DNA from: Scatophagus argus
Lineage: Eukaryota > Chordata > Actinopteri > Scatophagidae
Length of the DNA: 64,000 bases
Assembly: GCF_020382885.2 (NCBI RefSeq)
Contig: NC_058513.1
Location: forward strand, 7,510,774 to 7,574,773
Reading direction: 5' to 3'
Shown here piece after piece: positions 1 through 64,000 of this stretch (positions are counted from its first letter, which is position 1; the number at the start of each line of letters is the position of its first letter). Below the pieces are notes generated by a model. The model was not told the origin of the DNA. It did no database searches and saw nothing but the letters and a program-made list of their open reading frames with translations. The position numbers and the translations under genes were made by a program.

Positions 1-1559
1 GTTTGAAATAACCAAAGACCTGGCAAGTTTAGTGAGTCGAGCTTCTTGTCATTGAATTCAGATGCACACAAAAACTTATTTTCTGATCAGCATGTATTTT
101 TTTTTGTTTTTTATTCAACGCTTTCATCAAAGTATTCAGGAGCAGTTTTCCCAACCTCACATCAAGCCATGTTTAAAACTCCAGCTAGTGAAGGATGAGC
201 TGCGAGTTGGCTTGATCTGTTTGGGGAAAACAGTCCTCAGATTCCAGTCAGATTTAACACTGTACTCAAGGGTATTTTGAACTTGCTCATCTCCTATACT
301 CTCTTGACTAACTCAGCATGGTGAGTTTCTCTTTCAAATAACGCTATGTATTATCTTCAGTAATAACACAGTGTGAGGAGGTTTCACTGCTCTGCAAGAG
401 CTGCACAAAGTCCCTCTTCCACTTCTGTAAACTGTTAGATGTTGAACTAAAAGGGTGAACGGGTATCGGCTATGGCCTTTATGATTTACATACTACATAA
501 ACACAGCAAACAAAAACAGTATGTACATTATATACTATACATGCATAATGTAAATCGGGGGACTGCCTCTTTTGTTAAGCAAATTAAGACAATAAATACT
601 AAAGAACTTGATCACAGAGGTGGATCTGCAATACATAAAATGACACTATGAAACTGGCCACTTAAAGGGTCATTACACTCAATATATTTTAAGTATTATT
701 CTTCAACCTGCATCAATTTCTTTGCCTTCAAAGAAGAAATAAGGGAGCATACTGGAAATACAAAAAGTATATGAGCCTAAGTTTCATTTTCTACAATACA
801 TCAGTGTGTTTGCATATACAGATACAGTCAGTTCATGGCTAATAATCAGACCAGCTGATTTCTAAGCTTGAGGCTTTCTGTAGTTTACAAGACACTACAA
901 AACATTGGTAGGTGTTGGCAGTTGTCAAAGGACGCGTGAGGTGAAAATAAGAAAATGTTGACTGGCATCTGGCGGTCTTGCTAACACAGCAGACAACACA
1001 CCTAGCAAGCCGGTCTTGGTAATAGGAATGCCATAAGGACATTCAAATTTTCAAATCCTCTCACTGCATGGGTTTTCTGGCAGAAAGCCTTCAGAAAGCT
1101 TAAATCTCCCATTACCACTGCCCATAAGCAGTAAGGTAGGTTTAATTCCTTGTAAGTCCAGCAGAGGGCAATCTTGTCACAGCCACACAGTGCCAAAGGC
1201 TTTTTCAAGGCTGCTGTCCCTTTGTTTATTTGTTGTCATCCAGCGAGGTAAATGTTTTTCTCATCTATGTAAAGTTTCATCCAAATATCACACCAGTGTC
1301 AAAGTCTTTGTTGGATTAAATAAAACCTTCACATCAACCAAGAACTGAGGTGCAGACAATCTTCAGGTGGAAATAAACTTGGTCCATTTCAGCCTGAAAA
1401 AAAACTTCCCACCTGTGTCTGCTGCTTGTCCTCCAGCCCTGAAAGAACAAATAGGAGGCCTTCATGACCCCTACAACACACACATACACACACACAGACG
1501 AGGCCTTTGCTGGTCACAGACATGGTGGCGATGCAGGTGTGGTTGACGGTGGACGGTCA
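1..1559 (-). other. cyth3 3' UTR and downstream sequence
   Basis: No coding potential is recognised here. This is probably the 3' untranslated region of cyth3, which is long in mammals, but its end is not fixed. AATAAA on the minus strand occurs at 1225-1230 and again at 110-115, so either a short (about 330 nt) or a long (about 1.45 kb) UTR is possible. A CTCF-like motif lies at 1158-1171. Confidence 0.5.
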
Positions 1560-4238
1560 TCATTTCTTACTGGCTATCCTCCGCTTCCTGGTGGCCAGCA
1601 TGTCGTAGAAAGGATCCCTGCTGATGCTCGCTCTGTGGAAAGAGATGAAAGAACGAATTACTGATCAACCATTTCTAACTGTTTATGTCAGCGTTAGATA
1701 CACTGTTTAAACTAGTGTATACAGGACCGATTTGACAAGTAAAAAAATGCACAAAGCTGTAGAGAGAAAAAAACATAAGCAATCAATTTTTGAAGTTTAG
1801 ATAAATTTGGATGTACATATTTTTGGAAATATGCCAGTAAAGTACCTAATTTTGTACTTAAGCATAGTACAGATTTACTTAGATTGATTCACTGCTGACA
1901 GGAATAACGCTGAGTAACCTGCTGCTTTCTCAGCAGCAGAACAATGAACACACTGAGACCACCGGTGTTACATACACATAACGGGGACAACAAGAGCGGA
2001 GGTTGGACCAGATGAGTCAGGTGGGACAGTGTGTATTCGCTGTGTGTGTGTGTGTGTGTTTGCATGTGTGTGTGAATCTGCTGACCACACAACAGTCTGC
2101 CGCCCCAGCAGCTGAGTCAAGTGAGAGTGTGTTTGAGGCAGCACAGCTCTGTCTTGCTGACTCCAGTCTGTGACAGGAAGACACTTTACAAAGTGCAACT
2201 GGACTAAAACACCAAGAGACTCCTGGTTCACATTTGTTCTTGTAGACTAAAAGCACTCCAAGGCCTGCAACAGGAGTGTAAAACATGTAATACAGCTTAT
2301 GTCATCTGAAGGTCAATTGGCTAAATCTTCCAAACTGAGAGAAACGACCACCTCTCTTCCCTTTCTACTCACTTTAATTGTACATGAAGCAGACGCACTC
2401 AGATTTCCAGTAACTTAGCAGAGAAAATCCATCACTTTCATTAAAGGATACACACTTGTCAATACTAAGTGGTTTTTTAATATCATTAGAGCATGGAAGC
2501 TTTGTGTAATATGATTTCTGCTGTGATATTGATCATATTTGTTGGTGAAGCTGCAGCTGAGTGGATGATAAGCAGCAAACTCATCAATTACCCACTGGGT
2601 CCAATTTACTGCTGCCTACCTTCACTCTCCTTTGGTTAACAAGGGATATGACAGATCAGGTGAGCCCAGCAAGGCATAGTGGCTGAGTAGGTGTGTGTGT
2701 GTGTGTGTTTTTCTTTGCTTGCAGGGTCCTAATCAAAAGGGAAGTGAGCTTATCCAGCAGGGCAGAAATCACCACTGAGTGTTATCTGTGTGGAAGTGTG
2801 AGAAACAGAGTCAAGTTTAGTCACCAGCCTGTGTGTGTGTGTCTGTGTGTGTGTGTTGCTGCTCTGCACATTTCTGATTAAGCTCACAGCTCTGTGTGTA
2901 AGTGTGTGCACTGGGGTCTCACAGTCAAGGTCAGACATGAGAATGTGTCACATGGGAGCAGCCCGGTGTTGGCTAAGTGCCCTCTCAGTGTAAATGGATC
3001 CACACTAACACGACATCTCTTACTTGATGGATTTGATCCACTCCTCTTTCTCCTCCGGCGTGGGGGCTGATATCCTGTACACTACATGGTTGCCCTCCAC
3101 GACCCGCCCGTCCGCCTCTGTCTTGCAGGCCTTGATCACCTGACCTTTGTGGTTGGGGTTGTAGAGCTCAAAGCAGTTCTGGGGAGACACCAGGAGGCAA
3201 AAATAAAATCTCCGAGAAAATACGAGTTTTGTTTCACACAAAGTTTATGTTGTCTGTGTGAATTTAAAGGAAATAAAGATGGATTCAGAGTGTCTGGTGT
3301 TGCTCCTTACAGGTTTCCTGGGCTCGTCCACCTCTCTGATACTGAGGTTCTCTAGGGGAATAATCCCACGAGGCTCTTTATCCTGGAAACACACACATAT
3401 TAAGACAACAGTAAGCATCAACAAGTCACTCATTCAGTGTGTACACACATAGGGACAGGGACAAGGGCAAAGGCAGTATGTCATGAGGAAATGATCCAGC
3501 CTATATAATATCACATATCACCACCAGATCAACATTTCAATAGTTCAATCAAATAACATTTTTATGCTGCAAGCAGCACCTTCAATTTCCACTGCAGGAA
3601 AACTGAATATTTTGTCACCTTAACACACTGAGTCTGAAAGAAGCAAGTAAAAATCAAGGTGGTGATAATAGCACGCTGGAGGTTTTTATTCATCCTGGTC
3701 ATGTAGGGGACAGCACCCGAGGGGGACGTAACACTACACCTTCCATCCTCCAGTGACTGCTATTCTGTCTGCAGGGCCAGATGTGAAGGGCTTTTTTGTA
3801 TGTGGATGGGTTTGGGGGGGCGTGGGGACCTTGAGGAACAGCCCCGTGGCCCACTTGTCATCTTTCTGCTAATGATGGGGCGCAGCGGGGGGGAGGAAAT
3901 GCCCCGGGACGGCTGGCTGTGTGTGTGCCTTTTAGACTGTGTGTGCGTGCATGTGTGTGTGTCTTCACTGCAGTGTGTGCTTGTGTGTGCTTTTTTTTGG
4001 GGGGGGGGGGGTGTTCTCAGAAATGGGGATCCTGAGGTGAAGTGTGGGGTGACAGGCAATGAGTTGGGGGAGGCACTTGGCTTGCGGCTTAGCGGTGCCA
4101 GATGTGTGCCGTAGACATTGCAGATGTTTCCCATGATGCCTCATGTTAATTGCTGGAGTGAGGTTCATTTAGGTCAAAGGGGCTGCATCTGTTAAAGAGG
4201 CAGAGCTGGAAGGCAAAGACCTCTGTTTTAATTCTGCA

Positions 4239-4269
<31 letters not shown>

Positions 4270-7200
4270 TGAAGTTTGTGAGGGAGACACACATTTCATG
4301 TAATTTTTGTTTCCACTTTACTTAAACATCACACATCAGCTATTTCACTCATACTAGACTACCAATGAATTAAATATTTTAAAATGTGAAACGGCATCTG
4401 TTGCGAGTTTTAAAGAAATAATTTGGTCAGCAGGCTGTTAGCTTAGCTCAGCATAACATCAAGAGATGTACAAAACTGTGCAAAAACCAGCGTGTAAGCA
4501 GCAAATTTTGGTTTGAAGTGGCGATATATCCTGGACAATTTCTTGAGTGAGTTGGCCAGGCAATCAGTGGGTACTACAGCCAAGCAATGGTGTGGCACAT
4601 GACCCTTATAAAACCCTCAAATTGTTGTTTTCACAGTTAGATTTTTTGACAGATTACACAACCAACATACAGTGTGTTAATTAGCGAACTTAACAGATGC
4701 AGGTAAACATCAGCTTAGTTTCATATTTAGTGTAGAAATTTGAGAGTGGTTTCAATCTTCTTATCTTACTGTGTAAATAAAACAAAAAAGCAAATGTTCT
4801 AAAATGCTAAACTATTCCTTTAAGACAGACTGCAATCAAATCTGTTTCTTTTCTGCAAAAAAATAAATATTTGTGTAATATGCATTCTAGTAAGCAACAG
4901 AAGAACTCAGATTAGGTTTCAAAACGACAGTCATGCGTGTATGATGGCCTATACTCCATTCTGACACACATGAGCACACATCAGTGTGACTTACTGTTGT
5001 GTATTCAAAGTAATAAAGGCAGTTGTCAGTCAGAATGAACCACCGTCTCTTCCACGTCTTCACCCTGCCACCTGCGGAGAGAAACACACGACATTTGAGT
5101 CCAAGCTGAAGAGGTGTTGGCGTTTGTGCATGCAGTGGCTAACCTGCAGGAGACCTCGGCTCCACGTGCCACATCTGGTTCTGATCATCAGCTCTCTGCA
5201 TTATTAGGCTCAATCAGAGGCTGGATACTCCCTCCAGCACCCCCTTCCAGTCTCAGGAGATGGGTGCCTGGGGGCTCTGCAGGCGAGCGCAGAGGAAGGG
5301 GGGTGGCTGGCTTATGAAAACTGTTATCAGACATGTACATACTACATATGTGTGACAACTAAAGCAGGTGTGAGTACAAGTAAACATCTGAGTGTAGGAA
5401 TTACATATAATGATATGTAAAATATAAGCATACAACAGGCACAAAGTCTCCATCTGCCTCCATCATCAGATAAGAGCAGATTATTGGGATTACTGGATTT
5501 TCTGTTCATTACAGTATCAGTGATGCAATGAGTAATTTACCTTTGTAATCAAAGGAACATATCGTGGCTGATGTCAATGTACAGTCTGCAATATGTGCAC
5601 CATAATAACATGTTTGCTGACTTCACAGAATGAGCACAAAGCCGCCGTTACTGATGTAATCAATATGTAATGTTCACTTGACCCAGATTTTCATTCTATA
5701 CTGCTAGCTAGAGTAAAATCCAACATCTACATTATGTATGAGCACTGTTTACTTTCATATGCACCTTCTGCGTTTTACTCACGCAAATGAAACAAGCACA
5801 GTAAATACGGTCTACTATTGGTGGTTACATATGAAATGGATAAAAGTTTCACCTCGGCTACAGTCAACTCAGATGACAGTTTAGACAGCTGTTTATCCTC
5901 TTAGCCATATGTTTAATTTTATCCTCAAAACTGGACACTTGTTATGGATTTCTGTTGCAGGACCTTCCATGCTTGCACTGTTCTAATGCAAACAAGTCAC
6001 TCATTTGTTTGTTTATTGACACTCCAGAGAGGTCAAGGAAACATTAGAAGACTTAAAACTGTGTGGTGGTTTAAAGCCTTGTATTATTGAACAAAATAAA
6101 AAGGTTTCCCATGATTGTAGTTTAGTGAAAAGGTTATTTGTTGGATGGGGTATCAGCAGAGGTAGTAGGACGGTAGGATGATGATGGATTCAGGCATTAG
6201 CAGTAGGCTCAGTCTTGGTTAACAGAAGTGCTAAAACTGCTAAAATTAGCATGGAATTCCCTAATGGGGAATATTTGACCTAAAATGATGTGGCAAGTGC
6301 AGCCGGTGGGATAGAGAGCAAAGGAGAGAGTAAGAGGGATCTTTACAAGGAGAAAAGAAGCAGCAGCAGTGTAGGGTTCAGGAGAAGAAGAATGAAAACA
6401 GACTTCACTGGATGACCAGCAACACAAGAGGTGCACATTCCCACAGCACAGACTCCAGCAGCTCATTCACTAAAGCTCGAGCATGACTGCGTGCTCTGGC
6501 TGAGAGCTACACAGGAGCTGTAGGACACGTTCAGGGGTCTCTGTTGGTACAGTGTAGGGCCGCAACAAACGATTCAGTTCATTATCAGTCCAACTGCTGA
6601 TCATTTTCACAAGTAATCAGTTGTATAAAATGATTTTCCAGATTCCAAACTGATACCTTCAAATTGCTTCTCTCGTTCCACCAGGAGTCCAAAGTCCCAG
6701 CGCTCTTCATTTATTATCATAAATGACAAAGAAAAGCAGCAAATCCTTTCATTTAAGAAGCTGGAACTGAATAATAAAGGGGATGTTGCAAGTGATACTA
6801 TGCTACATAAACTGTTATCATTTATGCAAAGGCTTCTTGGAATAAAAATTTGTACTCTGCATGTGCACCAACTGAGACGTGCCCTGCGCATCATCCAGCC
6901 TCCTCCAGAGCTACAGAAGGAGTGCAGCCAATCCCTGCGACCTCCAACTCACCCTGGCAGTGAACGATATAACCCATCACCTCATGATGCGGTTTTTATT
7001 TGCTCAAAACGATAACGGCAGCCAATGCATGAGGGTACTCTGTAGTGAACTGTGAGGATGGAGGAAGGAGCGTTACCTACCTCCTAATACATAGATTTAA
7101 GAAGGAACAGCCATCACAGAACAGAATGAAAGAACGAAACAAAAGGTGAAAGGGTGAAAGGTTAGAGAGAGGTGAAGTAACAAAAAATACAGAAGGACTT

Positions 7201-10200
7201 TGAAGAATACAACTAACACAAAAATCACCATGCCAGAGAGCTGGAGAAAGAGAAGTTAGAAGTGTAATCACAAAAAGGAGCATGCTCTAAGTGCGAGCGG
7301 AGACAATACGTGACAAAACAAAGAGGATGAAGGGCAAAGAGACAAAGGACACCTTGATCTCCTTGCATCCTTGTCTAGCTCCATCATAAAGGTGCACAGT
7401 TTTTGAGCTAAAATGGGCTTCCAGAAATCATGAGCTAACTAAAATCTTTGTAGTGCTAATGTTGCTACTAACACTACAAGTCATCTGTGCACTAATACCA
7501 GTTTCTTGAGAGGAATCAACTTAACTTAATTACATCTCAAATGATGCTGCAGGATTGGTGACTACTTTCACTCAGGCTTTTGTCAAAATGGACTGTGTAT
7601 TGATTGCAGCAGTTTTACTGAAATGAAATTTACCTTAAATCCTTATAAATTTGGTATTAGCATCAGCTCACATCCGTCAGAATACATTTTGCATCATCTG
7701 TTAGTGAAAATGTAGGCCTTAATGTTAAATTTTAAAAAACTAGTAGAAGTAGGTTTTCAGCTATTTTCAGTATGTTTGGCCAAAACACCTTCCTCCAACA
7801 TGGCCACCTGAAAGCTCATTAGAAACACAAATAAACAAAGCACAAAAAAAAAAACACTCACCACAAGCAAAATGATGGACAGTGTTTCTAGTGACAACTG
7901 ATGCTAAGGTTCTCCTGACATAGGTAAACACAATCAAGGTAAATATAGTAACTCAAAATGCACATACCAAGCTTCAAGAGCCAGCCTTCTCTGTCAGGGT
8001 TGAAGAAAGTGTGTGTCAGATCATTCCCATCATCCTCTGGGATTTTGAAGGGCTCATTTTTGATGCTGTCGTAAAGGTTCTGCAGGCAGTGGCGAAAAAC
8101 TTTTAATCAAAAAGGCAAACAGTTGAGGAAATGCTTCTCTTGGATGGAGTAGGTGTGACAGAATGGTCACGGAGATCAATCATCAAACATGCACGCTCAT
8201 TATAGAGAAATCCTCACCCTGAGAAGCTCCTCTGGCAGATCTCCTCCTTCATTGATGCCTCTGTTCATAGAGATAAATCGCTCCACAGGCGGCTTGTCTC
8301 TGACGTTAGGGTTATGTAGGCTGGTGTTCAGCATGATGATAGCAAATGAAAGCACGTAGCAGGTATCTGCATCAGTAAGGGAATCAGATAGGTTACAAAA
8401 GTGTATACATGTCCTGCTCAAGAGAACCCATTTATACCTGGCATCAACATGAAATTTGTATTTGGATATCTATATATCTATAGCATTTATCACAACTAGA
8501 TCGCTTCTTACTACCACATATAAATGAGATACAATTAATTATGCAACACAGAGCACTACGTGTAACGAACAACAATTAACAGACAATGACATGAGCTGCC
8601 AACAAGGTCAAAAATAGGACATAATTTCCAATTATTGGCCTATTATATCAACTCCCTTTAATTTTTCACTTCTTGCACATATTGCCATTTGTAATAGGTA
8701 ATAAGTCATTGGCAGTCAAAAGACTGTGATTTAGTCTCTATTTTTCTAGTGCACCAATTGTGGAAACCCAGATTTTTTAATAGTAATTTTTAATTTATAC
8801 TGTGTTTGAAAAAAATGTGTGCGGAATAAGTGAGAGAAAAAGTGGAGGGCAGGCAGGGCTTTAATTTCTCTACTGTGTGTTAATGTTTGGACACATGGGC
8901 CACTGGCTGTCTGTAAATGAATCATTCATTCCTCTCTGTCTGTCTCCTCTCGCTGACACACTTTGATCCTGGCTGTCCTGTGCCGCCTATTGTCTGCCTG
9001 CTAACACACACTCTCTATAAAAAATAGAGGAGCTTGGCACACTGTGAGCACACTGGGGCAAGAGATGTTGGCAACTGCCAGAGGAATGTCACTGTAATCA
9101 AAAAATTAATGAGCATGATGAAGCACTGAGAGAAACGGCTGGTCGTTCCCTTGGTAATTAAAGATTCCTGATCATTTTAAGGCTTTTATGGGCTCAGTGT
9201 GCAGTTACTGCTACACACATGGCTCTAAAGCTGCCATTCTGCCCTGCACCCACAACAGTCACACATGCACGTCAGCCTATGCACTGAATGTGTAAAGCTT
9301 TTTTACATCACAGTTATCGCATATGTGCTGATTATTTAAACATTTAAACAAAGTCCAACAACTCCTTTCGCTTTAGCATAAGAGGAGTTTGTCATCAGGA
9401 AAGCATCTGAAAACATTAAAATACAGCATGAAGGACAGTGACAATGTTAGTAGCTACTTTTTTATCTTTTTCTTCAGTCTCTCTTCCAAACTTAGAGTCA
9501 ACTGAATGGTGTGCAGGCACTGTTTGAACAGAGACAAATGGAAACCAGGAAGAAGGACACAACTTGGAGTATTTCCTCCACGGGAACAAATGCACACTCA
9601 ACGATCTTATACACAAAAGGTTGCTCTACAATGTCTTCAATTATTTAGGGACTGTTGTAGTTGTAAGGCTTTGTTTATTACAAGACCATGTATCACTCAG
9701 CCTGGTTGAGTCTCTCTGAATAATGCATGTCCCCTGTTGGTTGCTGGTTGTTGCCAACTCTTGTGGCTTAATGATTGACATGCATTAAAAAAAAAAACCC
9801 AAAACATCACTGAATGCATCCTGGACCTTGAGGCAGTGCCTCTATTAGCACATTAGGCCAATGCATTAACTTTGTCCCATATATGGATTTCACAATTTAG
9901 TCATACAGTCAACTTGACTATTGTTCATCAATGATTACCGCTCGACCAAAAGTACTTATCTTTTACTGTTTCCATGGGCTAGATGGAAACATTAGCTCAA
10001 AGTAATGAATTAAATGATTAGCTAAGATTATTAAATGCTTGGCTAAAAATATTGGATAGATTATTGGTACTGAAATAGTTAAATGAATTGGATAAAAAAA
10101 ATATATATATATGAAAAAAAATATGGACAAATGTAAATGTCAACAGATAATGAATAATAAAGGGGCTGTGGAGTTTACATGATAGCAGCCTACTTTGTGT

Positions 10201-13200
10201 CTCACCTGTCGATTGGAAGACTCCAGGGTTGCACTGGCAGTACCGCGAGGCAAACGCCTCCATCATACGGTCGATCTTCTGGGCTTCACCTGGCAAACGG
10301 AAACTCCACAGGAACTGCCTATAATTAGAGGGAGAAGTGGGAGGTTTACTTTGTGATGCCACAGTGAGTCAGTGTGCATAGGACATAGTCATTACTGTAA
10401 CTATCATAACATTTTTGTGCTAAGTTGTTTGGGTTAATCATTCTGCTGACCGTAGTGCCTGGACGAGGTTGAGGTCTGCAAATTCATGCAGCTCCACAAA
10501 TGCCTGCAGCACCTTGATGTTGAAGTCATCCCTGGTGGAAAAAAAAAGCAACGATGAGGAAAAACTGGATTTCCAATACTATTCTATCTCTAATCCATTG
10601 TTTTCCTTTTTTGAAAGAAGAAGAAGACCATCCAGGCGATATCAAAACACCTCAGAGAAGATTTAAGATAACTGAACACAATGTGAACCCAGAAGACAGG
10701 GTGGGGAAAACCATATTTCCTCCGTGAAAGCATTTTTCAACCTGAATTCCTGTTTTTCAGCATTCCTGTCATGTTTATGCCCTTATTCATACCGGGCGCT
10801 GAGTGTGGAGTCTGGAAGCAATTTAAACAGCTGGCCAGTGCTGAGTGTTTCTCCACCCTGAGGGGGGGGGAAACCATGTGTTTCACTGACCAAAAACAGC
10901 TAAAACTGAACCCACACAAGCTCCTATTTGTCAGAGGTTTGTTTGGCCATCAGATGGGCTTTTGGCGGAAAAGTCAACAGTTGGTCTCAGGCTGTGGTCA
11001 CAGCTTCTCTGATCCTGTTTGTTGTACATCAGGGTCCATGATCCCAATCCTGTATCATCTTTATGTTGTGTATTGTTCAAATGGAACCAGGAATTTTCAG
11101 ACTTAGCGTTTTGTGTTTTTTGTGGAAAGACACAGGAAAGGTTGAGAAGAGTACAGAGAATTTTGGCTTACATGAAACAAACAATAAACTTGTACTGCAA
11201 AAACATTAGTGGATTATTTGAACTAAGATTTGTGGGCTTTTCCTCTCCACTGGGTGTTTGTGACTGCACTGAACCTCATACTGCTGTCTACAGTCAAATT
11301 AATCCCATGCTGTGAGGTTTATACATAAGATTATTGCTATAAATACATTTATTACAAGAGACACCTGAATGTGGTTTACTGTTTGTAGAAAATGAAATAA
11401 ATATTGCATACTTATATACCTGTCTCAGTGTTATAACAGTGGGTGTATTGTGTGTGACAACCAAAGCAATGAGAAGGTCTGGTAGCATAAAATTAAGAAT
11501 CAATCACCCATTTAGTCTGCATCCATCTCCCACTATTCATTATCCTTCTGGCTATTTTTCTCTTGCACCCCCTCTCTCTTTTTCCCTCCTGTTGTCCCTT
11601 ATCTTCATCTCCTTCTCTGCTCAGCATGTAATGATAGGTTTCTGCTCCTTGCATAGACTCAATTAGTATAATTACTGAGAGTAAACTCTCAGCACATGTT
11701 TAGTGTGATTTCCACTGGGTAGGTGGCCTTTTTGATGATCTTCTCTGTGACTAAAGCCTATTGCTAACAAGAGGAGTCCCCAGAGTCCCCATCCCCAGCC
11801 ATCAGCCCATTCACAGAGGCTGTTTATGTGTGTGTTTTTTCACTGTTTCTGACACTGTTCATCTGTCTACAGATGTACAATCAGCGCCTGTACTCAGGTA
11901 AAGTGAAGGCAGTTGCTGATGTGACTTCCTGGAAAGAAGAAGTTAAGAGAATGCAGCAATTATTAAGACTTTTCTTATGATGACATGTCCAGAACATCAG
12001 AACCAGCAGTTCTGCATTTAATCAAGGTCTCTTTTATAAGACTACATCCTTTAGCCAAACAAGTTTTTCTATGCCAGGAAACAAAATGACATTAAACTTG
12101 GCTTGTACACACAGGAAAAACAGTGGGTTTGTGACCAACACAAAGCACCAAAATGAGCTTCAGTTGTGTCAGTGTTTGGAGGGCAGTCAGCCAAACATAC
12201 AGACTCACTCACTCTACCCCTGGATCACATTTTCTCCTGTGACATGTGCAGTGCTAATCATTCACTTTGTGGCGTTGTTTCTGTTCTACAATTCTCAGAG
12301 ATAACATGTCAATCAGAGAGTGCAGCTTACCTGTGATGCTTTTTTAATTGAGATTGAGATAAGGGGCTGAGCCCAACACTTGAAAAACAGCCCCATTCCA
12401 ATATTTTTGTCTAAATAGTGTATATAAAGGGTACGATACGTGTTGCACATGCTTAAACTCAAAACAATCTTTAATTTAAAATAGCTTTTTCAGATGAGGT
12501 ATTTCACAGATACGAGTGTAACAAAGCCATGTGTCTGTGCCCAATAAATTTGGGACACTAAGCCTTTGACGTGCACTCATATATCTCTAATCTCTATCTA
12601 ATCTCACCTTTAGATAACACCATCCATCTCGCTAGCTGTAGACTTCCCTTCTACTTCATTATCCAACAGTCTGGCCTGAAATGTGAGCAGCTGGATGGCC
12701 TTTTTACTGCCAGTTATAAATCCACATGGGTGGACTATGACAACAACACACCCACTCTAACTCAAAGATTCATGTTGGGGGGTCAATCACGTTCTCCCTC
12801 TTTAATCAATAAATCCAGCCCATAATTCCCTTCTCTAATCATAGCAGGAGCATGAATCTCATGTAAAGAGGACTTTCTCCTGCAGCCTGATGGATGCTCT
12901 GTCTCACCGCTCGCCTAAGTAGTCTCCGATGACGGTCTTGTTGAGGCCCTCGCCTTTATAGAGGAACTGGGCGATGTCTTCGGGAGTGTGCTGAAGGAGG
13001 TCATTCTCCAGCAGGAACTGGATTCCCTAAGGAGGAAAAAGAGAAAACAGAATGGCTTTCTGACTCAGTTGAGAAGGGATGCTGGAAAATGACAGTCTCT
13101 GAAAGTCATGAAGGCTACCAAGATATCAGAGGCTGTGTTGGTTGATGATGAAAATATGAGGATGTGCAGTACCTTCTTTGGATCCATATTGAATTTCTTC

Positions 13201-16200
13201 CTGCCCATGGCGATCTGTTTGTTTCTCTGAGATGTTTTACTGCAATGCAGGAAGAGAAATGTAGAGATTAAATTCAGCTATTCTAATTATTATTTACCCT
13301 AAGCAACACTAAAAATAACAGACTGTCAAGTAGCTCAATGTCAAATATAACAATATTTTTTATTTATAGTCGCAACTGAAAACGTTATTTCCTGCCACAT
13401 CTGTTCTACCCATTATGTGTGTATATGCTCGAGTCTTATCTGAAAAAACACACACATTACACACACAAAAACTACAAAAAACTCTGTCAACAGAGTTCAT
13501 CTGTGTGTGTGTGTGAGTGTGAGTGTGTAATGCAGATGATGCAGTGACAGATGAGAGCACAAAGCAGATATGACCTCAGTGACAGACGGCCACCCTGTTT
13601 ATGTATGAAGAACATGCCTGATTGATTTATACTGGGCACACAGTACGCTGCACATTGACTGTCTTTGTTTGTTTTACGCAGCTGTTGGACCAAGTCTAAC
13701 ATTTTGCCAAACAATAGGTGTAATAACTGTTATAATATTTTATCCATACAAACAATCAGGCAGATATAGCAGCCTGATATTGTTATCACATAAAGCCCTT
13801 GGCATATGTCGTTCAAAACAAAAAAAAAGGCCTTTGCAAATCATCTGTCTTTGACATCTCTGCCAGGACATGAAAAACCTAAACTGATATAGACCCACAA
13901 GTCTGTCTATCTATGACTCCAGGTTAAGAAAAAACCCCCAAAACAAACAGGATCTGTGTTATTTAGGACTGAAAAGGTCATTGAAATTTGGGATTTTAAG
14001 TAACTTGAGGGGCACTTTACATTTTACAAATTCATGTTAGCAGTGGATGACCCTTTAGTAAAGCATCTTTGATTTGCTTTTAGAGATCAGCTATACATAA
14101 TACACAATACATTTAGAAACATTTTTCGTTGCTGCCTGTGCACAGAAGACTTAGAATCAGCCTTTAGGCTACCACACAGAGAAACTACAAGACACACTAT
14201 TCTCTAAATGAATAATAAAATATCACTGAACTAATATGTGGTAATATATCCAAATTACCAAAATAGACATACCCATCTATATATTTTTTTTTCAAGCCAA
14301 AAAGCTCATTGAAATGCTATATTACATACATCATATGCACAACCTCCAGCCTCTTAGCTTTGCTCACTTACCTTTCTCCAACACACGTCAGTTGCTCGAT
14401 CTCCGTCATGACCTCAGCTATCTCAAACTTCAACCTCTGAGAGATAAGAGTGAAACATGTCACAGTGGGTTTCTTCCACTAGGTTAAATCAGGAACGACA
14501 GAGAATGGACCCAGTGGAAAATACATAACTTTTGGGGAGCAAGAAAGATGTACTGTAGGGAATTTGCATTACTTACAGTATGCAAATACAGTGCAACAGC
14601 AGATAGGCTGAACATGAATAAACTGTATTCAGAAATAATTCTAAGTTTCAGTTGACTGTATGTACTTTATGGGCTTATTTGCTTGAACACACACCTCAAT
14701 ATCATCAAGCAGCTCTCGCTTCCTGCGTCGAATGTTTGACAGCTCATCCCTCTCCTCCAGGGACAGATCCTCAGGAACTGAAACACATGATGGAGGAACC
14801 AGTTCACATCACTATACCCTCTCAACTCCCCGCAGATGAGAGAAAAAAGAGGTGAGCCCTAAAAACAAGCTATGATGGAGTTCACAACCAGACATGGATA
14901 ATCAAAAAGGAGCCATCCTCTTCATACAGTGACGGGACTGCTTCTGCACTGGCTCTTTCACCCTTCAGCTGGAATAATACATGTTAGGAGCCTACACGTT
15001 CATCTTAATTAAGCAGAGACAGAGAGAAGGCGAAGGGTCTTAATTATTCCACTTGAAAGTGTTTTGCCCCCTCCCTCCTTCTCCACTTTGCTCTGGGGAA
15101 AATTCTATTAATAAAACTAATCCAGATTACGTTTTCTTTCATTAAAAGTGAATTTGGTAATTTAACGTGGCCTACGACCCTGATCCCCTGGCTGCAAGGA
15201 TTTCAGAGCTCCAGGCAGAAATGAGCAAGAGGAGGGGATGACTCGTTTTCTGCTGGGTGTTTCCTCCCCCTTGTTCTTCACTCTTGTCTTTCTGTCTCAG
15301 TCTTGTTTTTCAGTCTTTTATTCCGCTCCACTCTCTATCTCTGTTTCACCCACGCACATTTTATTTCTCAATTTTCTTCATCTTTCTGAAGCACAGAGAG
15401 CCTGTGCCAATCTTGCTTCATTAAGCCAGCTTAGAGGCAGAAAACGCAAATCTCTCAACAGGAAAATGGCACATCTAATATCACAGCCGTCGCTTTGTGC
15501 CTACATGTTTCTAAAGGAGAGACGAAAAAAAAAATAACATCACTTGCTATTTTCCCTTGCTGGCGGGAAGTAGCGCCAATTAAAGCAAAACAAGGTCACT
15601 GGGCTCAAGAGAAAGCATTCAGCCCAATTTTAATTCAACAGCTTGTAAAAGAGTTGCATTCAGGGGAGTCAAGTATTGTTGTAGACGGTATTCACATTAA
15701 CACTGAGACAAAAAGAGCTTCCTAACCTATTTGGTAAATCCTGAAGCACTGTGATGAGGGTCAGGTACAGACAGGCAGAAAGAGCAGAGGGATTTCCTTT
15801 GTTTTTAAAAGATGAGAGAGAGCTATAATCACACATTGTCTCAGTATGAGTATGAACATAAAGATGTTAATTAGCGTTTCTAACCTCGGGCAACCTCACA
15901 AAACTTATGTAATACAACTGTGAGTAAGTGCATTTAATCAAGCTCTAAAGCGATTTAGCAATCTGAAAAAAGTTTCAAGCCTGTTTGACACAATTCTTTA
16001 AAGTTCAACATCAACATCAACATCAGTTCAACATTGAGAAATCGTCTAACTTCCTTTCTTGCTGAGAGTTATGAAAAGACTGGCACCACTCTTATATCTG
16101 TCTGGTATATATAAGCCATTTGGTTTAGCATAAGGACTAGAAAGGGGGAAAGTGCATGGCTCTCTTGTAATCTGTGATTTACAGCTGCTTCATATTCTAT

Positions 16201-19200
16201 TAGTTTTGAACTGTTGTTCAGACAAAAAAGTTGGGTGATTTGAAAATGTTAATTTGTGATAGACATTTTATATTACATCTGACATAGAAAAAAAACAACC
16301 CTGTCACAGCAATAATATTAGAATTGGAATATTTTTTTGTCTTTGTGAATATGTTGCAGGGGGGGGAGGTGATGTTCCAGCAGCAGACTGTTCCATGTTC
16401 CATTGGCCTGAGGCATGCATTAGCTAATGGCTGCAACAACATGCATGATTACAATCTTGATTCATTACAAATCTAATGAAAAGCAGAGAAGGCTCCCTTT
16501 AATAAAAGCCTACCACCATTAATGGCAAAGCATTTCCATTATCCTTCAATCCACATTTCTCTTATTGGATCTACTGTATTTCAAACCACACATTTGATAA
16601 TAGAGAGGACTATAAACCTTTGGAAATGTCCCTGTTCCAGTGGATAATCTTGTTTAGTGGTGAGGGCTCCTCTACAGAGGTGGTCCACCAATTACATTAT
16701 TAACACACTTCCCCCTGTGACCTTCTATGACTCACTCAGAAAATGAGCTTAGAGTCTTCAGCAAGCGCAGAGGGAGTCGTGGGGCCAGAGGTGGTTGTCG
16801 CCTCCATGTTGGCTAAAACCAAACACAGCCACACTTATGGTGTGAGTCATTGTCTAATAGTAAACAATTGAGCTTGCAATATTGTTCAGTCACAGTGTAG
16901 CTGTAGTTGGTGAGGCACTGAATTTGTGTGACAGCTAAAAGTGCAGAGGACTAGACTTGAATCACATTTTAACCTCTGTGACTCTTAAAACAAATCTACC
17001 ATATGAAAGCTGAGAAATCCACTGTGTCTGGCGATGGGGCAAAAGGGTCCAAAGGGTTTAAATTCCAACATGTTCCCCACAGAACAAGAGGCTCCAATAA
17101 TTTTCCCCCTAAAAAGAAAATCCCCGAAATCTACTTTTAGGACTAAATCCCCTGCTGCTCTTCACACTCAAAACTAACAACCGTCCCTGGCCACCCACTG
17201 AAACCAGAGGCTTTGATGGCATTTAAACTAATGCTGGGATGCTTTGGCATGCACAAGCTCCACACCACCTACATCAGCCTTCAGTTTCATAACTTACATG
17301 TTTAAGCAATTTATTAGAGTAGACAGGCATAGAGAAAAAAATTTCCAGGCCTTCAGGACTGATTCAAGAACTCCACTAAAACCAGTATCCATTCCAGTTG
17401 CACGGGAACACAGCAAGGTACCCAGACCACATGTAGCTCAGAGTGAAAATCCCACGCTCACTTAACACTGGCTGCAGTCCCAGTTTTCACTGACTCGTGT
17501 GAGTGAGAGAGGATTTGTCCAGATCTGCTGGCTTTAAACTAGTGATTTTACCCACTGTAATGTCTTTTAAAGTGGTTGAGCTTCATAAAAAGATAACCCT
17601 GTTACCCTGGTTGGCCTGGCAGCACGCTGTGACACATGTAATGAAGCAGAAAGGCAAGGGAAACTTCCTCTGGATCTAGACTCTAATCTGAAACCCACCG
17701 CTCCCAATCCCTCTAACTGTGCACGATGACATGCTCTGCCTTAAAGCCCAGGACATATATGAAGACAGACAGACGTGTGGATAGAATTGCACATGAGCAC
17801 ATACCCACCAAGGCCAGCTGGTGCTAATCCCACACACACACCCTCCCCGCCGCCCTGTAAGCCTGACATGAATCTGTTAGATCGGAAGTGTGATGCATAA
17901 CAGCGTATACACAGATGTTGCCGCCGACCAGCCACTGCCTTTAACCTACTTTGCATCAGTGATGCTGGATAAAATAATTTGACACAGTAGCAGTAGAGGT
18001 TAGTGTGACTGTCTGCAGAGGCGCTTTGGCTCTGAGTCACAGAGGAAGGGACCTCAGCACAAAGGCCACTGTGAGGAGAAGGAGGTTATGATACAGAGGG
18101 TAAAAGGCCACGCACAGAGATGTCGACATGCACGTGCTGTGTAGCAATATAGTGAAATTGAAATTTCAGTGTTCTGTCCCAGAAACATGAAAACCCCATT
18201 CAAAATCCCGTTGACATTCCCAAGGAACAAAACCTCCACAGCACGTCACGTGGTTCACCCCATATGCCTGGATGAGGACAGTACACATTGTTATGTTGTT
18301 GTTCATCAAATCTGTATGGATTTAGATGTCTTGAATGAACTGCATATAAAAGCAAGAGCCTTGAACATTACAGGGCTGTGACTAGTTCAGACATTTATAA
18401 CAGGACAGAGTGAGCAGTAGACATTTTCCAAGAGCAGATATTACAGCTGACCATTAGGGGAAATGACATATGGATATGGAAGAAACCAAGCTTCCACATA
18501 TGCAAATTTTCAATTTTTAACGGTATGGTAAGTTTCGATATATTGCTGTTCAACTTTGCATGTACTGTAGTAGAGGCTCTTATGTCTAAAGTAAAGTTTT
18601 GTCAATTGATTAATTCATTGTTTGGTCCATTAAATGATGGAAAACATAAACGCATAGGATACAGAAAAGACATAAATTGGTTAGGAATTGTTCATTTTTT
18701 TTGGTATTTTTGCTTGAAAAATTACTGAAATGAATAATTGCTTATAAAAATATATGCCAGTTTTTGTTCTGTTGACCAAATATTTGAAAATAAAACAATA
18801 AACTGACTAGTCGCTTATTGCATGGCAAATGTCCCTTTAATTGCAAAGCACTTCACACACAAGACACCAAAGTGTTCCACAGCACAGAAAAAAAAAAATA
18901 AAGACAGAAGAAAGAATAGTCCTGGGCGTTGCGTGAGAAAAGAGACTTGGGAGCTAATATGGCTTCTACTTTTTAAATACTGCTGGGGTCATGAAGAGAA
19001 TCTGGGGCTCGGGGAGCTGAAGAGCCCTCACACTGATTGCTCTGGTTAATCTGCAGTTTTGGGGAGGGACCTCCTGCTGTGAGTGCATTTGTGCGAGATT
19101 GTGGCTGCATAGGAGGTGGTCTGCACACGAAGTCCTCCTTATATCACACATCTGCTCAACATCAGCACTATGTCAACACTGGATTCGATGAACACTGCTA

Positions 19201-22200
19201 GTAGAATCTGAAGGGTTTCCAATGCCATATGCTGGCGGCCAAAGTAACCATAATCTGATGATTTGATCAGCCTGAGAATGAATTAGATGGATGCTGTTTC
19301 TTCTGGCATCCAGACAGGATGAGGGGCTTTCACAGACTGTGTGCAGTCCAAGAAGCTCCCTGGTCATTCAGCACAACTGAACTCAGATGATCATCCAGGT
19401 TTAAAACACAAAGAGTGAAGCTGTAAAAGCATCTCAGTTAAGATTTTACACTTTTGTTTTCTTATAGGACTTAAATATCTAAAATTCAACAAAAAGGGGC
19501 TGAATACTAGTGTTAACCGCTTGTTAGTTCAAGTCTCCTAGCAGTCTCTACATCTAGTTCACATTACTTTCAATTCTGCCCAGTAATCCAGACTACAGGC
19601 TGTTAATTGTTTTTATGATGCATTCATGTAGTGAAAACCTCATGTTGTTTTGACTTGGGAGTGTTGGCAGCTTCATTCTGCTACAATTCTCCCCCTCAGG
19701 ATGAACTGTAGCAAAATTTTTATCTCTCCAATAATTTGCTTGTGGCTGAATATTAGAAAAACTGACATTCATCTCTTTGGTGTTAAGCAGTACATTTTAG
19801 CATTCTTGTTATAATATTTTTTTTTTAATAATTCTAAAATTCAAGCTTCACAGAGTCCAGACCCTGACCCAGAAATTATTCTGGCCTTAACAAACAAGGA
19901 CAGTTTGAAAGGCAACAGTCAGGAAATCTGAGGGATTATTTCCTGACAGACACTGACGGTGCTTCCTGCAGGTGTCAGGTGATTGACAGGAAGCAGAATG
20001 AATATAATGATTTATCTGATGTGAACACACTCACCTCCATCACAGTGACGCATATCATGCTTGGCAGCAGTTCTGAAATCTGTATTGTGTGCTTTTTATT
20101 CTATACACACACAACAGTGAGTGAAGAGGAAAGAACGTTTTGATATCTGCAATGATGTTGACTGTGGCTGTGTGCGGATGATTGGCACTAACTTCAGACC
20201 TTTCAGTGCGCAGCTCTGTTGAGCAGGACGTGTAGCAGCGTCGGCCTCCAGCCTGTTTGGAGGTTCAGGATGTCCCTGTGATGCTTGTGTGTCTGCCTGC
20301 AAAAACACTGACTTTGGCGGACCTCCCTGATCCCACTCGCAGGGAGACCAGAGCTACCTTTGATCAAACCAACGGAAACCACCCTCAAAGTTCCGCCAAT
20401 AGGTCTGTCTTGGTGTTGCCTCTATGCTCAGTATAGCTCCTTAAAGATGGATCTCATTAAATATCAGACTTTCCTATGGCTACCTGCTGGATCAACAACG
20501 TTCCATTAAAAGAGGCCTTGTTCTCGCTAAGTATATATGAAACAGAAGAGAAAAAAAAGTGCAGGAAATGAAAACGGGCCAGGACATGCTATTAAGGTGA
20601 GAACGAACTGCATGTTGGTCTCCATTCCTACTGAGGCAGAAGCCAAGAAACACACATTTACCCTCTTTGAACGCCCCTTCGCTCCACCTCCTCCCTGATC
20701 ATTTCTGCATAGTCAGTTGGTCCCAGTTACTCCTTAACCCTCCTTTCACTGAAATTAGGTATGGATTACTCAAACACAGTGCATCTGTGCTGCCCTTAAT
20801 GTCTGTCTGTATTCCTCCTGACTCTCGCTCATCTAATTTGCCTTTCCTTTTGTCTCCCATCTGCTCTCTGCCTCGCACTTAAAGGGCTTCCCCTCTCGAC
20901 AGCTCAGAGCAATAACTCCAGGCAAAGAGTACATCTATTCACAACAGCAGAAATGTTACCTTACTGACTAACTGCTACGCTGTCTCTCTCTCTCTCCCCC
21001 CCCCCCCAACACACACACATATATATATATATATTACCATGGTAATGGGAACATGTCAGAAAGCCTCCCCTAGCTTTTCCTTAATCAGGTCCATATGTAG
21101 TCGTCTCTCTCACCACTTAAATAGTGCAGTTTGTTACAAGCTCTGGTTCAATCCCTGCACATCACGCGCCAGCCCTGTCTGTGTTTGTGTATTTGTCTTG
21201 TTGCATGTGGGTATAATGCACTGTATGTTTAATCTTCTAATGTTGCACCACAAAACCCATAATCTTGGCAGTCAAAATGAATTTCTGTTCTTTCCAAATC
21301 TCTCTCTTAAGCCTTTCAACAACACAGCCAGTCTGCCGGGTCAACCAATGAGATTGTAAAGAGTACATTTTTTCATTTTAGCACTTTTTTTTCTGACATC
21401 TTTGTGAAGTATGATGAAGATACACACAAGAGACATATTTTGTCTAAACCTTTGCAGACTTTAATTTCAGGCTACTGAGGTGATGCAGGAAATTTGTAAG
21501 TAGTGAATTCAATGCACCCCTGTGTTTTTATAGGAGAAATTCTTTCTGCTTGCCAGGTGAATAAAACAGATGTAAAGTATGAAAGACATTCACATAAAAG
21601 CAAAGCTTTTTAAAGTTTTTAAAGCTAAAGACACACTTATAAATCAAGTGTTCAGTAGTCTGATAAAGCCAAAGATGTTTTGCTGACTATCACAAAAGAC
21701 TAGAAAAACTAAAAAATATTCACATTCGAGAGACTGGCACTAATGATTTTGTCTTAAAAACAATTGTTCAAGCAAAATAACCAAGACAGTTTGAGATTCA
21801 TTTTCTGTTTATCAACTAATAGACTAATCGTTTCATGTAATTTAGCTACGAGCAGACTCCACATGCAAGCACGTCTACAGATGCAGATACACAGATGTTC
21901 TGCTGCTGTCTAACTGTTCAACACCAACCACTTACACTAAGCCAGCTAGCCTCCCAGGGCGAAGTCTAGCGAGAAAGCAGCCACAGCTCGCCTCAAGTGA
22001 CTGTCTGATGTCCTCCCACACACTCACCCTTCGGCCACAACAAAGACCATACCCTAATCACACCAACTTCCCCTCCTTAGCAACTAATCTTCTACAGTAC
22101 TAGACTCCAAAAAAATTAAACAGTATGTTGATTCAGGCTTCCCAAAAGCCACTTTAGGTTGGGTTTCATGCCTGCTGGGGTGAACATGATATTAAACAAT

Positions 22201-25200
22201 TGCACGCAGTCAGATGTCCATTAATTTTGAGGAGCAGACTGAAAAAAGACGCAGGGGAAGAAAGGCACCATTTTCTTTCTGAGAGAGATATTTCATTGCA
22301 AGAGAAGTCCAATCAGAGTTCCAAGTTAAGCATTTATGATTGTGCACAAAGGCACCGCCGTGTGTGCACCATTAAAAGGACCGTACGGACGAAAGAGACG
22401 CGCTGCAGTCGGATACCATTTGTTATTTTAGCGCACACTGACGCATTCTGTCCAAGGAGAGTAAGAAGAATTGAAGGAAAAGACTTTCCCATACAACTTT
22501 TCCTACGATCAGACAGACAGAAGAGTGTTGATTGACACAGCGGGGTTATCACAGCTCTTGCACAGGAAATATGGTCGAGGAAACGTCACGGGATCCCAAA
22601 AACACAGCATATTTTGTGGCGTCTCAACCTTCAAACACGAGACATGCTCTGTTTAAGAGCCTCAGTGGTCCTTAGACATTTTTATTCAGGTGCCAGGAAT
22701 TTTTTAAAGGTGAACTCTATCATTTCCAGGGTTTTAATACCCCTGCCTCCCAAATCAGCCGTCTGCTCAGCCTGTATTAATCCCCTTGAGTGAAGCATCA
22801 TGAAGCTGCTATAAAAAAGAGAAAATACAAAAAAGCCAAGTGTTAAAATTCATGGCGTCCATCCAGCCGTTCACCGAACTGCTTTTCAGCCAATTTCTGC
22901 TTCTGTGTTCTTTCCACTTCTCCATCCAGCTATACGATGTTGCTAAAAACAGACACATGAGTAACAAAAACAGGATTTCGAGCCTGTTGCTTATTTTCAT
23001 CCATTCTAAGGCCAGGCCCTGTCTGTTTTGTGGCATGTTAACTGAGCAGAGAAGCGCCAGCTCTGATTAGTGAGCACAGTAAACATGTACTAATGAATCC
23101 CAGTCTATTGCTGAGTCCCACAAATAGTTTTACTCAGTGTGTAGCTAAGTTTAACTAACTTTAGCTGATGTACCTCACTGAAATGATCTGATGGCTCATG
23201 ATCTGCTGGCTCATTGTCATATCATACCAATAGTCTCCTTTCTACATTCACCTTGAGAGGGCTTACCTAAACCTGAAGAGTCTGAAACAGTTTAAATCTG
23301 CTTTTTTTGAGCAACAAGTTATAAACACAACCCTGAAATATTATCCCCCTGTAAAGCTGCTGTACATGTTAGCAAACAGTGCCTTACTTACAAAGGTCCT
23401 TTCGTCTCTGTCTCTGTCTCAACCACCCCCTAAGAGAGGTACCTGTCTCTCTAGCTGCCAAATGCTCCACTATATTCACCAACTAGTCCCTAACTAACAG
23501 GCAGCAGATATCAACTTATTTCTGGAAGTAGCTGTCTGCTGCATCTGCAGACAAGTCTATTGATAGCGGTGAGCCAGTACAGTAACATTGTGGGCAGCGC
23601 TTGAGTGCCAGCACTACCACATACCTGCCCACTCTGAGCACTGGTTGTGGGCCTTAAAACCAAATCAATAAGTTAAAAGATGATCAAATGCTTCTTAGAT
23701 CTGAAAGGAATTGCAGAATTGCTTATCCTCTCACTACAAGCGACCTCATTCATATTACAGGTAGTCATTTGATCCATTAATAATCTTTGATGCACACTTG
23801 TAATCTACAAAAGGTCTCTCAGTTCAGAAACTTCACCGCCTCTTCCTCAGCTCAGGTCCCTGGATAATCAGTAACTCTTATCACCGAAGTGCAGCTCCCC
23901 AGCTCAACTTCATGAGAGGTGGCTCATGCGGGTCACAGCTGCTGTACACCATTTATTAATCCTAAAGAGTATCATGACATCTGGTGACTCTTTTGTCTGT
24001 TGTCCTGAGTTTGGTTCACTGGTGCAGAACAAATTATAGCCCCAGTTTTGAACATATGCTGTACAGTTTGCCTGCGTACTGCACATGCAGGCGTGACAGC
24101 ATTGTGCCTAATGTACACACGAGGATAATGTGTACATTTTCTGGCATGCAAAAAGGCATCTCAGAGCTCTAAAACACAGCTTGTCATTGGATGGATTCAC
24201 AGCCACTGAGGTGAAAGGTCCCAGGAAATGGCATCTTTGACATCAACTTTAGTGCACTGTCTTACGATTTTTGCAGGTATGTCCCAGTTTTGGCCCCAGT
24301 CGTGAATGCTTTAATCTGCTAGATGAAGGCGTAGCTCCGTGACTGGTGGAGACAAATTTAGAACCAAGTGGCTGTACGTGAAACCAGTGAATACAGGCGT
24401 GCATGTGAACAATGTTAAGTGATGTGTGCAACACGGTGAGAGGCAACAAGAGTGTGAGTGAGCAAATGAGAGCAATTTGCACAGTACAGTACATAATCTC
24501 TCTGAGCTCTGGTGTCATTTGTTTCCAGGCCGATCACAGACACTGTGCCTCTGCTGCTCTCTGACTTCCTGTCACATGATTCAGCAACCGGTATCTCTTT
24601 GACCAGCCTCATGTGATTATCTCATTCTTGAGGGGACACTTTATGGTTACAGTGAGTCCACATGGTTTAAGATACAAAGAGAAGCAACAGTTAGACCGTG
24701 ATGACACACTAAAACCTCTCTCCAGAGAGAAAAGATGATTCTTCCCCTCCTGGATCACAAATATGCTCAGTCTATCTCATGGTAATTTGTCCAGTAGACC
24801 TTTAAATCTGTTGTGTCCAATTTCTGCCAAAAGTTGGAACTAGAGAGGGAAAGGTCACCAAAATCCTGTGGGGGACCATGAATAAACACAGCAAAATGTA
24901 TTGAAATCCTCCCAAAATATCTATATAATGGTTACAGAAAGACATGAACAATTATATCTATTTAGGAAGTAGGCTCTGTTACTACGCCATAGTCCCTGTA
25001 CACAAAAGTATAAATCAAGATCCATAAAATGGGTCAAAACTGGTGAATTCCCACTTCCATTCAAAGTCAGGCTGTTCAGACATGAGAATAACATGGGGGA
25101 CAAAAAGTGGAAGTCCAGATGAGGGTTTCTCCTGGCTCCTCTAATCTCTCACCGTTTAACTGACAAACTGCTATCAGGCTATAGACATTTGTTTACACTA

Positions 25201-26309
25201 CACCGGCTTGAAGGCCTGCGACTCTGCAAGGCGGTTTAGATTATCTGCTCAGAAACATACTGCATGCGTTTCAACACCATCATATAATAACTGATGTGAG
25301 ACCCCGAGCTGCAGCTGCCATGTGAGCAGTAATCCGAGGTGGACATGCCGCTGCACAGGTTCAGCTCAGCTCATTCAGCTTCATCACTAAATCATACAGT
25401 TGGGCCTGTGGCACTAAGTACTCTTGGTTCAGCTGATTTACTTCTGATTGTTTTGATATTTAGTATTGGGTAATTAAAGTAAAGTGTGACTTTAGCATAC
25501 TTATACTCCAGCAGCAGTATCACTATAACTGGTTTCTTTATTCAACTGAATCATTTTATTGTCTTTTTTGGTTGGTATTTTGCAATATCTAAAATAAACC
25601 ATATCATTCAAATCCAATATTTTTTTTTTTTGCACAATTTGCTGTATTTGTAGTAAGCAAAAGATGTCACCATAATTTTTGTGGTTTAATCTCCTGTGAT
25701 AAAACTATACAGCTCAAATATCGCTATAGGGACTTGTTTATCGTAGACTGTTTTCTGTTTCTTTAAAGCTATACTGTAGGTCCTGCCATAGGGCTAACCT
25801 CTACATGGAAGGCTGCCAGTCAGATATCTTATCAATTTCCACCAGCTTATGAGCTTCAAACACGGCGATAGTGAGAACATCTTCAAAGCCTTACAGCAAG
25901 ACATCAAACAGAGGGGAAAAAGGTCCATGCATAATAAATTTGCAGTATTTCAGCTGTTTTTTTGTCTGTGTTGTTTGTAATTCCATGACTTCAGCGTTTC
26001 TTGACACGTTTCTGTAGAACAACCAGACTCTTTCCCACCCGCGAACCAACCGAGCTGCACTGTATTTCGGAGGAATGCTCCTTTAATGCCAGGTTTTTAT
26101 ATCATGACAACCGACTCCGGTTGTTTTTCTCTAAGTAGGTACGCAAACAAACAACCTACAGCATCCTGATTCTGTGATGCCTCCGTGTCTCCTGACTCAC
26201 ACACATCCATCCACGCCGTCCATGCATCTCTGCACACGGGCTGAGGAGGGAGATAGGAACACGGTGTGGGGAGAGGAAAAACAGCCTTACCATGATTGTC
26301 TTCATCCAT
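1560..26309 (-). CDS. cyth3: Cytohesin-3 (Arf guanine nucleotide exchange factor), complete, 13 coding exons
   Basis: Exons in transcript order: 26291-26309, 14695-14777, 14372-14436, 13173-13239, 12908-13026, 10451-10531, 10206-10318, 8218-8366, 7968-8079, 4995-5071, 3311-3382, 3024-3178, 1560-1632. All junctions are GT-AG and the total is 1185 nt, 394 aa (human CYTH3 is about 400). Domains: a short acidic N-terminus starting MDEDNH, a coiled coil (about 7-55), a Sec7 domain (about 60-245) that swaps GDP for GTP on Arf proteins, a PH domain (about 258-375) that binds phosphoinositides at the plasma membrane, and a polybasic tail with RKRR. The catalytic glutamate finger is E156 in RLPGEAQK. 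The PH loop has K274, K277, R278 and R279. Listed exons encode the diglycine form (G270-G271); see the separate microexon entry. The start MDEDNHV resembles CYTH3 rather than CYTH1 or CYTH2, and the neighbour rac1 supports CYTH3. Fish may carry a/b copies, which I cannot separate. Confidence 0.96.
2041..2059. repeat. (TG)n microsatellite
   Basis: Uninterrupted TG dinucleotides in the last cyth3 intron; similar shorter TG runs occur at about 2694-2708 and 2831-2854. Confidence 0.9.
4242..4269. repeat. (GT)14 microsatellite
   Basis: Uninterrupted GT dinucleotides in cyth3 intron 11 (between exons 11 and 10). A T8-G13 homopolymer pair at 3991-4011 lies close by. Confidence 0.95.
4411..4823 (+). 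repeat. MITE-like teleost repeat, copy 1 (cyth3 intron 10)
   Basis: Starts TAAAGAAATAATTTGG and ends CTAAACTATTCCTTTA, which are inverted copies of each other with a few changes. The inside has GCTGTTAGCTTAGCTCAGC and a GAGAGTGG block. I recognise this as a dispersed family of percomorph fishes but cannot name it. Other parts of the family lie at 16024, 32998 and 41935. Confidence 0.6.
6555..6775 (+). repeat. Dispersed teleost repeat of the AGGGCYGCAAC type, copy 1
   Basis: Starts AGGGCCGCAACAAACGATTC, continues with ATTATCAGTC and CAAGTAATCAGTTG, has TTCAAATTGCTTCTCTCG and ends near TTTAAGAAGCTGGAACTGA. The order of these blocks is that of a dispersed fish element I recognise but cannot name. 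It lies in cyth3 intron 9, upstream in genome coordinates of the candidate microexon. Confidence 0.5.
7081..7083 (-). CDS. cyth3: Candidate 3-nt alternative microexon (GAG) of cyth3
   Basis: On the minus strand the bases read TATTAG, GAG, GTAGGT, so a GAG triplet sits between a 3' and a 5' splice site. A pyrimidine-rich stretch with CTGTTCCTTCTT lies upstream. It falls in the 2.9-kb intron between exons 9 and 10, which is phase 1 (exon 9 ends in G, exon 10 starts GT). Inserting GAG there gives GGA GGT GGC, changing the PH loop from Gly-Gly to Gly-Gly-Gly. Cytohesins are known to make 2G and 3G forms by such a 3-base exon, with 2G preferring PIP3 and 3G also binding PI(4,5)P2. Position and phase fit; expression is not shown. 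Confidence 0.65.
16024..16170. repeat. Fragment of the same MITE-like family, copy 2
   Basis: Contains AGTTCAACATTGAGAAAT, CTTGCTGAGAGTTATGA, CCACTCTTATATCTGTC and GGTTTAGCATAAGGACTAGA in the order found in the family, opposite in direction to the 3' half of copy 1. Heavily decayed. Confidence 0.5.
18595..18815. repeat. Decayed copy of the same family, copy 3
   Basis: TCAATTGATTAATTCATTG and TTTGGTCCATTAAATGATGG match the 5' blocks, and ACTGACTAGTCGCTTA near 18810 recalls the 3' end. Weak and AT-rich, so uncertain. Confidence 0.35.
20981..21035. repeat. Compound microsatellite (CT)n C-run (CA)n (TA)n
   Basis: Four simple-sequence blocks follow one another without a gap: CT repeats, a run of about 13 C, CA repeats and TA repeats. 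It lies in the long first intron of cyth3. Confidence 0.9.
21665..21845 (+). repeat. Same AGGGCYGCAAC-type repeat, 3' part, copy 2
   Basis: Holds AAAATATTCACATTCGAGAG, a run of CTTAAAAACAATTGTTCAAG and the end ATCAACTAATAGACTAATCG, which are the 3' blocks of the family. Confidence 0.45.
24838..24915. repeat. Fragment of the same teleost repeat
   Basis: GGGAAAGGTCACCAAAATC, GGGGACCATGAATAAAC and AAAATGTATTGAAATCC match consecutive blocks of this family. Short and diverged. Confidence 0.35.
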
Positions 26310-26720
26310 ATCGACTGAAGCAGTGACAGGGCAGTCCGTCAGAAGGTGCGTCCGACTGAAACCTCAAGGAAGATGAATGCTGCGGACAGATTTGTCGGAG
26401 GAATTTGTCTTTGATTTCTGCGCTGACACACAGGCGAAGCCGGCGTGTTGACAAGCAGATGGGGGGAAGTGGAGTCGGGCGCAGATGTCAGCGGTGAAAT
26501 TAATGGGAATAAGAGAGAGAGGGAAAAGAAACCGCGAGTCTGGATGTGAATTAAGGATCCCGTTCCTTAATTATAGGAGGGACGTTTTAGAGGTGGCTGA
26601 CCGCGATGTGAGCGACGGCGGCTCTGCTTCTCTCTCTCTGCTCCATCCTCAGCTGCTCCGTCTGCATTCACGTTAGCTACACCGCAACCAGAGCGACGTC
26701 ATCAAGCCCCGCCCCTGCTA
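26310..26720 (-). promoter_or_regulatory. cyth3 5' UTR and promoter region
   Basis: The stretch upstream of the cyth3 start codon is richer in CpG than its surroundings. It holds a GC box (CCCCGCCCC, 26707-26715) and next to it CGACGTCA (26694-26701), one base from the palindromic cAMP response element. The transcription start is inferred, not mapped. Confidence 0.5.
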
Positions 26721-27774
26721 ACGACACCCCCACCTCCACACACACACACACACACGCATAAAGTACCGGTAGAAGCTACAATTTGAGCTTAGAAAATATC
26801 AGCCATGCCTAAGTTTGTTTGTTCCATAAACGCACCCAAACTGCTCTCATCCAACAGATAAATTGCCCTCTACAATGACCGAATGTGCAAAAAAGAAAGT
26901 GTTCTTCCAAGGGAGAAAACTATTTGTAATTTAAGGCCCACCTCTGATTGTAAACAAAAAACATGCAAGGACCACCTTTCCAAATAACAGAGAAAGAAAA
27001 GAAAAACATAACATGACAAAAGAAACAAAAAATAAATTGGGCTGTGACATGATTTTATCACATTCAACACTGTGCCTGCAGCATGACTGCCTGCCATTAT
27101 AAATCTCAACGTAACATATTCAGGGTGAAATTTCCCCAGCACATGCTCAGGAGGTTTTACTGGCGCTGATGTGTCTCCCATGTTACTTTTGTATTTCATA
27201 AACCAATCTATTTTGTCTCATGATCTTACAGACTCTCAAAACACTGAGCCTTCCAGCCTGTGTTTAGTTACCCTTTAAGGTCAGAGGAGAAGACTCCTTA
27301 AATTTAATTAGATGTTAAATCTCCAAATCAATAATGTGATTTATGAAGACATATCTGCTTCATTTGTGACCCACTCATTTGGTGAACTTCTTTTCCGGGA
27401 AACCTTTCTAAAATATATTAGAGGAGCTTCTCTGATTGTGACCTCATACATCCAAACACTTTCCTTTGGAGTGATGCAGGCATGATGACACCTTTGAAGG
27501 CTTGCGGTCAAAAGAATCCAGATCCAGTACTTCCTGTCTGTCCCTGCCCATGTGAGCTCACAACTCACGGAGGCTTTTCCAGCAGTGATGTGCTGCGGGC
27601 GGGGGGATATGAAGGCAGCACCCAGCGTGTGGTCCACTGTTCAGGAAGGGAGTTGTACCGAGGACTCATTGTGCAGCACTACAGGGGGACAAAGTAAAGG
27701 AAATGATGCGATCGGCCTGGCCTGCTCCACCCTCACTATGTTATGAAATCTGATCTGACTGGTTCACTGTCAGT

Positions 27775-27895
27775 GGCGGAATGTAACTGAGTACATTTAC
27801 TCAATTTTGCACAATTTGAACAATTTTGAGGTACTTGCACTTCATTTTTTTTCTTTTTTGCTGCTTTATACTATTTTACTATTTTATTTGCTCCA
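27775..27895. repeat. Dispersed teleost repeat of the AAGTACATTTACT type
   Basis: GGCGGAATGTAACTGAGTAC, ATTTACTCAATTTTG, GAGGTACTTGCACTTC and GCTTTATACT follow the order of a very common fish repeat. Confidence 0.5.
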
Positions 27896-29945
27896 CTGAG
27901 TAAAATTTGAACAAAATTAATTCTGAAACAGGTGCCACGGACATCAGCTCTGTTTTGTTTCCCTTTTTACAGAGCATACTGTTCATTTTTTGGGGTTTGA
28001 ATTAAATCTTTTGATTCACATATGTGTCCAATCTTAGCATGACTATGACACCTGAGGGAGACCCGGTCTGTCTGGTGCTGTGAAGTATGCATGGAGAGGT
28101 TGAATGTGTTGGATTTTCCTTTTCCCAAAACTTGAACTGTTATGCAACAAGTATGGAAACTGGTCCACCGCTACACTGCATCCTTTGTCTCCCTTCTGTG
28201 GTACTGTGTCATTAAACGTTTCCCGCTTTAAAAGTCCACCTGCTGGCATGGCAGACACACTAGCACAATTGATGCATGTGTCGATTGTTTCATACACCAG
28301 GAATGACCTCGGTGTTACTGGAATGAATAAAGCACAGACTAAATTTACACACAAATCCAGTCAGTGTAAATTTGATCTAAATACAAATTACTTGTAAACT
28401 GTAGTATTGGTTATTGAAGTTATCTTTGATTGAAACAAAAGGTGAAAAATGACAGAGTGAACTCAGCTTCACTTGTTTACTTGACAGTGCCTTGAAGTAA
28501 AACGGATTACTGTGTATTTTATTTAAATACTTTTTATATAGCAATACACACAGTATACCACAGTGCAGTATGTTAAATTAATCAGCCTGCTGGTCAAATG
28601 ATCAAATGGCCAAAACTCAAAGAGTGGCCATGGTTTACCTTTAAATATCGATTAGTTCAGGCTCAAACAGCGTTTGTCTTATGAGCTAACGGTGCTGCTA
28701 CAAACCCTGAAATATTTAGTTTAGAATAGAATAGTTTCTCACTTAAACGTTCTACTCCAAATGGATGACAGCAGACTGTAAAACACTAAAATAGAAAATA
28801 AATGGTCTCACATGTTTTTCCCCTCAAAAAGCTCTAGGCATCAACAAATACTGACTCCAGAGCATTGGCAGTTACAATTAATTTGTGGCTTGTTCATATA
28901 AATTCCACACACACACACACACAGGCAGACACATGCACACACCCTCAAAGGTCCGCCTGCAGGAAGCACATGGAATGGGTTTCACATGGCCTCTTCGTCA
29001 CCATCTCTCTCATGTATCTGATTTTTCTTCTGCCGTAAAGGGGGTTTTGTGTCAGGGAAGTGAATGCCATCAGTTTTGGGAATAACTCTGTGTTAAGTGC
29101 AGATGTCCGGACCAGAACAGGAAGTCACATTATTTCCAGCTTCAGTGGAACCAAAAGGGTGGAGGTCCAGCAAGAGCGCTCTCCATCCAGCAATTTAATT
29201 ATTTCCATCTAATCACTCACACACTAGAGTTAATTCTTCACAATGTGCACTGCATGTACCAGGATTAGGAACATTTGGAAATTAGGCATTTGTCTTCCTA
29301 ATGAACCAAGACATATGCCATCAAGAGAGAGTTAAACGTAAGAGATCTTATCTAAAAGATCAAATGAATTTTAAAGAGAAACATAAAGAGCGCAGAAGAT
29401 ATAAGAGTCAACCTATGCTTGGCTCTTGGATTAATTTAAACCCATAAACTTGGCCTCAGTCTGACATCATTTTGCCTGCATTAAAATTACATTTATTTTC
29501 CCCCATTTACAAGCCAGCAGGAAAAAACAAAAAAAATATCGCATGGATGCACTTCATATTTAACTGGAAGCGGGTTCTTACAAGGCAGCATATGTCAGCC
29601 ACATTAAAGCATCTCATGTGCAGGGCCAGGGAGCGGATGGTCTGACCTCAAGCCCGTTACAGCTCTTCACTCTGTATGCATGCATATGAGAGTTAAAGGG
29701 TTAGGCTTATGTGTCAGTGGGTTGTCTTTGCTAAGAAAAATCAAATGGATAATTGGGATCTTTTTCTTCTTTTTATAGTCACATTATGGAGAGAGAGCTG
29801 GTTCAGATCACCATGCCTTATCACAGTTTGTTATTGTGTAACAGAACACAGGCAATTGTCATTCACTTTTAGCTATTTTGTTGTTTGGTGCTGTATGTGT
29901 ATTATGACCCTGCAAGCCACCGAAAGGTCATGGTGAAATTTAGTA

Positions 29946-30440
29946 GTTTCAGAGCTAATTTCACCTCTATTGCCAGTAGCCTCCATAGACCACAATGCAA
30001 TGCGAGTCTACAACAATGCTAGTGGTTAAATGCCAATTTCTGCAAGATGTTCAAAACAACAATGCTTAACATGTTGATGTAAAGCTGTCACAGTGAGAGC
30101 AGAGCTCAGCGTGTTAGCATGCTAGCATTTGGTAATTAGCAATAAAGCTGGGGCTAGTGGGAATAGTCAAAGTATTGGACATTCTAAGATTATGATCTAA
30201 TGACGGTACTAAACGAAAGGTCAGGTCGTTACCCACATTATTAAAATTCATCCTGGGGGAACCCAAACACCTGCACCAAATTTCATGGCAATCCATCCAA
30301 TAGTTGTAGAGACATTTTCCCATAGACTAGGATATGCATATGTGATTTGTGTGTGTCCAAATGTAGACCATATCAGTGTAGTTTCAGAACCAGTTACTTT
30401 AATAACAGCAGCCTTCATAGACCAGAATGCAATACAGATA
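29946..30440 (-). repeat. Dispersed teleost repeat with flanking direct repeats
   Basis: The core (30040-30325) has GTGTTAGCATGCTAGCATTTG and, near the end, CACCAAATTTCATGGCAATCC followed by ATCCAATAGTTGTAGAGAC. On the minus strand this is the same element as at 63785. About 60 bp on each side (29946-30005 and 30380-30440) are direct repeats of each other, sharing GTTTCAGA, CATAGACCA and AATGCAAT. Confidence 0.6.
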
Positions 30441-32997
30441 TGAGACATTTACTCTCTGAGTAGGTGGAGCCTCACTTTATCTTCACTGGGAAAAACATCT
30501 CGCTGTTTCTATCACACTTAAGATTATACCCCACACAGCAAGAGCGTGCAACAGATTATACGCTTTGGTGGTTTTTGGCAGGTTTTGTGGGAAATGCGGG
30601 AGACCTCAGATGTTGAGGGGAGAGCAAGTACATCATAAACTTGAATTACAACAAATGATCAAAACTGGAATCTCACAGAACAAAAATTAAGCACATACAG
30701 GTACATGCTCCCTGGGAGACAAACACACACCCAAAATCCCTTACAAATATGCATATCACAGTAGATGATTTCTGCACAGCACTTCTTCAGTGTGACACTT
30801 TATTTTTCTACCCTCCAAAGAAGCTCATCCAAAATTTTGTGCCCTGAACTTTTGTTGCACTCATCGAGGAAATGACCCTGTGCTGCGTGGAACTGGATTC
30901 ATCCAGTGCATCTCTTGGCTGCAGTTGTATGACAGCAACGTCGTAAGTGAGTAACTTGCTCCTTGACCCATGCTGTTATAATGAGGTAAATGTTGAGCCA
31001 TAGAGCTTCAGAGTTTCAGTCATTTGTATCTGGTTTATTTTGATCGAGACATGCTGATTATTCAGTGTCTGCTCAGTACTCCAATATGTCTGTTTGGCAC
31101 GTAGTGAAATACTGGACCAAGTTCAAACAAAAAATAACATGTTGCATTTATCTTGACTGTGTTTAGCAACTGAGCTTTGTCAGCTCCACTTGATTTATCA
31201 CCTCTGTGTGTCACTGAGAAAAGTCTGCTTCTGGTAATTCAAGATTCTTCTGAAAACATTACCCTGAAATAATGTCTACTGTTAAATACTCAAAACTGGG
31301 ACGGGGGAGGGGGGGTAGTTCATTTGGATTAGTTTTGGTTAGTTCATTGAGTTTCTGAGGAATTCCTGAAGTCTGTGAAGACCATCCGCAATGGTTCCAC
31401 ACACATTCCTGCTAATGCAAACACACAAGTAATGTGACACACTTCCTTTCTCACAATGGCTGAGGGAGAGAAACAGGAGATGTCAGCGAAGAACGGAAAA
31501 GAGACTGAAGAAACACAGAAAATTAGAGGGTGGACAAACATGTGGGACATCTATCCAAATGGGAGCAAAGTCTTTCCATTTGACTGGAAACTTTCCATCA
31601 CATCCACAACAGCAGCATGTGAATCATCTAAGAGCTCTGATTGCAGAAACGACTCATTGCTTATTTTTAGAATGTCATCAGAAAATTTAACAAACAGATG
31701 AGATTGGACACAAGACCCAGAAGTCCCCTTTCATCTCATGACTAAAGCTCTGCAGATGCTGCATGTCACTGTTAGTGCAGAGTGAGGACTTCTTCAAAAG
31801 TGCAGTTTATTTTTAGGGCGCCGCACATCCGCTGCTTCAGGCTAATAAACAAGCTGCACAGAGCTGCCTGAATCCAACCTGAAGTACATCCTTCTGTCAC
31901 AGCTCAGCATGTAGTCCAGTAAGCATCTAGAGGCAGTTCACACTTTTCAAAGAATATAAAGGAATTCATTTGGTGGAATTTGTTGTCCTGTGCAGCTATA
32001 CATGCAGACATGGCTCAGTGGTATAAAGTGTTTTTGTACATTTATGAGCGTATATGTGTAGCGAGTGAATGAGTTTGATAAAGAAGCCTTTGGTGCAGCT
32101 GTGACATGAAGAAACACTGTTACAAAACTCAACAAAAATTCACACTCACACCCTCTGAAAATCCACGAAATGTCACAGTTTGAGCTGCTGAATGATTCAC
32201 AGTGTTGCTAGTTATCTGCTGGATCTTATTACTGCAGCATATAGCCTTATATTGATCATATGGTAAGTAGAGATAGCAGCACAAATGCCAAAGCCTCAGC
32301 TGGGTTCAGCTATCTGCTTTATGCACTCAGTTCAGCTGAAATCCGGGGAATAACCTGTGAATACTCTCATCCTGAATGCTTTCACTCCATTAAAAATGTT
32401 GATTCTCCGCATTATGTGACTGCAGACTTCCTGGCGACGCTTTTATTACGGTGCACATTCTGGCATTTAAGCGCTGATTGCCTGCAGACTGTCAATCTGA
32501 CTCCTATGCAAATGAGAGCACCATGACAGGGGTCATTAAATCTTGGTGATTATTTTGAGAGCTAATGGTTGAACATAATGATCCGATAAAATGACTTTCT
32601 GAACCTCAGTTTGAGGGAGGATGCATGTGGACTGAGGGATACATGGAAGCAGGAAGAGAGCTGAATGTGACAACAAAGTATCACCCACAAAGTTCTCCTT
32701 AATAGCTGTTCTTTCCTCCCACCTCTGATTTGAAGTATTTGCACCAAAACCAGATGTTGCAGCAAAATAACACAGAAATACTCTGAAAGACAGAACTTCA
32801 CCCGCAAAACATGTGATGAAGAATTTAATCAGTCCACTGATTATCTCTTCCACTGATTATCAGTGGATCCGCTGCATGAGTGCAACCAAGTGTCCAATTA
32901 GAGGCTTGAGTTACAGGTTTTATACGATCTGCCTCAGTGCAAAGTAAAACACCCACACATGAGATGAGCAAACGATGTGAATGAAAAAGAACACTGA

Positions 32998-33068
32998 AAG
33001 AACAGTTTGACATTAGGATAAATACGCATATTCACTTTCATGCTTTGATTGATACCATGCATGTGGTC
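32998..33068. repeat. Fragment of the same MITE-like family, copy 3
   Basis: A short end fragment: AAGAACAGTTTGACATTAGG, AATACGCATATTCACTTTC and GATACCATGCATG in the family order. Confidence 0.45.
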
Positions 33069-33949
33069 AAGAAAGTAGATTTCCCAAAATGTTGAAGCCT
33101 TCCTTTAAATGTAAAGCATCTTCTCACAAAAACGCTGTACATTTGAGATATATTGTGTTGAAAGCTGGAAAATTATGACAAGAAATGCCAAACAGGGACA
33201 TTGTGCATAGAAAAGAGGAAATAGACACCAGCAGATGTATACACAGTAGATGACTGCTGACAAATGTTGCTAATAAGCATCCTAATATGACAAACACTCA
33301 CCCAAGACATATGCAGTCTAAATAGTAAAATATGGCTTTTTTCCTCAGATATGTGAAAACTCCCTGAGGACACATTTTCTTCTTAATGTCTTTTCTCAGT
33401 TTGACATCCTGAGATCCCACAGTGTGACTCCACAGTGTTTTACAGCCTCCCTGATGTGCAGCAACAGGACTGTTTATCCTTCATTAATCTCTCTCCTCTG
33501 CTTTTCCTCCCCCTACTTTATGGTGACGTTTATCCTATTAATGTGTTGTTTGCTGGGAAAATCCCCCAATAACATAATCCAGAGTCAAGGTTACTAATGT
33601 ATGTGTGTCCTTTGTGTGTGTGTGTGTGCATGTGTGTATGTGTGCGTGTACATTTAGAGTAGATGCTCCACTGCATATTGTCATAGTCAGTAATTAAATG
33701 ATGAAGACATAAAATCATTACAAAGGTAATGGGCATTTTCAGCATGATAGAAACTGTGAGGAAAGGATTTGTTAGTAGGTGAGTGTGTATATGTGTGTGT
33801 GTGTGTCTGCCTGGAGTTTGTATCTTTATACAGTAGGCGTTAGTTTGTACAGCAAAACTATAAAATTGGAAAATACTGCCACCTCATGGTCATTTACAAA
33901 ACTACAGTTATTGTGTTGACATTGGATGTACAAGAAAGTTGCTACCATT

Positions 33950-34480
33950 TATATCAGCAGTAGAAGTATTCAGATCTCTAACTTTTGTTATGTACAAATA
34001 CTTGAGAGTAAAATAAAGCTGTAACTCTACTTAAAAGGGCAAAACTGCTTTAATTTTACCAGAAAATGTATTTGGTGGTTGGTGGTTTAATGGAATCATG
34101 AAGCCGATTCCATTCCATTCACACTTCACATATCCAGAGTCAATTCTACATTCTTAAAATGACAATCATATCAACCGGTGCTGCAGATAAAGTCAATTTA
34201 TTCAAGAATGGCACTTCAAAATATGAGTTAGTTTTGCTTCGGGATTGCCATATTTTGGTCTGTGCAACTACTTGACTACATTTCAGACTATACTTTTACT
34301 GTACCCATTTGAGAGTCATAGTTACTAGTTGCTGTCGATGATAAATTAGCACCATTTCGTGCTGCTGCAACATTAATATTTCGCTTATACATCTATGCAT
34401 CATTAATAATTATTCAGTAATATAAAATATAATTATGTAACTTACTTAAGTACTACTGTACTATAAGTACTTCTGCTTTT
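33950..34480. repeat. Repeat cluster of the AAGTACTTTTACT type
   Basis: Related pieces: GTAGAAGTATTCAGATC, CAACTACTTGACTACATTTC and TACTTAAGTACTACTGTAC. A further related piece is near 34795 (AGTACTTTTACTGAAGTAT). Confidence 0.4.
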
Positions 34481-34979
34481 GACAACATTTCTCACTATTT
34501 TCAGAACTTTTAAATGAGAAGATAATCAGTAGCTTAATAGACATTGATAATTAGTTGCTGTCTGTACAAAACTAGCACACTCTCAATCGACTACAGTAAA
34601 AAAAACCCAGTAAAACTGTCTTCTTTTACATGAACGCATTAATAACAGTAATAATAATCGAGCCTACTGATATAATTCACAGGGGACATTTTTCTACACT
34701 GTGTACATTTCATTTTAATATTTTAGGTACATTTTCCTAATTATACATTAAATGCATTTAATTAAGTAAGAGCCTGTTACAGTTTTGTAACAGTGTGGTA
34801 TTAGTACTTTTACTGAAGTATATTGTCTTCTCTACTGTTTTTATCATTAATGCTCTTACTACACCTTGCTGTTGATACTTATGTGCTCTTACAAAAGTAA
34901 GATTTGAATGGATCTGAAGTGTTTTTATACAGGGGTACTGTTATTTTTACCTAGGAAAAACATCAAAATATTCTGTCTC

Positions 34980-35404
34980 TTGCGCCCTGGCACTAGTTGT
35001 TTTGAGGTGGCATGTTGCTGTTATGACCAGTAGGTGGCAGGATTTGACTGTCCAGCTCTGACCGGATATGACTTGCAGGGATCTCTGAGCCGCAGCTTCC
35101 AAACTGTGGGCGTTTTTTCCCCCTCAATCCTGACTCCGGAGTGTTTTTTTTCCCCCTGGGTGTTGCCTGCCTGGATTACATATTTAGAGTTCATCGGGTG
35201 TTGCTGAGAAGGAGAGACAAGCGGGATAATTTCTGCAACGACATTTTCAACTTTTTGGACCTTGCTCGAGACCATCTCACTTTGTTTGGGTTGGACTTTT
35301 CAAGCAACACGGGACCGGTTTATTTTAGCTGCCGTTAGCTTGCTAGGCTAACTGAGCTCAAGCTGAAGTAACGTTGACTGGGCTGCTAGCGAGAGATCCG
35401 TCCG
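34980..35404 (+). promoter_or_regulatory. rac1 promoter and 5' UTR
   Basis: Sequence directly upstream of the rac1 start codon. It is more GC-rich than the flanking intergenic DNA and contains a CTCF core match at 35027-35040. No TATA box is evident in the last 200 bases. The transcription start cannot be placed exactly. Confidence 0.5.
35027..35040 (+). promoter_or_regulatory. CTCF core motif, exact consensus match
   Basis: The 14 bases CCAGTAGGTGGCAG fit every position of the degenerate CTCF core CCASYAGRKGGCRS. It lies 365 bp upstream of the rac1 ATG, at the rac1 end of the gap separating it from divergent cyth3. Binding is inferred from sequence only. Confidence 0.55.
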
Positions 35405-39078
<3,674 letters not shown>

Positions 39079-40405
39079 AGGAGAACCACGAGCAAAGGAA
39101 AGTATGGTTGAAGTCAGAACTTGTCCACTCAGAAGGAAGATGATGATGGCTGGGCTCCCCAAATATCTGTTCACCCCCTGTGTCCTTGCTTGCATAGAGG
39201 CTCTGGTAGATCAGACCTCCATCTGAAAGAACTTGGCAGATATAAGCAATGCTTAATATTGTCTGTAAGATCTCAGTGTCTGGTTGCTTACATCTGTTGA
39301 GTTTTTTCAGATTGACAGGAATGAAGTGACTTTGCTAAGGCCTTGGGGAATGTGAGGTTTTGGATTTGGGAATTGGGGGTTGATTAAGGAGAAAGAAGGA
39401 GGATTTTGCTAAAAATAATAATAATAAAAAAAGAAATTCATGTTATTTTTCTCAGACATTGTGAAGAAAACACTACTTGAACATGATTGTATCATGAAAT
39501 TACAGTAGGTTTAACTCCATAAGAGGAAGAAGTCCGGCACTGCACTCTTTCCCCTACACACTAAGAGATTCCTGCTGCCTTGATGAAATTTTACTTTAAG
39601 AAAAAGTACGTTTTTTTTTTTAGAACTAGGTTTTTCTTTGTCACTCTTTTGTCAGCTGTGGTTGACAGGCCGTTTTTGTTTACATGTATCATCTGACTGA
39701 GGTGTTGCCAAAACTCAGTCATCTTTGTAGTCAGTCCATTAAACACTAAAATTTGATTTTTTTTTTTTCTGTTCAAGATACCCTCAAGCAGTTTCACCAT
39801 TAAATTACTTCTAACAACTGTGGTAGCAGCTCTTGTCTACAGCTAACAAGAAGTCTGAAATTTAAAACGCACTCTCTCCTAGATATTTAACAGGTAATCT
39901 TCTTTTGGTGATATAGTCTTTCTGGAAGAAATATGTCACTATGTTTTAACTGAATACCTGCAGTATTTTATGACGGACTGTCGAGCATGCGAAGGTGCAG
40001 TGCAGCCAGTGTTGTACTGGTTTATTCTCTATCTGTAATGGTTATATCATCGTTTTGAGTCAGTGCTCAGAAAGTGCTTTTGATATTCAGATTTTTTTCT
40101 CAGTATATGATGTTCATATTTCCATCACGATGGTGTGTAACCATATCATTTTGGTCTCATCTGCTATTGTGTTTTTATGAAGTGTATGAGCCAGTGAATT
40201 AGCACTCCGAGGTTTGGGTCAGCAAATGCATTTTAATTTGAATGATGAAATTGCATGAGTGCCCTGGTGAACAGCTGTATACCTGGACTCCTTTTATCAG
40301 TGTTTCAGTGGCGCAGTGGAAGTGCACAGTTAGATTTACTTTCTTGCTAAATGTGGTTTCATTTTCACATAGTAATATGCTGATTTTTTTTTTTTTTTTA
40401 AAGCA

Positions 40406-40411
40406 AATAAA
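40406..40411 (+). other. Candidate rac1 polyadenylation signal
   Basis: An AATAAA hexamer lies 1.33 kb after the rac1 stop codon, just behind a long T run. Its distance resembles the roughly 1.5-kb RAC1 3' UTR of mammals. Confidence 0.5.
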
Positions 40412-40479
40412 CTCATGAACTAAATTACCTGAAAATACTCTGTTGTGATTTATATCTCGTGAACATTGTTAAGCATACC

Positions 40480-40600
40480 AACTAAACAACAGCATGTTAA
40501 GATTAATGTTAGTATACTAACGGACCAAGCAAATGCTGAAAGTTAAACCTAATGACCACGATCATGTTAGTCTGTTGACATTAGCATTTAGTTCAAACCA
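40480..40600. repeat. Fragment of the same teleost repeat, downstream of rac1
   Basis: ACAGCATGTTAAGATTAATG, CATGTTAGTCTGTTGACATT and AGCATTTAGTTCAAACCAC match the GTTAGCAT-rich part of the family. Confidence 0.45.
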
Positions 40601-40820
40601 CTTCTATACCAGCCTGACTGGTTTGCTAGAATAAATGCTTAAATGCTTAAACAAATGAATTATATTTGCTTTTGTCATTTTTTCCTATGGTGAACAAAAT
40701 AAAGTAAAATGAATTCATAACAGAACAATATTATTTCCAGTCCTTTCCGACATTACATTACATCAGATTATGCAGCATAAAGGTTAAACAGAGAGGTGAG
40801 GATTGAAATACATGTCCTCT

Positions 40821-43696
<2,876 letters not shown>

Positions 43697-43838
43697 CACG
43701 GCTTCTGTTCGTGCGCTTCAAACCAGTACTGACGCTTATGTTGGGTCCAAAGATCACGCTGCTAACGTGTAATCAAGTTGCATTCAAGAACCACCGGAGG
43801 CCTCGTTTTGTAATGCAATGCAACGTTATGGATTAACA

Positions 43839-44090
43839 CAGTGGTTCCCAGAACTTGGATAATTGCTGCTCCTTGCAAAAAGGCCAGGACTTCCTGATGT
43901 CTACAAGTTGTTCGTGTCAGGGCCGGTGTGGCTGCAGGTTTTCTTTCCAACCAAGCAGCAGCACACCAGACTTGACTCATTTAATCAACTGATCTCAGTC
44001 TTCAGACAGTTGATTGGTCAAACTGTGTGCTCTTGGTTGGTTGGAGCAAAAACCCGCAGCCACACCGGCCCTTTGTGCCCAGGTCTGGAA
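43839..44090. mobile_element. Foldback element remnant upstream of crym
   Basis: Two long inverted arms face each other: 43919-43954 and 44033-44072, both carrying AGGGCCGGTGTGGCTGC and CCAACCAA in opposite orientation with few mismatches. A smaller inverted pair (ATCAACTG / CAGTTGAT) lies in the loop. A hAT-type end CAGTGGTTCCCAG occurs at 43839. The arrangement fits a teleost MITE; no coding sequence is present. Confidence 0.7.
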
Positions 44091-45088
44091 CAACTGAACA
44101 AAATTGAACACAAGAATCAACCAATCAAGGACGGAAATCAGCAACCGAATATAACCATTAAACAAAAGAGAAGTCATACTGAAGAACAGATAAGAATAAA
44201 GAGACACAAAGGAGCAAGGTACAAGATATTAGAAGAGCAAGGATCGAGAAATAGACAAGAATATTTTATCAGTCTTTTGGTTTTTGTCTTTCTATAACTT
44301 TCAGTGACCTAAAGTAGTTGGCAAAACTACACATGAACACTGTGAAATAGGGAAGGCTTCCGTTCCGATTGCAAGTATGAATATGACATTTACCCATAAT
44401 AATAAGATTGATAGTATCGGAAATGTTTGCAAGTTGTCCATATAATAAATAACATCGTTGTAGGAAAAAGGGGGGTATATTATTCATTCAAAAGTGAACT
44501 TTCAGAAAATAGACGTTCAACAATTTCGGCAAACTTAAATCTTCTTCGCAGAAAGTCACTAGCAGGGTAAAGTGCTGATACTATTTTAAACTGGGTTTCC
44601 TTTACTTTAGGAGCAACAGGGCAAATTATATAAAAAGAAAGGGTCTGTCTCTTTAGGGACACCTCTATGTTATCGGTTTATGTTCATTGGTCAGCTCCGT
44701 TTGGTATTTGGGTGAAGTCAGAGGGATGAATCCGCGTCTGTGCTTGATTCTCTTCTCATTCTTTCTTTTCTGCAGGCCAAATGCTGCTGCCTCCTGCTGT
44801 CGGACTTGAGTACTGCATGCGTTGCGATTAATTGTACCAGTATACTTTAAGTCACAAGGCGACGCAAAAAGGCCACCACGTATGCAACACCTTCTCCTCC
44901 GGGAGGAATCATCTGCTGTTGCGTTTGGTGAAAACATGCCATGTATTTCTACAGGTTCCTTGCATGGGTCTGAAATTCACACTCCTCCCAAAAATGTATC
45001 AATTCTAACGTTAATATTGTTGATTCACTAAAAATTCACTAAAACATGAAACATCAAAACGAAGAAAACACCATGTTTAAATAAAAAA

Positions 45089-45094
45089 TTTATT
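45089..45094 (-). other. Candidate snu13 polyadenylation signal
   Basis: Minus-strand AATAAA about 165 nt after the snu13 stop codon. This would give a short 3' UTR. Confidence 0.6.
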
Positions 45095-45258
45095 ATGAAT
45101 CAGGGGATTCAAACTGGTACACTGAAGCAGACACACTGTCCTAAAAAGTAATAATAAAAAAAAATCTAGCTTTCTAAACAGTAGACAGGAATACTGTCAA
45201 ATGTGGAATTTGTGTTCCCCCTCAAGGAGACTTTCTTACAACCGTGCAGTGACAAAAA

Positions 45259-46451
45259 TTAGACAAGCAGTCTCTCAATAGCCATCTGGACTGACTGAAT
45301 CTGCGGTTTCAGCTGAGACCCTTCCTTTATGGTGACAGAGGTAGCAATGACGGGGCGCGACACCCCACAGGCCCGACCCAGGGCCTGCTTGGAGCGGACA
45401 AACACGTATGGGACGTTCTTGTCCTCGCAGAGCAGTGGCAGGTGGAGGATGATCTCCAGTGGTTCAGCATCAGCAGCCATCACAATAAACTCAGCAATGC
45501 CCCTGTTGAGGGTTTTAGTGGCTGGAGAAAAAGTATATCAGGCAGTACAATGAATTTTATATCCCTATTACACCATAGTCAACTTTAAAGCTGTTTTAGC
45601 TTTAACAGCTTTGTGCTGGTAGTCTATTATCCTATGAACTAATTCTGACATATGCCACCTCATTGTATCTTTATGATTGAACAAAGAAACACCCATTAGT
45701 CAATTTAAGTCTTCAGCACAGCTTAAGTACACTGTGCAGAACTGTATTACATTGCAGTCTATTGTTGTTATACTTCATTTGGTTTGCTTTCATTCAACCA
45801 ACAGTTAGGAACCAAAAAATAATTATTATTGTATATGAAACAAGAAAATAGCTAATCCAAATAAAGCTGCAAGAGGAAATTTTGGGATCCTTGCACGAAA
45901 GATGACTGAAAGGTTAATTAATAACCACAAAATAGCAGTCGAACAATTTTTCTTTAGTCAACTGATTTAACGAAAATTTTTCATTTATTTAAATACACAC
46001 ACAGGAGACGCTTTTCAGAAGCGGCTGTGTTACTACTTGTGTTAACCGCTTCACATTTTTTTTTCTTACGTTACATTACCTCTGAAAGGGGCGCATAATC
46101 AAATTGCCAGCTTGTATATGAACTGAGAAATTATATTCTAGTCACCTTCATTAGCCCCCTTCCTCAGCTGTTTGTAGTTTGAGGCTTGCTGCACCAGGTC
46201 CAGAATGGTTTTGGTCAGTGTGGCGTCGGCCAGCGGGTAGGCCTTTGGGTTCACTTGAGCTTCAGTCTGGTAATGGTACATAAAAGAAAACAAAACCACA
46301 TTACCCACAGAAAAGATTACACATAAAGTCAATAAAGACGGAAATTTTGATGAGTTGAGTTACTTCGCGCGGCAACCTATTTTCTTTAGCTTGCTAATAG
46401 TTAGCTAGCTAATGTTAGCCGTTACTCCACACACAACTTAACACTCACCAT
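45259..46451 (-). CDS. snu13: SNU13 (NHP2L1, 15.5K) kink-turn binding protein, complete, 3 coding exons
   Basis: Exons: 46449-46451 (only the ATG), 46146-46266, 45259-45521, total 387 nt, 128 aa, identical in length to human SNU13. It is an L7Ae/L30e-family protein that binds kink-turns in the U4 snRNA 5' stem-loop and in box C/D snoRNAs, nucleating U4/U6.U5 tri-snRNP and snoRNP assembly in the nucleus and nucleolus. The L7Ae signature [13 protein letters not shown] spans the exon 2/3 junction. Other near-invariant segments are [35 protein letters not shown] and [11 protein letters not shown]. Differences from human are small (for example AQVNP for ADVNP, and QMAIERLLV at the end). The first intron starts directly after the initiator ATG. 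It lies head to head with uqcrc2. Confidence 0.97.
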
Positions 46452-47512
46452 TTTGAACTGTTTCTCTGGTATTCCGGCCCTCTCGGCGAAATGCGTCACG
46501 GAGGACTATCCTTCTTCACTTGGAAGTAAGGACAAAGAGGTGCAAAATTTGTTTTATGTAGGCAATGTGTCTTAAAGCTCTATGAACTATGTGAGTTCTC
46601 CAGCATGCAGCAAGTCCAGACGTTCACCGCACGTGTGTGTGTCTGGTGAAGCACATGCGCACTGGGGACATCGGCCCAAAACTACAGGAAATGATTTTTT
46701 AATTTGCTTCCTCTCATGTTTGAGCCGTCTCCAGTGAGTATTTGGTATTGGTTGTATTTTAAGGAAATATTTCACTTTAGTGTCGTGTTATACATATTGT
46801 ATGTGAAGTATCTTTTTAAAGTACAATTTTTAGCTTTTATACTTTTTCATATTTTATACATAAACACACACACCTCCCCCAATAAAAACAAAACACTTCT
46901 AAGAACAAAATGCAAGTAAATTAAATATGACGCTGCCAAACAAACAGTGGGTCTGACAGTGTCAAAATTAACAAATGCAAGGTATGATAATTAAATGATA
47001 AATAATAGTTACAAGATAAAACAGCAGTGGAAAATTAGAGATTTAATGCTACATACTAATTTACAGTCATTACAGAAAAAATGTCTTTTTGTCTGTAAAT
47101 CTACATTTATATATATGGAATTGAAGATCATCATAAAATGGATGATGCTTGTTTTTTAATTGTTTTGGATAACATACGAAATTGAACAGTCATACATTAC
47201 TTTTTACAAAAAAAGTAAAATCTGTCATAAAATTACCAGTAATACACACGGAACCAGGTCTTGTAATACCAAAACAAATGTGGCAGTGTTTCAGGCAATG
47301 CAGTGTAGGAGGTTGAAATAATAACACATTATTATAATACTATTATTGAACATTATTCGTTTCTGGTTGTCTCACACTCCCTGACAATAGAGGGCGCATG
47401 CTCGTTGGCTCAGCGGTAGTTTTGCAGGTGAGGAACTCGCTGGGCATTCTGGGTAGGGCACTTTCACGACAGCCATATTGCTTCATCGTCCTGATTGAAG
47501 GAGAGAGGGGAG
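46452..47512. promoter_or_regulatory. Divergent intergenic region between snu13 and uqcrc2
   Basis: The two start codons are 1061 bp apart and point outwards, so both promoters lie here. On the snu13 side there is an ETS-like TTCCGG (about 46472), an E-box CACGTG and CATGCGCAC near 46630-46662. On the uqcrc2 side GCGCATGCTC at 47394-47403 resembles an NRF-1 site. The middle, about 46680-47340, is AT-rich with no gene seen. The distance is larger than for a classic shared CpG-island promoter, so two separate promoters are more likely. Confidence 0.5.
47394..47403 (+). promoter_or_regulatory. NRF-1-like site upstream of uqcrc2
   Basis: GCGCATGCTC is close to the palindromic NRF-1 consensus YGCGCAYGCGCR. 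NRF-1 is a known activator of nuclear genes for respiratory-chain subunits, and this site lies about 110 bp before the uqcrc2 ATG. The overlapping AGAGGGCGC also resembles half of a CTCF core. Confidence 0.4.
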
Positions 47513-52428
<4,916 letters not shown>

Positions 52429-53136
52429 AGCCCTCCTGGTCACCTCATACTGTACCTAACTCTGCCAGCAAAGCAGAATTTGTTTCTTCTACATTTTGAC
52501 AAACGGGAAGGTCATCATCACATTTTGCAGTTTTGTTATTCTGAGAAATATAATGTCATAACACCATTTGCTATCTGTGGGTGTTGTAACAGTATAATTT
52601 CAGGTGATGCTGTTATGGTGCATCACAATGTTGTCCTCCACTCATCTGTCCACCTTAACTGTATAGCTGATGTAAAATAATGAATAAATTCTATCTACCA
52701 TATACAGTTTTTAAGTGTTTTGCGTCTTGAATACTATAAAAAGTAGGAGTTTTATTGTGGCAGTTCATTCTTGAATTGAAAACTAGCAGATCAAGAAGGA
52801 ATTCTGTGGTCTACTTACTCTCTTGTTTTGGAGCTTCAGACAAAGTCAGACTAAATAAGCATGAACTGATAAGTGCTGAAAGTCATGGAAAGTTTAAACA
52901 TCTTTGTTACCATGGCAACTGAGCAAACTCGGTGACAATAAAGGTTAATACTGTCGAAAACTCCAGAGCAAACTAGTAAGTGAACCTTGAGATGAAATTT
53001 AGACAGCACTAGTATGGGGGGAGTAACTTAAACTGCAAAATGTGCTAAGAGGTTTAGCAACTCATTTAAATCATTATCGCGTGTAAAATTGATGGCTTGT
53101 GCAAAAGAAACGGGAGCGTCGGGAACTTACGGATTT
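52429..53136 (+). other. uqcrc2 3' UTR and short intergenic gap before mosmo
   Basis: The uqcrc2 3' UTR probably ends near the AATAAA at 52683-52688, about 255 nt after the stop. From there to the mosmo promoter element at 53137 there are about 450 bases in which I see no gene or repeat. Confidence 0.65.
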
Positions 53137-53146
53137 TCTCGCGAGA
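53137..53146. promoter_or_regulatory. TCTCGCGAGA core promoter palindrome
   Basis: A perfect copy of the 10-base CGCG element. This motif marks a class of TATA-less, often bidirectional vertebrate promoters and can be bound by ZBTB33 (Kaiso) and related factors. It lies 710 bp before the mosmo start codon in CpG-rich DNA, so it probably marks the mosmo promoter and implies a 5' UTR of several hundred bases. Confidence 0.7.
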
Positions 53147-53855
53147 GTTCTCCGCCACAGATATGGAGACGCGACCGGATTGAATTTTAGCAGCCAGTGT
53201 TTGGAGAGGACAGCATCGTATTACAGTAAACTTGTAACCTCACTTGCAGTGCTCAGGTGCTCTTAAAGGGCTTACATGTCGATATTGCGCATGTGAGTGT
53301 GGAGATTCTGAAGTCCAGAAAAGCGCTTGTATGTGAGTATGGGCGGCGTTTTCCTCATGTGTACAGCCAGAGAAAAGAAAAGGCGTCGGTATGGGGGGAG
53401 AGAGAGCTCAGGGGCTCCGTGCAGACTCAGGAAATAAGTGGACTGCATGCATGAATCCGCCTTCACTGCTCGAGAATCGTACAGCTTCACAAACAAAAGA
53501 TTTCTGTAAATTCTCCACTCGCTTTCTGTAAATGTCATCGCGATGCATCCGGAGCTAAATAGTCCATGAGCCCCGGTATCGATCCAGCCAGCAGGTCGGG
53601 CCCGGCTGGGCTGGTTGGAGGTGTAATGCGTAATAAAGGAATAATTTGAGAGGGACACCGCCTGGGATCAAACACGATGTGCGGACTAATGGTGGATCAA
53701 ACGGACCCCATCGCGATCAACGCAAGTTCCCTAAAGCCGGCTGGGATGACGGGACGCGAGAAATGGGTTTAGGTCACTGACTCCTAAATGTACCGCCTCC
53801 CTTTGGGTGAGATAGAGGCACAAAAACACTCTGTCCTCCACCTGTGTCCATCAAC
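53147..53855 (+). promoter_or_regulatory. Probable mosmo 5' UTR with upstream ORFs
   Basis: CpG-rich sequence between the TCTCGCGAGA element and the mosmo ATG. It holds several upstream ATGs. One ORF (53677-53772) encodes 31 codons and ends before the main start; another (53788-53874) has 28 codons and overlaps the main start in a different frame. Whether all of this is transcribed and unspliced is inferred from the promoter position. Confidence 0.45.
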
Positions 53856-56800
53856 ATGGATAAACTCACCGTGATATCAGGATGTCTCTTCCTCGCTGCA
53901 GACATCTTCGCCATCGCCAGCATCGCCAACCCGGACTGGATCAGCACTGGAGATTCAGCTGGTAGGTTGTTGTTTGCACTTTTTCCTGGAAAAAGTGGAG
54001 GTCAGGTCATCTGGGAAGATATTATGTTAAGTGTGCTCTGACCCTGGATAAATAGTGTTTTCATCTGAATATCCACAACCTGAAAGGCAACAGTTGCACA
54101 GAGACACAGCAATTTGTGTGCCAAACTTTTTGACTCCTCACTAATCAAAATGAAGTAAAGTCAGTACAGAATATGATTTATATATGTATCATGGGTTGTG
54201 ATCAGTGAAGTTTCTCTCTTTGAAGCCCATAGCTGCTTGAAATATCGATTCACAGATCAGCATTGCACTGTGATAACACTGTCAGACTTACTATGAGCAG
54301 TTACAATTGATAGAACAGAATCAGAAAGCTTTTCTTCTTCTTTCTTTGCAAAAATGTGCCGCTTACATTACCCACAATGCAGTTTCTGTTGGATTTTGGT
54401 AAATTATACTAGCAGCTGCTTACTTAGCCTCGAGACGAGGAGCAGACTACACAGGTCTGGTAAGCTTACTTATTACTTATTTAGCAAATGTTTTTCTTCT
54501 TCCAATTTTCAAACTTGTAGTTTCTAGTGATGCTGACTCAAGTGACATCACTTCAGGTAGCGTCTGATTTCAGGTGCCTCCCTATGGAACCAAAAGATTA
54601 AATCAGAATCATTTTAAGAACTTACATTTTTGATTTTTTGTTCACATTTAAATTAAAATCATTTTTATGTATATAGCACCTTTTACAATCAAAATGGTCT
54701 CTAGGTGCTTTACAGAAACCCAGAGCCTGAACCGCCGAGCAAGCATACTGTGACGAGGAAAAACTAGAAGAACGACATTAGACATTTAGTCATGGATATT
54801 AAATGTTTTGAAAATATTTAGGGTTTAAATTCATATTTTGCAGCTCTAGAGTCAAATAATTGTGTCTGACAGTATAATCCCGCTTTTCAGCTACTGATGG
54901 TTTGATGAGCATCTGGCATCAGTGTCAACAGGTGCTGTACTGGATAAAATTAAAGGATTAGTTATCGTCTATATGACAATATTACAGTAAGTAAACACCG
55001 TTGCGGGGGCAGTCAAATTTGATTGATTTCACAATAAATCCTAGCACTAAAGTGCTGAACACAGGTGTTCAGTCAGCCTCCCCAGTTACGGCAGAGTAAT
55101 GTTCAGATGCAAAGTCCAGAGGCTAAACGTTGACTACAACCAATGCAACAGACAAACAAACCATTACAGTATATGCACAGCTGGCCGAGGTTCTTGTCAG
55201 CCTCGATCCCAATGCCACGGTGGAGAAGAGATAAGCGTGTAACAGCGTACTGAGTGGTTATTACAGGATTTGTTTTGTTGTAAAAATACTGACTGCAGCT
55301 GCAGTTTGAGGACATAATGAGCAGTTTTTTGTCGCATAATTAAACATGTAACCGAGCACCAGATCTCTGTTCCTCAGTCGTCATATCACAAAATAGACTG
55401 AAGTTCAGAACAAGTCACACGTTGAAGGTTTTTTACTTTTCTATTCTTCATAGTAAACAATGGTGTGAAATGACTGTACTAAAAGCCCTTTGTTCCTGTT
55501 TAATTTGCCAAATTGTAATTACCTGAGGGCAGGAAGTGCTGTTTGGGAGTGAAGATGTGTGACTTTTAATTAGGTCTCTTGAGAGAGTAATATTTTCCAC
55601 CTGGAGAATTAAAGCTCCTCAGGCTCAGTCATGACGTGTTTTATTTTGGCTCTGAGCGTTTGGCATAAACCAAGAAGTCAGAAACTTAAAAAGATAAGTG
55701 ATAGTGTTTAACAACTTTTCTCAAACTGTGCCACTGCACTTAGACCAGCTCTGATAAGCCTGTTCACTACGTGCAGGCTAAGGTTGGCCACTTGTAAAGC
55801 ACACATGCTCGTATGCGCACTACAGGTATGGCAGATATCTTATGTCACAGCTGGCCATTTCTCTTTGAGGTGAACAAGTTTCACAGTTCTAAGATACTTG
55901 GAGTGGAAATCCCCACTCACCATCAGATACAATTAGTCATGGTTTTTAAGGAGTAGATTTAACCATAATTTAAGTTAATATTGAATGTCATCCTTAGGAT
56001 TTTAGATTTTTGATCTAAAACTTATTTTAAGTTTTACGTCAACTTTTTGAACTTTGTAGTTTGTCCGTAACATCACAGGAACCTCATTAGGGCAGGTCTT
56101 AACTGTATTACCGACACTGTGGTCATTCACTGTTTAACACAGTACTAAAGCCTGACAGACACACACATTATGTATATATATGTGTGTGTATGTCATTGCA
56201 TGACTTTCATTCATAGTCATTCATCTTTAATTTTTTTAATCACATCCTCATATTCATGTAAAACAAAACCTCTCTCCATAATGGCATGAATCAAAACAAA
56301 AAAGTATGGAGTCCATTATGCAGGGAAGTGAATGCACTGTTTACGTTGTCCCCCACCCTGCGGTGTGAAAGAATGTGTTGAGAGGGAACAGGATGTCCTG
56401 TGTATAGGGGAAATAAGTCAGCCTGCAGGAGGATATGGTTCAGGCCTGATGTTCCTGTCAGCCTGGTCCAGGTATCATCACCCAGCAGTGTATCCACCAT
56501 CATCCACCAGGTCATTTGAAGCCAAAGATAATTTTTTTTAAGGAGCTGATTTTATTTTCGTGGTATGATCCTATATAGGATATAGGAGCATTATGTTTTT
56601 ACACAATTATATAGTTTAAGAATACTTAACAGTTAAATGTACTTTAAATACAATTTGTTTATGCAAAAGAAGCTTATTTTATTTAATTTCCCTTCTAATT
56701 ACAAGATATTGCAGTAAGTGGGTTTTCACTCTTTGCAATATTTGTTGCTTGTAATTTTGGCCATCATCACAATTATGTTAATTTTGCAGTAACTGGGTTT

Positions 56801-59628
56801 AAATTGCCCTGAATAAATCCATAAATCCATAATATGTACAAAGCGTTCTTCTGCGTCTGCTTGGCAGGCACTAACTGCTTGCTGAAGATAATAAGTAAGA
56901 AAAGGGAGGGAGACAAAAGAATAAATGAAGGTGTGGGAGGATTTCATTTTGCATTAATGTGCTCTGTGTTGTGAGCAGGCTTCTGTGTAGTCGGACTGGA
57001 TGCAGAGTTGAGCTGATGTAGTCTCTGTTAGGCTCCAGATGTGTGTGTGTGTGTGTGTGTGTTATATGCAGAAACCCTCGTACCTGACATCACAGCACTC
57101 AGCAGGTTTGGTGAGACAGGAGGCCGTCAGATGATTTGGCGTCTGATGTTGGATCATTGATCTCTTCATTTCCGTATTGGCTGTTAATCTTACACTTTCT
57201 CTCTCGCTCTGTGATGTTCTGGTGGTTCATGCCAAAAACCCGACTCTGTTTGATCCCATTTTTCGATGCAGTTTTTATAATAACATTTTATCAAATTACA
57301 GTGTAAAAGTTGTTGCTCCTAGTGATGAACTTACAGAGAATATCACCAAATCTGCTGCTCTGTTCAGCTTTACTGAGCTTTATGTTGAGTTTCGGTCCAC
57401 AACTTTAGTATTTTGGTTCACTCTTGCATTTTTACAACTGAGCCCCACCCACTTAAAACCAAAGACACTAATACTGTAATGTTAGAAGAGAAACAACTAA
57501 ACCCTGTAAACTGTCCTAATGATGGAGGAATACTTTGTTGTTTTTAGGGCTTTATGTTTACACAGGTAAACAAAAGGTTTTTGAAACCTTAATTTTCTGT
57601 CTTCACATTTCTCATAGGGCAGATTTGTCAACAGTTATAAGATTTATAACTTTTTTATTTGCAGTATTAAGCATGCTATGTTAAAGGATTACAGAAACAG
57701 GCCGCTTATGCTGCTCCTCTGGTCCTCAGCCAGCCTCCCATGTCTTTTCAGCCAGTAAGACTGTCTCTGATATCAGATTAATAGACATCTGGGCGATTCT
57801 CAGATCTTTTTTAAAGCTGCTGTATCTTTTATCCCCCCCCCAACCCCGTGTCTCCATCCAGGCTCTCTGACTGTGGGTCTGGTCCGGCAGTGCCAGACCA
57901 TCCATGGCCGAGACAGGACCTGCATCCCTCCGCAGCTGCCCCCAGAGTGGATCACCACACTCTTCTTTATCATCCTGGGCATCATCTCCCTCACTGTCAC
58001 CTGCAGCCTCCTGGTGATGTCACGCTGGTGCCGCGAAGCTGCTCGATATGCCCGATGGATCGCCTTCAGTGGGAGTAGGTGTTAATTGTCACGTCTCGTC
58101 TTCTTCAATTCATCATTATGCATATTAAAGTCGCCAAGTTAAAGCACCACATCAAGGTTAGAAATATACTGCTGCTTGAGGCAAACTGCACATTGTAGTT
58201 TATAAAATGCCAGTGAAGGTAAGAGATGTTGCTTAAGAATCTCCTGTGAAATAAATCAAGTGTAGCTCGACATCAGAATTCCGCATTTCATTTTAGGAAA
58301 GCTTTTAGTCTGGTAATTATGACCTTCTTGATGAAGTGACTGCAGAGGAGCTCTAACTGATGTGCTGGTTTCTATTTTTACAGCTAAGAGACAGAGTTTG
58401 TCTGTTAGACGGGACCAGAACAGGAGCTGTGCTTCACTTGCCTCTAAATATAGAAAGATAAGAAGACTCTTCTCATGACTAGACTCTCATACTGGGGGGC
58501 AGTTTTTCCACACACATTTTAATATAATGTTTAATAATATTTAGTACTTTATAGTTATTTGGATACCATGAAAAAATGAAAAGTTGAAACAAGAGCTGAG
58601 TTGTCTAGAGCAGTGATTTGTCAACACTTTTTGTCAGGTGGACCCCCACAGGGATGTCAGATGAACCCAAGTACCCCTTCATTGACACTGCCAACTTTTT
58701 CAACCATTTATCACTTTTAACTATTTTAACTGTTTATCTGTTCTGTTAAGCTAATCATGTAACTGTCTGACCATTGCTTTAACTGTTCATTTTAACTAGT
58801 TTTCTGTTACATTTAGCTGACTATTTGAACCATTTATCCATTACTTTTAATGAACCATTTTAGCTGTTTGTCTGCCTATTATCATTCTGTTACATTTTAT
58901 CCATTACTTTGACCTATTTGATAACTTTTCTGTTTCAACCTAGTCTAATACTTGTAGTGATCAACAATGGATCCAATATTTAATTTCACCATTCATCCTG
59001 TACCTTTCAACTGTTTCCTTCAAAGTAACCTTTTACTCTTTAACTGTGTGTCCATTACTTTTAGCTAACTAATCAATATTTGTTCGTTCCTTTAAGGTAA
59101 CCTTTCAGCCACCCATTACTATTAGATAGCATAACTATTTACACATCAACATTAAACTATTTCCACCTTTGATCCATTACTTGTAGCTACTTCAACTGTT
59201 ACTCTTCCCTTAGCTAACTGCTTCAAATCAGCTGCTGGCTTGCTAACTAGTTTTGATGTACCTTCAGCACGTCTCAGTCAAGTGTTGGAGCTATCTTAAT
59301 TTTTGGACATATTTTTAAATGTAAATCTTAATATCTACTTTCAAATCTTTCCTCGTACTCCCAGTGGCACCTCCTGTTGGGAATCACTGGTTTAGTGTGT
59401 TGATCTTCTTCTTCTTTTGCTTCTTTTCTTTTCTCTGTCACAGTGGTCCTCTTCTGTATGGCCGCCCTCATATTCCCGATCGGCTTCTACATCGATGAGG
59501 TTGGAGGGCAGCCATATAAGCTCCCAAACAACACGGTGGTCGGCTCCTCCTACGTACTCTTTGTTCTTTCCATATTCTTCACCATAGTGGGACTGCTGTT
59601 TGCTGGGAAGGTCTGCTTGCCTGGCTGA
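53856..59628 (+). CDS. mosmo: Modulator of smoothened (MOSMO / ATTHOG), complete, 3 coding exons
   Basis: Exons: 53856-53961, 57862-58074, 59444-59628, total 504 nt, 167 aa, the same as human MOSMO (C16orf52). MOSMO is a four-pass claudin-superfamily membrane protein; with MGRN1 and MEGF8 it lowers Smoothened at the cell surface and primary cilium and so attenuates Hedgehog signalling. Membrane segments are at about 6-25, 66-88, 99-120 and 140-160. The first outer loop has the claudin-like pattern W28...GLVRQC46 and C56. The C-terminal third, including YKLPNNTVVGSSYVLFVLS and GLLFAGKVCLPG, is almost identical to human as I recall it. The chosen ATG has A at -3 and G at +4; an in-frame GTG twelve bases upstream was not used. 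Codon M107 is split across exons 2 and 3 (A|TG). Confidence 0.97.
54655..54780. repeat. Dispersed repeat in mosmo intron 1
   Basis: ATATAGCACCTTTTACAATC and AGGTGCTTTACAGAAACCCA with AGAGCCTGAACC resemble a dispersed fish element whose conserved core reads TATAGCACC...GTGCTTTACA. Family name not known to me. Confidence 0.45.
57041..57062. repeat. (GT)11 microsatellite
   Basis: Uninterrupted GT dinucleotides in mosmo intron 1. Confidence 0.95.
58611..59389. mobile_element. hAT-like nonautonomous element (MITE) in mosmo intron 2
   Basis: The ends are inverted copies: the left starts CAGTGATTTGTCAAC and the right, read in reverse complement, starts CAGTGATTCCCAAC. Flanking octamers GTCTAGAG (58603-58610) and GTTTAGTG (59390-59397) agree at 6 of 8 positions, as expected for an aged 8-bp hAT target duplication. 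The inside is non-coding and carries degenerate repeats of a unit around TCCATTACTT (near 58841, 58901, 59051, 59172). The right end is only 54 bp before mosmo exon 3. Confidence 0.75.
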
Positions 59629-62341
59629 CATACCCTCCTCCTCCTCCTCCTCCTTGTCTTTTTGAGAAATGCTGCCATTGGAGTAAAATTTTGTCTTGAC
59701 TCATCTGTGGCAGTGCTGGAAGCGTCATCAGAGTGAAACAAAACTGAGAAGCACCTGTTTGTGGTTTCCTGTTGGATGAATTGTCAAGATGCTCGTAATG
59801 GCAGTGGAAATCATTGTGGACCATCTGTTTGGTCAGAGGCTGAGCAGACGCAGGGACCTTTGAAATGGCGGTCGTCAGCATCCGTCCTGAATGAGCGCGA
59901 AGTGATAGACAGGAGAATGTTGAAAAGCATGGATAAAAACAACAGGACTTTGAAGTGAGCCTGTGGTAATATCCATCATCTTAAGATTCAGTGACAGATA
60001 AGCTTGCTCTTCTCATCAACCAAGATGCACATATTGAGGTCAGACCGGACACTGGCCTAAACACCAAATATTGGCTGGTTACCTCCAATACCACAGAAGT
60101 TTTTCCCTGACCACAGCTACATGAAACAGTCTGTAATAATGAATTCTCACTTTCTCGGCACATTTTATTTATTTGTTTAATTGCTCAGTTATGTTTTTTG
60201 TAAAGATGTTTTGTATTAAAGGTCCTAATGTATCCCAGATTTTCCCTGCCATTAAAGTGGTGAATCACTTTGCCTTAATGAGCTCTTAACCTTAAAATAA
60301 CTACAAAATATTGGTGATTTTAATGGGGTCGGCTCTAAAATTCAGGATACATGATATGATTTGACATAAAAATGTTTGAGCTGGGCAAAAATGCGTTTTC
60401 AGCAACATCTGTCCAAAATGATTGATAAATGACACACGTTAGTTAGTCAGTTGAACTCCTCTCTCTTGCTATCGGAGTGAGTAATGTAAAGTTGTGTCTG
60501 TGGATGGGTTGCAGGACAATGAGCTGGTCTCTCTTCGATGCTGTTGAGCTGAATCTTCGACACTACGGATCAGCTGTGAGCACCAGAGTGAGACTCACAT
60601 TGGCAGGTCAAAGCTTTGATGTTTTTATGTACTGAATGTATGACTCACCTTTTGGGGCATTTCCTGTTGGTTAAACACTGTATCAAGAAATGACTGAATA
60701 TTTAACTAGTTACTAGTTACATTTGGGACATTGATGCCTGCTTCATTTCTGTATAAATGAACCGGCAGCCAGTCTGTGTCATCAGTTTTTTTTTTTTAAT
60801 TTGTTTTTTAAAGCACTCGGGTGTTGAATGAGCGTGGAGGTTCTCATCTCATTAAAAATGACTCATTGGAATACTGATTGTCTCATCAGTTTGTTTTAAT
60901 AATTTAACAGTTTACAGTGAGAGGAGGCCAGATGCAGACAAGCTAGTAGCAGTTCAGGAGATCAACTTGCAATCATCGCAAATAAAAATGGCAGATTTTT
61001 CTTCTTTTAAAGCTCTGGTATATTGAAAAACCAACACATACAGTAGCTGCTATGCTGTGGAAATCTTGTTTTTCAGCTGCAGGATTACATGTTTTTTTTT
61101 CTCAGTTGTAAAGATTTGTGAAAGATTTCCATAGCTCATTTAATAAAGTCAAACATTTCAAGATTAGAGCTTTTTTTTTTGTTTAAACATACAAGCCAAA
61201 ATGAATCTCGCTTTTGTCTTTAATCTTTATCTGCAGCAAAGCACAGGCTTGTTTTGAGCACAATATCACACCCACTTTTCATCCTTTTTTCTGTGTGGAT
61301 GGACAAGATGTTTAGGTTGCCATAGGAACATTTTAGAAAAGTATTTGGCGATGTGTGTGTGAGTAGGAATCTAGTTGTCAAGTGAAGAAGCGCTGCTATT
61401 TTAAGCCCCCAAAATACTTTTGTTCAAGTTTTTCTACTTTGCCCTTCTTTATTTTTGGGGGGGGAGGGGGGAGAAAGAGACTTAACAGATTCTATCTCTG
61501 TCTTCTATGACATACAAGCAGAAAGAAACACTTCTGACAAATGAAAATTCTCAACAACGAGACAGACAGATATGAGAGATTGGAGAATTTGCCCTGTTCA
61601 GGCCTAATCACACTTCATGGTATGAGAGCATGTTTGGTGCACACATTAGAAGGAGGATTATAGCTCAGAAACAGCAAAACAGAATCTGCCACACACAAAC
61701 CTATTATTAAACACATAAAAATTAGCTGGTTATCAAGAAACAACACTGACACTGTTACTTAATCGTGAAAGAACGTAGGAACAGTTAAGACTTAGGGAAT
61801 TAAGTGCTGATCACTTAAATCTTCAAGTGAGCTCCAAAAGCAGACAATAAGGTGCAGCAGTAGTGCAACAATTTATAAGCTGCAGTCAACACATTTTCAA
61901 CCAAAAAATACACACATATTCTAACACCAAACATTCAAAAACAAACGTGCCTAATGTGAAAGGTTGTGACATTTAAAATGTATGTACAGACTGAAATTAG
62001 AATGTAGTGATCTTGGATAGCAAGTAAGCTCATCAGTTTAGACTAAATCACAAAAGCCACTTCAATTCTTACCACAAGAGGGCGCAATTTGGTCAAATTT
62101 AACTCGATGATCAGCGCAGCAATCTTCTACAATCTGAGGGGGATTAAAGGATGGTAAACCTATAAACCACTCTTTTGAAACAGTCCAGCAGTTTAATTTT
62201 TGTATTTTGTCAAAGCCTCAGTGCTTTCCAGCTATTGTTTATTATCTAGTGCTAATGCTGGATCACATGGCTGCAACACTTACAGTTCCATACAGTCCAG
62301 TTCTCAACCTGAAAGTGCTGGATCTACTGTGGAGATTTATG
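59629..62341. other. mosmo 3' UTR and gap to the TMEM114/235-like gene
   Basis: The mosmo 3' UTR continues from 59629; ATTAAA hexamers at 60215-60220 and 60251-60256 are the nearest candidate polyadenylation signals, giving about 600 nt. A CTC-rich run follows the stop codon (59637-59655). The remainder to 62341 shows no coding exon. Because the right-hand gene is on the minus strand, its 3' UTR also lies here, just left of 62342. A CTCF-like CCACAAGAGGGCGC is at 62072-62085. Confidence 0.6.
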
Positions 62342-62571
62342 TCAGGCCATGGTGGGACTGCTGTGCTGCCGCTTGACCATACGAGCAGCTGAAAGCAGCA
62401 GTACGCCAGCGAGGAGCTCCAGGCCGTAGGAGAGCCAGGCTAGACCTAGAGACCAGCCGAAGGATGTGTGAACAAAGGCCAGACCCTCCTTTCCCACCAG
62501 TCTCTCCGTCTCAGCAAGGGCCTGGTTTGAGTAAATGATGTAGAGGCTCACACCGGACAGGGTCAGCAGAC
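62342..62571 (-). CDS. TMEM114/TMEM235-like claudin-superfamily protein, last coding exon only (partial)
   Basis: This exon begins after TCTCTCCAG in phase 1 and reads 75 whole codons to TGA. It encodes GLLTLSGVSLYIIYS, a luminal or outer loop, then SFGWSLGLAWLSYGLELL and the end of the fourth membrane helix with LLLSAAR, and a short basic tail ending PTMA. This layout matches the C-terminal part of TMEM114 and TMEM235, four-pass relatives of claudins and PMP22. TMEM114 is on human 16p13, in line with the 16p content of this region, but the details (AETE, LAW, LLLSAA) also recall TMEM235, so no symbol is given. The rest of the gene lies beyond the right edge; 62572-64000 is intron or flank with no further exon recognised. 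Confidence 0.8.
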
Positions 62572-63784
62572 CTGGAGAGAGATGAACCATACACACAGAC
62601 ATCGAAGAGATTTGGAAGATTCAAATAAAGACATCACAGTGGTAATTTCATCTACTCTTACCAGGTCATTTCGAAATTGGGACTAGGGATAGTCTAATTA
62701 TTGGCTGGGCCCATTATCAGGTCTGCTATTCAGCATTTTTTAGAATACTGGTCATAGTATTTTTTTTTTTTTAATTTTCAGTAAAATAAATTAGCTTAAA
62801 AATACATTTTGAGAATAGTAGATAAGAGTAGATATTTTGTATTAATAATAATCTAAATCTGAAATAATTAAGTTATCGAGTACAGTACAACAATATTAGC
62901 TTCAAAAATGCTTCAAAAATTAGTGAAGAGGAAATATAGCAGAAAATGGAAATACAAAAGTATAGTAAAAGTACATCAAAATTGTTCTTAAGTATAGTAT
63001 TTGAGTAAATTGAAATTAGTTTTAGTCCATCATGGGTTATTCTAAATTTTTGGCTGTTTTTACTTTTGCTGTAAATGTAACTATACTATTAACTATATCA
63101 CTGTGATATTCCAAGATAATCAGTATCACTCCTAAAAATACATATCAGTCAATCCCCACTTTATATATTAAGTCTTCATCTACTTGACTTCTCCAGGTCG
63201 TAGAGTGGAGCTGTATACCATCAGGGCTTTCTATTCACTGCCAAACAGTTTATGAATACTAATGTTTTTAGGCACCGACATTCACGACTTCTTAAGGCAA
63301 TGCACCAGCTATTATAAAGCGGATATTCACAACAGTCTGAGCTGCGTGCTCATCAATAAAACCCAATAACACTGAGCCATTAACCAGCCAAAATCTCATA
63401 TTGGGAGAGACAGGAAATATAGTGACGCATGTGTTGTCTGCTTACACAACATTCTAGTCATCAGGGGCCAGACTGAGACACACACAAAACCACATAGTCC
63501 CGACAGAAGTGTTGCTATTGGAAACCCTTGTAAATCTGATGGCTTGCTACTGGTTTTAAGGGGATGCGAGTTGAGCACAGAGGCGACCCAGGGAGGGACT
63601 AATAATCCTTTTATTGCAATTACCCCCTGGGGTGCCACGAAGAAGCTGCATCTAATTTTTACACTGTTCACTGTGAAGAGCAGACGAGCAGAAAAACACA
63701 GAGAAACAGACAGTCAACTGCTTCACATACTTTACATGCTAAAAGAACTATTACTACTGCTACTACGTTTGTAGTTTTGGGTAT

Positions 63785-64000
63785 ACTGTCTCAACAACCA
63801 TTGGACAGGATTGCGATGAAATTTGCTTAGACACTCATGTTCCCCACGGGACAAATACCTTCAGTGATGAGACTTTTCCTCTGGCTCAATCATCATGTCA
63901 AAATTTCAATTTGTCCGATACTCTGATTTGTGGTCAAGGCTCCCAAAACTAATAACGTCCCCATGTACTCTGTGTTTAGAGCTAAGAACAGTACTGCATT
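63785..64000 (+). repeat. Same teleost repeat, plus orientation, cut by the window edge
   Basis: AACAACCATTGGACAGGATT and ATGAAATTTGCTTAGACAC, then CATGTTCCCCACGGGACAAA and AAAATTTCAATTTGTCCGAT follow the same order as the reverse complement of the 30040-30325 copy. It continues past 64000. Confidence 0.6.

Follow-up and report, generated by a model that had tools for sequence, protein, structure and literature searches.

Does a fish cytohesin gene carry the three-nucleotide exon by which mammalian cytohesins gain one glycine in their PH domain? The question is raised by a GAG triplet in the 64,000-nucleotide stretch of Scatophagus argus DNA analysed here (the window), where it lies on the minus strand at 7081..7083 in the sequence TATTAG/GAG/GTAGGT (slashes mark putative exon borders). 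Mammalian cytohesins with two glycines (2G) prefer PIP3, and those with three (3G) associate with PI(4,5)P2 (PMC10505920, PMC9104363). The GAG insertion is stated for mammalian cytohesins 1–3 (PMC9104363), and an alternative exon 9.1 is described for CYTH2 (PMC10505920). The original prediction had taken a glycine-adding 3-nt exon to be a known property of cytohesins, and these sources bear it out. The matches listed in the open literature include no fish study of the cytohesin GAG exon. The CYTH1 microexon is reportedly the subject of a published study.

The gene that contains the triplet runs on the minus strand, and the parts of it that matter here are the following:

1563..14777, minus strand: span of cyth3 coding exons 2–13 (spliced alignment; Sec7 and PH domains in Pfam; grouping with CYTH3 in the tree)

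7968..8079, minus strand: cyth3 exon 9, ending ...GWLLKL plus G, phase 1 (spliced alignment; donor G/GTATGT)

4995..5071, minus strand: cyth3 exon 10 (spliced alignment and sequence)

7081..7083, minus strand: candidate GAG microexon that would add one Gly (2G to 3G), read from TAG/GAG/GTAGGT

The numbers 9 and 10 assume one first coding exon, and the spliced-alignment model covers coding exons 2–13. The gene is cytohesin-3: it has the Sec7 and PH domains (Pfam), and in the tree it pairs with the paralog nearest to it in this genome (support 97/93). Both fish copies join human CYTH3 with support 84/83, at a fork that is not starred and with human CYTH1–4 reference sequences that we take to be correct. 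The PH part has ten solved-structure matches at E up to 1e-30, nine to cytohesin-3/GRP1 and one to cytohesin-2; the 3G query contains one glycine more than each of the five matches displayed residue by residue. About 23 kb from cyth3, a Rac1 exon lies inside the plus-strand reading frame 37826–38239, whose solved-structure matches are Rac1 and then Rac2 and Rac3 chains. This is consistent with a cyth3–rac1 neighbourhood, as presumably exists for human CYTH3 and RAC1. A second plus-strand frame (57771–58085) matches the Pfam family Atthog (Attenuator of Hedgehog, E 6.8e-28), and a search of the whole window for tRNAs and for Rfam families at the gathering threshold gave no match.

The triplet is located in the phase-1 intron (7967–5072, 2,896 nt) that separates the GWLLKL exon from the RVKTWKRRW exon. 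Its context on the minus strand, ...ctatgtattag/GAG/gtaggtaacg..., places it between an AG and a GT. Exon 9 ends in CTT G and exon 10 starts with GT GGC AGG. Skipping of GAG gives CTT G/GT GGC AGG, which encodes LGGRVK (2G), and its inclusion gives CTT GGA GGT GGC AGG, which encodes LGGGRVK (3G). Both the letters of the site and its place between exons 9 and 10 are as the original prediction described them. AG/GAG/GT occurs once in the intron. A fish 3G form might nevertheless arise elsewhere in it, for example from AG/GGG/GT at 5243–5241, which is the only other one of the ten AG/NNN/GT triplets that adds Gly and alters nothing else. This triplet is not GAG, its donor (GTGCTG) is poor, and it stands outside the three best-scoring candidates; the chance that the additional glycine comes from such a site is close to negligible. 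A shifted or NAGNAG acceptor was also considered as its source and rejected, as exon 10 starts at cag/GTGGCAGG, without a tandem acceptor.

A long intron can place GAG between AG and GT in the right frame by chance, without there being an exon. The AGGAGGT 7-mer by itself is common (a mean of 0.26 per shuffled intron; 11 occurrences on both strands of the window versus 6.8 expected), and bare k-mer counting was discarded as evidence, the 7-mer alone not being significant. The full site is a different matter: YAG/GAG/GTRRGT averages 0.0024 per shuffled intron, and the looser YAG/GAG/GTRNGT appears in 12 of 3000 shuffles. Neither form is found in 52,052 intronic bases of the seven cytohesin gene models described below, the borders of the four microexons being excluded. 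The summed splice-site score is more favourable to chance, since 1534 of 2000 shuffles contain some 3-nt exon that equals it, and 267 of 2000 contain one that makes Gly and equals or exceeds it. A spliced aligner supplied with a presumed human CYTH3 query set the third Gly on the window triplet unprompted. Such a placement is weak evidence by itself where introns are long, since shuffled versions of the window intron also received some Gly-making 3-nt exon in 547 cases out of 3000 (and those of the intron at C16:14.02 Mb in 821 of 3000).

The elements that surround the triplet are:

7075..7080, minus strand: 5' splice site of the candidate microexon, GTAGGT (7.0 on the donor matrix, at the 30th percentile among the 73 donors predicted in seven genes)

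7084..7197, minus strand: putative acceptor AG (7085–7084) and the preceding 112-nt AG-free, pyrimidine-rich zone (76% pyrimidine over -100..-3)

7165–7161, minus strand: CTAAC at -82, a candidate distant branch point inside the AG-free zone

On matrices that draw on the predicted splice sites of the seven cytohesin genes (73 donors, 73 acceptors), the donor is ordinary, and the acceptor (-20..+1) scores -2.6, under all 73 predicted acceptors. Two other 3-nt candidates in the intron outscore GAG (5.7 and 5.4 versus 4.5), and neither simply adds Gly. The pyrimidine tract noted in the original prediction is present in the region as a whole but not in its last part: the pyrimidine content falls from 76% to 65% over -20..-3, and the final stretch before the acceptor, aaatctatgtattag, is interrupted by purines (8 of 15). 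The putative 3' splice site of the microexon has a weak local acceptor, yet a long AG-free pyrimidine tract, in which CTAAC is part of ctctctctaac.

Zone length and pyrimidine content were picked as measures after the sequence was seen, so the figures, here and for the paralogs, are guides only: 3 of 2764 background intronic AGs in the seven genes have a zone as long, 1 of 2764 is as extreme in both length and pyrimidine content, at one other AG of the same intron (6077) the AG-free zone is longer (128 nt, 62% pyrimidine), the predicted constitutive acceptors (55, in introns of at least 150 nt) have a median zone of 32 nt with one reaching 112 nt, and 1 of 89 other intronic AG/NNN/GTR triplets combines a zone of 60 nt or longer with 55% or more pyrimidine. 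That no more than one background AG in 2764 equals the tract speaks against a chance origin of the site. Cassette splicing is more frequent in human exons whose AG exclusion zone is 100 nt or longer (PMC1431707). To judge from its letters, the tract looks like that of an alternatively spliced exon whose branch point is distant.

The poor acceptor invites a further reading, namely that an ancestral cyth3 microexon is still legible here while its acceptor has become too weak for use, both cyth3 duplicates now being 2G only. A score under that of every predicted acceptor agrees with such decay, and so does the other cyth3 gene of this genome, which shows no GAG microexon. The donor, however, is intact, and the 112-nt AG-free tract with its CTAAC is well kept, though drift would be expected to break it. 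We regard decay as unlikely. GCATG, which we take to be an RBFOX-type motif, occurs at positions -202 and -150 relative to the microexon and is absent from the 300 nt downstream.

Searched with the exon 9–10 peptide, the assembly that contains the window (570 Mb, 48 contigs) gives 22 matches. Fourteen of these form seven exon-9/exon-10 pairs and define seven cytohesin genes, a count based on these fourteen, the other eight being weaker. The homologous phase-1 intron contains AG/GAG/GTATGTAC in three of the six other genes: ...atctcag/GAG/gtatgtact on C9, ...acatcag/GAG/gtatgtact at C21:14.95 Mb (C21b), and ...cctcag/GAG/gtatgtaca at C16:14.02 Mb (C16a), where the intron has a second AG/GAG/GT with a poor donor (gtcctc). 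The tree labels them cyth2 (C9, L031) and two copies of cyth1 (L032 and L033). GAG is therefore present in four of the seven genes (two cyth1, cyth2 and the cyth3 of the window), and spliced alignment with a 3G query sets the third Gly on these four triplets and on none in the other three genes. That three paralogs carry this triplet in the homologous intron counts against accident, and a chance origin of the window site is very improbable.

The window copy and the cyth1 and cyth2 microexons have in common AG/GAG/GT in the homologous phase-1 intron and a long AG-free zone, which measures 112 nt in the window, 216 nt in C9, 113 nt in C16a and 66 nt in C21b, the last being unremarkable (20 of 2764 background AGs are as extreme). 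They differ in the donor, which is GTAGGTAAC in the window and GTATGTAC in the other three, and in the acceptor, which is better in the paralogs (8.4 in C9, 13.0 in C16a and 2.7 in C21b, a low value at the 1st percentile) and weakest of the four in the window. The summed scores of C9, C21b and C16a are matched by any triplet in 10, 153 and 1 of 2000 shuffles and by a Gly-making triplet in 2, 10 and 0, respectively. The flanks of the window microexon align with none of the three paralog copies past the splice sites; C9 and C21b have 18 of 19 nt in common across the microexon and donor (E 0.035). The proposal that the window triplet is the fish counterpart of the mammalian exon is supported by its frame, position and letters, by the known mammalian event and by the same GAG in the three paralogs, with the weakness of its acceptor as a reservation. 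Four TGC motifs precede the cyth2 GAG at a distance of 15–40 nt, and in this respect the cyth2 exon resembles neural SRRM4-type microexons; no TGC is found within 40 nt upstream of the two cyth1 GAG exons.

The homologous intron contains no credible GAG microexon in the remaining three genes, the two cyth4 copies and the second cyth3. In one cyth4 copy this intron is only 86 nt long. In the other it contains only a poor gag/GAG/gttaca, and exon 10 itself begins with GAGGT. The cyth3 duplicate (C16:12.47 Mb) is the closest gene to the window copy, with 98% identity over 387 columns, and AG/GAG/GT is absent from its homologous intron of 3,212 nt. A candidate relic in this intron (G000:C16:12.47 Mb), cctaatGAGGTAATAC near intron position 804, reads GAG/GTAA; it was rejected as a likely chance match because no AG stands before it.

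The GAG exon of mammalian cytohesin-1, -2 and -3 and the window microexon are the same triplet and add the same Gly in the PH β1/β2 loop, and the distribution of GAG over fish cyth1, cyth2 and cyth3 fits its presence in mammalian cytohesins 1–3, as stated in PMC9104363. The kind of exon is already known from that source, and the window contains a probable fish member of it. The mammalian isoforms are reported from expression, whereas the candidate in the window is read from DNA. Also, GAG is stated for all three mammalian cytohesins, while in this fish one of the two cyth3 copies apparently does without it. PMC8797185 names a long AG exclusion zone, a UCUC tract and a CUAAY branch site as features of fly eMIC exons. 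The window copy shares the long zone and a UCUC-type tract with neural eMIC-type microexons, together with a candidate CUAAY branch site, but it departs from them in having no UGC near the 3' splice site (no TGC within 40 nt upstream).

Taken together, the letters of the locus suggest that the triplet is probably a real but weak, regulated 3-nt cassette exon of a teleost cytohesin-3 gene. Its use would begin at a branch point some 80 nt upstream, from which the spliceosome would scan to the first AG. Skipping of GAG would leave two glycines in the PH β1/β2 loop and a protein that, by the mammalian data, should prefer PIP3. Inclusion would give three glycines and association with PI(4,5)P2, a change of lipid preference that we carry over to the fish protein from mammalian cytohesins (PMC10505920, PMC9104363). 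The poor sequence beside the AG and the three-base size of the exon are proposed as reasons why inclusion would be partial, so that the gene would form both 2G and 3G proteins and the window GAG would toggle between them.

The less expected part of this picture is a possible split between the cyth3 duplicates, one able to toggle and the other apparently 2G. The second copy seems to have lost the microexon. After duplication, the pair may have divided the lipid-sensing switch between them, with the window copy keeping the toggle through a weak acceptor and a distant branch point and the other becoming a 2G-locked, PIP3-only Arf exchange factor. Seen in a single assembly, this division is offered tentatively, at somewhat less than an even chance.

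A 3-nt exon is below the reach of ORF-based and standard gene prediction, and cytohesin genes in fish annotations may therefore be given a single isoform. A natural comparison is provided by the four GAG sites together with the cyth3 duplicate, from which GAG is apparently absent: of two near-identical cyth3 proteins (98% over 387 columns), one would be able to switch its lipid preference by splicing, and the other perhaps would not.
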